This document shows, piece by piece, positions 1 through 47,986 of a stretch of DNA of 47,986 nucleotides. Under the pieces are notes generated by a model that worked only from the letters and a program-made list of their open reading frames with translations, did no database searches and had not been told where the DNA came from. This stretch comes from Methylocystis sp. Lineage in GTDB: Bacteria > Pseudomonadota > Alphaproteobacteria > Rhizobiales > Beijerinckiaceae. Position numbers and translations under genes: made by a program. The stretch's first letter is position 1; every line of letters starts with the position of its first letter. Location of the stretch: NCBI RefSeq assembly GCF_021731785.1, contig NZ_JAKFWS010000048.1, positions 1 to 47,986 of the forward strand. The letters are read 5' to 3'.

Positions 1-703
1 AGCCCCCGCCGCCCCAGGAATCGTCTCCCCAGGAGCCGCCGCTCGGGGGCAATATGATCATCGGCCCGCCGCGTCGGTAGCCCCGATAAGCGCCCGCCCG
101 ACCGCGCGCGCTGCGCGCCATCCAGACGACGATGAACAGAAACAGCGCAAAAAAGATAAGCGGCGAAAGCTGATCGAAGCTCGTGGAATGGGGCCCCTTT
201 GCACGTTTCGTCCATTCAGCGGAATCGCCGGAGAGCACCTCGATGATCCCCTCGACGCCGCGCTCGACGCCTGCGCCATAGTCGCCCGCTTTGAATCGCG
301 GCGCCACCGCAGCCGCGATAATGATCTTCGACAGCGCGTCGGTGAGCGTTCCCTCCAGGCCGTAGCCGACCTCGATGCGCATCTTGCGTTCGTTCGGCGC
401 AATGAGAAACAGAACGCCATTGTTCTTTTTTGCTTCTCCGAGCTTCCAGGCGCGAAACAGGCCGTTGGCGTAGGATTCGACGTCCAGGCCGTCAAGCGAA
501 TTGACCGAGGCGACGACGAGCTGAATGCCGGATTTGTCCTCAAGATTCTCCAGCTTCGTCTCGATCGCGCTTCGGGTCGACGGCGGAATGATATTGGCCT
601 GATCGACGATTCGACCGGTGAGCGGCGGATAGTTCGCCGCCGCGAACGCGACCGAGGCAATGAGAAAGAGGAGCGGCGCGAGCCAGCGCGCTGCGCCGCG
701 CAT
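1..703 (-). CDS. TPM-domain (YgcG-type) membrane protein, 3' end beyond window
   Basis: The frame reads from ATG at 703 to the window edge without a stop, so the C-terminus is missing. The product begins with a hydrophobic signal-like segment (residues 1-22). A TPM domain of about 130 residues follows, recognisable from GIQLVVASVNSLDG, KKNNGVLFLI and RIEVGYGLEGTLTDALS. One transmembrane helix (about 190-205) comes next, then a Gly/Ser/Trp-rich tail (GGSWGDDSWGGGG). This is the usual YgcG architecture: an envelope-anchored extracytoplasmic TPM domain with a glycine-rich end. TPM proteins have been linked to acid phosphatase activity and photosystem II repair in plants; the bacterial role is poorly defined. 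The start lies 3 bases after the zur stop, so it is probably the last gene of the same operon. The family call is secure; the function is not. Confidence 0.8.
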   Translation of the reverse strand, partial: MRGAARWLAPLLFLIASVAFAAANYPPLTGRIVDQANIIPPSTRSAIETKLENLEDKSGIQLVVASVNSLDGLDVESYANGLFRAWKLGEAKKNNGVLFLIAPNERKMRIEVGYGLEGTLTDALSKIIIAAAVAPRFKAGDYGAGVERGVEGIIEVLSGDSAEWTKRAKGPHSTSFDQLSPLIFFALFLFIVVWMARSARGRAGAYRGYRRGGPMIILPPSGGSWGDDSWGGGG

Positions 704-705
704 CG

Positions 706-1161
706 CTATTTGCCGTCGCACCGGGCGCAGCGCCCGGCGATTTCCACGACGCGCGTCCGAGCGCTGAAATTCGCCGCCCCGACGAGCGCCGCAAGTTCGC
801 GGGCGAATCCTGGAGACGTCGCCTCTTTCACCTCGCCGCATTGCTCGCAGATGATGAAAACCACCGGCTCCTCGGCCTCATGCGCATGGCCGCAGACGAT
901 ATAGGCGTTTTTCGAGGCAAGCCGATGCGCGAGACCATTGTCCATGAGATAGCCGAGCGCGCGATAGACGGAAACCGGCGCGGGGCGCTTGCCTTCTTCG
1001 TCGGCCATGAGATCGATCATCTCGTAAGCGCCGACCGGCCGGTTCGCTTCCGTGAGAATGTCGAGCGCCCGGCGGCGCGCCGGCGTCAGGCCGGCGACTT
1101 TGGACGGTGCAAGATTCTTCGATCGACTGCTCATTCGTATCAATTTAGTTGGCTCCGACAC
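706..1161 (-). CDS. zur: Fur-family transcriptional regulator, Zur-like
   Basis: This 151-aa protein has the Fur fold: an N-terminal winged helix (about residues 25-85, with RRALDILTEANRPVGAYEMI and PVSVYRALGYL) and a C-terminal metal-binding dimerisation domain. The ligands visible are CGHAHEAEE, then CEQCGEV, and a terminal CARC pair, giving two CxxC motifs for the structural zinc. The sequence style matches alphaproteobacterial Zur, the Zn-dependent repressor of zinc uptake genes, more than Fur or PerR, but the metal is inferred. An internal ATG at 1134 is an alternative start. It sits between a secreted hypothetical protein (13-base gap) and the TPM protein (3-base gap). No znuABC genes are present in the window. 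Confidence 0.85.
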   Translation of the reverse strand: MSEPTKLIRMSSRSKNLAPSKVAGLTPARRRALDILTEANRPVGAYEMIDLMADEEGKRPAPVSVYRALGYLMDNGLAHRLASKNAYIVCGHAHEAEEPVVFIICEQCGEVKEATSPGFARELAALVGAANFSARTRVVEIAGRCARCDGK

Positions 1162-1174
1162 AAAAAACGAGGCT

Positions 1175-1660
1175 TTAGCGCTTGGCGCAGGCGGCAGCGA
1201 ATTTCTTGAATTTCTCCGTCGCGTCGGCGAGGGGCGCCTTTCGCTGAGCCCCGCCGATGGCGATGTCGAGCGTTTCCCCGCTGGTCATCGCGGCGAAGAT
1301 CGGGTCTTTCGCCGGAAGCGAGCCTTCAAAGCTCGGCACGCCAGCTTCCTCGTTGGGGACGAGCTTGCCGGCGACCTTCGTCGTTTTCTGGCCGACGGAG
1401 AGGGCCGCCGTCGCCTTGTCGCCGGCTTTTAGCTTGTCGCTGGTTTCGGCGATCCAGATTTTGACGAGGCCGCTCCCTGGCGCGCAGGTGAAGCTTCCCA
1501 GGCTGTCGTCGGTTTCGGGGACGCCATAGCCAAGGTAAATGCTGTCGGCGTCCTTTTCCTCCAGCCCGCCGAGCGTCCAGACGCGCTGGCCGGTTTGCGC
1601 GCAGAGATTCGACAGCGCGAGGATGGAAAGGACGCCCGCCAGGGCAAAGGTTCGATGCAC
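1175..1660 (-). CDS. exported hypothetical protein
   Basis: I do not recognise a named family. The likely start is GTG at 1660, preceded by a good ribosome site (GGGAGAG), giving 161 aa. The frame stays open further upstream on the minus strand, but that part overlaps argG on the other strand and reads like a shadow. Residues 1-22 form a signal peptide ([18 protein letters not shown], cleavage near the Cys/Ala). The mature part is a small soluble domain rich in beta-type residues with two Cys (FTCAPGSG and AACAKR) that could form a disulfide. It is the first gene of a probable operon with zur and the TPM protein, and it is divergent from argG with about 105 bases between the starts. A periplasmic location is inferred. 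Confidence 0.75.
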
Positions 1661-1765
1661 GAGTCTCTCCCTGCGTGGACGTGCGGACCGTTGAGCCGCC
1701 TTGCGCTGGCGCGCACGGCGCCTATAGTCCCGCGCGCAGTCGCCGCCCGCCGAGCCAGAGCCAAA
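1661..1765. promoter_or_regulatory. divergent promoter region of argG and the zur operon
   Basis: These roughly 105 bases lie between the divergent starts of argG (ATG 1766) and the exported protein (GTG 1660), so promoters for both directions should be here. I see no clear -35/-10 pair, Zur box or other operator by eye. The assignment rests on gene layout only. Confidence 0.4.
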
Positions 1766-3004
1766 ATGACCCGCCCGAAAAAAGAAATCAAACGCGTCGT
1801 CCTCGCCTATTCGGGAGGGCTCGACACCTCCATCATTTTGAAGTGGCTGCAGACGACATATGGCGCGGAAGTGATCACCTTCACCGCTGATCTCGGCCAG
1901 GGCGAGGAGCTTGAGCCGGCGCGCGCCAAAGCACTGCTTCTGGGCGTGAAGCCCGAAAACATCTTCATCGAAGATCTGCGCGAGGAATTCGTGCGCGATT
2001 ACGTCTTCCCGATGTTTCGCGCCAACGCTCAATATGAGGGGCTCTATCTGCTCGGCACTTCGATCGCGCGTCCGCTCATCGCCAAGAAGCAGATCGAGAT
2101 CGCGCGCCAGACGGGCGCCGACGCCGTCTGCCATGGCGCCACCGGTAAGGGGAACGACCAGGTGCGGTTCGAACTCGGCTATTATGCGCTCGAGCCGGAC
2201 ATAACCGTGATCGCGCCCTGGCGCGAATGGGAGTTCGCCTCGCGCGGCGATCTCATCGCCTTCGCCGAAAAGAATCAGATACCGATCGCCAAGGACAAGC
2301 GTGGCGAGGCGCCCTTCTCGACCGACGCCAATCTTCTGCACACGTCATCGGAAGGCAAGGTGCTCGAAGACCCGAACCAGGAGACGCCGGATTACGTCTA
2401 TTCGCGCACCGGCGATCCCGAAGATGCGCCGGGCGCGCCGCAATATGTCACGATCGACTTCGAGAGAGGCGATCCGGTTGCGGTGGACGGCGTTGGTCTC
2501 TCGCCTGCGGCGCTCCTTGCCAAGCTCAACGATCTTGGACGCCTTCACGGAGTCGGTCGACTCGATCTCGTCGAAAACCGTTTCGTCGGCATGAAGTCGC
2601 GCGGGATGTATGAGACGCCGGGCGGCGCGATTTTGCTCGTCGCGCATCGCGGCATCGAGAGCCTGACGCTCGATCGCGGCGCCGCGCATCTTAAAGACGA
2701 GCTGATGCCGCGCTACGCCGAGCTGATCTATAACGGCCTCTGGTTCGCGCCGGAGCGCGAAATGCTGCAGGCCGCGATCGACAAGAGCCAGGAACATGTG
2801 ACAGGCCGCGTGCGCATCAAGCTCTATAAAGGATCGGCGACGCTGGTCGGCCGCGAGAGCCCCTGGTCGCTCTACGATCAGGACCTCGTCACTTTCGAAG
2901 AAGGCGGAACCTACGACCAACGCGACGCCGGAGGCTTCATCAAGCTCAACGCCCTGCGGCTGCGCACGCTGGCCAAGCGCGCCGCGCGGGGGGCGAAGCA
3001 ATAA
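1766..3004 (+). CDS. argG: argininosuccinate synthase
   Basis: ArgG joins citrulline and aspartate using ATP to form argininosuccinate, the penultimate step of arginine synthesis in the cytoplasm. The 412-aa product has the N-type ATP pyrophosphatase P-loop [10 protein letters not shown] near residues 14-23, [12 protein letters not shown], the [12 protein letters not shown] stretch and [11 protein letters not shown], all hallmarks of the family, and its length is normal. The frame is open upstream to 1595, but the conserved start is ATG 1766 ([18 protein letters not shown]); the upstream extension overlaps the divergent gene and looks non-coding. No other arginine genes are adjacent. Identification is secure. 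Confidence 0.97.
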
Positions 3005-3036
3005 CGGACCGCGCGGATGATTTTTTCGCCGAACGC

Positions 3037-4269
3037 TTGGCGCCTTCCTCTCCCGCGCAGCGGGGGAGGGTAAGGGAGGGGGAATATATTCGAGCCGAGC
3101 GCAAACCGCATCGCCCCCTCTTCAACTCTCCCCCGCTTCACGCGCCAGAGAGCGATTGCGGGGCGGAGAAACGCTCGCCGCTGGATCAAGACGCTGCTGC
3201 TCTAACTCGCGCGCCGTCGCGCACGCTTACCTCGCTTGCCGATTTGGTTGACGCGCGCCTCATGAACGAGGTCAACGGTCTCGATGCGGTGGCGCTGCGC
3301 TACAGCATCGCGGTCACGCCGGAAATCGCGGCGCTGATCGACCGCGACGATCCCAACGACCCGATCGCGCGACAGTTTATCCCTGACCTGCGCGAGGCCG
3401 CGACCACGCCGCAGGAGCGCGCCGATCCGATCGGCGACGATGTTCATTCGCCGTCGCCGGGCCTCGTGCATCGCTATCCCGATCGCGTGCTCTTGAAGCT
3501 GCTCTCGGTTTGCCCGGTCTATTGCCGCTTCTGTTTTCGCCGCGAAACGGTCGGACGCGGCAAGGGCGATCTGCTGCCCGAGCGTCACGTCGCGGCCGCG
3601 CTGGATTATATCGCGGGCCGGCCGCAGATTTTTGAAGTGATCCTGACGGGCGGCGATCCCTTGATGCTGTCCGCGCGCCGGCTGGAAGCCGTGTCGCGCC
3701 GGCTTGCCGAAATCCCGCATGTCGCGCTGTTGCGGGTCCATACGCGCGCGCCGACGGCTGCGCCCGATCTTGTCACGCGCGATCGCCTCGCGGCGCTTCG
3801 CGAAAGCGGCAAGACGCTTTTCATCGCCTTGCATGTCAATCATTGGCGCGAATTGACCGAGCCGGCCCGCGCGGCGATCGCTCGGCTGCGCCAGTCTGGA
3901 GCGATCCTCCTGTCGCAGACCGTGCTGCTCAAAGGCGTCAACGACGACGTCGAGGTCCTGGAGCGCCTGATGCGTGATTTGGCAAGCATGGGGGTCAGGC
4001 CCTATTATCTGCATCATCCCGATCTCGCGCCGGGAACTGCGCATTTTCGGCTCAGCCTCGCGGCCGGGCGACGACTTTACGCGGAGCTGACGCGGCGCGT
4101 GACCAGCGTCGCGGCGCCGACCTATGTGCTCGACATTCCCGGCGGCTATGGCAAGGCGCGGGTCGCTGCTGGCGGCACCGAGCCGGACGGGCAGGGAGGA
4201 TGGACCATCGTCGATCGAAACGGCGAGAAACGGCCCTATCACGACGAACTCGAGCCGCCGAAAGATTGA
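3037..4269 (+). CDS. lysine 2,3-aminomutase-like radical SAM protein (KamA/EpmB family)
   Basis: The protein has the radical SAM cluster motif CPVYCRFCFR (Cys at about 159, 163 and 166 of the longest frame), the GGDP SAM-binding segment (VILTGGDPLML) and a C-terminal PGGYGK motif whose lysine (about 373) binds pyridoxal phosphate in this family. KamA converts L-lysine to L-beta-lysine; the EpmB branch makes R-beta-lysine for modifying elongation factor P. The alphaproteobacterial members are usually the short, EpmB-like type, as here. The start is doubtful: TTG 3037 gives 410 aa, but the first 50 residues are encoded by a palindromic intergenic repeat and look unlike protein. Family homology seems to begin near residue 62 (RTLTSLADLVDARL). 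No epmA or efp lies in the window. Confidence 0.85.
   Translation: MAPSSPAQRGRVREGEYIRAERKPHRPLFNSPPLHAPESDCGAEKRSPLDQDAAALTRAPSRTLTSLADLVDARLMNEVNGLDAVALRYSIAVTPEIAALIDRDDPNDPIARQFIPDLREAATTPQERADPIGDDVHSPSPGLVHRYPDRVLLKLLSVCPVYCRFCFRRETVGRGKGDLLPERHVAAALDYIAGRPQIFEVILTGGDPLMLSARRLEAVSRRLAEIPHVALLRVHTRAPTAAPDLVTRDRLAALRESGKTLFIALHVNHWRELTEPARAAIARLRQSGAILLSQTVLLKGVNDDVEVLERLMRDLASMGVRPYYLHHPDLAPGTAHFRLSLAAGRRLYAELTRRVTSVAAPTYVLDIPGGYGKARVAAGGTEPDGQGGWTIVDRNGEKRPYHDELEPPKD
3042..3090. repeat. dispersed palindromic repeat (CTCTCCCGC type)
   Basis: The stretch CTCTCCCGCGCAGCGGGGG forms a hairpin (CTCCCGC/GCGGGGG type) followed by AGGGTAAGGGAGGGGG. It resembles the element at 18,668-18,773, which also starts with TCTCCCGC and ends in GGGAGAGGGG. 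It is probably one copy of a genome-wide intergenic palindrome. It lies inside the nominal 5' end of the aminomutase frame, which argues that this part is untranslated. Confidence 0.5.
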
Positions 4270-4316
4270 TCGTTCATTCTCACGCTCCATCGGCTCGCTC
4301 CATTTAGGGAAAACAT

Positions 4317-7004
4317 GTGCGCAAGCTGACTCTCCTGATCGCCATGTTGATTGCGACGCTGGCCGCTCCCCTGGCCGCTCCCCTGGCGCGCGCCGACGAA
4401 GCGCCGGACTCGATCGACCAGTTCAACGCTCGTCTCGATCGCGTCCGCGACACGCTCGATGAAGTGCAGAAGACGCTGGAACAGTCCGAGCTGTCCGACG
4501 CCGCCTTGCGCAATCTGCGCGCCCGCATCGAACCGCTGCCGCATGAGCTGGACGAGACGATCGAAAAGCTGACGCCGCGTCTGGCGGCCATCGAAGCGAG
4601 ATTGAAGGAACTCGCGCCCGCTGCCACAAAACCTCAGGAAGCGCCGAAGGAAGCTCCCAAGCCGGCGGAGAAACCGCAGGAGCCCAAGCCGTCGTCTAAG
4701 CCTCCCGTCAAGAGCCGCGTCGAGAACGCGCCGCCGGCGCGAGGTCCGCCGGTCGCCGCGCCTGAGGCCGCGCCGAGCGAAGCGGAGCAGCCCGATGCGG
4801 CGGCGCGCGTCAGCGCCAACGCTGAGCTTGAAGACCAGCGTCGCCTTTTCGACGCGATCGACGCGACGTTGAAGCGCGCGCGCGCCATGCAGCTCGAAGC
4901 GCAACAAGTCGTCGTCGCGATCGTCGCGCGTCAGCGCGGACTCTTCGCGAAGAATCTTTTTCTACGCACCCCGAATTTTTTCTCGCCTGTATTGTGGCGC
5001 GCCGCGCTTGAAGAAGCGCCGACAGTCGCCAGCGCATCGGCGAACTTTCTTTCCGACCGAACGTCGAATCTCGTCGATCGCGTCAACAACGGCCAGCGCG
5101 CGCAGTTTTTCGCGGTTCTTTTTTTAATCGCGGCGGGCGTCGCGTTGGCGCTGTTCATGGCGCGCCGCATCGTGCGGCGCGTCGACCGCAACGCCACGCC
5201 GACGCCTTTGCGCAAGGCGGCGGGCGCCGGATGGTCAGCGCTCGTCGTGGCGGCTGTGCCCGTCGCCGCGATCGTGGCGCTGGGCTTCGCGTTCGATGCT
5301 TTCGATCTCATCGACTCGACGCTCGAACCGATTTGGCGGCGCTGTGTCGAAGGCGTAGCGCGCGTCGCCTTCGCCTATGCGATCGCGCGCGCGGTTTTCG
5401 CGCCATCGCATCCGAATTGGCGGCTCATCGATCCGGGCGATCGTCTCGCCAGACTCCTTACACAACTCGTCACGCTGGCTGCGCTGACATTTTCCACCGC
5501 GCGTCTCCTGGAGCAACTGGAAGAATCGGTGCAGGCTGGGCTTTCTCTCGTCATCGTGACGCGCGGGCTTGGCGTGATGATCGTCGCGGCGCTTATCACT
5601 ATCGCGCTCTTCAACCTGCCAAGGCGCGTCGAAATCGGAAAGGGCGCGGTCGTTGCGACGGCTGAGGATCGCGACTGGGTGAGCGTCGCGCGTTTCTTCG
5701 GCGCCCTCCTCGCGGTCGTGCTCGTCGGCGCATGCGGGGTCGGCTATGTCACCTTCGCCAATTTCGTCATTCTGCAAATCGGCTGGACTGCGGCGGTCCT
5801 GGCGATTCTCTACGTCGTTGTGACGCTGCTGCGCGGCGGCGTCGAGGCCGCGTTCGCGCCAACAAGTTTCCTTGGCCGCAATATGATCAGCGGTCTTGGC
5901 GTGCGCCGCGAGCAGCTTGCTCCTTTCGCCGTGCTGCTGTCCGGCGTCGCCACGCTTCTCTGTTTTCTGGCGGCGGCGCTGGCGGCGATCGCGCCGCTTG
6001 GCTACGAGTCCGGAGATTTCCTCGTCAATATTCGTTCAGCCTTCATTTCCTTCAAGATCGGCGACGTCACCATCTCGCCCTCGAGCGCGATTGTGGCGAT
6101 GCTGGTCTTCGCCGCGGCGCTTGCCGCGACTCAAGGCCTGCGCCGCTGGCTCGACACGCGTTTTCTGCCGCTGACCCGACTTGATCTGGGGTTGCGCAAT
6201 TCGATCAGCGCGACGCTCGGCTATATCGGATTCATTTTCGCCGCGGCGCTCGCTCTGTCTTATGTCGGGCTTGGGTTCGAAAAACTCGCGATCGTCGCTG
6301 GCGCCCTTTCCGTCGGCATCGGCTTTGGCCTTCAGTCGATCGTCAACAATTTTGTCTCCGGACTGATCCTGCTCTGGGAGCGCGTGATCCGGGTCGGAGA
6401 CTGGGTCGTCGTCGGCGACGAGCAAGGCTATGTCAAACGGATCAATGTCCGCTCCACGGAGATCGAGACCTTCGATCGCGCGACGATGATCGTGCCGAAC
6501 TCCAATCTTGTCGCGGGCGTCGTGAAGAATTGGCTGCGCGGCGACAAAGTCGGCCGCATCAAGATCGGCATCACGCCCCATGCCGGCGTCGATCCCGAGA
6601 GAATGCGCGACATTCTTCTTGCCGTTGCGCGCGCGCAGGAAGGCGTATTGCGGATTCCCGCCCCTCAGGTCATGTTCCTCGGCATGGAGGCGAACGCCTT
6701 CAAATTCGAACTGTGGTGCTATGTCGAAGACGTCGAACAGTCGGCGCGGGTGCGCAGCGATCTGCACTTCGATCTTTACCAGCGCCTCAATGAGGCCGGA
6801 ATCACGATTGGACCGGCCGCCGCCGCTCCGCCGCCGACGATCGTTCAGATACCGGAACTCGATAAGCTCGCCGCCGCCGCCGCCGCGAGCGCCTTGGCGA
6901 TCGAGGCTGGTCTGGTGGGCGCCAAGAGCGACGATGAGCCATCCGCAAAGTCCGACGACTCGTTGGAAGAGGCCGCCCGATACGACCGCGCTCAGGCGAA
7001 GTAA
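4317..7004 (+). CDS. large mechanosensitive channel, DUF3772 plus MscS domain
   Basis: The 895-aa protein starts at GTG 4317 behind TAGGGAAA. Its order is: signal peptide (1-27, with a duplicated LAAP unit ending ARADEA); a coiled-coil DUF3772-like periplasmic region (about 30-110); a Pro/Lys/Ala-rich linker (about 100-165); a second helical periplasmic segment; about ten membrane helices from residue 260 on; and a C-terminal MscS domain. The pore-lining helix and beta domain are clear in SVGIGFGLQSIVNNFVSG, WERVIRVGDWVVVG and IVPNSNLVAGVVKNW. Proteins of this plan sit in the inner membrane and open on hypo-osmotic shock. The last 50 residues are Ala/Asp/Lys-rich and probably disordered. It stands alone between the aminomutase and a CAP lipoprotein. 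Confidence 0.93.
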   Translation: MRKLTLLIAMLIATLAAPLAAPLARADEAPDSIDQFNARLDRVRDTLDEVQKTLEQSELSDAALRNLRARIEPLPHELDETIEKLTPRLAAIEARLKELAPAATKPQEAPKEAPKPAEKPQEPKPSSKPPVKSRVENAPPARGPPVAAPEAAPSEAEQPDAAARVSANAELEDQRRLFDAIDATLKRARAMQLEAQQVVVAIVARQRGLFAKNLFLRTPNFFSPVLWRAALEEAPTVASASANFLSDRTSNLVDRVNNGQRAQFFAVLFLIAAGVALALFMARRIVRRVDRNATPTPLRKAAGAGWSALVVAAVPVAAIVALGFAFDAFDLIDSTLEPIWRRCVEGVARVAFAYAIARAVFAPSHPNWRLIDPGDRLARLLTQLVTLAALTFSTARLLEQLEESVQAGLSLVIVTRGLGVMIVAALITIALFNLPRRVEIGKGAVVATAEDRDWVSVARFFGALLAVVLVGACGVGYVTFANFVILQIGWTAAVLAILYVVVTLLRGGVEAAFAPTSFLGRNMISGLGVRREQLAPFAVLLSGVATLLCFLAAALAAIAPLGYESGDFLVNIRSAFISFKIGDVTISPSSAIVAMLVFAAALAATQGLRRWLDTRFLPLTRLDLGLRNSISATLGYIGFIFAAALALSYVGLGFEKLAIVAGALSVGIGFGLQSIVNNFVSGLILLWERVIRVGDWVVVGDEQGYVKRINVRSTEIETFDRATMIVPNSNLVAGVVKNWLRGDKVGRIKIGITPHAGVDPERMRDILLAVARAQEGVLRIPAPQVMFLGMEANAFKFELWCYVEDVEQSARVRSDLHFDLYQRLNEAGITIGPAAAAPPPTIVQIPELDKLAAAAAASALAIEAGLVGAKSDDEPSAKSDDSLEEAARYDRAQAK

Positions 7005-7034
7005 AATCTCTGGGCGTTCATTGTTTCTCAAAGA

Positions 7035-7571
7035 ATGGGGCGCGAGATGCGCGTGATGTCTCTGTCGCCACGTCCTAGCGTCGCCGTTCTGCTGGCGCTC
7101 GCCATGTTCGCGGGCTGCAACGCCGCGCCCGAGCCGGCGAGGCCGGCGGCGGAGTCGGAGCCGCCGATGTATCGCTCTCTGGCGAGGGCCGGCGCGCGCG
7201 TTGACCCCGTGGCGGCGCGCGACATGATCTCGCTGTATCGGCGCAATAGCGGGGTCGGCGCTCTGACGCTCGACGAAACTTTGCAACGCGTCGCCGAGGC
7301 GCAGGCGCGGGATATGGCGCAAAGCGGCGATCTTGCGGCCCGCGGCGAACTTGGCGACCGTCTCGCCGGCGCAGGCGTTCAGACGCCGGCGGCCGTGGAG
7401 AATGTTTCCGCGGGCTATCGCACGCTGGCGGAAGCCTTTTCCGGCTGGCGCGATTCGGCGCCGCATAATGCGCGGATGTTGGATAAGCGCGTAAGGCGCA
7501 TGGGCATCGCAACGGCCTATGCGCCTAGCGCGAAATATAAGGTCTATTGGGCGCTAGTCCTTGCCGATTGA
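7035..7571 (+). CDS. CAP-superfamily (SCP/PR-1) lipoprotein
   Basis: The 178-aa product has a lipoprotein signal with lipobox-like LAMFAGC (Cys near residue 28), so it is probably lipid-anchored in the envelope. The CAP domain covers about residues 55-178: ISLYRRNSGVGALTLDETLQRVAEAQARDMA, the VENVSAGYRTLAEAFSGW helix and the SAPHNARML segment carrying the conserved His, ending YWALVLAD. Bacterial CAP-domain proteins are extracytoplasmic; their activity is largely unknown. An internal ATG at 7047 is an equally plausible start. It is convergent with a small gene on the other strand, with one base between the stop codons. Confidence 0.85.
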   Translation: MGREMRVMSLSPRPSVAVLLALAMFAGCNAAPEPARPAAESEPPMYRSLARAGARVDPVAARDMISLYRRNSGVGALTLDETLQRVAEAQARDMAQSGDLAARGELGDRLAGAGVQTPAAVENVSAGYRTLAEAFSGWRDSAPHNARMLDKRVRRMGIATAYAPSAKYKVYWALVLAD

Positions 7572-7572
7572 G

Positions 7573-7782
7573 TCAGCCGCGGCGCCGGCGCCGGCGCTTG
7601 CCGCCGGTCGGCGGCGCGCCGCAGGAGTCGGGTCCGGAAATCTTTTGTTGGTCGGAGAGAGCGTCGCCCATCCGCTCGTAACGCACGCCGAGAAAGAATA
7701 GGATCTCGGCGTCGCGCTCCAACGCGTCTTGGCGCATCGGCGCCGCTCTAGTGCGGCGCTGGAAGGCGATGACCTTCCCCAT
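7573..7782 (-). CDS. small basic hypothetical protein
   Basis: This 69-aa frame (ATG 7782, stop 7573) begins MGKVIAFQRRTRAAP and ends in a run of Lys/Arg (GGKRRRRRRG). The middle part (QDALERDAEILFFLGVRYERMGD) could form a helix. The MGKVIxF start is common in short conserved alphaproteobacterial proteins of unknown function, so I think it is real. It is convergent with the CAP gene. The Arg-rich tail suggests nucleic acid or ribosome contact, but that is a guess. Confidence 0.6.
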   Translation of the reverse strand: MGKVIAFQRRTRAAPMRQDALERDAEILFFLGVRYERMGDALSDQQKISGPDSCGAPPTGGKRRRRRRG

Positions 7783-7921
7783 GGCGAACCCTCCGAAGCT
7801 CCTTCGGCCGACGATGAATCAGCTGTCCTGACGATTAGGAGTTGGCGAGGGTTAATGTTCCGTCAACGACCGGATGCTAAAATTTCTGCAAGTCGCGTAA
7901 GGGTTCGGGCGGTGATGAGTA

Positions 7922-8989
7922 ATGGACGCCGATAAACAGCGTCGGATCGTTGATGCGTCGCTGCTTCGCGCGACCGTTGACCAGTTTGTCGAGCGATCGA
8001 TGCATCCGGCCGCTGACATCCGGCAATTCGAAAAGCTCGCGCTCGGGCTGATCGACATTATCGACTCTGAAACAGTGGCCCGCGTGGCGCTGCCGCTCTG
8101 CTTCCATTCCGAGACGCCTCCCTCAATTTTCGCACGTCTGTTCGAGAAGGGCGGCGCTGCAGCTGCGCTCGCCTTTCAATTCGCGCCTAAGCTTGCGCGT
8201 CGCGACATGATGGCCGCCGCCGAGCAGGGGCCCGCGCAATTCGCGGCGGCCATCGCTCGCCGACGGGATCTCGATCGGGAGACGATGCTGGCGCTTGCTA
8301 CGCGCAGCGAGGGGGAGGTGCTTCGCGCGCTGGCCGGCAATCTGTCCGCACACCTTGATTCGGCGTCAAGGCGCGCGTTGGTCATGGCGGCGCGAGACGA
8401 CTTGGCGCTCGCGCGAATGCTGCTCAACCGCGACGATCTCGATCTTGATCCGGAACCGCTTTTCCTGGCGGCGAGCCGCCTCGAGCGCATGGCGATCGTG
8501 CTCAACGCCGCGCGCGAAATATTGGCGAGCGGCGCGACCGAGGCGCCGCTTCGCGCCGACGTCGACTTCGTTGCGAAAATGGAAGCGGCGGCGCGACGCT
8601 TTGATCGCGGCGCTATGGCCGTTCTCCTTTCCGAGGCGCTCGAGTGCCGAAAGGATCGCGCTCGCGCGATTGTCGTCGACCATCTCGGGGAAGCGTTCGC
8701 CCTCGCGCTCAATGCGATCGGCGTTCCGCTTGAAGCGGCGACGCGTATCCTGTTTTCCGCTTCTCCGAGCAGCGGACAGAACGCCGACGTCGTGCGCGCC
8801 TTGATCGGTTTGATTCGGTCGACGCCGCAGCGCGCAGCGTCGCGGATTGTCGGCGCAGTGACCGGCGCCGCGCGATCGGAGTGCGAGAGTTCTCGCCGCC
8901 CGATGCGAGAAGACACCGGTGGGTCGACGTGGCGCCGCACAGCGTCGCAATTGCCGCGGCCGTTGCGCAAACTCGATCAATCCGCTTGA
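7922..8989 (+). CDS. DUF2336-family protein
   Basis: The 355-aa protein is almost entirely alpha-helical, with HEAT-like repeats. Recognisable parts are VDQFVERSMHPAADIRQFEKLAL, the RVALPLCFHSETPPSIF region and repeated helices of the type FAAAIARRRDLDRETMLALA. This matches the alphaproteobacterial DUF2336 family, whose role is not established. The C-terminal 50 residues are low-complexity and basic. It lies 18 bases before the end of a convergent DUF1491 gene and near a DivJ-like kinase, a neighbourhood that I recall as recurrent in Hyphomicrobiales. No membrane segment or signal peptide is visible, so it is probably cytoplasmic. Confidence 0.8.
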   Translation: MDADKQRRIVDASLLRATVDQFVERSMHPAADIRQFEKLALGLIDIIDSETVARVALPLCFHSETPPSIFARLFEKGGAAAALAFQFAPKLARRDMMAAAEQGPAQFAAAIARRRDLDRETMLALATRSEGEVLRALAGNLSAHLDSASRRALVMAARDDLALARMLLNRDDLDLDPEPLFLAASRLERMAIVLNAAREILASGATEAPLRADVDFVAKMEAAARRFDRGAMAVLLSEALECRKDRARAIVVDHLGEAFALALNAIGVPLEAATRILFSASPSSGQNADVVRALIGLIRSTPQRAASRIVGAVTGAARSECESSRRPMREDTGGSTWRRTASQLPRPLRKLDQSA

Positions 8990-9017
8990 CGCTGGACCTC
9001 CAAGAGTCTGGAGCGCT

Positions 9018-9368
9018 CTACGCGGCGAGGTCGACGAACACGCGACCGTCGCGATCCTCGATCTCGACGATCCACAGGTCGGGGTCGAACATGATCTCGC
9101 GTTTCAATCGCTGCTCGGCTCCCGCCGGATCAAGCCAGTCGTCTGCATGGACCCGCGCGAACAGCCGGTCGACGCCCATCGGCAGTTCTTCGCTTTGCGG
9201 GGCAGGACCATAGACCGCGGCCCGTCCGTCCAGCCGATCGAGCTTTACGAAAATAGCACCCGCTTCGGCGGCGCCGCGCCGGCGCAGCATGGCGACGGCG
9301 CCTTGCACCTCAGCCCGGCGGATCAGCGCGGAGACGAATATGTCGGACCTCAATCGCATAAGGCGCAA
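9018..9368 (-). CDS. DUF1491-family protein
   Basis: The 116-aa product shows the whole DUF1491 pattern: LRSDIFVSALIRRAEVQGA at the start, GAIFVKLDRLDGRAAVYGPAP in the middle and DPDLWIVEIEDRDGRVFV at the end. It is a small single-domain cytoplasmic protein restricted largely to Alphaproteobacteria, and its function is unknown. It reads in the same direction as the peptidoglycan-binding and DivJ-like kinase genes upstream (gap about 40 bases), so all three may share a transcript. Start ATG 9368 gives the usual family length. Confidence 0.85.
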   Translation of the reverse strand: MRLMRLRSDIFVSALIRRAEVQGAVAMLRRRGAAEAGAIFVKLDRLDGRAAVYGPAPQSEELPMGVDRLFARVHADDWLDPAGAEQRLKREIMFDPDLWIVEIEDRDGRVFVDLAA

Positions 9369-9407
9369 ATTAGCGCTTGAGCGGCGCCATTGTCGAACCC
9401 GAACCGT

Positions 9408-10151
9408 TTAGGGGCGCGCCAACCCTGAAAGCGTCGCAAGCAGCTTGAGAACCTTCGGCGTAATTTTGCCTTTGCCCGGCTGGCCGGCGTCGCGTTCGAA
9501 CTTCTCCAAGGCGTGACGCGTCGCGTTGTTGAGAACGCCGTCCGCACGCACCACGTAGCCAAGCCTCAAGAGCGCGCGCTGCGCATAAAGGACGTTTTTG
9601 TCGACCTGCGCAGTTTTTTCAGGGCTTGCCGCCTTCTCGGTCTTGTCCGCCTTGTCGGCGCTCGCGGTCGGCGGCGCCTTGCTGAGAATCAACAGGCCGA
9701 TGGCGTCGCGCGTCTTGTCCGTACGCGTCAAATCGGCCTTCGCCGGCTCGGTCTTGCCGGCCTCGAGGGGTTTGGCGTCGAGCTTTTCGAGCTTGCTGGC
9801 GATGGCGTCTTTGGGCGTAGGCCGCGCCTGAATGAAGGTCTCCCGCTCGGTTCGCGCAGCTTCGATCGCTGCCGGCCGCGTCGGAGGCGTCGGCGGGACC
9901 GTAATGGCATTTGAACGCTGAGCCGAGAAAAGCGGCGCCGGATGTCTTCCATCCTGAAAAAACAGCGCGTTCATCGGAACGCCGATCGCCGCCACCGCGG
10001 CGATGCCGAGGATCAGCGTCACGCCGATCCGCCTCGCTCCGAACATGCGTGCGAGGAATGAGCGGCGACCTTTGCGACTTGCGGCGCGCGGCGGCGCGCG
10101 GTCGCTGGGCGAAGCCTGAAAGCGTGAGGCGTAGAGCGAAGCGTCAGGCAA
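9408..10151 (-). CDS. membrane-anchored peptidoglycan-binding domain protein
   Basis: The 247-aa protein has a basic cytoplasmic N-terminus (residues 1-40), one transmembrane helix (IGVTLILGIAAVAAIGVPMNALF, about 42-64), a long Pro/Ala/Lys-rich linker and a C-terminal PG_binding_1-like domain (about 185-247: VLYAQRALLRLGYVVRADGVLN, TRHALEKFERDAG). The type II topology places the domain in the periplasm, where such domains hold proteins to the wall. It overlaps the end of the histidine kinase gene by 8 bases, which implies translational coupling, and the pair may link cell-cycle signalling to the envelope (inference). Confidence 0.85.
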   Translation of the reverse strand: MPDASLYASRFQASPSDRAPPRAASRKGRRSFLARMFGARRIGVTLILGIAAVAAIGVPMNALFFQDGRHPAPLFSAQRSNAITVPPTPPTRPAAIEAARTERETFIQARPTPKDAIASKLEKLDAKPLEAGKTEPAKADLTRTDKTRDAIGLLILSKAPPTASADKADKTEKAASPEKTAQVDKNVLYAQRALLRLGYVVRADGVLNNATRHALEKFERDAGQPGKGKITPKVLKLLATLSGLARP

Positions 10152-11988
10152 TTTTCTTCACCGTTGCTGGTTCTGCGACGACGGCGGCCGCCGCAGGCGC
10201 GGCGCCGAGACGCGCAATCGCTTCAATTTTTGCCGGACCGCCGGTCGACCCGCGATGTTGGCAGTCGAGCGGCAGCCGCACGGAAACCGTCGTGCCGGCC
10301 CGCGGCTCGCTTTCGATGCTGATCGAACCATCGTGCAGACCCACGAGTCCGCGCACCATCGAAAGGCCGAGGCCTGTCCCGTCATGGCGGCGGTTAGATG
10401 AGGCGCGCGCCTGAAAGAAGGGATCGCCGAGACGTTCGAGGTCGGATGGGGCGATGCCCATTCCATCGTCGGCGACGGAGATGATCGCCTGGTTTCCTTC
10501 GGCCTGAAGCAGCAGCCTCACATTACCGCCGCGCGGCGTGAATTTCACCGCGTTGGACAGCAGGTTGATCATGATCTGCCTGCAGGCGCGCTTGTCGGCG
10601 ACGATCTCGCCAAGGGTTTCGTCATATTCGCGCGCAAGCGTCACGCCCGATTGACTGGCTTTCAGCTGCATCATGTCGCAGCATTGATTGGCGAGCGCCT
10701 GCAGCGCAAACGACTCGGGCTCGATTTCCATGGCCCCGGATTCGAGCTTGGACATGTCCAGGATCGAGTTGACGATCTCGAGCAGATGGCGGCTTGAGTC
10801 GCTGATAATCGAGGCATATTCGCGCTGTTTGGAGGGCTCCGGCGGCGCAATCTCGTTGGTCGTCAGCATCTGGGAGAAGCCGATAATGGCGTTGAGCGGC
10901 GTGCGCAATTCGTGGCTGACATCGGCGAGCAAGCGCACGTTGCTCGGTCTGGCGCGCTCGGCCGCCGCGCAAGCCGCCGCGAATGCGATGTCGGCTTCTA
11001 TTCCGGCGTTCGCGTCGCGCAGCGCGCAGAGGACGGCGTTCGGCGCGCCGGTCCCGCCGTCGGATGGGGCGCGACGCATGCGCGCCTCGAAATAGGCGAA
11101 CACGGGCTCGACAAATCCGCCGGAAGGATTGCTTGCGACTCCAATCTGAACGCGAACGGCTGTGGTCGCCGTCGCCTTGCCGTCAAAGGCGTCGGAGACG
11201 AGCTGCAGAAAGGCCGGCCGGTCGGCGACATGAATCCGCTGAAAAAATTCGCGCCCGACCAGATCTCGGCGACTGAGATCGAAGGCGCGATGCCGGCCGC
11301 CCACGACCGCTCTGACGAAGCCGGCCCGATCGAGATGCAGCAGGATGTCGCCGACCGCTTCGGTTAGGCGCATGAGATCGAGGTCGTTGCGCGCTTCGGC
11401 CCGAGCGCGGGTCTTCTCCACGCGGACGGCGCCGAAGACGAGCGCGGCGACATAAACGAGCAATGTCGCCGCGAGGAAGCCGGTGGCTGCCGCATGTTCC
11501 GTCAGCAGTTCGTGGGACGCGTGCAGATTCTGGCCGGCGGTCAGCGCCAGAACGGCGATGGCGACGACTTCGACGACGACCATCGCGCCAATTTCGGGCG
11601 TAAGCGCGGACTCAATCAGCGCAACGAGCAGCAGCGCCACCGAAAACGCGTCGTAGCCCGGCATTAGCGCGCGGATGGCCGTCGCCGTCGCAATCCAACC
11701 GCCGATGGAGAGGCTCCGGGCGATGCGCAAATCTCCCGTGCGCGACAGAACGATGACGGAGACCAGCGGAATCTGCGCAAGAAGGAAGATTATGGACTCG
11801 CTCGCCGTCGGCGCGCCTCGCAGGAGCACAGCCAACAGCGTCGCGAGCAGGATGCAGCCGGCGACGATAAGCCGCGCGACGATGAACGCGCGATGGCGCG
11901 CTTCTTCCACAGGTCGTCCGGCCACCCGCTCATGCAACGCGGCGCTCACGCAAGACTCGTAATGGCTGTCGTCGGCGAAGCTACTCAA
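10144..11988 (-). CDS. membrane PAS sensor histidine kinase, DivJ-like
   Basis: The layout is: about five or six N-terminal membrane helices (residues about 35-190), a PAS-like segment (LTEAVGDILLHLDRAGFVRAVVGG), an HisKA domain with phospho-acceptor His in SHELRTPLNAIIGFS, and an HATPase_c domain with the N box INLLSNAVKFTP, G1 ADDGMGIA and G2 GTGLGLSMV. There is no receiver domain. Membrane helices plus PAS plus HisKA resemble DivJ, the kinase that phosphorylates DivK in alphaproteobacterial cell-cycle control; PleC or PdhS relatives are possible. I place the start at TTG 11988 (LSSFADDSHYES), which has AGGAGCG 6 bases upstream; the frame is open to 12063. Its stop overlaps the start of the peptidoglycan-binding gene. 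Confidence 0.85.
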   Translation of the reverse strand: MSSFADDSHYESCVSAALHERVAGRPVEEARHRAFIVARLIVAGCILLATLLAVLLRGAPTASESIIFLLAQIPLVSVIVLSRTGDLRIARSLSIGGWIATATAIRALMPGYDAFSVALLLVALIESALTPEIGAMVVVEVVAIAVLALTAGQNLHASHELLTEHAAATGFLAATLLVYVAALVFGAVRVEKTRARAEARNDLDLMRLTEAVGDILLHLDRAGFVRAVVGGRHRAFDLSRRDLVGREFFQRIHVADRPAFLQLVSDAFDGKATATTAVRVQIGVASNPSGGFVEPVFAYFEARMRRAPSDGGTGAPNAVLCALRDANAGIEADIAFAAACAAAERARPSNVRLLADVSHELRTPLNAIIGFSQMLTTNEIAPPEPSKQREYASIISDSSRHLLEIVNSILDMSKLESGAMEIEPESFALQALANQCCDMMQLKASQSGVTLAREYDETLGEIVADKRACRQIMINLLSNAVKFTPRGGNVRLLLQAEGNQAIISVADDGMGIAPSDLERLGDPFFQARASSNRRHDGTGLGLSMVRGLVGLHDGSISIESEPRAGTTVSVRLPLDCQHRGSTGGPAKIEAIARLGAAPAAAAVVAEPATVKKIA

Positions 11989-12145
11989 GACGCACGCTCC
12001 TAATCGCCTGAAAGGATAAGGGAGCGTTCTTAAGCAGCTGCTAAGCCGGGGCGAAAACCTCAAGAGTCATCCGGCGACGCGTCGACATGGTTTGCATATT
12101 ATTGCCGAACCTCGCGAAGCAAAAAAATCCGCCGGGCGTTTACGA

Positions 12146-12490
12146 ATGCTCAACCCAGCGGCGACATCCTTTTCAAGAAAGCCGCTGTCGATCACGGGGA
12201 CGATTTTGGTTTTTCTCGTCAAATGCGCCATCTGCATTCTCCTCGTTCTCTGCGCGCTGCAGTGGCGCGCCGATCATGCGCCGGCTGCGAAGGACAGCGG
12301 GGTCGCGCGCCACCAGAGCCGGCAGAAGGCAGGCGGCCTCGTAGAGGACGCCATCGAGCAATTCTCTTCGCTCATTCATGCTGGCGGCGATGCGCTCGCC
12401 GGCGCCGCGCGCGACAAATGTTCGTCGGCGCCGCGCGACTGCCTGTCGGCTGCACAGCGACTGCAATCTGTGGCAGGCCGCGGGCATTGA
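12146..12490 (+). CDS. small single-pass membrane protein, unknown function
   Basis: From ATG 12146 the product is 114 aa (the frame is open from 12092). It has one clear membrane helix (ITGTILVFLVKCAICILLVL, about residues 16-38). The rest is a soluble, Ala-rich segment with two Cys (KCSSAPRDCL). I do not recognise the family. A strong terminator follows at 12,540-12,564, which supports a transcribed unit here. It is divergent from the histidine kinase. Confidence 0.55.
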   Translation: MLNPAATSFSRKPLSITGTILVFLVKCAICILLVLCALQWRADHAPAAKDSGVARHQSRQKAGGLVEDAIEQFSSLIHAGGDALAGAARDKCSSAPRDCLSAAQRLQSVAGRGH

Positions 12491-12539
12491 ATCAGGCAAA
12501 TCCACGGCACCGCCGTGTGCAATAGCCGGCGCCGCTGCG

Positions 12540-12564
12540 GCCGATTTTGCCGAATCGGCTTTTT
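12540..12564 (+). terminator. intrinsic terminator
   Basis: A perfect 7-bp stem GCCGATT/AATCGGC with a 6-base loop is followed directly by TTTTT. It lies 50 bases after the small membrane protein gene and should end its transcript. Confidence 0.75.
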
Positions 12565-12688
12565 GACACTAAACATGGTCGCGCTTGGCGCGCGATTTTG
12601 AGGCCGAACCGCCACCGAGGCCATTTCCGTTGTGCTCGCGCGCGACCTGGTCGCCGTTTCGAGCCATCTCTCTCCAAAGGAGGCGGCC

Positions 12689-13282
12689 ATGTCCGAAGAA
12701 ACTCCGTCACAACCTGACGATACGGTGTCCCGCGCCGCATTGAACAATCTGCAGGAACAATTGAAAGCGACGCGCATGGAGCGCGACCGGCAGATTTTCG
12801 AAAAATCCGAGATCGTCGCCAAGGCCAACGCCTACGCCAAGGAGCGCGACGACCTCCGTGACAGCCTTGCGGCGATGACCGCCGAGCGCGACCGCCTCGC
12901 CGCAGAGAAGGCGGAGGCTTCGGCGCGCGCGACGCAGGCGTCGACGCAGTTCGAAGCCGCCAGTCGTCGCGCCGACGAAGCAGCGGCGGAGGTCGTGCGG
13001 TTGCGTCAGGCGATCGCGACGGCGCCGTCGTCCGATCCCGCCGTGGTGCTGTGGAATCTGATCGAGGAGAAGACCAAGCAGGGCGTCGGCTGGGTGAGGG
13101 GTAAAATTCCGGCGGACAGCCCGGCTTTGCCTTGGTTCGACAAGACGGTCGACGTCGTAACCCAAATCGGCTGCATCGCCGTGAAGGCGGCGGACGCCTT
13201 CATCCGCTGGGCAGTGCCCAAAGCCATCGAGCTTTTTAACAAGGGCAAGGCAGAGCTCGAGGCGCGGATGGAGAAGAAATAA
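12689..13282 (+). CDS. coiled-coil hypothetical protein
   Basis: The start is ATG 12689, behind a near-consensus ribosome site (AAAGGAGG, 5-base spacing); the open frame upstream to 12632 is not needed. Of 197 aa, residues about 15-115 are a heptad-rich coiled coil dense in Glu, Arg, Lys and Ala (for example [19 protein letters not shown]). The C-terminal third ([47 protein letters not shown]) looks amphipathic and could contact membrane. I do not recognise a family. It precedes lepA by about 100 bases in the same direction. Confidence 0.75.
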
Positions 13283-13386
13283 GCCCTTCTTTCGGGCGCT
13301 TCGAGTCTTGCTGCGGGCGCGGAGCTGGCGCTGGCGTCGCCCGGCGCGCCCTTTCCTTCCTGGTCGGGCGCTGCTATCCCGCGCCC

Positions 13387-15192
13387 ATGACCGCCCACAA
13401 AATCGAAAACATCCGCAATTTCTCGATTGTCGCGCATATCGACCACGGCAAATCGACCCTGGCCGACAGGCTCATTCAGGAGACGGGAACGCTCGCGGCG
13501 CGCGATATGGTCGAGCAGGTGCTCGACTCGATGGACATTGAGCGCGAGCGCGGCATCACCATCAAAGCGCAGACCGTGCGCCTCAACTACAAGGCGAAGG
13601 ACGGCAAGGACTATGTCCTCAATCTGATGGACACGCCCGGCCACGTCGATTTCGCCTATGAGGTGTCCCGCTCGCTCAAGGCCTGCGAAGGCTCGCTGCT
13701 CGTCGTCGACGCTTCGCAGGGCGTCGAGGCGCAGACGCTCGCCAATGTCTATCAGGCGATCGACGCCGGCCATGAGATCGTTCCCGTCCTCAACAAGATC
13801 GACCTTCCGGCCGCCGAGCCCGACCGCATCAAGGAGCAGATCGAGGAGGTGATCGGCCTCGACGCTTCAGAGGCCGTGCTCATCTCCGCCAAGACGGGGA
13901 TCGGCATCCCCGACGTGCTCGAGGCGATCGTTAACCGCCTGCCGCCGCCTTCCGGCGACGCAAAGGCGCCGTTGAAGGCGCTGCTCGTCGACAGCTGGTA
14001 CGACGCCTATCTCGGCGTCGTCGTGCTGGTGCGCGTCTTCGACGGAACCCTGAAGAAGGGCCAGAAGATCAAGATGATGGCGGCGGACGCCCACTACGAA
14101 GTCGACAAGATCGGGGTCTTTCGTCCCAAGATGCAGGATGTCGCCTCGCTCGGACCCGGCGAAGTCGGCTTTATCACCGCGCAGATCAAGCAGGTCGCGG
14201 ATACGCGGGTCGGCGACACGATCACCGACGACAAGAAGCCGACCGCCGAGGCGCTGCCGGGCTTCAAGCCGGCGCAGCCTGTCGTGTTTTGCGGGCTCTT
14301 TCCGGTCGACGCCGCCGATTTCGAGGATTTGCGCGCGGCGATCGGCAAGTTGCGTTTGAACGACGCGAGCTTCTCCTATGAGATGGAGACGTCGGCCGCG
14401 CTTGGCTTTGGCTTCCGCTGCGGCTTTCTCGGCCTGTTGCATTTGGAGATCATTCAGGAGCGGCTGCAGCGCGAATTCGATCTCGATCTGATCGCGACGG
14501 CGCCGTCGGTCATCTACAAGATTACGCTCACCAACGGCGATGAGATTGAGCTGCATAATCCCGCCGACATGCCGGACGTGGTGAAGATCGACGAGATCAA
14601 GGAGCCCTGGATCCGGGCGACGATCCTGACGCCCGACGACTATCTCGGCTCGGTCTTAAAGCTCTGTCAGGACCGGCGCGGCGTGCAGGTTGATCTCAAC
14701 TACGTCGGCAAGCGCGCCATGGCGGTCTACGACCTGCCCCTCAACGAGGTCGTGTTCGATTTCTATGACCGGCTGAAATCGATCTCGAAGGGTTATGCGT
14801 CTTTCGATTATCAGATCACAGACTATCGTGTCGGCGATCTCGTCAAGATGAGCATTCTCGTCAACGCCGAGCCGGTCGACGCGCTCTCCATGCTCGTGCA
14901 TCGCACGCGCGCCGACGGACGTGGCCGGCAGATGTGCGAGAAATTAAAGGAGCTGATTCCGCCGCATATGTTCCAGGTGCCGATCCAGGCGGCGATCGGC
15001 GGCAAGATCATCGCCCGCGAGACGGTGCGCGCCTTCCGCAAGGACGTCACCGCGAAATGCTACGGCGGCGACGTGACACGTAAGCGAAAGCTTTTGGAGA
15101 AGCAGAAAGAGGGCAAGAAGAAGATGCGCCAGTTCGGCCGCGTCGAAATTCCCCAGGAGGCGTTTATTGCGGCGCTGAAGATGGAGGAGTAG
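13387..15192 (+). CDS. lepA: elongation factor 4 (LepA)
   Basis: LepA is a ribosome-bound GTPase that acts on stalled or mis-translocated ribosomes and in 30S assembly. The 601-aa product shows the full plan: G domain with [14 protein letters not shown] (G1), [10 protein letters not shown] (G2), DTPGHVDF (G3) and NKIDLPAA (G4), then EF-Tu domain 2, EF-G-like domains III and V, and the LepA-specific C-terminal domain ending near [15 protein letters not shown]. Length is normal (about 600). The start [21 protein letters not shown] is conserved. It is usually near lepB in other bacteria, but no lepB is seen here. Identification is secure. Confidence 0.98.
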
Positions 15193-15206
15193 GGGGCTTC
15201 TCCCGC

Positions 15207-15313
15207 GTCATGCCGGCGCTTGTCGCGGGCATCCACGCGATGGGTCGCCCGCCAATCTTGCGAAATGGGCGCAACGTCTTGGCGTGGATGGCCGGGACAA
15301 GCCCGGCCATGAC
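15207..15313. repeat. intergenic inverted repeat
   Basis: Two arms of about 33 bases (15,207-15,239 and 15,281-15,313) are nearly complementary: GTCATGCCGGCGCTTGTC on the left against GGACAAGCCCGGCCATGAC on the right, with matching ATCCACGC/GCGTGGAT inner ends. This is the look of a dispersed alphaproteobacterial palindromic repeat. It sits between convergent lepA and the EamA gene and may also act as a bidirectional terminator. Confidence 0.65.
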
Positions 15314-15324
15314 GGCGCTTGCAG

Positions 15325-16227
15325 TCACCCCCGCGCCAGCGCGATCATCACTGCCCCGATCAGCATTACCGCCGCGCCGAGCAATCTGCCGCTCGACTCC
15401 TCCTTCAACACATGCCCGCTCGCTAGCACGGTGAAGAGCGCCGAGAGGCGCTTGATGGCGATGACGTAAGGGGTGAACAGAATAGTCAGCGCCCACATTT
15501 GCAAGGTGTTGCCGAGGGCCATCGCCGAGCCCGCGCCAATTGCGTAGCGCAGCGCGGACAGGCGCGGCGCGGCGCGCCGTCCGGCGAACCAATAGATGAG
15601 GGCGCAGAGCGAGATGACGATGGTCACCGCCGTTATCCAGATGAGCGGCGTCGACGCCCTGACCCCGAGCTTGTCGATATTGGCGGTGACGCTCCAAATC
15701 ACGGCAGTGCCGATCATCATGCGCGCGCCTTTGTCGCGCGCGAAAACATGGAAGTTGAAGCGGCGTCCGCTCGCCTGATCGGCGTCGAGCAGGCCGACGC
15801 CCAGCACGGTGAACAGCACGCCGAAGACGCCCATTGGTGGCGCCTGTTCGCCGGTCATGATCGGCGAGGTGACGAGCATCAGTACCGGCGTGAGCAGCAC
15901 GAGCGGCGCCACCAGCGAAGCGTCGGACAGGCGAAAGGCGCGGATGTACAGCACATAGGCGACGACATTGAGCGCGCCCGACCAAGCGAGGAGAGTCCAG
16001 AATTGCGGCTGCGTCACTGCGGCGAGCGTCTCGCGCGGCGCGCTGAAGAGCCCCGGATAGAGGACGAAACACGCGATCGACAGCAGCAGCGCACCCGCGC
16101 ACCATTGCGCGGCAAGGATGGCGCGATCGTCCGCCGTACGCGTCGCCGCCTTGGTGCCGAGATCGGTGACGGATTGGCAGATCGCGGTGACGAGCGAGGC
16201 GAAAAGAGCGAGAAGCGCAAGGTCCAT
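15325..16227 (-). CDS. EamA/DMT-family transporter
   Basis: The 300-aa protein has ten predicted membrane helices in two internally similar halves, the normal plan of the drug/metabolite transporter (EamA) superfamily. Examples are LALLALFASLVTAICQSVTDLG at the N-terminus, AAQWCAGALLLSIACFVLYPG and, in the second half, WITAVTIVISLCALIYWFAG and the C-terminal KRLSALFTVLASGHVLKEE followed by LLGAAVMLIGAVMIAL. Substrate is unknown; relatives export amino acids, metabolites or nucleobases. It is convergent with lepA across an inverted repeat. Confidence 0.88.
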   Translation of the reverse strand: MDLALLALFASLVTAICQSVTDLGTKAATRTADDRAILAAQWCAGALLLSIACFVLYPGLFSAPRETLAAVTQPQFWTLLAWSGALNVVAYVLYIRAFRLSDASLVAPLVLLTPVLMLVTSPIMTGEQAPPMGVFGVLFTVLGVGLLDADQASGRRFNFHVFARDKGARMMIGTAVIWSVTANIDKLGVRASTPLIWITAVTIVISLCALIYWFAGRRAAPRLSALRYAIGAGSAMALGNTLQMWALTILFTPYVIAIKRLSALFTVLASGHVLKEESSGRLLGAAVMLIGAVMIALARG

Positions 16228-16282
16228 GGCGCGCTATAGCGCATGAACGGCATGAGTTGGAACTGGCTCTAGGGCGCTCTTG

Positions 16283-16421
16283 GCGAAGACAGCGCTCCTC
16301 GCCCTCATGCTGAGGAAGCGGCGCAGCCGCTGTCTCGAAGCACGAGGGCGAAGCCGAGGATGCGAACGAAGGTTTCCTCCTCCTTCGAGACGCGCCTTCG
16401 ATCTCGGGCCTGCCCGAGATC
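16283..16421. repeat. intergenic palindromic repeats
   Basis: This stretch has no gene. It contains a CCTCATGCTGAGG-type palindromic block with CTCGAAGCACGAGG (about 16,298-16,348), and a perfect 22-base inverted repeat at 16,400-16,421 (10-base arms GATCTCGGGC/GCCCGAGATC, 2-base loop). Such blocks are common dispersed repeats in Hyphomicrobiales genomes. No function is assigned. Confidence 0.5.
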
Positions 16422-16461
16422 GACATTAAAATCCGCAAGTCGGGTAAACCGCGACTTGCGG
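16422..16461 (-). terminator. intrinsic terminator of the methyltransferase gene
   Basis: A 10-bp stem CCGCAAGTCG/CGACTTGCGG (16,433-16,442 and 16,452-16,461) has a 9-base loop that can pair further. On the minus strand it is followed by ATTTTAATG, a T-rich tail. It begins 24 bases past the methyltransferase stop. Confidence 0.65.
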
Positions 16462-16484
16462 GCGCTCCTCAGGATAAGGAAACC

Positions 16485-17216
16485 TTACGCGGCCGGCTTC
16501 GCCGCGGTCACCAGAGTGTCCACGCCGTCGCGGAATTCGACTCTGACCGGCGCGAAGCCGACATCGCGCAGCTGCTGCAGCGCGGGCTCGAAATACATGA
16601 TGCGCCGAGGCGATTCATCGCTCAATAGGTGCACGACCCAGTCTTCAAGCAGATCGAGCCGGTTCATATCGATGAAAATCTTGAACCATCCGCGCACTAC
16701 GGCTTGCGTATCGGCAAGGTGCGCCGCCGGGTCGTCCATCGCGTAGCGGTCGCCGTTGACGAACAGGCCGCCAGGCTTCAACGCGCGGAAAATCTCCGCG
16801 ATCGCGTCCTTACGATAGTCGTCAGGGAAATTGTGGATCGCATAATTTGAAATGACGACATCCTTGCTTCCGTCTGGCAATGCGCGCAAAGCCGCGAGCG
16901 CATCGGCTTCGATGAATGTGACGCGGCCCGCCGAAGCCGATTCGGCGAGATTGACGCGCGCCTGAGCGAGCATTTCGCCGGCGCTGTCGACCGCAGTGAG
17001 CTTGAGGTCGTCGCACGCCGAGAGCGCCGCCAGCGTGCTGATCCCGGTGCCGCAGCCGATCTCGAATCCCTCGATCGGCCCGGCGGAGCGACGCCATTTC
17101 GCGACCTGCTCCCCGACCATCCGAGCGAGGACAGGCGCGTTTGGACACAAGAGCCGCAGCACGTCATATTCGGCGCCGATCGGTCCAGCGAAAGGATTAT
17201 CTTGCAAGGCGGACAT
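16485..17216 (-). CDS. class I SAM-dependent methyltransferase
   Basis: From ATG 17216 the product is 243 aa. Motif I is GFEIGCGTGISTLAAL, followed by an acidic residue after strand 2 (LTAVDSAGEML), motif II-like VTFIEADALAAL and motif IV-like DVVISNYAIHNFP; then a helical insertion with MDRYAMDD-like and IMYFEPALQQLRDVGF near the end. This is the Methyltransf_25/UbiE-like fold that uses S-adenosylmethionine; the substrate cannot be read from the sequence. The open frame upstream (to 17,438) overlaps proA and is unlikely to be used. It is divergent from proA with about 100 bases between starts. Confidence 0.85.
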   Translation of the reverse strand: MSALQDNPFAGPIGAEYDVLRLLCPNAPVLARMVGEQVAKWRRSAGPIEGFEIGCGTGISTLAALSACDDLKLTAVDSAGEMLAQARVNLAESASAGRVTFIEADALAALRALPDGSKDVVISNYAIHNFPDDYRKDAIAEIFRALKPGGLFVNGDRYAMDDPAAHLADTQAVVRGWFKIFIDMNRLDLLEDWVVHLLSDESPRRIMYFEPALQQLRDVGFAPVRVEFRDGVDTLVTAAKPAA

Positions 17217-17317
17217 GGCGGCCGTTCTTCCATATTGCGCAAGGCCCCGCAAGGCCGCGGCTTTCCTTGCCGTCGCCGCCATGATAGCGAGACGCAGGCA
17301 TTTGCCATGAGACAGCG

Positions 17318-18622
17318 ATGACGCAGGCATTACGCAATGAGACGCGGTCAAGCGGCGCAGACGCGACGTCGAGCGACTCGTTTGTGGCGCTCGGGCGCGC
17401 CGCGCGCGCAGCGGCGCGGGCAGTAGCGCTGGCCTCAACCGACGCCAAGAACAGGGCGCTGCGCGCCGCCGCCGCCGAAATCCGCCGCCAAAGCGGCGTG
17501 ATACTCGCCGCCAACGCGTGCGACGTCGCTGACGCCAAGGCGCGCGGAACGGCGGCGTCTTTCGTCGATCGTCTGACGCTCGATGTATCCCGCGTCGAAG
17601 CCATCGCCCGTGGGCTCGAAGAGATCGCCGATCTGCCTGACCCTGTGGGCCGTGTTCTGGCGCGCTTCGAGCGGCCGAACGGCTTGAAGATCGAGCGCGT
17701 CTCGACGCCGCTTGGCGTCATCGGCGTAATTTATGAAAGCCGGCCGAACGTCACCGCCGACGCTGGCGGGCTGTGTCTTAAGTCCGGCAACGCCGCGATC
17801 CTGCGCGGCGGTTCCGAGAGCCTGCGCTCGTCGGCCGCCATCCACGCCTGCCTTGTCGCGGGGCTAAAGGCCGCGGGGATTCCCGAAGCGGCGATCTCGC
17901 TTGTCGCGACGGCGGATCGCGCCGCCGTGGGCGCGATGCTCGCGGGGCTCGATGGCAATATCGACGTGATTGTGCCGCGCGGCGGCAAGAGTCTCGTCGC
18001 CCGCGTGCAGCATGAGGCGCGCGTGCCGGTTTTCGCACATCTTGAAGGCATCGTGCATGTCTTTGTGCATAGGGACGCCGATCTCGAAATGGCGAAGCGC
18101 GTGCTGCTCAACGCCAAGATGCGCCGCACCGGCATTTGCGGCGCGGCTGAGACGCTGCTCGTCGACAGGGCCTGCGCCGCGACTCACCTCCAGCCGCTGG
18201 TCGCGATGCTGATTGATTCGGGCTGCGAGGTGCGCGGCGACGAAGCGACACAGGCCGCCGATGCGCGGGTGAGACTAGCCAACGAAGAGGACTGGCGCGC
18301 CGAATATCTCGACGCGATCATCACCGCTCGGGTCGTCGACGGGCTGGAGGGCGCGATCGATCACATCGAGACTTACGGCTCGCATCACACGGACTGCATC
18401 ATCACCCGTGACGCGAATGCTGCGGCGCGCTTCATGAATGAAGTCGATTCCGCGATCGTGCTGCATAACGCCTCGACGCAATTCGCCGATGGCGGCGAAT
18501 TCGGCTTCGGCGCCGAGATCGGCATCGCCACCGGCCGCATGCATGCGCGCGGACCGGTCGGCGTGGAGCAACTGACCTCTTTCAAATATCGCGTCTACGG
18601 CGACGGCCAGGTGCGGGGGTGA
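17318..18622 (+). CDS. proA: gamma-glutamyl phosphate reductase
   Basis: ProA reduces gamma-glutamyl phosphate with NADPH to glutamate semialdehyde, the second step of proline synthesis. The 434-aa protein has the aldehyde dehydrogenase fold with [38 protein letters not shown] and the catalytic Cys in [13 protein letters not shown]; the C-terminal HTDCII and [20 protein letters not shown] segments are typical. Its length is slightly over the usual 415-420 because of an Ala-rich N-terminus. It is followed by nadD, a common alphaproteobacterial arrangement (proB-proA-nadD), but proB is absent here. Confidence 0.97.
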
Positions 18623-18667
18623 TGAGCCTCTTGGATGGCTTGTCACGCAACGCTTTGGAGTGTCCCA

Positions 18668-18773
18668 TCTCCCGCTCGCGGGAGAAGGTGTCGCGCGAAG
18701 GCGCGACGGATGAGGGCCCTCACCCGACCCGGCTGCGCCGGGCCACCCTCTCCCGCAAGCGGGAGAGGGGATG
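18668..18773. repeat. dispersed palindromic repeat between proA and nadD
   Basis: The element starts with TCTCCCGCTCGCGGGAGA, a perfect hairpin. It has an inner palindrome GGCTGCGCCGGGCC flanked by ATGAGGGCCCTCAC, and ends with CTCTCCCGCAAGCGGGAGAG, another perfect hairpin. It resembles the shorter copy at 3,042-3,090. Its right end supplies GGGAGAGGGG just before ATG 18771, so the repeat may serve as the ribosome site of nadD. Confidence 0.7.
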
Positions 18774-19367
18774 ATCCCGCGCCTCCCGCCTCACGCCCCC
18801 GACATGCGCATCGGCCTTTTCGGCGGCTCGTTCAATCCGCCGCATGACGGCCATGCGCTCGTCTCGCGCATCGCGCTGACGCGACTGAAGCTCGATCGGC
18901 TGTGGTGGATCGTCTCGCCCGGCAATCCGCTCAAGGATGCGGGCGAACTGCCGTCAATCGACGCGCGGATCGCCGCGGCGAAAAAAATCCTGCGCGATCC
19001 CCGCGTCGCCTTCACCGGCTTCGAAGCTGACATCAACGCGCGCTTCACCTGCGACACGCTCGATTATCTTCACGCGCATTGTCCGGGCGTGCGCTTCGTT
19101 TGGATCATGGGCGCTGACAATCTCCTGCAATTCCACCGCTGGCGGCGTTGGCGGGAGATCGCGCGGACGACGCCGATCGCGGTGATCGACCGGCCGGGCG
19201 CGACGCTCAAAGCGATGAGCGCCAAGGCGGCCGTCTATTTCGGGAATGCGCGGCTACCCGAGAGCGACGCCGCGCTGCTCGCCGCGACGCCGCCGCCGGC
19301 GATGGTCTATCTGCACGGACCAAGACTCGAGCGCTCTTCGACCGAGTTGCGCGCCGGAGCGCGTTGA
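18771..19367 (+). CDS. nadD: nicotinate-nucleotide adenylyltransferase
   Basis: NadD transfers AMP from ATP to nicotinate mononucleotide to give deamido-NAD. The nucleotidyltransferase motif GLFGGSFNPPHDGH lies at about residues 14-27, WIMGADNLLQFHRWRRW is the family signature in the middle, and RSSTELRAG matches the C-terminal SxTxxR motif. ATG 18771 gives 198 aa and keeps the LPPHAPDMRIG lead-in seen in relatives; ATG 18804 (187 aa) is the alternative. An intrinsic terminator overlaps the stop codon. The usual partner rsfS is not next to it. Confidence 0.95.
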   Translation: MIPRLPPHAPDMRIGLFGGSFNPPHDGHALVSRIALTRLKLDRLWWIVSPGNPLKDAGELPSIDARIAAAKKILRDPRVAFTGFEADINARFTCDTLDYLHAHCPGVRFVWIMGADNLLQFHRWRRWREIARTTPIAVIDRPGATLKAMSAKAAVYFGNARLPESDAALLAATPPPAMVYLHGPRLERSSTELRAGAR

Positions 19368-19388
19368 TGAACGCGCTCCGTTTCTTGG
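19356..19388 (+). terminator. intrinsic terminator of nadD
   Basis: A perfect 10-bp stem GGAGCGCGTT/AACGCGCTCC with a GATG loop (19,356-19,379) is followed by GTTTCTTGG. The hairpin overlaps the nadD stop codon. Confidence 0.65.
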
Positions 19389-19394
19389 ATTGAC

Positions 19395-19436
19395 GCATTT
19401 TCACGCCGAACCGGCATCCGCTTCGGCGGAAAATGC
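19395..19436. repeat. inverted repeat between convergent genes
   Basis: The 16-base arms GCATTTTCACGCCGAA and CTTCGGCGGAAAATGC pair with one mismatch and are separated by 10 bases. It lies between nadD and the convergent small membrane protein and can act as a terminator for both. It looks like a dispersed repeat. Confidence 0.65.
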
Positions 19437-19440
19437 TTCC

Positions 19441-19764
19441 CTATTTGCGTTCGAAGAGCGGCAATATCCAGCGCTTATAGGCCCAGAAGCTCAAGGGAAT
19501 GCCGACGAAGATCGCGACCCACATAAGAGCCGAATTGTCGGTGCTGTGCTCGTAGAAGCCGCCGCCCTCGGTGACGGACTGCGTATAGGGATTGCGCACA
19601 AACAGCGTGATCGCGAATGAGCCGATGACGATCAGCGCGGTCGCGATGTAAAGGCTGCGCGGAATTACGAACTTCGGCAGCTGCGGCTGCGCCGGCGCCT
19701 CTCTGGGTAGAGGCGGCGGCGTTTCCTGCGGCGGCGTGGCCTTTTCCTGCGGTTCTTCGGTCAT
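19441..19764 (-). CDS. small two-helix membrane protein
   Basis: This 107-aa protein has a Pro/Glu-rich cytoplasmic N-terminus (residues 1-30) and two membrane helices (SLYIATALIVIGSFAITLFV, about 37-56, and ALMWVAIFVGIPLSFWAYKRW, about 79-99) joined by a loop containing RNPYTQSVTEGGGFYEH. I do not recognise a named family. It lies 45 bases downstream of rimO in the same direction, so it may be co-transcribed. The well-formed start with GGGAGAG upstream supports a real gene. Confidence 0.7.
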   Translation of the reverse strand: MTEEPQEKATPPQETPPPLPREAPAQPQLPKFVIPRSLYIATALIVIGSFAITLFVRNPYTQSVTEGGGFYEHSTDNSALMWVAIFVGIPLSFWAYKRWILPLFERK

Positions 19765-19809
19765 GGCGCGCTCTCCCTAATTTATCCCTGGCCCCAATAT
19801 AGGGCTGCT

Positions 19810-21174
19810 CTAGGTCGCCGCGCCATAGACGTCGTAAGCCTCCGAGCGCTCGATTTTCACCGTGACGATGTCGCCGGCGCGCAGCGGGCGCCGCGACGCG
19901 ACAAATGCCGCGCCGTCGATCTGCGGTGCGTCGGCCTTGGTGCGGCCCTTGGCGAGCGCGCCAGCCGGGCCGCCGCCTGGCTCATCGATAATGACCGAAA
20001 GGCGCTTGCCGATTTTGCGTTTCATCAGCCGCGCGCTGATCGCCTGCTGCTTCTCCATGAATCGGCGCCAGCGCATTTCCTTCACGTCGTCGGGCACAGC
20101 GGGGAGACCAAGCGCCTCTGCCGGCGCGCCGGCGACGGGCTCATATTTGAAAGCGCCGGCGCGGTCGATCTCTGCTTCCTCCAGCCAATTGAGCAGATAA
20201 TCGAAATCCGCGTCAGTCTCGCCCGGAAAGCCCACGATGAACGTCGACCGCAACGCGAGGCCTGGACAGGCCTCCCGCCAGGCCCGAATGCGCGCCAGGG
20301 TCCGTTCATCATTTCCCGGGCGCTTCATGGCCCTCAGCACATTCGGCGCGGCGTGCTGAAAGGGGATGTCGAGGTAGGGAAGAATTTTTCCCTCCGCCAT
20401 TAAAGCAATGACCTCGTCGACGTGGGGATAGGGATAGACATAATGCAGGCGCACCCATAACCCGAATTCGCCAAGTTCCCGCGCGAGATCGAGAAAGCGC
20501 GCGCGCACGCTGCGATCGCCGAAGATGCTTTCGGCGTAGCGGATATCGCGCCCATAGGCGCTCGTGTCCTGCGAGATGACGAGCAATTCCTTGACGCCGG
20601 CGCGCGCGAGCTTTTCCGCTTCGCGCAGCACATCCGCGGCAGGGCGGGAGACGAGCGGCCCGCGCAAATGCGGAATGATGCAGAAAGAGCAGCTGTTGTC
20701 GCAGCCTTCCGAGATTTTCAGATAGGCGTAATGGCGCGGCGTGAGCTTGACGCCCTGCTCGGGAAGCAGGTCGACGAATGGGTCGTGCGCCGGCGCGGCG
20801 GCGCGATGCACCGCCTCGACGACGCTCTCATATTGCTGCGGGCCGGTGATCGCCAGCACCTGCGGAAAGCGCTCGGAGATCGCCTCCGGCTCCGCGCCCA
20901 TGCAGCCGGTGACGATGACCTTGCCGTTCTCATTGAGCGCCGCGCCGATTGCTTCGAGCGACTCGGCCTTGGCGCTGTCGAGAAAGCCGCATGTGTTGAC
21001 GATGACCACATCGGCGCCGGCATGGGTGCGCGAGAGCTCGTAGCCTTCGGCGCGCAACCGCGTAACGATGCGCTCGCTGTCGACGAGCGCCTTGGGACAG
21101 CCAAGCGAGACGAAGGAGACGCGCGGGGCGGCGCTGAGCGGTCTGTGTCGATCCTGCATGGCGCCCATTGCCAC
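19810..21174 (-). CDS. rimO: ribosomal protein uS12 methylthiotransferase
   Basis: RimO adds a methylthio group to the aspartate near position 88 of ribosomal protein S12, using two [4Fe-4S] clusters and SAM. The 454-aa protein has the N-terminal UPF0004 domain with its three Cys ([35 protein letters not shown]), the radical SAM core with [15 protein letters not shown], and a C-terminal TRAM domain. DSERIVTRL marks RimO rather than MiaB. Three in-frame ATGs near the start (21174, 21165 and 21159) are all possible. Identification is secure. Confidence 0.96.
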
Positions 21175-21207
21175 GTGCGGACCGCCATTGCAATCGCGGC
21201 CGCGAGC

Positions 21208-21273
21208 TTACGCCGTCAGCGCGCCGAGAAGAGCAAAGAGCGCGACGGCGGCAAAGATGATGGCGTCGATCAT
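21208..21273 (-). CDS. possible 21-aa hydrophobic microprotein
   Basis: On the minus strand ATG 21273 opens a 21-codon frame, MIDAIIFAAVALFALLGALT plus Ala, ending TAA at 21,208. Eight bases before the ATG is CGGAG, a usable ribosome site. Almost the entire peptide is one membrane helix. It lies 34 bases upstream of rimO on the same strand. Frames this short occur by chance, so it is a candidate only. Confidence 0.35.
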   Translation of the reverse strand: MIDAIIFAAVALFALLGALTA

Positions 21274-21506
21274 GAACGCTACTCCGACAAGCCCCCAGCC
21301 AGGTCTAGCGGCGCGCAGCTTAAGGAAGGATTGACGCCCAGCTTTTGCCGGGCCCGCGGCGCGACCCAAGAAAGCCCATAAGTCAGCGCGGACGCAAGCG
21401 ATTTAGACGAACGAAAAAGAAGATTTGCGCTTGGGCTAGGCGGCACTTAGGAATAGCGCTTCGCGGGCGAGCTTTAGCGCCGCCGCTCAGAAGGAAACGC
21501 CAGGTC

Positions 21507-22490
21507 TTGACGAATTCGATCGTTCTCGGAACAGGATCCTATGTGCCGCAGCGCGTCCTCTCCAACGCCGACCTTGAGAAGATCGTCAGGACGAACGACG
21601 AATGGATCGTCAGCCGCACCGGGATCAAGGAGCGCCGGGTGGCTGCGGACGATGAGGCGACATCCGATCTTGCGGCGGCCGCCGCGCGCGAGGCGCTACA
21701 GTTCGCGGGCGTAAAGCCTGACGATGTCGACATGCTCATCGTATGTACTGTGACAGGCGATACGCCGACGCCATCCTGCGCTTCGTTTGTCCAGGCCCGG
21801 CTTGGCGCGAGGAACGCTTTCGCATTCGATGTCGGCGCCGCCTGCGCCGGTTCGCTCTACGGTCTCGCCATCGCCGACCAGTTTATAAAAAGCGGCAAGG
21901 CGAAGCGCGCGCTTGTGATCGGCGCTGAGACCTTGAGCCGCTTCGTCGACTGGACCAATCGCGAGACCTGCGTGCTGTTTGGCGACGCCGCCGGCGCAAT
22001 TCTGCTTGGCGCCAGCGAAGAGCAAGGACGCGGCGTCCTCGCCGCGAGCCTGCGCACGGATGGCTCTATGACCGGCATCTTGGGCATTTATGGAGGCGGC
22101 AGCCGACGTCCGCCGTCAGCCGAAATGCTGGAAGAAAAGTCCGGGAAGATCAAAATGCGCGGCCGCGAGGTCTACAAGGTCGCAACGCGGCTGCTGCCCG
22201 AAGTGCTGGGCGACGCTCTAAAAGCCGCGGGTCTGACGGCGACCGACGTCAACCACGTCATCGCCCATCAGGCCAACAAGCGGATCATCGAATCCGCGAT
22301 GCAGAATCTCGGCGTGCCCCTTGAAAAATGCTGGATCAACATCGACCGCTACGGCAACACGTCGAGCGCCTCGATGCCGATTACGCTCGATGAGGCGAAC
22401 CGCGCCGGACGGCTGAAAAAAGGCGACGTTATCGCCATGATGGCGATCGGCGCAGGCATGACCTGGGGCGGCGCAGTCCTGCGCTGGTAG
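21507..22490 (+). CDS. fabH: beta-ketoacyl-ACP synthase III
   Basis: FabH condenses acetyl-CoA with malonyl-ACP to start fatty acid synthesis. The catalytic triad is visible: Cys 113 in GAACAGSLYGL, His in VIAHQANKRI and Asn in YGNTSSASMP. The C-terminal GAGMTWGGAVLRW is typical. I set the start at TTG 21507 (TNSIVLGTGSYVPQRVL), which gives 327 aa, the normal size; the upstream 54 codons to 21,345 are basic and unlike the family. It is not in the common plsX-fabH-ihfA cluster, so it may be a second, stand-alone copy (inference). Confidence 0.93.
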   Translation: MTNSIVLGTGSYVPQRVLSNADLEKIVRTNDEWIVSRTGIKERRVAADDEATSDLAAAAAREALQFAGVKPDDVDMLIVCTVTGDTPTPSCASFVQARLGARNAFAFDVGAACAGSLYGLAIADQFIKSGKAKRALVIGAETLSRFVDWTNRETCVLFGDAAGAILLGASEEQGRGVLAASLRTDGSMTGILGIYGGGSRRPPSAEMLEEKSGKIKMRGREVYKVATRLLPEVLGDALKAAGLTATDVNHVIAHQANKRIIESAMQNLGVPLEKCWINIDRYGNTSSASMPITLDEANRAGRLKKGDVIAMMAIGAGMTWGGAVLRW

Positions 22491-22639
22491 GCGACGCCTA
22501 AACGGCGCGGGCGCGTCACGGCCGCAGCTGCGCTCTCGCGGTCATTTCGGTCAGCCGGGAACAGCGGTTGTAGCTCGACAGTTCAACATTCAGCCGCAGT
22601 TAGCGAAGGCCGGGGCGGGCCTCGTTGAAAGGACGACTG

Positions 22640-23527
22640 TTGACGCCGGATACCCAGCGATTGCAGACCGGCCCCGCCGAGCCCGCGACATTGCGCGCCG
22701 ACGGTCCGGCCGGCGAAAACGACGTGAAAGGCATCACGGCGCGCGAAATCATCGATATCGAGGAGAGGGCGCAGCCACGCACGCCGGTTCTGTATGAAGT
22801 TGTGCGTCGCATGGGCGAAGAAGAGCTCGCGCGCCCGGCGGTGTCGCTCTTCTGGTCAGGCGTCGCTGCAGGTTTTTCGATGAGCTTCTCGCTTATCGCT
22901 CGGGCCGCGCTACAAATTAATTTGCCGCAAAGGGCCTGGACGCCGCTAATTGTCGCCGCCGGATATCCTGCTGGTTTCCTCTTGGTGGTGTTGTCACGCC
23001 AGCAGCTCTTCACCGAAAACACCATTACAGCCGTGTTGCCGCTGCTAAAGAGCTTTACCGCGCTGAATGTCGGGCGCGTTATAAGATTGTGGAGCGTCGT
23101 CTTCGCGGCAAATATGGCGGGCGCTCTGGTTGCGGCGCTCTTCTATGGCTTCACGCCCGCGCTCTCGCCGGAGCTTCACGACGGCATGCTTGAGATCAGC
23201 CGCGCGTTGCTCAGCAACAATTCAAAGGAAATGTTTTATAGAAGCATTCCCGCCGGCTTCCTCATCGCGGCGATGGTCTGGCTGATTCCCAACGCCGACT
23301 CCGCCCGATTCCATATGGTCGGATTGTTGACATATCTGATTGCGATCGGGGGCTTTACCCATATCGTCGTCGGCAGCGTCGAGGCTTTCCTTCTCATCTT
23401 CATCGGCGAGCTGGCGATTGCGCAGTTTTTCGGACAGTTCATGGTGCCGGTCCTCGTCGGCAACATCATCGGAGGCACGGTTCTGTTCGCGCTTATCTCG
23501 TACGCTCAGGTTATGAGCGAAATCTAA
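22640..23527 (+). CDS. formate/nitrite transporter-family channel (YfdC-like)
   Basis: FNT proteins are pentameric inner-membrane channels for small anions such as formate, nitrite or hydrosulfide. From TTG 22640 (GAAAGGA 6 bases upstream) the product is 295 aa; TTG 22625 is the alternative. A cytoplasmic N-terminal region of about 65 residues precedes six membrane helices. Family marks include ALFWSG-like SLFWSGVAAGFSMSFSL, PAGFLLVVLSRQQLFTENT and SVEAFLLIFIGELAIAQFFG. The long N-terminus and RQQLFTENT favour the YfdC branch, whose substrate is not established. It is directly upstream of the hydrogenase operon but separated by a probable terminator and 205 bases, so a link to H2 metabolism is not shown. 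Confidence 0.88.
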   Translation: MTPDTQRLQTGPAEPATLRADGPAGENDVKGITAREIIDIEERAQPRTPVLYEVVRRMGEEELARPAVSLFWSGVAAGFSMSFSLIARAALQINLPQRAWTPLIVAAGYPAGFLLVVLSRQQLFTENTITAVLPLLKSFTALNVGRVIRLWSVVFAANMAGALVAALFYGFTPALSPELHDGMLEISRALLSNNSKEMFYRSIPAGFLIAAMVWLIPNADSARFHMVGLLTYLIAIGGFTHIVVGSVEAFLLIFIGELAIAQFFGQFMVPVLVGNIIGGTVLFALISYAQVMSEI

Positions 23528-23547
23528 AAAATTGAGCTGCGCATTTC

Positions 23548-23577
23548 GTTCCACTTTTAGGAACAATTCTCATTTTT
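23548..23577 (+). terminator. weak intrinsic terminator after the FNT gene
   Basis: A 5-bp stem GTTCC/GGAAC with a 7-base loop (23,548-23,564) is followed by AATTCTCATTTTT. The stem is short, so termination is probably partial. Confidence 0.4.
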
Positions 23578-23666
23578 CCGCGTTTCCCTTGGTCGCCGGC
23601 AGATCTGCACCGACACGGGCATTCATATGACAGCCTCAAGCGCGTCCTTAACACGTGCATTCTCTG

Positions 23667-23687
23667 GTCGCTGGCCAGGCTAGCGAC
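23667..23687. promoter_or_regulatory. 21-bp dyad upstream of hhyS, candidate operator
   Basis: The sequence GTCGCTGGCC-A-GGCTAGCGAC is symmetric about 23,677, with 9 of 10 position pairs complementary. It ends 45 bases before the hhyS start codon, in the region where the promoter should be. The one-base centre suits a dimeric regulator better than a hairpin. I recognise no known consensus in it. Confidence 0.45.
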
Positions 23688-23732
23688 GCTTTACGGCGCA
23701 GTCGCCGTCTCTTTTGGCGAAAGGATGGACCA

Positions 23733-24818
23733 ATGGCTCCAGACCCCAGTCCGCTCCCAAAAGGCAATGGACAAGCTTCGTCAAAAATCGAAGAGCTTCA
23801 CGTGCTCTGGATCACCGCTGGGCTCGGCTGCGACGGCGATTCGGTTTCAATCACCGCCGCGAGTGAACCGAGCATCGAAGACATCGTCCTTGGGGCGATA
23901 CCCGGCCTGCCAAAGGTCCACCTGCACAATGCGGTGCTGTCCTACACGGTTGGCGATGATTTTATGAAGCCGTTCCATCAGGGTGCCCACGGCGAACTCG
24001 AACACTTCGTCCTTGTTGTCGAAGGTTCGATTCCAAATGAAAATCTCAGCGGCGACGGATATTGGGCTGCCGTCGGCACCGATACCGCGACCGGCCAACC
24101 AATCAAAACCACCGAATGGATTGACCGGCTGGCGCCCAAGGCGCTCGCGGTCATCGGCGCCGGCACCTGCGCCACATTTGGCGGCATCCATGCGATGAAG
24201 GGAAATCCTACCGGCTGCATGGGGCTTCAAGATTATCTTGGAGTCGAATGGAAATCCAAGGCGGGCCTGCCGATCGTCAGCGTGCCGGGCTGTCCGGTCC
24301 AGCCGGACAATTTCATGGAGACGTTCCTTTATCTCCTGCGTCAGCTCGCAGGTCTCGCGCCGATGATTCCTGTCGATGGGCACGGCCGTCCACGCTGGCT
24401 GTTTGGTCCCACCGTTCATGAGGGATGCGATCGAGCCGCTTATTATGAGGAAGCCGATTTCGCGCATGAATATGGCTCACGAAAATGCTTGGTGAAGATC
24501 GGCTGCTGGGGCCCGGTGGTTCAGTGCAACGTGCCCAAGCGCGGTTGGATCGCCGGTCTTGGCGGCTGCCCCAATGTCGGCGGCATTTGCATCGGCTGCA
24601 CCATGCCGGGCTTTCCTGACAAATTCATGCCGTTCATGGACGAGCCGCCCGGTGCCCGCATCTCGTCGGTTCTGGTCAAGCCCTACGGTGTCCTGATCCG
24701 CAATCTCCGCAAGATCACCAATCACACGCTGAACAAAGAACCGAAATGGCGCAAGAACACGCCGGCTTACGCCACCGGTTACGATCCTGATAGGCCGAAC
24801 AAGACTCATCCACTCTAA
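23733..24818 (+). CDS. hhyS: group 1h [NiFe]-hydrogenase small subunit
   Basis: This subunit carries the iron-sulfur relay taking electrons from the active site. From ATG 23733 (AAAGGA upstream) it is 361 aa. The proximal motif is LGCDGDSVS, with Cys33 and Asp36 where standard enzymes have CxGC; the other proximal ligands are Cys146 (GAGTCATFGG) and Cys187 (PGCPVQP). Distal and medial ligands include His229, Cys232, Cys252 and Cys258, then Cys265, Cys279, Cys286 and Cys289. The Asp ligand with three [4Fe-4S] clusters is known from the Ralstonia eutropha actinobacterial-type enzyme. There is no Tat signal peptide or membrane anchor, so the enzyme should be cytoplasmic. The large subunit gene follows after 16 bases. 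The family oxidises H2 at atmospheric levels in other bacteria; that activity here is inferred. Confidence 0.95.
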   Translation: MAPDPSPLPKGNGQASSKIEELHVLWITAGLGCDGDSVSITAASEPSIEDIVLGAIPGLPKVHLHNAVLSYTVGDDFMKPFHQGAHGELEHFVLVVEGSIPNENLSGDGYWAAVGTDTATGQPIKTTEWIDRLAPKALAVIGAGTCATFGGIHAMKGNPTGCMGLQDYLGVEWKSKAGLPIVSVPGCPVQPDNFMETFLYLLRQLAGLAPMIPVDGHGRPRWLFGPTVHEGCDRAAYYEEADFAHEYGSRKCLVKIGCWGPVVQCNVPKRGWIAGLGGCPNVGGICIGCTMPGFPDKFMPFMDEPPGARISSVLVKPYGVLIRNLRKITNHTLNKEPKWRKNTPAYATGYDPDRPNKTHPL

Positions 24819-24834
24819 ATTAAGGGACCGCACC

Positions 24835-26655
24835 ATGGTCGACCTCGCAACTCGACGTTCGGCGCCCCCGAGCACCCAAAAAGCCTCGCCAAACCTCGTT
24901 GAGAAGAACTGGGACCCGATCACCCGGATCGTGGGGAGTCTGGGAATCTTCACCAAAATCGACTTCGAGAATCGGCGTGTCGCCGAATGTCACAGCACGT
25001 CGTCGATCTTTCGCGGCTACAGCATCTTCATGAAGGGCAAGGATCCCCGCGATTCCCACTTCATCACCAGTCGCATCTGCGGTATCTGCGGCGACAATCA
25101 CGCAACGTGCTCAGTCTATGCACAAAACATGGCTTACGGAATTAAGCCGCCTAATTTGGCCGAATGGATCATCAATCTCGGCGAAGCCGCAGAATATATG
25201 TTCGACCACAACATTTTTCAGGACAATTTGGTCGGCGTCGACTTCTGCGAGCAGATGGTCAAGGAAACCAATCCGAGCGTTTGGGCCAGGGCGCAAAGAA
25301 CGCCGGCGCCGCACGCCGATGCGCACGGTTACCGAACCATCGCCGACATCATGACGGCGCTCAATCCGTTTTCGGGCGAATTTTATCGTGAGACATTGAT
25401 TGTGAGCCGCTACACGCGTGAAATGTTCAGCCTGATGGAGGGGCGCCATGTGCATCCCTCCACCCTCTATCCCGGCGGCGTCGGCACCGTGCCGTCGAAC
25501 CAGCTTTTCACCGAATATTTGACCCGTCTCGTGCGCTATGTCGAATTCATGAAGAAATGCGTGCCGCTGCACGACGACTTGTTCGACTTCTTCTATGAGG
25601 CGTTGCCGGGATATGAGGAGGTCGGACGTCGACGCATTCTGCTTGGATGCTGGGGCGCGTTCCAGGATCCGAACCATTGCGACTACACCTATAAGAACAT
25701 GACCGACTGGGGTCGGAAAATGTTCGTCACCCCAGGCGTCGTCGTTGACGGAAAGCTTGTCACGACGGACCTCGTCGACATCAATCTGCAGATTCGCATC
25801 CTGCGCGGGCGGTCATTCTATGAGGATTGGGACAATTGCGAAACCTTCGTCAAGAGCGACCCGCTGGGCAATCCCGTCGATCAGAAGCACCCGTGGAATC
25901 AGACGACCATTCCAAGGCCGCAGAAGCGCGACTTCGCCAACAATTACTCATGGGTGATGTGTCCGCGCTGGCTCGACAAGAGCAGCGGCGACCATCTTGC
26001 GCTTGATACCGGCGGCGGCGCTTTTGCCCGGCTCTTCTCGACAGCGCTCGCCGGACTCGTCGATATCGACGGCTATGTCAAAGCCACCGGCGACAGCGTC
26101 AAGATTCATCTGCCCAAGACAGCGCTCAAACCAGCAGTCGACTTTGAGTGGAAGGTTCCCAAGTGGAGCAATGCGATCGAACGTGATCGGGCGCGCACCT
26201 ATTTCCAGGCCTATTGCGCCGCGGCGGCGTATTATTTCCTGGAGCAGGCGTTTGCAGAACTGCAGGCGGGCCGCACGAAGACATGGACCGAGTTCGAAGT
26301 TCCCGAAGAGGCGATCGGCTGCGGATTCCACGAGGCGGTTCGCGGCGTGCTGTCACACCATCTCGTCATAAAAGACAAGAAGATCGCCAATTATCATCCC
26401 TATCCGCCGACGCCTTGGAATGCGACGCCGAGGGACGATTTTGGCACGCCCGGACCTTACGAAGACGCGATTCAGAACACGCCGATCTTTGAAGAAAATG
26501 GGCCGGACAATTTCAAGGGCATCGACATCATGCGCGCGGTGCGCAGTTTCGATCCCTGCCTCCCATGCGGCGTGCATATGTATGTCGGCGGCGGGAGGAC
26601 CATTGAGACCAGGCATTCCCCGATGTTTGGCGCATCCCGAAAGCCATCGCCATGA
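24835..26655 (+). CDS. hhyL: group 1h [NiFe]-hydrogenase large subunit
   Basis: The large subunit holds the NiFe(CN)2CO site. It is 606 aa. The N-terminal L1 motif is SRICGICGDNHATCS (Cys82, Cys85, His89) and the C-terminal L2 motif is DPCLPCGVH (Cys575, Cys578, His581); the four Cys bind Ni. After His581 there are 25 residues (MYVGGGRTIETRHSP and on) that the maturation protease must remove. The GDNHATCSVYAQNMAYGI stretch and the long insert with RILLGCWGAFQDPNHCDYTYKN are features of the actinobacterial-type group. The stop overlaps the start of the NifU-like gene (ATGA). The protease and a full hypFCDEAB set lie downstream in the same operon, so maturation should be self-contained. Confidence 0.95.
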   Translation: MVDLATRRSAPPSTQKASPNLVEKNWDPITRIVGSLGIFTKIDFENRRVAECHSTSSIFRGYSIFMKGKDPRDSHFITSRICGICGDNHATCSVYAQNMAYGIKPPNLAEWIINLGEAAEYMFDHNIFQDNLVGVDFCEQMVKETNPSVWARAQRTPAPHADAHGYRTIADIMTALNPFSGEFYRETLIVSRYTREMFSLMEGRHVHPSTLYPGGVGTVPSNQLFTEYLTRLVRYVEFMKKCVPLHDDLFDFFYEALPGYEEVGRRRILLGCWGAFQDPNHCDYTYKNMTDWGRKMFVTPGVVVDGKLVTTDLVDINLQIRILRGRSFYEDWDNCETFVKSDPLGNPVDQKHPWNQTTIPRPQKRDFANNYSWVMCPRWLDKSSGDHLALDTGGGAFARLFSTALAGLVDIDGYVKATGDSVKIHLPKTALKPAVDFEWKVPKWSNAIERDRARTYFQAYCAAAAYYFLEQAFAELQAGRTKTWTEFEVPEEAIGCGFHEAVRGVLSHHLVIKDKKIANYHPYPPTPWNATPRDDFGTPGPYEDAIQNTPIFEENGPDNFKGIDIMRAVRSFDPCLPCGVHMYVGGGRTIETRHSPMFGASRKPSP

Positions 26656-27173
26656 GCTCAGAAGCGCGCGAGGAAGAGACGCTGGAGCAGGGCTTGGCGC
26701 GGCTGGACGCGCTGACCGGCGCGCTTGAGCGCGTCGGCGACGCGAAGGCGCAGGAGGCGGCGCGGGATCTGCTCGCGCTTTTGCTGGACCTGCACGGCCG
26801 CGCATTTGACCGGCTTAGCGCGATCATTGCGGCTTCGAGCGACGGTCCGGCCTTGTTCGAACGGATCGCCGAGGACAGAGAAATTTCAGCGGTCTTGCTT
26901 CTTCATGGCTTGCACCCCAAGAGCGCCGAGGAACGACTGCAGGAGGTCATTGCGCGCATGCAGCCGCAATGGAGCGCGCGCGGCCTGCGTGTCGCGCTCG
27001 TCAGCGCAGGACAGGCCTTCGCGATCGTCCAGCTTAAACGTAATGGCCGCGCGGAGCCGCCAGAGCGCTTGCGGCTTGAGATCGAAAATGCGCTCATCGA
27101 TGCGGCGCCCGATCTCGAAGATATCTTGATCGAATTGGACATGACCGAAACATGCGCCGAAGCCGCCGCTTAA
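26652..27173 (+). CDS. hydrogenase-associated NifU-like protein lacking the Cys motif
   Basis: This 173-aa protein overlaps hhyL by 4 bases. Its helical N-terminal half (LARLDALTGALERVGDAKAQEAARDLLALL, then ISAVLLLHGLHPKSAEERL) matches the NifU-domain proteins that follow group 1h hydrogenases in actinobacteria. The C-terminal part has the NifU-fold outline (RVALVSAGQAFAIVQLK, then LRLEIENALIDAAPDLEDILIELD). The CxxC that binds an Fe-S cluster in those relatives is replaced by KRNGRAEPPERLR; the only Cys is near the C-terminus (TETCAEAAA). It therefore cannot be a normal Fe-S scaffold. A structural or assembly role in the hydrogenase operon is inferred. Confidence 0.75.
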   Translation: MSSEAREEETLEQGLARLDALTGALERVGDAKAQEAARDLLALLLDLHGRAFDRLSAIIAASSDGPALFERIAEDREISAVLLLHGLHPKSAEERLQEVIARMQPQWSARGLRVALVSAGQAFAIVQLKRNGRAEPPERLRLEIENALIDAAPDLEDILIELDMTETCAEAAA

Positions 27174-27190
27174 GAGAGAGGCGTGAAGGC

Positions 27191-27814
27191 ATGGAAAGGA
27201 TACAATTGGGCGGTTGGGCCTCTCGGCTTCGGCGGTTCGTTACACTGGCGAAAGAGGAGCGTTGCGACTTCTGCTCGAAGGTCATCGCAGCTCGCCACGC
27301 GCATTTGATCGAGCGCGCGACTCGAAAGTTCTTTTGCGCCTGTCCTCAGTGCGCGATCCTTCTGGGCGCCGGCGACCGTTACGCCGCCTTACGCGCGCGC
27401 ACGGATGTGCTGCGCGACTTCGATCTCAACGACGCCGAATGGCAGGGCTTTCGTATTCCTATCGATCTCGCCTTCGTTTTCCGGAGCACGCCGGCGCGGG
27501 GGCCGGTGGCGATTTATCCCGGGCCGGCTGGCGCGACCGAGTCGCAGTTTTCCGACGAGTGCTGGTCGCGGCTGGCCGCAGCCAATCCGGCGCTTGCCGA
27601 CCTGGATCCGGATGTGGAAGCGTTGCTTGTCAATCGAATGAATGGCGCGCGGGAATACTACCTCGTATCGATCGATCACTGCTACGCGCTCGTCGGACTG
27701 ATCCGCAAGCAATGGCGTGGACTGTCTGGCGGCGCAGAGGTCTGGGAGGCTGTGCGAGACTACTTTCAGAAGCTGCGCGACGGCGGCGGAATAGAGGACG
27801 TCCTCCATGGTTGA
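27191..27814 (+). CDS. DUF5947-family hydrogenase-associated protein
   Basis: The likely start is ATG 27191 (GAAGG upstream), giving 207 aa; ATG 27152 would overlap the previous gene. The N-terminal third carries a Cys-rich motif: CDFC (Cys25, Cys28) then FFCACPQC (Cys49, Cys51, Cys54), with two nearby His, which should bind zinc or an Fe-S cluster. It continues with RYAALRARTDVLRDF, WQGFRIPIDLAFVF and REYYLVSIDHCYALVGLIRKQW. This fits the DUF5947 family that I know from actinobacterial group 1h hydrogenase loci. Its function is undefined. It overlaps the DUF6084 gene by 8 bases, so the two are probably made together. Confidence 0.75.
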   Translation: MERIQLGGWASRLRRFVTLAKEERCDFCSKVIAARHAHLIERATRKFFCACPQCAILLGAGDRYAALRARTDVLRDFDLNDAEWQGFRIPIDLAFVFRSTPARGPVAIYPGPAGATESQFSDECWSRLAAANPALADLDPDVEALLVNRMNGAREYYLVSIDHCYALVGLIRKQWRGLSGGAEVWEAVRDYFQKLRDGGGIEDVLHG

Positions 27815-28454
27815 TCTCGACTTTCGCATCGAGGATGTCAAAATCGAGAAATATTCGGCTGCGCCGCTGCTGCTGTTCGCGCTGCATGTCGTCAACCGGA
27901 CGCCTGAACTTCCCGTCCTCAATGTGATGCTGAATTGTCAAATACGCATTGAACCAGCGCGGCGGCGCTATGAGGGCGAAGAGCAGGAACGTCTTTCCGA
28001 TCTCTTCGGTCAGGCGTCGCGCTGGGGCGAGACGCTGCGCAGCCTATTCTGGACGCACGCAAGCGTTTCAGTTCCCTCGGTCGATCCCGAGCGCAAAGTC
28101 GAACTGCCCGTACCCTGCAGCTATGATTTCAATATTGCGGCGACGAAATATTTCCACGGGCTCGAACACGGCGACGTTCCGCTCAAACTCCTATTCAGCG
28201 GCTCGATCTTTTATCGCGACGGCGAAGGCAGATTGCAGATCGAGCAAATTCCTTGGAGCAAGGAATGCGCCTATCGACTGCCTGTCGCAACATGGCGCGC
28301 CATGATGGACCATTACTACCCGCAGAGCGCATGGCTCTGCCTGCATCGTGACGCCTTCGAGGAGCTGGACAGCTATCGGCGGCGGCGAGGATTCCCGACA
28401 TTTGAGCGCGCCGTGCAGGCGCTGCTCGAAGCAAGCGCGGCGGCGGCGGCATGA
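27807..28454 (+). CDS. DUF6084-family hydrogenase-associated protein
   Basis: The 215-aa product has the features of DUF6084: VDLDFRIEDVKIEKYSAAPLLLF at the start, LLNCQIRIE-like MLNCQIRIEPARRRY, WTHASVSVPSV, YDFNIAATKYFHGLEHGDVPL and the IPWSKECAYRLPVATWRAMMD segment. The pattern suggests a beta-rich soluble domain. DUF6084 is found together with DUF5947 in group 1h hydrogenase operons; no biochemical role is known to me. It overlaps both neighbours (8 bases upstream, 4 bases downstream). It has no signal peptide, membrane helix or metal motif. Confidence 0.75.
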   Translation: MVDLDFRIEDVKIEKYSAAPLLLFALHVVNRTPELPVLNVMLNCQIRIEPARRRYEGEEQERLSDLFGQASRWGETLRSLFWTHASVSVPSVDPERKVELPVPCSYDFNIAATKYFHGLEHGDVPLKLLFSGSIFYRDGEGRLQIEQIPWSKECAYRLPVATWRAMMDHYYPQSAWLCLHRDAFEELDSYRRRRGFPTFERAVQALLEASAAAAA

Positions 28455-29809
28455 GGCTCGACTCCATCAAGGCGATCGCCAACGCCGTTCTTTACGAGGG
28501 CTACATCCTCTATCCCTATCGCCCGTCGTCGATCAAAAATCGTCAGCGCTGGACCTTCGGCGGCGTGTTCCCGACGTCCTTCGATCAACAGGGCGACGCC
28601 TCCTTTATGGAGACTCAGGTTCTGTTGCGCGGCGGGGAACAAGCGGCTTTTGGCGCGCATTTCCGCTTCCTGCAGGTCGTCAAGCGCGAGATCGGCCTTC
28701 TCGCGGCGCCGGCGGACAAACTTCCGAAAGACGGGGCGCCGGCGCTGACGCTCGTTCCGAGACTTGATGTCGACGGTCGTGAGTTGCTTGCGTGGGAGGA
28801 GGCGCTAGAGCGTGAGGTCGTCCTGGGTCCGCTGCGGCCGGCCGATATTCAGGACGCCGCCTTCGTAACGCCGCCTCGCTTCGAGCCGGCGCGCAGTTTC
28901 GAGCCGGTTCGCGACAGAAAGGGCCGAATCGTCGCCGTCCTCGTCCGCACATCGCTTGCGATCGATGGCGTCGTTGAAGCGAAAGCGCGAAGACTCGCGC
29001 CTGAATTATGGAAGTTGACGCTGCGGATCGAAAACGTCACGCCGCTTGCCGAGGCCGATCGCCGGGACCGGGCCGCAGCGCAAACTCGCGCCTTCGCTTC
29101 GACACATGTGATCATCACCATCGAAGGCGGCGAGTTTATTTCGTTAGTCGATCCTCCCGAAGCTTTGCGCACGGCGGCGGCGCAATGCACACATGTTGGC
29201 GCCTTCCCGGTCTTGGTCGGCGGTCAAGACAATCGCGCCATGCTCGCCTCGCCGATCATCCTTTATGATTATCCGGCAATCGCGCCGGAAAGTCCCGGCG
29301 ACCTGTACGACGGCACTGAGATCGACGAAATCCTGACGCTCCGCATTCTCGCGATGACTGACGCCGAGAAGCGCGAAATGGCCTCTGTCGACGCGCGTGC
29401 GCGGGCGCTGCTGGAGCGCACGCATGCGTTGACCGCTGACGACATGGCGCGTCTGCATGGCGTGATGCGTGACGGCGCGTCGCAGGCGAGTGAGCTTGAG
29501 CCGCCGCCGGCGATCAAAAACCGCGAGACGCCGCGGCTCGTTTCGCTCATCGACAATGGCCGCCCTCTATGCGTTGGCGCGCGCGTTCGGCTGCGTCCGA
29601 AGTCTGGCGGCGACGTCATGGATATCGCATTGAGAGACAAGCTTGCGGTCGTTGAGGCGATCGAACGCGATTTCGAAGACCGCATTCACATCGCGGTGAC
29701 TTTGCTCGACGATCCGGGCCGCGATCTCGGCGCCGCGGGTTTTCCCGGACATCGCTTCTTCTTCAGCCAAGAGGAGATCGAGCCGATTGCAGCGGGAGAC
29801 GCGCCATGA
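28451..29809 (+). CDS. conserved hydrogenase-operon protein, unnamed, 452 aa
   Basis: I recall similar unnamed proteins in actinobacterial group 1h loci, marked by the opening AIANAVLYEGYILYPYRPSS and by RWTFGGVFP. The protein is soluble and probably mostly beta in the first two thirds (QVLLRGG, FLQVVKREIG, LRIENVTPL), with a recurring acidic helix (TDAEKREMASVDARARALLERTH) in the middle and a C-terminal segment GARVRLRPKSGGDVMDIALRDKLAVVEAIERDFEDRIHIAVTLLDDPG. GHRFFFSQEEIEPI near the end is distinctive. There are almost no Cys, so a direct redox role is unlikely. It overlaps its neighbours by 4 bases each, placing it firmly in the operon just before the maturation protease. Function unknown. 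Confidence 0.75.
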   Translation: MRLDSIKAIANAVLYEGYILYPYRPSSIKNRQRWTFGGVFPTSFDQQGDASFMETQVLLRGGEQAAFGAHFRFLQVVKREIGLLAAPADKLPKDGAPALTLVPRLDVDGRELLAWEEALEREVVLGPLRPADIQDAAFVTPPRFEPARSFEPVRDRKGRIVAVLVRTSLAIDGVVEAKARRLAPELWKLTLRIENVTPLAEADRRDRAAAQTRAFASTHVIITIEGGEFISLVDPPEALRTAAAQCTHVGAFPVLVGGQDNRAMLASPIILYDYPAIAPESPGDLYDGTEIDEILTLRILAMTDAEKREMASVDARARALLERTHALTADDMARLHGVMRDGASQASELEPPPAIKNRETPRLVSLIDNGRPLCVGARVRLRPKSGGDVMDIALRDKLAVVEAIERDFEDRIHIAVTLLDDPGRDLGAAGFPGHRFFFSQEEIEPIAAGDAP

Positions 29810-30453
29810 CGTCAATTCTCGTCGCTTGCGTCGGCAATATTTTCAACGGCGACGACGGTTTTGGGGTCGAGGTGGCGCGCAGGCTTTCACAGGTGAAGCT
29901 GCCAAATGGCGTGCGGGTGATCGATTTCGGCATTCGCGGCATCGATCTCACTTACGCGCTGATGGACGGTTATGACGCCATTATTCTCGTGGATGCGGCG
30001 CAACGAGGGGAAGCGCCGGGCGTCGTCTCCATTGTCGAGCCGGAACGCGTTGAACTGGAGGATCCTTCCTCAGAGGACTTGGCGCTTTCGCCGCATGAGC
30101 TCGATCCGGCGAATGTTCTTCGTCTGGCGTCGGCGCTCGGCGGAAGCTGTCAGCGCGTGCTTCTGGTCGCCTGCGAGCCATTGGCGCTCGGCGGCGAGGA
30201 AGGCGTCATGGGGCTGAGCGAGCCTGTCGCGGCGGCGGTCGGCGTCGCGGCGGAAACGGTGGAAGAGCTGATCGATGAAATGACGCGGCGTAGCCGGCAC
30301 AGCGCTGTCGGGATCGGCGCAACAGGACAAACAAGGAGAAGTGTCATGAGCGGATGGGAAATTGCAGGAATCGTTCTCGGGCTTATCGTCCTTGGCCTGC
30401 TGATCATGAACGCGAGGGACATCTATCGCTACATCAAGATTAGCAACATGTAA
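29806..30453 (+). CDS. hydrogenase maturation protease with in-frame C-terminal membrane tail
   Basis: HyaD/HupD-type endopeptidases remove the C-terminal peptide of the large subunit after nickel insertion. The 215-aa frame begins ILVACVGNIFNGDDGFGVEVA, with GN and the first Ni-sensing acidic residue in GDDGFG, then DAIILVDAAQRGE and the LSPHELDP stretch with the conserved His. The protease domain ends near residue 165. The frame then runs without a stop through a short linker (GIGATGQTRRSV) into a 35-residue hydrophobic segment that looks like the separate DUF6893-type microprotein of other loci. A strong internal ribosome site allows that segment to be made alone. Whether the full fusion is made is unknown. 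Confidence 0.88.
   Translation: MTSILVACVGNIFNGDDGFGVEVARRLSQVKLPNGVRVIDFGIRGIDLTYALMDGYDAIILVDAAQRGEAPGVVSIVEPERVELEDPSSEDLALSPHELDPANVLRLASALGGSCQRVLLVACEPLALGGEEGVMGLSEPVAAAVGVAAETVEELIDEMTRRSRHSAVGIGATGQTRRSVMSGWEIAGIVLGLIVLGLLIMNARDIYRYIKISNM
30346..30453 (+). CDS. DUF6893-like membrane microprotein, internal start within protease frame
   Basis: ATG 30346 is preceded by AAGGAGA (30,333-30,339) with optimal spacing of 7 bases after GGAG. It opens a 35-aa product starting MSGWEIAGIVLGLIVLGLL, with a single membrane helix and the cytoplasmic-looking tail ARDIYRYIKISNM. The tail RxYxKIxxM matches my recollection of DUF6893, a very short protein encoded in actinobacterial group 1h hydrogenase operons. 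Here it shares frame and stop codon with the protease. A membrane anchor or adaptor for the soluble hydrogenase is a reasonable guess. Confidence 0.6.
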   Translation: MSGWEIAGIVLGLIVLGLLIMNARDIYRYIKISNM

Positions 30454-30468
30454 GATTGACAGGACGCG

Positions 30469-32868
30469 ATGAGTTTCTCGGCGGACCAAACGCAGACCCT
30501 CGAATTTCGAGTGCGCGGCACAGTGCAGGGCGTCGGCTTTCGCCCGACGGTCTGGAGGATCGCGCGCCAACTTGGGCTTGCCGGCGAGGTGCTCAACGAT
30601 GGCGAGGGCGTATTGGTCCGCGTCTGCGGCGATCAGGCGCGAATTGAGACGCTGCTTCGACGACTGGCGCGAGAGCCGCCGCCGCTGGCGCGGATCGACG
30701 GCATCGAGAGGCACGAATACGCCGGCCAACTGCCGCAGGATTTTCGCATCGCCGAAAGCCTCGGCGGCGCCGTTCGCACGCAAGTCGCGCCGGACGCTGC
30801 AATCTGCGGCGCCTGCGCGGCGGAGCTGCGAAATCCTGGTGAGCGGCGCTACCGCTATCCTTTCGCCAATTGCACGCATTGCGGACCGCGTCTCAGCATC
30901 GTGACGGGCATTCCCTATGACCGCGCGACGACGACGATGGCGTCCTTCATCCGGTGTGAAGCATGCGAGGCGGAGTATCGCAATCCCAGCGATCGCCGGT
31001 TCCACGCCGAAGCTGTGGCCTGCCCCGCATGCGGACCGACGGCGTCCCTCATCGCATTGGGGCGAGCGGAGGTTCCCGATAATGGCGGCGTCGATGCGGT
31101 CGAGATCGCAGCGCGCTTGGTCGCGCGGGGCGACATCGTCGCCGTCAAAGGGCTTGGCGGCTATCATCTGGCGTGCGACGCGACCAATCCCGACGCCGTT
31201 GCGCGCCTGCGTCGACTTAAGCGCCGTGACGCTAAGCCCTTCGCGCTGATGGCGCGCGATCTTGCGGTCATACGGCGCTACTGCGCGTTCGGCGCTATCG
31301 AGGAGCGCGCGCTCACGAGCGTCGAGGCGCCGATCGTGCTGATGCGCGCGACAGGCCCGCGCCGTTTGCCGGAGGCGATCGCGCCGGGATTGAATACGTT
31401 AGGCTTCATGCTGCCGACGACGCCGCTGCATCTCTTGTTGATGGATCGGTTTGAACATCCGCTGGTGATGACGAGCGGCAATATTTCGGACGAGCCCGCC
31501 GTGATCGACGACGGCGAGGCGCGAGGGCGGCTTTCCGATGTCGCATCGTTCGCCTTGACGCATGACCGCGCCATCGCCAATCGCGTCGACGACTCGGTGG
31601 TGAGGATCATGTGCGGGCGGTCGAGGGTTTTTCGCCTTGCCCGCGGTTATGCGCCCGCGCCGTTGCGTCTGCCGAAAGGCTTTGCCCATGCGCCCGACGT
31701 GCTGGCGTTGGGCGGCGAGCTGAAGGCGACCTTCTGCCTGGTCAAAGATAGCGCCGCGCTCATGTCGCAGCATCAGGGCGACCTTGAAAACGCGGCGACG
31801 TTCGACGACTATCGAAATAATCTGCGTCTCTATCAAAGACTTTTCGATCACGCGCCGTCGGCGATCGTCATCGACCGGCATCCGGAATATCTTGCGTCGA
31901 AACTGGGCCGGGTCGAGGCCGAACGGCGCGGCCTGTCATTGATCGAGGTTCAGCACCATCACGCCCACATCGCCGCCTGTCTTGCCGAAAATGGCCGGCC
32001 GCTCGACGCGCCGCCGGCGCTGGGGATTGTGCTCGACGGATTGGGCTTTGGCGACGACGGGACCATATGGGGCGGTGAATTTTTGCTCGCCGACTATCTC
32101 GGCTATGAGCGGCTGGCGCGATTGAAGCCCGTCGCCATGCCGGGCGGCGCGCAGGCGATTCGCGAACCCTGGCGCAATCTTTATGCGCATCTCAAAGCGG
32201 CGGGCGCGTTCGACGCGGATAGGCTTTCACCTGCTGACGATTGGCAGGCGTTCGATGGCAAACCGCTGGCGATGATCGACAAGATGATCGCGCACGGCGT
32301 CAATTCGCCGTTGGCCTCATCTTGCGGTCGCCTGTATGATGCGGTCGCCGCGGCGCTCGGCCTATGCGCCGATCGTCAGGCCTATGAAGGCGAGGCGGCG
32401 GCGCGACTAGAGGCTCTTGCAGCCGCGGCGCCGAACGAGCGCCGCTTCTATGAATTCGACATGTCCCAGTCGGCGGTGATCGAACTCGATCCGGCGCGTT
32501 TTTGGCGGGCGATGCTGGACGATCTGCGGCAGGGCGTCGCCGCGCCGGTCATCGCGCGCCGCTTCCACCTTGGCCTTGCTGAGTCGATCGCGAAAGTGGC
32601 CGTTCGGCTGGCCGCTATGCGGCGTTTTGAAACAGTGGCGCTGTCGGGCGGCTGCTTTCAAAATCGCCTGCTGTTCGAAAGCGTTCACGACAGGCTGTGC
32701 GAAGCGGGATTGGAAGTGCTGACCCATGCAGACGCGCCCGCTAATGACGGCGGGCTCTCGCTGGGTCAGGCCGCAATCGGAGCCGCGCATCTGATCAGAA
32801 GCGGCGTGAAAAGTGATGGAGAGGACCAGACATGTGTCTCGGCATTCCCGGCTGCATTGTCAGCATAG
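30469..32868 (+). CDS. hypF: carbamoyltransferase HypF
   Basis: HypF uses carbamoyl phosphate and ATP to place a carbamoyl group on the HypE C-terminal Cys, the source of the cyanide ligands. The 799-aa protein has an acylphosphatase domain (FRVRGTVQGVGFRPTVWRIA), two zinc-finger CxxC pairs (CGACAAEL/CTHCGPR and CEACEAEY/CPACGP), a YrdC-like domain (VAVKGLGGYHLACDATN, KRRDAKPFALM) and a Kae1-like domain with VQHHHAHIAACLAE, then LSGGCFQNRLL near the C-terminus. Length is a little above the usual 750-780. It begins 15 bases after the microprotein stop and overlaps hypC by 37 bases. Confidence 0.97.
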   Translation: MSFSADQTQTLEFRVRGTVQGVGFRPTVWRIARQLGLAGEVLNDGEGVLVRVCGDQARIETLLRRLAREPPPLARIDGIERHEYAGQLPQDFRIAESLGGAVRTQVAPDAAICGACAAELRNPGERRYRYPFANCTHCGPRLSIVTGIPYDRATTTMASFIRCEACEAEYRNPSDRRFHAEAVACPACGPTASLIALGRAEVPDNGGVDAVEIAARLVARGDIVAVKGLGGYHLACDATNPDAVARLRRLKRRDAKPFALMARDLAVIRRYCAFGAIEERALTSVEAPIVLMRATGPRRLPEAIAPGLNTLGFMLPTTPLHLLLMDRFEHPLVMTSGNISDEPAVIDDGEARGRLSDVASFALTHDRAIANRVDDSVVRIMCGRSRVFRLARGYAPAPLRLPKGFAHAPDVLALGGELKATFCLVKDSAALMSQHQGDLENAATFDDYRNNLRLYQRLFDHAPSAIVIDRHPEYLASKLGRVEAERRGLSLIEVQHHHAHIAACLAENGRPLDAPPALGIVLDGLGFGDDGTIWGGEFLLADYLGYERLARLKPVAMPGGAQAIREPWRNLYAHLKAAGAFDADRLSPADDWQAFDGKPLAMIDKMIAHGVNSPLASSCGRLYDAVAAALGLCADRQAYEGEAAARLEALAAAAPNERRFYEFDMSQSAVIELDPARFWRAMLDDLRQGVAAPVIARRFHLGLAESIAKVAVRLAAMRRFETVALSGGCFQNRLLFESVHDRLCEAGLEVLTHADAPANDGGLSLGQAAIGAAHLIRSGVKSDGEDQTCVSAFPAALSA

Positions 32869-33137
32869 ACGATGCCGATGATCTCGTCGCGACCGTCGAC
32901 GTGAGCGGGGTGCGCCGTCAGATCAATATCAGCTGCGTCGTCGATGAAGCGCACCCGGTCGAGTCATGCGTCGGCGATTGGGTGCTCGTCCATGTCGGGT
33001 TCGCAATGAGCCGGATCAACGAGGCGGAGGCCGCCGAAACCTTAAGGCTGCTTCGAGAGCTCGGTGAGCTTCAAGCCGAACTTGAGAATATGCAAAGGCC
33101 GACCGACGCCGTCGCGGCGGAGGAACAGGGATTATGA
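32832..33137 (+). CDS. hypC: hydrogenase maturation chaperone HypC
   Basis: HypC binds HypD and the large-subunit precursor and carries the Fe(CN)2CO unit. The 101-aa protein begins MCLGIPGCIVSID, with the essential Cys2. VGDWVLVHVGFAMSRINEAEAAETL is the other family signature. The N-terminus lies inside the end of hypF in a different frame (37-base overlap), and its stop overlaps the SIS gene start by 4 bases. It is longer than usual (75-95 aa) by a Glu/Gln-rich C-terminal tail. Confidence 0.95.
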   Translation: MCLGIPGCIVSIDDADDLVATVDVSGVRRQINISCVVDEAHPVESCVGDWVLVHVGFAMSRINEAEAAETLRLLRELGELQAELENMQRPTDAVAAEEQGL

Positions 33138-33820
33138 CCGGCAATAGCGCGTTGGAGAGTCTTTACCCGTTCCTTCATGGAAAGGAGCAGGATCCTGCCG
33201 CGCTCGACGCAGGCCTGCTGCATTCGATCGAATCGAAAGCGCGCGAGTCGCGCGATACGAACGCGCGCTTCTTCGATCAGCAGGGGGGCGTGCTGCTCGA
33301 CGCCGCCAAAGCGCTTGCCGCCGTTTATCGACGCGGCGGCCGGATGTTCGCCATGGGCAATGGCGGTTCGAGTTGCGACGCAGCCCATGTCGCCGTCGAG
33401 TTTCTGCATCCGATCACCGCCGGTCGGCCAGCGCTTTCAGCAACAAATCTCACCGCCGACGTTGCGATGACGTCCGCCGTCGCCAATGACGTGGGATTCG
33501 AGCATGTCTTCGTGCGTCAGCTTATCGCTCACGCCCGAGCGGGAGACGGACTCGTCGGCCTCTCGACCAGCGGCAATTCCGCAAATCTGATCGCCGCCTT
33601 CGCCAAGGCGAAGGAGATGGGCCTGACGACTATCGGCCTTTCCGGCGGCGATGGCGGCAAAATGGCGAAGGTCTGCGATCACTGCCTTGTGGCCCCGACG
33701 ACGTCGGTCCATCGCATTCAGGAATGTCACGTCGTCGCCTATCACATCCTCTGGGACCTCGTTCACACGCTGCTCGCCGACGATCGGGGCTCGGCCATAA
33801 GCAAGGACGTCGCGGCATGA
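33134..33820 (+). CDS. SIS-domain protein, GmhA-like, inside the hyp operon
   Basis: The 228-aa protein is a single SIS domain of the sedoheptulose-7-phosphate isomerase type: RRGGRMFAMGNGGSSCDAAHVAVEF, LVGLSTSGNSANLIAAFAKAKEMG and TIGLSGGDGGKMAKVCDH, and near the C-terminus the VHRIQECHVVAYHILWDLV helix. GmhA makes a heptose precursor for lipopolysaccharide, but no other heptose gene is present and it overlaps both hypC and hypD by 4 bases. I recall SIS genes at this same position in actinobacterial hydrogenase loci, where no LPS exists. A role in hydrogenase cofactor biosynthesis or regulation is inferred; substrate unknown. Confidence 0.88.
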   Translation: MTGNSALESLYPFLHGKEQDPAALDAGLLHSIESKARESRDTNARFFDQQGGVLLDAAKALAAVYRRGGRMFAMGNGGSSCDAAHVAVEFLHPITAGRPALSATNLTADVAMTSAVANDVGFEHVFVRQLIAHARAGDGLVGLSTSGNSANLIAAFAKAKEMGLTTIGLSGGDGGKMAKVCDHCLVAPTTSVHRIQECHVVAYHILWDLVHTLLADDRGSAISKDVAA

Positions 33821-34962
33821 GATATGTCGACGAGTTTCGCGATCGGGCGAAGGCGGATGTCCTGGTCAAGGAGATTGAGCGGCTGATCGCGCGAACCGGG
33901 CGTGATCAAAATCGGCCGCTGCAGATCATGGAAGTCTGCGGCGGGCACACGCATTCGATTTTCCGCTACGGCGTTGAAGGGATGCTGCCCAAATCGATCG
34001 AACTGGTGCATGGACCTGGCTGTCCCGTTTGCGTGCTGCCGATGGGACGCGTCGACGATTGCGTCGCCATCGCCGAGCGTCCGGAGGTCATCTTCGCGAC
34101 CTTCGGCGACGCCATGCGCGTGCCGGGCTCACGCAAGAGCCTGTTGCAGGCGAAAGCTGACGGCTGCGACGTGCGCATGGTCTATTCGCCGATGGACGCG
34201 CTGGCGCTCGCGCGCCGGAATCCCGAACGCGAGGTGGTCTTCTTCGGCATCGGCTTCGAGACGACCATGCCGTCGACTGCATTGACGGTGCTGCAGGCGG
34301 AACGCGAAGCCGTCGAGAACTTCTCGATCTTCTGCAATCACATCACCATTGTTCCGACGATCAAGGCGATCCTCGATAGTCCCGATCTGCGCCTCGACGG
34401 ATTCCTCGGACCAGGGCATGTCTCCATGGTGATCGGCGACGCGCCCTACGAATTCATCGCGCGCTACTATAAAAAGCCGATGGTGATCGCGGGCTTCGAA
34501 CCGCTCGACATTCTGCAGTCGATCTGGATGCTGCTCAGGCAGATCGACGAAGGACGCTGCGAGATTGAAAATCAGTACGCGCGCGTCGCTCCAGCAGGGG
34601 GCAACGCCGTCGCGCTGCAGGCGGTTGCGCGGGTGTACGAACTGCGCGAATTTTTCGAATGGCGGGGGCTCGGCTCGATCGATCACTCGGGCGTGAAGAT
34701 ACGCGACGCCTACGGGCGCTTTGACGCAGAGCGGAAATTCGCGGTGCCCAACGCAAGGATCGCAGATCCCAAGTCCTGTCAGTGCGGCGAAGTTCTCAAG
34801 GGCGTCATCAAGCCTTGGCAGTGCAAAGTCTTCGGCCGCGCCTGCACGCCTGAGACGCCGCTCGGCGCGCTGATGGTGTCGTCCGAGGGCGCATGCGCGG
34901 CATACTATCAATATGGCGGCGTGAAGCGTGGACGAGACGAAGCGGAGGCGAGCGTCGCATGA
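33817..34962 (+). CDS. hypD: hydrogenase maturation protein HypD
   Basis: HypD is the Fe-S scaffold on which the Fe(CN)2CO centre is built with HypC. From ATG 33817 it is 381 aa, the normal length. Motifs are MEVCGGHTHSIFRYG (Cys of the CGGHTH motif), HGPGCPVCVLP, FFGIGFETTMPS and the C-terminal cluster ligands SCQCGEVLKGVIKPWQC ending FGRACTP. The start overlaps the stop of the SIS gene; the stop overlaps the hypE start. The frame is open to 33,724 upstream but that part lies within the SIS gene. Confidence 0.97.
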   Translation: MRYVDEFRDRAKADVLVKEIERLIARTGRDQNRPLQIMEVCGGHTHSIFRYGVEGMLPKSIELVHGPGCPVCVLPMGRVDDCVAIAERPEVIFATFGDAMRVPGSRKSLLQAKADGCDVRMVYSPMDALALARRNPEREVVFFGIGFETTMPSTALTVLQAEREAVENFSIFCNHITIVPTIKAILDSPDLRLDGFLGPGHVSMVIGDAPYEFIARYYKKPMVIAGFEPLDILQSIWMLLRQIDEGRCEIENQYARVAPAGGNAVALQAVARVYELREFFEWRGLGSIDHSGVKIRDAYGRFDAERKFAVPNARIADPKSCQCGEVLKGVIKPWQCKVFGRACTPETPLGALMVSSEGACAAYYQYGGVKRGRDEAEASVA

Positions 34963-36026
34963 ACATGGTCTCCTTCCCGCCACGTCGGCCGCGCGGCAAG
35001 GTTCATGTGCCGACCGTCACGCTCGCGCATGGCGGCGGCGGCAAGGCGATGAAGGATTTGATCGACGACGTGTTTGTCGCTGCCTTCGACAATCCGCTGC
35101 TGGCGCCGCTCGACGACCAGGCGCGCATCGATCTCCTGGACCTTGCGCAATTTGGCGACCGGCTGGCCTTCACCACCGATTCCTTCGTTGTCGATCCATT
35201 AGTGTTCCCCGGCGGCGACATCGGCAAGCTCGCGGTCTGTGGCACCGTCAACGACCTCGCCGTGGGCGGCGCGCTTCCGCTCTATCTCTCCTGCGCCGTG
35301 ATCGTCGAAGAGGGCGTCCCGATTGATCTCCTGCGGCGGATCGCCCAGTCGATGGCGGCGACGGCGCAGGAAGCCGGCGTGAAGATCGTCACCGGCGACA
35401 CCAAGGTCGTCAACAGGGGCGCCTGCGATCGCATGTTCATCACCACGACCGGCGTTGGCGTCGTCGCGGCGGGCATCGAGCTTGGCGCGCATCGCGCGAG
35501 ACCCGGCGACGCTGTGTTGGTCAACGGACTTCTCGGCGATCACGGCGCCGCAATTCTTGGCGCGCGCGGCGATATGGCGCTGCAGTCGCCGATCGAAAGC
35601 GACTGCGCGCCGCTGCAAGGTCTTATAGCGCGCCTGCTCGAGGCGGCGCCGAACACGCGCTTCATGCGCGATCCGACGCGGGGCGGGATCGCGACCGTGC
35701 TCAATGAAATCGCCGAAGCGTCTCAGATCGCCATCGAAATCGACGAGACGGCGACGCCGCTTCGGGACGAGGTGCGCGGCTTTTGCGAAATCCTCGGGCT
35801 CGATCCCCTCTACCTGGCCAACGAAGGCAAGATCGTCGCGATTGCGCCGCCCGATGAGGCCGCGGCGGCGGTCGACGCAATGCGGGCGCACCCGCTCGGA
35901 CGACAAGCGGCCATCATCGGCAATGTCATGGCCGGCGAGCCGGGTCGCGTCACCATGCGTACGATTTTTGGCGGCCGTCGCATCGTCGACATGCTGGTCG
36001 GCGAGCAATTGCCGCGCATCTGCTAA
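34959..36026 (+). CDS. hypE: hydrogenase maturation protein HypE
   Basis: HypE dehydrates its own C-terminal thiocarbamate to thiocyanate, which supplies the CN ligands. The 355-aa product has AIR synthase-related domains (LAHGGGGKAMKDLI, FTTDSFVVDPLVFPGGDIGKLAV, VTGDTKVV) and ends with the required PRIC, so the terminal Cys is in place. DPTRGGIATVLNEIA and NEGKIVAIAPP are typical. The start ATG 34959 overlaps the hypD stop. HypF, its carbamoyl donor, is in the same operon. Confidence 0.97.
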   Translation: MNMVSFPPRRPRGKVHVPTVTLAHGGGGKAMKDLIDDVFVAAFDNPLLAPLDDQARIDLLDLAQFGDRLAFTTDSFVVDPLVFPGGDIGKLAVCGTVNDLAVGGALPLYLSCAVIVEEGVPIDLLRRIAQSMAATAQEAGVKIVTGDTKVVNRGACDRMFITTTGVGVVAAGIELGAHRARPGDAVLVNGLLGDHGAAILGARGDMALQSPIESDCAPLQGLIARLLEAAPNTRFMRDPTRGGIATVLNEIAEASQIAIEIDETATPLRDEVRGFCEILGLDPLYLANEGKIVAIAPPDEAAAAVDAMRAHPLGRQAAIIGNVMAGEPGRVTMRTIFGGRRIVDMLVGEQLPRIC

Positions 36027-36036
36027 AGGAGCCGAC

Positions 36037-36375
36037 GTGCACGAACTCTCAATCGTCTGCAGCATCGTCGACTTGGCGTCGCAGGCCGCCGAGGGCGGCG
36101 TCGTCCGGCGCGTGACGATCGAGATCGGCAAATTGTCTGGCGTGGCGCCCGATGCCATCGCCTTCTGCTTTCCGGAAGTCGCCCGAGGCACGCCGGTCGA
36201 AGGCGCGGCTCTGGACATCCGCGAAGTCGATGCCGAGGCGCGCTGCGATGTCTGCGGCGCCGAGTTTCCGACGCCCGACCTGCTCTCCGAGTGCCCTTGC
36301 GGCTCCCGTCAATTCAAGCGCCTGCGCGGCGAAGAGCTGAACATCAAGAGCATCGAAATTGAGGAGGCTGCATAA
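36037..36375 (+). CDS. hypA: nickel metallochaperone HypA
   Basis: HypA delivers Ni to the large subunit with HypB. It starts at GTG 36037 behind AAAGGAG, giving (V/M)[11 protein letters not shown], in which His2 and Glu3 bind nickel. The product is 112 aa. The zinc site is CDVCG then SECPCGS; the second pair is CxC here, whereas CPxC is usual, so the zinc loop is one residue shorter. Everything else is standard. It ends on the base where hypB starts. Confidence 0.93.
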
Positions 36376-37337
36376 TGTGCGTGAGCTGCGGCTGCCAAGG
36401 GCAAGGGACCACAATGACCAACATGCAGACCGGCGCGAACGCCGAGATCGTGCCGCCGCATGGGGCAGGCCATTCGCACGGCGCGGGAGCGGACCATGGC
36501 CTCGGTCATTTCCATGATGGACATTATCACGTCCATGATGAGCATCATCACGCGCACGGGCACGATCATACGCATGAGCATGATGACAGTCGCTCTCACG
36601 ATGACCCCCATCATGATCATCATCATGCTCAGGAACGGCTACACAATCACGTTCACGAGCATCCCCACCGCCAGGTCGACATGGAAGCGCGCATCCTCGC
36701 CAAGAACGACGCGATCGCCGCCAAATGTCGCGCCTGGCTTGCGGGTCGTGAAATCGTGGCGCTCAATCTCGTCAGCTCTCCCGGCGCCGGAAAGACGGCG
36801 CTGCTCGAGCGCGCCATAGCGGACCTCTCGGGCGAGTTGCCGCTGTTCGTCATCGAGGGCGATCAGGCGACGTCGAACGACGGCGCGCGCATTCGCGCGG
36901 CAGGCGCTCCGGTGGTCCAGGTCAACACCGGGACCGGATGCCATCTCGATGCGGAAATGATCGCGCGAGCGCTTTCCGAACTCAAGCCGAGCGTAGGTTC
37001 CCTCGTGTTCATCGAAAACGTCGGCAATCTGGTATGTCCGGCCCTGTTCGACCTTGGCGAGCACGCCAAGGCGGTGATCTTCTCGACGACCGAGGGCGAG
37101 GATAAGCCTCTCAAATATCCGCATATGTTCAGCGCCGCCAAGCTCGTCATCTTCAACAAGATTGACCTTCTGCCGCATCTCGATTTCTCGATGGAGCAGG
37201 CGCGAGAGAATATTCGCCGTGTCAATCCAGGCGCCGAGATTTTGGAAGTTTCTGCGCGTACCGGAGTCGGCATGCCGGCCTTTTACCAATGGATATTCGC
37301 GCAGCGGACTGTCGCCGAGCGGTTGATCGTCATCTGA
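36375..37337 (+). CDS. hypB: nickel-binding GTPase HypB, His-rich
   Basis: HypB is the GTPase of nickel insertion. The 320-aa protein begins with the high-affinity nickel motif [10 protein letters not shown] histidine-rich stretch with 28 His between residues 29 and 98 follows and could store nickel. The G domain has [14 protein letters not shown] (Walker A), [33 protein letters not shown] and [12 protein letters not shown]. HKRTGxGM-like [15 protein letters not shown] closes the domain. It is the last gene of the hhy-hyp operon. Identification is secure. Confidence 0.97.
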
Positions 37338-37806
37338 CGACGAGCGCTGGCGCTTCGCGCATCTCGTCGCCGACGCGCGCTCGACCGACATCGCCTTGTC
37401 GACGTTGGGACCGGAATCGCCAACCGTTGCGCGGGTCGCGTCGAGGATGAAAGAGAGCCGCTAGAGCCGGTCGGCGACCGGCGTAGGCGCGACCATGGCG
37501 ATCAATCAGCAACAGGCCTGGGCTGCATCTCACGTGAGCGATGCAATCGACGACGACGAAACGTCGCTCGGCTGGACAGTGCACGAGACGCAACGCGCAG
37601 CATTCTGTTCGCCTCACAAGCTCTCCAGTGATTACTTGCGAGCCGTTTTGTTTAGACCTTAGCCAATAAAGAAGCATGCTTTTTGTAATAAGAATAAATC
37701 CAAGTAAAACACGACAAAAGTACCACATAGTACGTAAAAGACTTCCGAAAACTGATTCCATCAATTGACTGTCAAAGAACAGGTGAGCTAATTCGGGAGA
37801 GAATTC
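37338..37806. other. 469-base stretch without a supported gene; AT-rich right half
   Basis: The left half (to about 37,640) has the usual GC content. It contains a 55-codon plus-strand frame (37,495-37,662) that I do not support. The right half (about 37,640-37,790) is strikingly AT-rich compared with everything around it and should contain the promoter of the TonB receptor gene, with stretches such as TTTTTGTAATAAGAATAAA. I see no convincing Fur or Irr box. No terminator for hypB is obvious. Confidence 0.5.
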
Positions 37807-39479
37807 GTGCTCTCCAATAGTAAAGGCGGAAGAATGACCCAGGATCATTCTCGATTTTCCGGCCGCGCTTTCTCGACGATCGGGAAAAAATCCCTGCTTG
37901 TATGTCGCCTCGGCGCGCCGGTCGTGATCGCGCTCGAAGTCGCATCGGCCCTGGCGCAGAACGGCTCGCAAACCTTGCCACCGGTGACCGTGGACGCGCC
38001 GCGCGAAAAGCCGCAAGCCAAAATGCGGCAACAAGCGCCGCGCCCGGTCGCGTCGAGCGTGCGTGCGAGCCGCGTTCACCCCAGCGGTCCGAGACCGCAT
38101 GTGGCGTCGACGCCGCGCGGCGGGACGTCCGCCGCCCAGCAGGTCGGTCCCGCGCTACTTTCCGGGCCGAGCGTCGCGCCGACTCCGGCGCAAGGCGAAA
38201 TCGGCAATCTTCCGCCGGCCATGCCGGCGGCGAGATCGCTCGCGGCGCGCGGCTTGGCATGCTTGGCAATCGCGACTTCATGGACACGCCGTTCAATGTA
38301 ACGAGCTACACGTCGGCGCTTATTGAGAACCAGCAGGCGCGCACTCTACAGCAGGTGCTGGAGAACGATCCGTCGGTTCGCATGAGCACGTCGGCGGGGC
38401 ATATTCGCGAGAATTTCAGAATTCGCGGATTTCCGGTGCTCGGCAGCGAGCTCGCGCTCAACGGCATGTATGGGCTGGCGCCCGACGGCCATGTCCCGAC
38501 AGAGTTTCTCGAGCGGGTCGAAGTGCTCAAGGGCCCGGGCGCGTTGCTCAACGGCATGGCGCCTTTCGGCGCGGTCGGCGGTTCGATCAATCTCGTCACC
38601 AAACATGCGGGCGATGCGCCGATCACCAGCGTCAGCACCGACTACACATCAAGTTCTCAGTTCGGCACGCATATCGACGTTGGGCGGCGCGGCGGCGACC
38701 ATAATCAGTTCGGCCTTCGCTACAACGGAGTTTACCGCAGCGGCGGGACCGCGCTCGACGAACAGTGGAAAGTGCGCGGCCTGAACGCGCTGGCGCTCGA
38801 TTTCCGCGAAGAGCGCGTGAGGCTGTCGATTGACGCCTACCACAGCCAGGAAATCTTCAAGAACGGCAGCGCATTCTTTGCGAGCTTCAGCGGCATCGGG
38901 GTGGCGGCGGCCCCTAGCGCAACCAAGAATCTATTTATAGGTTCGAACGCCCGATTCGAGAACGCGGCGATTGAGGCGCGCGGCGAGCTGGACGTCGCCG
39001 AGAATGTCACCGTTTTCGCCGGCATCGGGTTTTTGGACAGCCGCAACTTCGGCTTCACCAATGGAACCCAGGCCCCCAGCGTCAATCTGCTCGGCAACTT
39101 TACTGGGCCGCGAATCGTCAATCTGCGCGGCTACACCAATACCCTGTCGACGCAGGGCGGCATTCGCGGCCAGTTGGACACGGGCCCGCTGCGCCACCAA
39201 TTCGTGCTGAGCGCCTCGGCGCTGAAATTCAGCCAAAGTTCCGAGTTCGGCTTCAGCGGGTCTTACAGATCTAACATCTATCTGCCCGTCGTGCCGCCTC
39301 AGGCGCCGCCGCCGCCGGTCGTTCCGAACACCGCGTTTAATCCCAGTCGGCCCTATTTCGTAACCGATCCGAGAAAGACCGGAGAGACCTATCTAGCGAG
39401 CCTCGCCTTCGCCGACACCATTTTCCTTCCCTGGGGGCGCTGCGAACCATCATCGGAAACGCGCCATGAGTCAGATTAG
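37807..39479 (+). pseudogene. TonB-dependent siderophore-type receptor, frameshifted and truncated
   Basis: The 5' part (from ATG 37807 or 37834) encodes a signal peptide (LGAPVVIALEVASALAQ) and the LPPVTVDAP start of the mature protein, then ends out of frame at 38,301. The rest lies in the next frame from about 38,222: GEIARGARLGMLGNRDFMDTP, the plug domain (QQVLENDPSVRMSTSAGH, NFRIRGFPV, RVEVLKGPGALLNG, GGSINLVTK) and the first barrel strands. Loss of one base near 38,221 (a Tyr codon reduced to AT) explains the shift. The barrel stops after LASLAFADTIFLP; about half of the usual 700-800 residues are missing and the frame ends at the start of the next gene. It cannot make a working outer-membrane receptor. 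Confidence 0.85.
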
Positions 39480-39750
39480 ACGCCACTGGTTCAGCAAGAC
39501 ATCGGCCGGCGTCATTCTCGGCTTCACCCTCGCGCTCGCGTTTGCCGGGCTGTTTGCCTGGTTGGCTCCCGGAGGTTTGGCCGCTCCAAACAAATTTCAG
39601 CTCGTGATGTGGCTGATCGCGCCGATCTGGCTGACGACGCTGAGCCTTTGCTTCCTGTTTTTCAGCGGCGTGCGCGCCTGGCTCTGGCTGGGCGGCGCAA
39701 ATCTCATCGCCTACGCCGGTCTCTTCGCCTGTCGTCACATCCTTCGCTAA
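39466..39750 (+). CDS. small membrane protein of iron-uptake operon
   Basis: This 94-aa protein has three membrane helices (GVILGFTLALAFAGLFAWLAPG, FQLVMWLIAPIWLTTLSLCFLFF, AWLWLGGANLIAYAGLFA). Small proteins like this stand between a TonB-dependent siderophore receptor and a PepSY-TM protein in many proteobacterial iron-uptake operons, which is the context here. The start overlaps the broken end of the receptor gene. Function is unknown; it may help ferric-siderophore reduction with the PepSY partner. Confidence 0.75.
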   Translation: MSQIRRHWFSKTSAGVILGFTLALAFAGLFAWLAPGGLAAPNKFQLVMWLIAPIWLTTLSLCFLFFSGVRAWLWLGGANLIAYAGLFACRHILR

Positions 39751-39765
39751 TTGGGACAACGCACG

Positions 39766-41010
39766 ATGCGCAGCGACGTTGTTCGACTCTATAAGACTGT
39801 CCATACTTGGACCGGCATCACCACCGGGATGTTTCTGTTCATCGCCTTCTACGCCGGCGCCATCACGGTGTTCGCGGAGCCGCTCGCGCGCTGGGCCTCT
39901 TCTCCCGCTCCAGTCGGACTCACAGCGCTGGCGCAGTCGGACGAATTGATCGCGCGCACGCTCACCGCTCGGCCTGACGCCGCCAAGGAATTTACGCTCC
40001 ATCTGGGCGAGACGGAAGATGTGTGGGCGCGCCTCACATGGCGGAAGGGCCGCGACGACAAGGCGCCCTGGTCGGCCGATTTGTCGCCTGGTGGCGAGTT
40101 GCGGCTTGCGCAGTCATATCGCTCGAGTCTTGCCGACTTCGTCGACAACATTCACCGCACAGCGGGCATTCCGGGCGCCAATGACATCGGCGAGACCGTC
40201 ATGGGCGTCGTGAGCGCCGTCTATGCCGTCGCGCTTGTGTCAGGCTTGATCGTCATTCTGCCTTCGTTCGTCAAGGATCTGTTCGCGTTGCGGATCGGTC
40301 CTAATCTCAAGCGCATGTGGCTTGACGCGCATAATGTCGTCGGCGTCGCAAGCCTGCCGTTCCACATCGTCATCGCGCTAAACGCCGTCGTTTTTTGCCT
40401 GCATGAGCCCTTGTACGACGCGCTCGACTACGTCGTCTACGAGGGCCGCCTGAAGTCGATTATGGCCGCGAGCAACCCCTTCAACGCCATCAAGAAGGAC
40501 GAGCGGCCCGCGCCGATGCTGCCCGTCAACGCGCTCCTCGACCGCGTGAAGGCGGCGTCGCCAAGTTTCGTCCCTGTCGAGATGCGTTACCGAAGCGCTG
40601 GACAGCGCGGCGCGTCCGTTCAGATTTGGGGACACGACGCCCGTTATATGACGAGAGGCAAGGGGTTTGCGGTACTCAGTCCGGTCACCGGCGAGATTGC
40701 CAATACGGATTATCTGCCCGGCAGGGAGGGGATTTGGACGGGCGTCGTGGCGACGTTCTTCGCCTTGCATTTCGCCACCTTCGGCGGCGACGTCGTGCGC
40801 GTCTGCTATTTTCTTCTCGGCATTGCCGGCGCCTTTTTGTTCTATTCCGGCAATTTGCTTTGGATTGAATCACGACGCCGAACCGAGCGGCGAAATGGCG
40901 GGCCCGTAGATCAGAAGATGTCGACGGACCCTCCATTTAGCGAGCAAGCGTCCGAGCTACGCCGCAGAGGCCCTGCGGGCGCTACGCAGCGCCTTCCCGC
41001 ACTATCTTGA
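39766..41010 (+). CDS. PepSY-TM protein, C-terminus lost at a recombination junction
   Basis: The protein has the PepSY-associated TM layout: an N-terminal helix (LYKTVHTWTGITTGMFLFIAFYAGAITVF), a periplasmic PepSY-type domain, LVSGLIVILPSFVKDLFA, then HNVVGVASLPFHIVIALNAVVF, a second periplasmic domain and the helix VCYFLLGIAGAFLFYSGNLLW. Members are inner-membrane proteins tied to ferric-siderophore reduction. Natural sequence appears to end near ESRRRTERRNGGPVDQ (about 40,912); the last 30 residues (STDPPFSEQASELRRRG and on) are out-of-frame integrase DNA, and the usual extra C-terminal helices are absent. TTG 39751 is an alternative start. It is probably non-functional. Confidence 0.8.
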   Translation: MRSDVVRLYKTVHTWTGITTGMFLFIAFYAGAITVFAEPLARWASSPAPVGLTALAQSDELIARTLTARPDAAKEFTLHLGETEDVWARLTWRKGRDDKAPWSADLSPGGELRLAQSYRSSLADFVDNIHRTAGIPGANDIGETVMGVVSAVYAVALVSGLIVILPSFVKDLFALRIGPNLKRMWLDAHNVVGVASLPFHIVIALNAVVFCLHEPLYDALDYVVYEGRLKSIMAASNPFNAIKKDERPAPMLPVNALLDRVKAASPSFVPVEMRYRSAGQRGASVQIWGHDARYMTRGKGFAVLSPVTGEIANTDYLPGREGIWTGVVATFFALHFATFGGDVVRVCYFLLGIAGAFLFYSGNLLWIESRRRTERRNGGPVDQKMSTDPPFSEQASELRRRGPAGATQRLPALS

Positions 41011-41794
41011 TATGCCCGCCGGTGATCTGCACCGGGCAACTGTAGTGAGAACGTTCGACGCCATGACACGGAGGGGAAAGGCGGCAATGGCGGCGAGAAC
41101 GGCAGCCTATGGCAAGGCGGCCTTTGGCTGGGCAATGAAGCGCGGCGTCATTCAGTCCAATCCCTTCATCAACTTGCCGCTCGCGCCCATCACAAGGCGT
41201 GATCGCGTCCTCTCGGACGATGAACTCGCCGCCGTCTGGCGCGCAACCGAGGGAGTTGGGCCGTTTAACGGCATCGTGCGGATGCTGATACTGACCGGCC
41301 AGCGCCGCCAAGAAGTCGGTGACATGACGTGGGCCGAATTGTCCGACGACCTCTCGATCTGGACGATTCCCGCTAGCCGCGCCAAGAATGGCGCAACGCA
41401 CATCGTCCCGTTGTCCCCGCCAACGCAGGCGCTATTGCGCGATCTCCCGCGGCTTGGCGATGTTGTCTTCGCGGGCGTTCATGGGGCGTTCAACGGATGG
41501 TCAAAGGCGAAGGCGGCGCTGGACGCACGATCAGGCGTGACTGATTGGCGGTTGCACGATCTGCGCCGCACGATGGCGACGGGTTTACAACGGCTCGGCG
41601 TGCGCCTCGAAGTGACCGAGCAAGTGCTCAATCACGTCTCCGGCAGCCGCGCCGGCATCGTCGGCATATACCAGCGGCATGATTTCGCATCCGAGAAACG
41701 CGCGGCTTTAGAGGCTTGGGGAAAACACCTTAGCGGCGTTGTCGAGGGGCGAGCCGGGGTGTCCAATGTGGTGCTCATGCAGCCCCGAACGTGA
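40910..41794 (+). pseudogene. tyrosine-type phage integrase, N-terminal domain missing
   Basis: The integrase reading frame is open from 40,910, and recognisable core-binding sequence starts upstream of ATG 41012 (SKRPSYAAEALRALRSAFPHYLD). The catalytic domain is complete: Arg in LILTGQRRQEVGD, Lys in SRAKNGATHIVPL, the HxxR box LHDLRRTMATGL, His in VLNHVSG and Tyr in GIYQRHDF. The N-terminal arm-type DNA-binding domain (DUF4102) of this P4-like family is missing, because the gene starts at the junction with the PepSY gene. A protein from ATG 41012 (260 aa) could still be made but would probably not bind arm sites. Confidence 0.85.
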
Positions 41795-41935
41795 TCACCA
41801 AAAACCGAAGACGCTCAACCCATAAACGGTGAGCACCTTCGCAAAAGATGATCACCTTCGAGGCTAAAAAATTGGCCCGGGAAGGCGTTGGAGCGCCGGC
41901 CGGGCCTGATCGATCAACGTGAAGGAAGCACGTCG

Positions 41936-42766
41936 ATGACCATTGAGACTCATAATGCGCAGCCGATCGCGCCGCAAGCCAAGAGGCCAAATCACGTCCC
42001 CGCATGGCTAAGTTTGCGGGCTGCCTTGAGACTTGTTCTCGATTTCGTAAGGAAGGACCAACGGTGCATTGAGCGCGCAAAGGTTCTTCAAGACCCATCC
42101 AAAACTTATCTGTTGACAGTCAAGGAGATGGTCCTTCGGGATAGAGGCGACGACATCGGCGACATCGATTTATTTGATCGGGCGATTAAGAAAATCGCGC
42201 GAGAGAGCCTCGAACGGCTGCTCAAGCAGGGGCGGATTCGCGGTGATGGCTTCCGCGAGGACATTCACCAAAGAGCGGAGATCACGGAGATTGAGTGGGC
42301 AACTCGCCGAATTGAATTCGGCATTAGCGCCTTGCTGCCCCCGCGGGGCTATCGCGATCACCCCGCCGATCGAGGCGATCTATTGCGCGCCTCGCTGCAC
42401 CCGCGCGATGACAATCAATGGGAAAAGTCCTTCCCGCCGATCACGGGTGTGATGGTGAACGCTGATGACATTTGCGCCGCGTTGGAGCACCCAGCTAAGG
42501 CAGATGCGGTTCCTGCGGACAAGCTCGCCGGAAAAACACAGCCGTCAAATAAGGAATTGCGCGAATTTCTGATCGAACTCGGTCCGTACAGTGAGCAGCG
42601 CGCGCGTGAAGAGGTTGAAAAGCGATTCGAGACGAGCGTCCCACGGGACCGGATTCGTGAAATCCGTAAGAAGGCGGGCATCAAAGGGCGGAAAGGGCGC
42701 CCTCCACGCCCTCCAAAAATTTCGCCGACACCCGCTGATGGCGGAGTTTCGCCCGAAAACCTTTAA
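41936..42766 (+). CDS. phage-element hypothetical protein
   Basis: The 276-aa frame starts at ATG 41936 with GAAGGA upstream. I do not recognise the family. The middle is helical and charged (FDRAIKKIARESLERLLKQGRIRGDGF). The C-terminal quarter has an HTH-like segment (NKELREFLIELGPYSEQRAREEVEKRF) followed by a basic region (IRKKAGIKGRKGRPPRPPK) suited to DNA binding. It lies between the integrase and the AlpA-like regulator. Its AT content is higher than that of the core genes. Confidence 0.7.
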   Translation: MTIETHNAQPIAPQAKRPNHVPAWLSLRAALRLVLDFVRKDQRCIERAKVLQDPSKTYLLTVKEMVLRDRGDDIGDIDLFDRAIKKIARESLERLLKQGRIRGDGFREDIHQRAEITEIEWATRRIEFGISALLPPRGYRDHPADRGDLLRASLHPRDDNQWEKSFPPITGVMVNADDICAALEHPAKADAVPADKLAGKTQPSNKELREFLIELGPYSEQRAREEVEKRFETSVPRDRIREIRKKAGIKGRKGRPPRPPKISPTPADGGVSPENL

Positions 42767-42882
42767 TTACAGAGGCTAAGAAATCTCGCCAAAAAATCAA
42801 ATGGCAGAATTTGCAGTATTAGGCGGCGGGTTTTTTCGGTGTCACCCTTTGGCGCATATCGCGACTCAACAAGGGGAAGGCA

Positions 42883-43218
42883 ATGCAGCTCTGGTCGAAA
42901 AAGGAGTTGGCCAAGCGGGCGGACATATCCACCAGAACGCTTGATCGTGAGATCGCCCGAGGCAAAGGACCGGCGGTCGTTCATATCTCCGAGAGGCGGA
43001 TCGCCTTTATCGACGAGGATGGGGAACGTTGGATTCGCTCTCGCCGCCGTGCGGCGCCGGGTCAGGAGCTGCCCTCTACCACAACCGCCATCGCGCCCCC
43101 GGGCCAGGAGGTGCACCCTATCAGGGCCTGCGCCTCTAATCCGCCGCTCGTCGCCACAGGAGAAGAGCCGCGTCGCACCCCCCGCGTTCGCCGCGCCAGA
43201 GCGAAGGCTCCGCGATGA
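42883..43218 (+). CDS. AlpA-like helix-turn-helix protein
   Basis: The N-terminal 55 residues form a MerR/AlpA-type winged helix: MQLWSKKELAKRADISTRTL, then DREIARGKGPAVVHISERRIAF with the wing. The rest is Pro/Ala/Arg-rich and probably disordered. AlpA-like proteins regulate or aid integrase and excision in P4-like elements, matching the nearby integrase. The ATG is preceded by AAGGGGAAGG. Its stop overlaps the next gene by 4 bases. Confidence 0.75.
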   Translation: MQLWSKKELAKRADISTRTLDREIARGKGPAVVHISERRIAFIDEDGERWIRSRRRAAPGQELPSTTTAIAPPGQEVHPIRACASNPPLVATGEEPRRTPRVRRARAKAPR

Positions 43219-43442
43219 GTTCCCCCGGCGCGGCGAAGCCTACCCACGATCGACGTCTGCTCGCGTTCGATTTTCTTTGTGAAGTCGGCGACTCCTTTAT
43301 CACGCTGGGCGCGGCGATCTGCGCGGCGGCGGCGGCGGAGAACATTGTCGTCCTCGAACTGGCGTTGCGGCAGGTGCGCTCGACGCTGCTTGAGGGGATC
43401 GCGGAGTTCAAAACCATTGCGTCGGAAGGGACTGGCCAATGA
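43215..43442 (+). CDS. small phage-element protein
   Basis: This 75-aa protein is mostly one or two helices (LLAFDFLCEVGDSFITLGAAI, IVVLELALRQVRSTLLEGIAEF). I do not recognise it. It overlaps the AlpA-like gene and the AAA ATPase gene by 4 bases each, so it is part of a coupled phage-type operon. Confidence 0.65.
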   Translation: MSSPGAAKPTHDRRLLAFDFLCEVGDSFITLGAAICAAAAAENIVVLELALRQVRSTLLEGIAEFKTIASEGTGQ

Positions 43443-44521
43443 GACAGCCGCCCTTCCGTCCTCGTTCGCAATTCGCCGAGGCCGCGCTTGAGCATCGGCG
43501 CGAGACCGAACGCGTGACTCCGCCGCTCCCTATCAGGCGGGAGACGGCAGCCGACCGCGCGTCGTCGCGCAATGGCAATGACGACGTGACGATACGAGTC
43601 ACGGCACCGGAGCCGGAAGGGGCGGGAGGCTTCGTCCCCGCCTATACAAAAGGGCTCTTGGCGCTTACCGGCGCGGAACTGTTGAAGCGAGAATTTCCCG
43701 CGCGTGACTTTCTGATGTCGCCCTGGCTGCCTTCGAAGGGCTTGGCGATGATCTTCGCAGAGCGCGGGATAGGTAAGACCTGGGTAGGATTGAATATCGC
43801 CCATGCCATCGCGGTCAAGGGTTCATTCCTCGGCTGGAAAGCTCTCTGTTCAAAGCGCGTCGTTTATATCGACGGCGAGATGCCGGCGGCGATGATTAAG
43901 GATAGATACGCCACGATCGTCGCTGGCGCAGACTTCGACGCGCCCGAGGATAATTTCCGGCTCGTAGCCGCCGACCTTCAACAGGACGGGTTGCCAGACC
44001 TCGCGGACCCGGTGGCGCAACGGTTCTACGACGCCGAGATAGCCGACGCCGACCTCATCATCGTCGACAATCTTTCGACGGTGTGTCGGGCGCTCCGCGA
44101 GAACGAAGCAGACTCCTGGGGCCCGGTGCAGGCGTGGGCGCTACGTCAGCGCGCCGCCGGCAAATCGGTCCTGCTGATCCATCACGCCGGCAAGGGTGGC
44201 GGGCAACGCGGCACGTCGCGAAAGGAAGATGTTCTCGACACTGTCGTCTCGCTCAAGCGGCCGGTCGACTATGACGCCTCAGAAGGCGCGCGGTTCGAGG
44301 TGCACTTCACGAAGTCGAGGGGCTTTTTCGGCGACGACGCAGCGCCATTCGAAGCGCGGCTGATCGAAGGCCGATGGGAGACCGGCGAGATCGTCGTCGA
44401 CGACAGCGCCGACACCATCCGCGCGCTGAAAGAAGGTGGCGCGAGCGTGCGAGAGATCGCCGACCGGCTCGGTATGTCCAAGTCGTCGGTCGATCGGAAG
44501 CTGAAGGGAGGTCGCGAATGA
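43439..44521 (+). CDS. RecA-like AAA ATPase (AAA_25), replication-type
   Basis: The 360-aa protein has a RecA-fold ATPase like RepA-type helicases of mobile elements: Walker A in MIFAERGIGKTWVGLNIA (about residues 104-121), KRVVYIDGEMPAAMIKDRY, Walker B DADLIIVDNLS, and the sensor-like VLLIHHAGKGGGQRGTSRKEDV. A C-terminal HTH (ALKEGGASVREIADRLGMSKSSVDRKL) can bind DNA. A helicase or initiator for replication of the element is the likely role, consistent with an iteron-like array in the next gene, which overlaps it by 4 bases. Confidence 0.8.
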   Translation: MRQPPFRPRSQFAEAALEHRRETERVTPPLPIRRETAADRASSRNGNDDVTIRVTAPEPEGAGGFVPAYTKGLLALTGAELLKREFPARDFLMSPWLPSKGLAMIFAERGIGKTWVGLNIAHAIAVKGSFLGWKALCSKRVVYIDGEMPAAMIKDRYATIVAGADFDAPEDNFRLVAADLQQDGLPDLADPVAQRFYDAEIADADLIIVDNLSTVCRALRENEADSWGPVQAWALRQRAAGKSVLLIHHAGKGGGQRGTSRKEDVLDTVVSLKRPVDYDASEGARFEVHFTKSRGFFGDDAAPFEARLIEGRWETGEIVVDDSADTIRALKEGGASVREIADRLGMSKSSVDRKLKGGRE

Positions 44522-45024
44522 GCCTCCGCGAGCTGGCCAAAAAGCATCTGGCGAAGACAGCCTGTCCCACACTGTCCCAGGCGGGACAGTATAGGGGTGT
44601 CCCAGCGGGACAAAACGGCTCAAGCCCATATTTTTCTATGGACTCCGCTGTCCCAGGCTCTGTCCCAGGTGGGACAGCAAATCGGGACGCTGGGACAGTT
44701 TGTCCCGCTGGGACAATGCGAGACGGTGGGACACTTGGGACGCTTGGGACGCTTGGGACGCTTGGGACGCTTGGGACGCTTGGGACACCTGGGACGCTTG
44801 GGACAGTTGGGACAAGCTCCCCTCGCAATCCAGCGCCTGTTTCTCTCGAAGACCGCCGCGCCTTTGTCGAAGCGATCTACGCTCGGATGGACGCCGTGCG
44901 CAAACGGCGTCGGGATTGGTGGGCGCAGTCCGTCGACGATCCTCCCGGCCGGCTGACGATCCGCAATATCGCCCGCGACGAGACGACCGTCGTCGATCTT
45001 CGGAAATGGAGGTCGGGCCGATGA
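44518..45024 (+). CDS. phage-element protein with Gly-Thr-Leu repeats over an iteron-like array
   Basis: The 168-aa frame starts at ATG 44518, overlapping the ATPase stop. After 20 ordinary residues (MSLRELAKKHLAKTACPTLS), residues about 20-100 are low-complexity, encoded by the repeat array (GTLGTLGT at 71-100). The C-terminal 65 residues are ordinary again (LEDRRAFVEAIYARMDAVRKRRRDWW, LTIRNIARDETTVVDLRKW). The repeats probably matter as DNA more than as protein. No family was recognised. Confidence 0.65.
   Translation: MSLRELAKKHLAKTACPTLSQAGQYRGVPAGQNGSSPYFSMDSAVPGSVPGGTANRDAGTVCPAGTMRDGGTLGTLGTLGTLGTLGTLGTPGTLGTVGTSSPRNPAPVSLEDRRAFVEAIYARMDAVRKRRRDWWAQSVDDPPGRLTIRNIARDETTVVDLRKWRSGR
44564..44813. 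repeat. iteron-like array of GGGAC/GTCCC motifs
   Basis: I count 22 GGGAC/GTCCC motifs in 250 bases. The right part is ten direct copies of a 9-base unit (TTGGGACGC type) at exact 9-base spacing from 44,728 to 44,813. The left part holds four dyads with TGTCCC/GGGACA arms: 44,571-44,590 (8-base perfect arms), 44,597-44,611, 44,660-44,677 and 44,700-44,716. Direct iterons beside a RecA-like ATPase gene resemble a replication origin or initiator-binding locus. Confidence 0.7.
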
Positions 45025-45332
45025 TCCGCCGTCGCCTTCCAAACCGCCGCGCACATGAGGCGGTCGCCTTCGCCTTCCGGGGGAGGCCCTACACAGCCGG
45101 CGTGGGCCGGTTCCCTGACGTCTCGGTGGCCGAAATCTTCATCGATGCGGAAAAGCAAGCCACCGATGCCGCAGACGATGCGCGTGACGCCGCCGTGACG
45201 CTCAGCCTTGCCTTTCAGCCTGGCGTCCGGCCCCAAGCCATCCGCGCCGCCGTTACCCGCGAGAGCGACGGCCGTCCGTCCGGCATTGCCGGCGCCGTGC
45301 TCGACCTTCTCGAACAGGAGCGGTCAAAATGA
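45021..45332 (+). CDS. TSCPD-domain protein
   Basis: The 103-aa protein matches the TSCPD domain found at the end of vitamin B12-dependent ribonucleotide reductases: VAFAFRGRPYTAGVGRFPDV, AEIFIDAEKQATDAADDARDAAVTLSLAF and PSGIAGAVLDLLEQE. Here the domain stands alone. Stand-alone copies occur in Hyphomicrobiales phage-like elements. It overlaps the repeat-containing gene by 4 bases, and the resolvase gene by 4 bases. A role in nucleotide or metal binding is only inferred. Confidence 0.7.
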   Translation: MIRRRLPNRRAHEAVAFAFRGRPYTAGVGRFPDVSVAEIFIDAEKQATDAADDARDAAVTLSLAFQPGVRPQAIRAAVTRESDGRPSGIAGAVLDLLEQERSK

Positions 45333-45827
45333 TCGTGCTCGGAATAGACCCTGGCCTCGGTGGCGCGATCGCCCTCATCGACGCTAAGACGGGCGCGCTC
45401 GTCGAAATCCACGACATGCCGACGCTGCACGATGGCGCCAGGACGCCGCGCGGTCAATCCGGCGCTCTTCGCCAGCATCATCTATTCGACGCATGCTGGA
45501 CACTGCTTTGTCGAATATGTCGGCGCTCGACCTGGGGAAGGCCCCACAGGGGCTTTTTGCTTCGGACGGTCCAAAGGCATCATCGAAGGCGTTTGCGCTG
45601 CCGCTGGCCTTCCTGTGACGTTCCTGACGCCGTGCGCCTGGAAGCGCGCGGTGGGCATCCCGCCGGGCAAGGAGAACAAAGACAGCGCCCGCAGCGTCGC
45701 AATCAGCCGTTGGCCTTCGCAGGCCGGCCTTTTTGCCCGCAAGTGTGACTGCGACCGCGCCGAAGCGGCGCTCATCGCAGTCGCCGGCATAGCCAAACTG
45801 AACGCCGTCGCATTGGCCGCCCAGTGA
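45329..45827 (+). pseudogene. RuvC-like resolvase, frameshifted
   Basis: The first frame gives MIVLGIDPGLGGAIALIDAK and MPTLHDGA, the start of a RuvC-like RNase H fold with its first acidic residue (GIDPG). It then leaves the frame near 45,440. The second frame continues as GRRAVNPALFASIIYSTHAG, VEYVGARPGEGPTGAFCFGR, TWKRAVGIPPGKE-like WKRAVGIPPGKENKDSARS and CDRAEAALIAVAGIA, to the stop at 45,827. Loss of two bases explains it. Either the gene is dead or the sequence has an error there. Intact relatives resolve branched DNA in phages. Confidence 0.8.
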
Positions 45828-45840
45828 AGGAGGACCAACC

Positions 45841-46089
45841 ATGACTGAATCCATCGAAACTCTCCGAATCGAGCATCGCAAGCTCATCGATAAACAAGAG
45901 CGCGCAGAAAAGCGGCTCACATCCGTCCAGCGCGACCTCGCCGACGCGGAGCGCGGTGAGGCGGTCATGGCGAAGCGGCGCATGATCGAGGCGGCGCTCG
46001 CGGAAGGACAGACGCCGGCGGCCGTGCGACATGAACTGAACTTGTCGCAGCACGAATTTGAGACCTACGCGCCGCGCGTTGGCGGTTAG
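45841..46089 (+). CDS. small coiled-coil phage-element protein
   Basis: The 82-aa frame has a strong ribosome site (GAAGGAGG, 7-base spacing). Residues 5-60 form a charged coiled coil (IEHRKLIDKQERAEKRLTS), and the tail (TPAAVRHELNLSQHEFETYAP) looks like a helix-turn-helix. I do not recognise the family. It follows the broken resolvase by 13 bases. Confidence 0.65.
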   Translation: MTESIETLRIEHRKLIDKQERAEKRLTSVQRDLADAERGEAVMAKRRMIEAALAEGQTPAAVRHELNLSQHEFETYAPRVGG

Positions 46090-46113
46090 ACGGCGGAAAG
46101 GCAGGGGCGCGGC

Positions 46114-46560
46114 ATGACTGCAAATGCAGAGAAGAAGCAGCGGGGCAGGCCATTCGTAAAGGGTCAAAGCGGCAACCCCGGCGGCAAAGCGAAGGGCGCA
46201 AAAAACCACGCCACGCGCGCTGTCGAAGCCCTGCTCGATGGTGAGGCCGAAGCGTTGACGAGGACGGCTATCGACAAGGCGCTGGAAGGCGATGGCGTTG
46301 CTTTGCGCCTCTGTCTCGAACGCTTGTGCCCGCCTCGACGGAGTCGCCACATCTCTTTCGCTTTGCCGGCAGTAGCGAGCGCCGCCGACGCGTCGAGCGC
46401 GATGGGCGCCGTAATCGCCAACGTCGCTGACGGCAATCTGACGCCAGAAGAAGCGGCCAGCGTCGCCGGACTTATCGAGAGCTATGTGAAAACCCTTGAA
46501 GCGCGCGATCTTGAGGAGCGGATCAAGGCGCTCGAACAGAAGGTTGGTGCGCATGACTAA
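46114..46560 (+). CDS. DUF5681-domain protein
   Basis: The 148-aa protein opens with the DUF5681 signature: KKQRGRPFVKGQSGNPGGKAKG, then a helical region (HATRAVEALLDGEAEALTRTAIDKAL) and LRLCLERLCPPRRSRHISFALP. This family is common in phages and integrated elements of Alphaproteobacteria and often stands near terminase genes. Its function is unknown. The stop overlaps the start of the next gene by 8 bases. Confidence 0.75.
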   Translation: MTANAEKKQRGRPFVKGQSGNPGGKAKGAKNHATRAVEALLDGEAEALTRTAIDKALEGDGVALRLCLERLCPPRRSRHISFALPAVASAADASSAMGAVIANVADGNLTPEEAASVAGLIESYVKTLEARDLEERIKALEQKVGAHD

Positions 46561-46735
46561 GGATGAAGCGCGCGCCATGCTCGACATGACGCGGCAGCTT
46601 GCCGAGGCGACGGCCAGATTGATCGCGCGGTGGGCCGACACAATCGATCCTGAAAAGCTGTCGGCGGAAGAGGCAGAAGAAATCGCCAAGGCGCTTAAGC
46701 AACTCCGCAAGGCCGGAGCGCTCCGCACACACTAA
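46553..46735 (+). CDS. small phage-element protein
   Basis: This 60-aa all-helical frame (MTKDEARAMLDMTRQLAEAT, then AEEAEEIAKALKQLRKAG) starts at ATG 46553, overlapping the DUF5681 gene. I do not recognise it. The overlap and codon use support a real gene. Confidence 0.55.
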   Translation: MTKDEARAMLDMTRQLAEATARLIARWADTIDPEKLSAEEAEEIAKALKQLRKAGALRTH

Positions 46736-46762
46736 ACGCGGCTAGCAGAAAGAGGGCGATTC

Positions 46763-47047
46763 ATGGCGACGAGAAGACAACGTGTTGAGGCCCTTGAGGC
46801 CAAGGCCAAGACCATGGCGCTACCACAGGACGCACAAGCCGCGCCAAAATTTGACATTGAAGAATTTGAGAAGAGGCTCGAACGAGAAAGGCGCCTGCGG
46901 CGCGAGGGCCGAGAGGCGGAGATTCCGCCACCGCCACCGATCGATCCTGGCCATCGCTTCGCCCGAACTATCGAGTATCTCGATAAAATTATATCTGAAG
47001 AGAACCGGAGGGGCGCGTCTGCGGGGTTTCACGGTCGGCAGCGGTAG
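46763..47047 (+). CDS. small charged phage-element protein
   Basis: The 94-aa frame begins MATRRQRVEALEAKAKTMAL and has a basic, helical middle (FEKRLERERRLRREGREAE), a short proline run (IPPPPPIDPG) and RFARTIEYLDKIISEENRRG. I do not recognise a family. A ribosome site (AAAGAGG) lies 9 bases upstream. Confidence 0.6.
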   Translation: MATRRQRVEALEAKAKTMALPQDAQAAPKFDIEEFEKRLERERRLRREGREAEIPPPPPIDPGHRFARTIEYLDKIISEENRRGASAGFHGRQR

Positions 47048-47118
47048 CGACCAGTGAATCGGTAAACAAGGATGCGCCGATCTCTCGCGCTTCCAGCGGA
47101 TTGGAGAAATAAAATCGC

Positions 47119-47370
47119 ATGCTGTGTTTCGCCGGACTGCATCACCTTCGGCACCCACGCAGGCTGCTAACAAATGCTAACGTCCGCGCCCGTATCGGCC
47201 AAATTCGCGATGAAGCCTCGGCAGACGCTCACCCAACCTTACAAAAGATCTTCAAAGCGTTGGAAGAAGCTGCGTTGGAAGACATCGGCTCTGGCTCTTT
47301 GCGATCAGCCTGCAAGAAAGCCGAGCAATATTCAGAAATGGCCCTCAGGCTGTCCCGGCTCCCTCACTGA
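47119..47370 (+). pseudogene. remnant resembling phage terminase small subunit
   Basis: Within this 83-codon frame the segment RRLLTNANVRARIGQIRDEA is very like the LLTNxxVxARIxEL stretch of small terminase subunits, followed by helical LQKIFKALEEAALEDIGSGS. The N-terminal DNA-binding part is absent and the beginning reads as unrelated sequence, so this is probably the tail of a decayed packaging gene. No large subunit follows within the window. Confidence 0.4.
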
Positions 47371-47544
47371 CGCAGCTCGCGCCAAGGCGACAAATTCGAC
47401 CAGAGCAATCCGGCTTTGGCCGTTTTCTATTGTTGCAACAACTGACTGATGCCGACCGAGCTTCTTGGCGACCATCGCCTGAGCCAGGGCCGCCGCTTGG
47501 CGCAGAGAGACCAATTGGTCCGGCGCGCCTGCGCCAAGGATCAC
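47332..47544 (-). CDS. XRE-family helix-turn-helix fragment
   Basis: A 70-aa frame from GTG 47544 contains a recognisable XRE helix-turn-helix: LRQAAALAQAMVAKKLGRHQ, then SVVATIENGQSRIALVEFV. The usual N-terminal helix is replaced by unrelated residues (VILGAGAPDQ) and the tail beyond LARAAS looks random, so it may be a truncated relic. The GTG overlaps the stop of the TPR gene (GTGA), which could also give coupled translation. Confidence 0.45.
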   Translation of the reverse strand: MILGAGAPDQLVSLRQAAALAQAMVAKKLGRHQSVVATIENGQSRIALVEFVALARAASVREPGQPEGHF

Positions 47545-47986
47545 TTTGACTTGCGCCCCTGCGTCTTGAGCAGGTCGACCAGCGCTTGCGCCTCGAGCAA
47601 GTGGGATTCGTAATAGGCCGCGTTCGGCGCGTGGCCGCCGGCGCGCATGACGTCGCGCGCCGCGTCGATTTGTCGAAGCGCCGTCGCCGCGGTTTGCGCA
47701 TCTTTTTGGCGCTCGGCGAGACGCAGCAGCGCGACGCCCTGATTGCCGGTGGTCATCGCCCAGTAGAGCGGCGCGCGGTCGCGGGTATATTCCTTCAGCG
47801 CTTCGCGATAGGCGGCGACCGCCTCATTGAGCTTATCCGTCCCGCTCTCGCGCTCGCCGAGCCTTGCGAGCGCATTGCCGAGGTTCATCTGCGTCATTGC
47901 CCACTTTGGCGGCGCGCGGTCGCGGGTATATTCCTTCAGCGCCTCGCGATAGGCGGCGACCGCCTCATTGAGCTTATCCGTCCCGC
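47541..47986 (-). CDS. TPR-repeat protein, 5' end beyond window
   Basis: The frame is open to the window edge, so the N-terminus is missing; the last 148 residues are visible. It is built of long TPR units of 47 residues with the pattern WAMTQMNLGNALARLGERES, then DKLNEAVAAYREALKEYTRD. Two successive units are nearly identical at the DNA level (73 bases at 47,771 and 47,912). The last unit is degenerate (LRLAERQKDAQTAATALRQI) and the protein ends ALVDLLKTQGRKSK. Such TPR arrays bind partner proteins and in relatives often join CHAT or other effector domains; none is visible here. Confidence 0.8.
   Translation of the reverse strand, partial: GTDKLNEAVAAYREALKEYTRDRAPPKWAMTQMNLGNALARLGERESGTDKLNEAVAAYREALKEYTRDRAPLYWAMTTGNQGVALLRLAERQKDAQTAATALRQIDAARDVMRAGGHAPNAAYYESHLLEAQALVDLLKTQGRKSK

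Follow-up and report, generated by a model that had tools for sequence, protein, structure and literature searches.

Does the open frame at 29806-30453 encode a single, membrane-anchored hydrogenase maturation protease, or two separate genes that have come to share a frame? We addressed this question in a 47,986-nucleotide stretch of Methylocystis sp. DNA (hereafter the window). The frame lies in a hydrogenase cluster with the gene order hhyS, hhyL, 173-aa frame, DUF5947, DUF6084, 452-aa frame, protease, microprotein, hypF, hypC and further maturation genes. Its neighbours are the following.

23733-24818, + strand: hhyS, group 1h small subunit (listed start GTG 23655; two homologues align from ATG 23733)
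24835-26655, + strand: hhyL, group 1h large subunit (profile match; one solved chain found, C. necator HofG 5aa5)
26652-29809, + strand: accessory genes, namely the 173-aa frame, DUF5947, DUF6084 and the 452-aa frame (frames, profiles, locus comparison)
30469-32868, + strand: hypF, next downstream (TIGR00143, 776 bits)

The large subunit of the window shares 85% identity with that of M. parvus and 83% with that of C. necator H16, whose enzyme is classed as group 1h in passages of two papers (PMC9561532, PMC10017518). With HhyL/HhyS, DUF5947, DUF6084 and the protease found in order, the cluster is assigned from its sequence to the group 1h [NiFe]-hydrogenases.

A first-pass annotation of this DNA had reported that the protease frame has no stop before 30,453 and that an internal ATG at 30,346 carries a well-spaced AAGGAGA. 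Both readings were borne out: the frame is stop-free from ATG 29806 until TAA 30451-30453, yielding 215 aa, and ATG 30346 is an internal start in frame with 29806-30453.

29806-30453, + strand: single open frame, protease plus microprotein, 215 aa (frame listing and translation)
29806-30282, + strand: hydrogenase maturation protease (HupD/HycI type), residues 1-159, the part aligning with close relatives (PF01750, TIGR00072, HybD fold)
30294-30345, + strand: former intergenic spacer, now linker, including the ribosome site (locus comparison, junction alignment)
30333-30339, + strand: Shine-Dalgarno sequence AAGGAGA of the microprotein, six bases before ATG 30346
30346-30453, + strand: 35-aa single-helix microprotein, DUF6893-like, stop TAA (pN/pS, 38-row alignment, DUF6893 profile)

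An AlphaFold2 model of the 215-aa product (mean pLDDT 82.6) shows a protease domain, including a helix that extends to residue 169, followed by a weak linker and a single helix at residues 183-214; its best PDB match by Foldseek is E. coli HybD (1cfz). The protease part (first ~160 residues) scores above the cut-offs of both PF01750 (60.2 bits, cut-off 23) and TIGR00072 (114.3 bits, cut-off 47.45), and D17, D63 and H97 are invariant in 35 aligned sequences. We take these residues to correspond to the HybD metal ligands Glu16, Asp62 and His93. Domain scores and conserved residues classify the protein as a predicted M52-type hydrogenase maturation protease, and HhyL carries a tail after DPCLPCGVH that would be its putative cleavage substrate. 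Around the internal start, the folding energy of the RNA was not better than that of shuffles (z 0.56), and a simple scan of 29700-30700 returned no promoter- or terminator-like site.

A protein search over 61 genomes returned 16 other same-genus loci with both genes (L002-L017). All 16 have their own protease stop after 162-180 aa, the length range of the protease in relatives, and the start of the microprotein lies between 1 base ahead of and 53 bases past the first base of this stop. Relative to the protease, the microprotein is in frame 0 in 2 loci, in frame 1 in 8 and in frame 2 in 6. In G220, a 17th locus of the genus that was found later, the genes are likewise separate, so that the fusion occurs in 0 of 17 other Methylocystis loci with both genes. 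Further, an HhyL-alignment scan gave at least 529 loci, of which the best 80 were kept as named loci; protease and microprotein share an open frame in none of the 66 named loci with both (four of which, L043-L046, repeat genomes of the genus set, while 62 are new). In a genus-wide scan, the microprotein lies inside a 265-codon open frame in the window genome only, compared with 38-94 codons in the other 19 matches. A conserved fusion is ruled out by the separate genes in 17/17 genus loci and 66/66 named loci (best 80 of at least 529).

Other apparent fusions did not hold up. A second genus candidate in G032 (query residues 122-215, no stops) proved to be a remnant of a lost cluster, as did G026, and the long open frames around the microprotein in the Streptomyces members of the named loci were rejected since the protease lies in another open frame each time. 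At these two remnants (L031 in G032, 9100-9600; L032 in G026, 8700-9200), hhySL and most of the cluster are gone between fabH and hypF, leaving scraps of a formate/nitrite-type transporter and of the protease plus the microprotein frame, which still has 35 codons but contains Arg and Pro inside the helix.

The origin of the joint could be located in an alignment of the junction in L001-L017.

30284-30285, + strand: one-base deletion relative to close relatives, exact base ambiguous (junction alignment)
30291-30293, + strand: TAG where relatives have the TAA stop, off frame by one in the window (junction alignment)

A single gap column at 30284-30285 is present in the window alone: most close relatives read ATGATGGCGGCGTAA or a variant of it, and the window reads ATGAC-GCGGCGTAG. 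As a base is missing before the ancestral stop, the stop triplet is off frame and the protease frame continues through the spacer into the microprotein. Ten of the 13 close relatives retain the ancestral TAA; L002 has CAA in its place, resulting in a protease of 168 aa, and L008 and L013 have TCA, resulting in 180 aa and an ATGA overlap with the microprotein. Because the microprotein frame is already open upstream beyond the protease stop in 8/13 close relatives, one indel could join both genes, and judging from the alignment the continuity of 29806-30453 is no more than one small mutation gives. The homologue alignment proposed in the first-pass annotation thus showed the stop between the two parts to be missing only in the window assembly and the tail to be a separate gene in relatives, an outcome which that annotation had itself named as speaking against a fusion. 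It had also pointed to a possible frameshift at 30,290-30,345; a frameshift is indeed found, its critical place at about 30,284-30,285 lying just outside that range.

The spacer between protease and microprotein measures 41-50 nt in 10 of the 13 close relatives. Coupling by termination and reinitiation is described as almost abolished at ~20 nt (PMC10666635), a limit that these spacers exceed, so the microprotein should already start independently in those relatives. We consider it very likely that the window holds two genes and that the deletion is private to it, whether mutation or error. The hhy cluster would then encode a maturation protease and, downstream of it, a 35-aa membrane microprotein as a second gene with a ribosome site of its own. 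Ribosomes at the internal ATG 30346 would produce the free microprotein, as in relatives, while those starting from 29806 would, if the deletion is real, produce a protease with a useless or tolerated tail. In that event, the deletion may be fixed and the 215-aa product also made in this strain; since L002, the closest locus, has also lost its original stop, the protease tail may drift towards use. The fusion itself is of little weight, being one indel, real or not, and the microprotein gene matters more.

A sub-case of the two-gene reading is that the missing base reflects an error of sequencing or assembly, the strain having two ordinary separate genes, which we regard as possible though on the doubtful side. 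The window genome assembly is a draft of 197 contigs, a second frame break is found on the same contig (a TonB-dependent receptor, ~38220), and the deletion is absent from every compared relative. However, frame breaks are infrequent in the window genome (2 of 197 conserved genes in 201 kb, not all of them necessarily errors) and the deletion site is outside any long homopolymer. The position of the break, within the final four protease codons, is also what one would expect of a real indel, since it would be tolerated there, though this argument carries little weight. The frequencies come from a survey of the genes of a relative, G018 (80 stretches of 20 kb plus L035) against 20 stretches of 20 kb of the window genome plus the window; the reverse comparison flagged 1 of 198, the TonB-dependent receptor of the window. 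The method needs a second matching piece of ~12 residues and is blind to breaks in last codons, the unflagged window protease included. Frame breaks in the window genome are uncommon but present. The receptor frame (37834-39422, + strand) breaks at ~38220 and, compared with an 811-aa relative in G032, lacks ~280 residues at the C-terminus; it is probably a pseudogene or a second sequence error in the contig.

The microprotein has a single hydrophobic stretch, the best 17-mer being residues 5-21 (mean Kyte-Doolittle 2.61), and ends in a basic tail. We aligned 38 selected microproteins, leaving aside near-duplicates, the Acidobacteriota forms of 65-74 aa and a few others with long starts (the L124 row starts three codons too early). 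A Tyr and the final Met are invariant in this alignment and the Arg before the Tyr is nearly so. Among the best 80 of at least 529 loci, the C-terminal tail RY.[KR]...M is found in 62/66 loci and a final Met in 66/66. The DUF6893 profile (PF21833) matches 37 of the 38 aligned proteins at E up to 1 (best 2.1e-14). With 13.5 bits (E 0.074), the window copy stays below the cut-off of 24.6 and is not called DUF6893 by Pfam's own rule; none of the microproteins in 21 close genomes exceeds that cut-off. By its alignment with members that match PF21833 down to 2.1e-14, the window microprotein is homologous to DUF6893.

For the microprotein codons of the close clade (14 loci, 12 distinct; the divergent L015-L017 left out), pooled pN/pS is 0.18 (pS 0.362, pN 0.065), while the two shifted frames give 1.01 and 1.72. 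Between the window copy and L002, there are 10 synonymous and 6 non-synonymous changes. The microprotein is under purifying selection. Within the best 80 of at least 529 loci, 63 of 64 neighbouring pairs have a Shine-Dalgarno sequence of at least 4 bases ahead of the microprotein, a count that is biased upwards because start codons were chosen with preference for such a sequence. The free, DUF6893-like membrane microprotein with its own ribosome site that had been proposed from the window is in good agreement with these results. Longer forms of 65-74 aa, of the Acidobacteriota type, carry additional sequence between the helix and the shared C-terminal motif (L057, L059, L062, L064, L065, L073, L075, L076 and L081). 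A role as redox carrier is unlikely given that only 5 of the 38 microproteins have any Cys and 2 any His, and no convincing relative of the microprotein was found among solved structures (best E 1.9).

Net charge is higher on the C-terminal than on the N-terminal side of the helix in 34 of the 38 microproteins and equal in 2. According to the positive-inside rule, the more positive flank of a membrane helix faces the cytoplasm. The tail would thus be cytoplasmic, on the same side as HhySL. A protease fused to the N-terminus would then lie outside, or the helix would be inverted, which makes the free 35-aa product from its own start at ATG 30346 most likely the working one.

The distribution of the microprotein was determined with a model grown over five rounds on the same 80 named loci. 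It matches in 66/80 and the protease in 71/80 (best 80 of at least 529), with the 66 loci presumably belonging to Pseudomonadota, Acidobacteriota, Verrucomicrobiota, Chloroflexota and Actinomycetota. Fourteen of the best 80 of at least 529 loci are without a microprotein match; nine of these are also without a protease, their contigs often being short, and five have the protease (L070, L079, L087, L089 and L095). L095 shows a weak match overlapping the protease stop, and the genome of L079 has a match on another contig. The microprotein mostly has 31-39 aa and starts no more than 300 nt after the protease in 64/65 same-strand loci, with an overlap in 17, a gap of 0-20 nt in 17, of 21-60 nt in 21 and of >60 nt in 9 (all within the best 80 of at least 529).

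Within the genus, HhyL is present in 18 of 39 genomes. All 18 also have the microprotein, which is further found in G001 and G026, as an intact copy beside a 63-aa HhyL scrap and as an altered remnant, respectively. At the G001 locus (L033, 8080-8441), the scrap is followed by an apparent protease tail and then the fully intact microprotein, possibly a recent deletion. Across 398 genomes of the phylum and at the thresholds used, both HhyL and the microprotein were found only in the window genome; one positive among 398 tests the false-positive rate, and speaks for a low one, and is not a test of co-occurrence. For many of these genomes, scoring was limited to part of the first-look candidates (19 of 45 in one case). 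Of 38 whole genomes with HhyL, 35 have a microprotein match (one match in 31, two in 4). Two genomes, G073 and G075, carry a short copy beside hypF and a HypB-like frame. A microprotein-like match in L250 (G069, 5872-5964; E 2.4e-7) lies in a 12-kb stretch that holds none of the 13 hhy-region query genes.

In a Streptomyces sample, 54 of 121 genomes have HhyL and 36 of 121 the microprotein, the latter comprising 34 of the 54 HhyL genomes plus G212, with the microprotein on a 6.3-kb contig with hhy accessory genes and no HhyL, and G168, a weak partial match. The 20 Streptomyces HhyL genomes without the microprotein rule out its universal presence with HhyL. In 17 of these 20, HhyL has 71-73% identity and belongs to a divergent lineage, although the microprotein is present in G116, G141 and G143 at an HhyL identity of 69-72%. 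Nineteen of the 20 stretches were covered (L228-L246): the microprotein was found in none of 18 and one has a weak match before the protease, while 3 of the 19 are also without a protease. Three loci of the divergent lineage were mapped (L228, L237, L239) and all are rearranged. Across the genomes compared here, the microprotein is nearly confined to group 1h (hhy) clusters, common and specific to them but not universal. C. necator H16 has it in a gap of the gene table consulted, and the microprotein is missing from all five gene tables examined, which describe themselves as incomplete.

What might the microprotein do? We propose that it is embedded in the membrane, its conserved basic C-terminus facing the cytoplasm, and that it would there dock the cytosolic HhySL enzyme or an assembly intermediate, to which we give somewhat less than an even chance. 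The wider suggestion is more tentative: in five phyla, DUF6893-like microproteins might be the missing subunit by which cytosolic group 1h hydrogenases dock to the membrane, the RY.[KR]...M tail and its free Met gripping HhySL or another partner, for instance the 452-aa protein. The basis for this proposal is co-occurrence, gene position, the predicted helix and the charge pattern, and a conserved single helix with a cytoplasmic motif, gained and lost with HhyL, is compatible with a docking subunit. If true, docking would explain a membrane location without transmembrane helix or signal peptide as well as the loss of affinity on purification. The group 1h enzyme of Methylacidiphilum is described as having neither a transmembrane helix nor a signal peptide, with membrane-fraction activity >2.5-fold that of the soluble fraction, a link which the authors call currently unknown (passages of PMC7174314). 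For the Hhy operon of M. smegmatis, no cytochrome b-like anchor is reported in the relevant passages of PMC6883350.

The C. necator enzyme is reported in PMC7174314, in the passages concerned, to be cytoplasmic and of low affinity although the microprotein gene is present, which counts against docking and would suit a maturation or assembly helper acting with the protease at the membrane instead of on the finished enzyme. The adjacency of microprotein and protease in 64/65 same-strand loci (best 80 of at least 529) points the same way, also where both lie upstream of hhyL (L082, L083, L094, L097), as do the Mycobacterium intracellulare plasmid (L125), where the microprotein is immediately before the protease, and the copies beside hypF in G073 and G075. 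The place beside the protease fits maturation about as well as docking; gene neighbourhood alone cannot separate the two. To our knowledge, however, other [NiFe] maturation systems run without needing such a microprotein, and we judge a helper role rather unlikely.

A fusion in actual use, that is, the membrane-anchored maturation protease of the first-pass annotation tying large-subunit processing to the membrane, perhaps alongside the free microprotein, is very improbable: the frame is open, the protease domain complete and the helix intact with a free C-terminus, and neighbours in 64/65 same-strand loci (best 80 of at least 529) may have products that meet, but no fusion exists in the 17 same-genus or 66 named loci (best 80 of at least 529), the joint is the product of one deletion whose linker is a spacer in relatives, and the charge pattern predicts the C-terminus inside in 34/38, at odds with a cytosolic N-terminal protease. 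Of the two products envisaged for this stretch, the free microprotein is thus retained while a meaningful tethered protease is not.

With two separate genes as the preferred reading, the free microprotein is a concrete candidate for the membrane partner of the group 1h enzyme, present in 66/80 loci (best 80 of at least 529) and five phyla. A large part of the uptake of atmospheric H2 by soils is attributed to high-affinity hydrogenases, group 1h included (passages of PMC7174314). In a section on Methylocystis and Methylocapsa, four genes next to hhyL are mentioned as having no known function, and the microprotein is not named (PMC12319191, section 3.1). A literature search found no paper on DUF6893, and no mention of the microprotein in the titles, abstract openings and passages covered on group 1h/hhy membrane association, anchors, small proteins and hypothetical proteins, with figures, supplements, subscription journals and most preprints outside the search.

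Among known systems, the window protease shares its domain (PF01750, TIGR00072), the HybD fold and the invariant residues with the HycI/HupD proteases and differs from them in a frame that runs into a transmembrane helix, which among the loci compared is seen only in the window assembly. The hhy microproteins match DUF6893 (PF21833), a family of 32 positions whose Pfam description gives no function. Short predicted transmembrane proteins are likewise described in hydrogenase clusters of other trace-gas oxidisers, namely HylTM1-5 (group 1l) and two single-helix proteins (group 1m); going by the description in parts of PMC9561532, HylTM1-5 differ in lying between the structural genes and the group 1m proteins in their length of 82-92 aa. 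Similar to the role proposed here, again by description, is that of HucM of the group 2a hydrogenase Huc, a non-catalytic protein that links an atmospheric-H2 hydrogenase to the membrane (passages of PMC13098282 and PMC10017518). HucM forms a stalk for menaquinone movement (PMC10017518, in part), whereas the window microprotein is one helix of ~35 aa.
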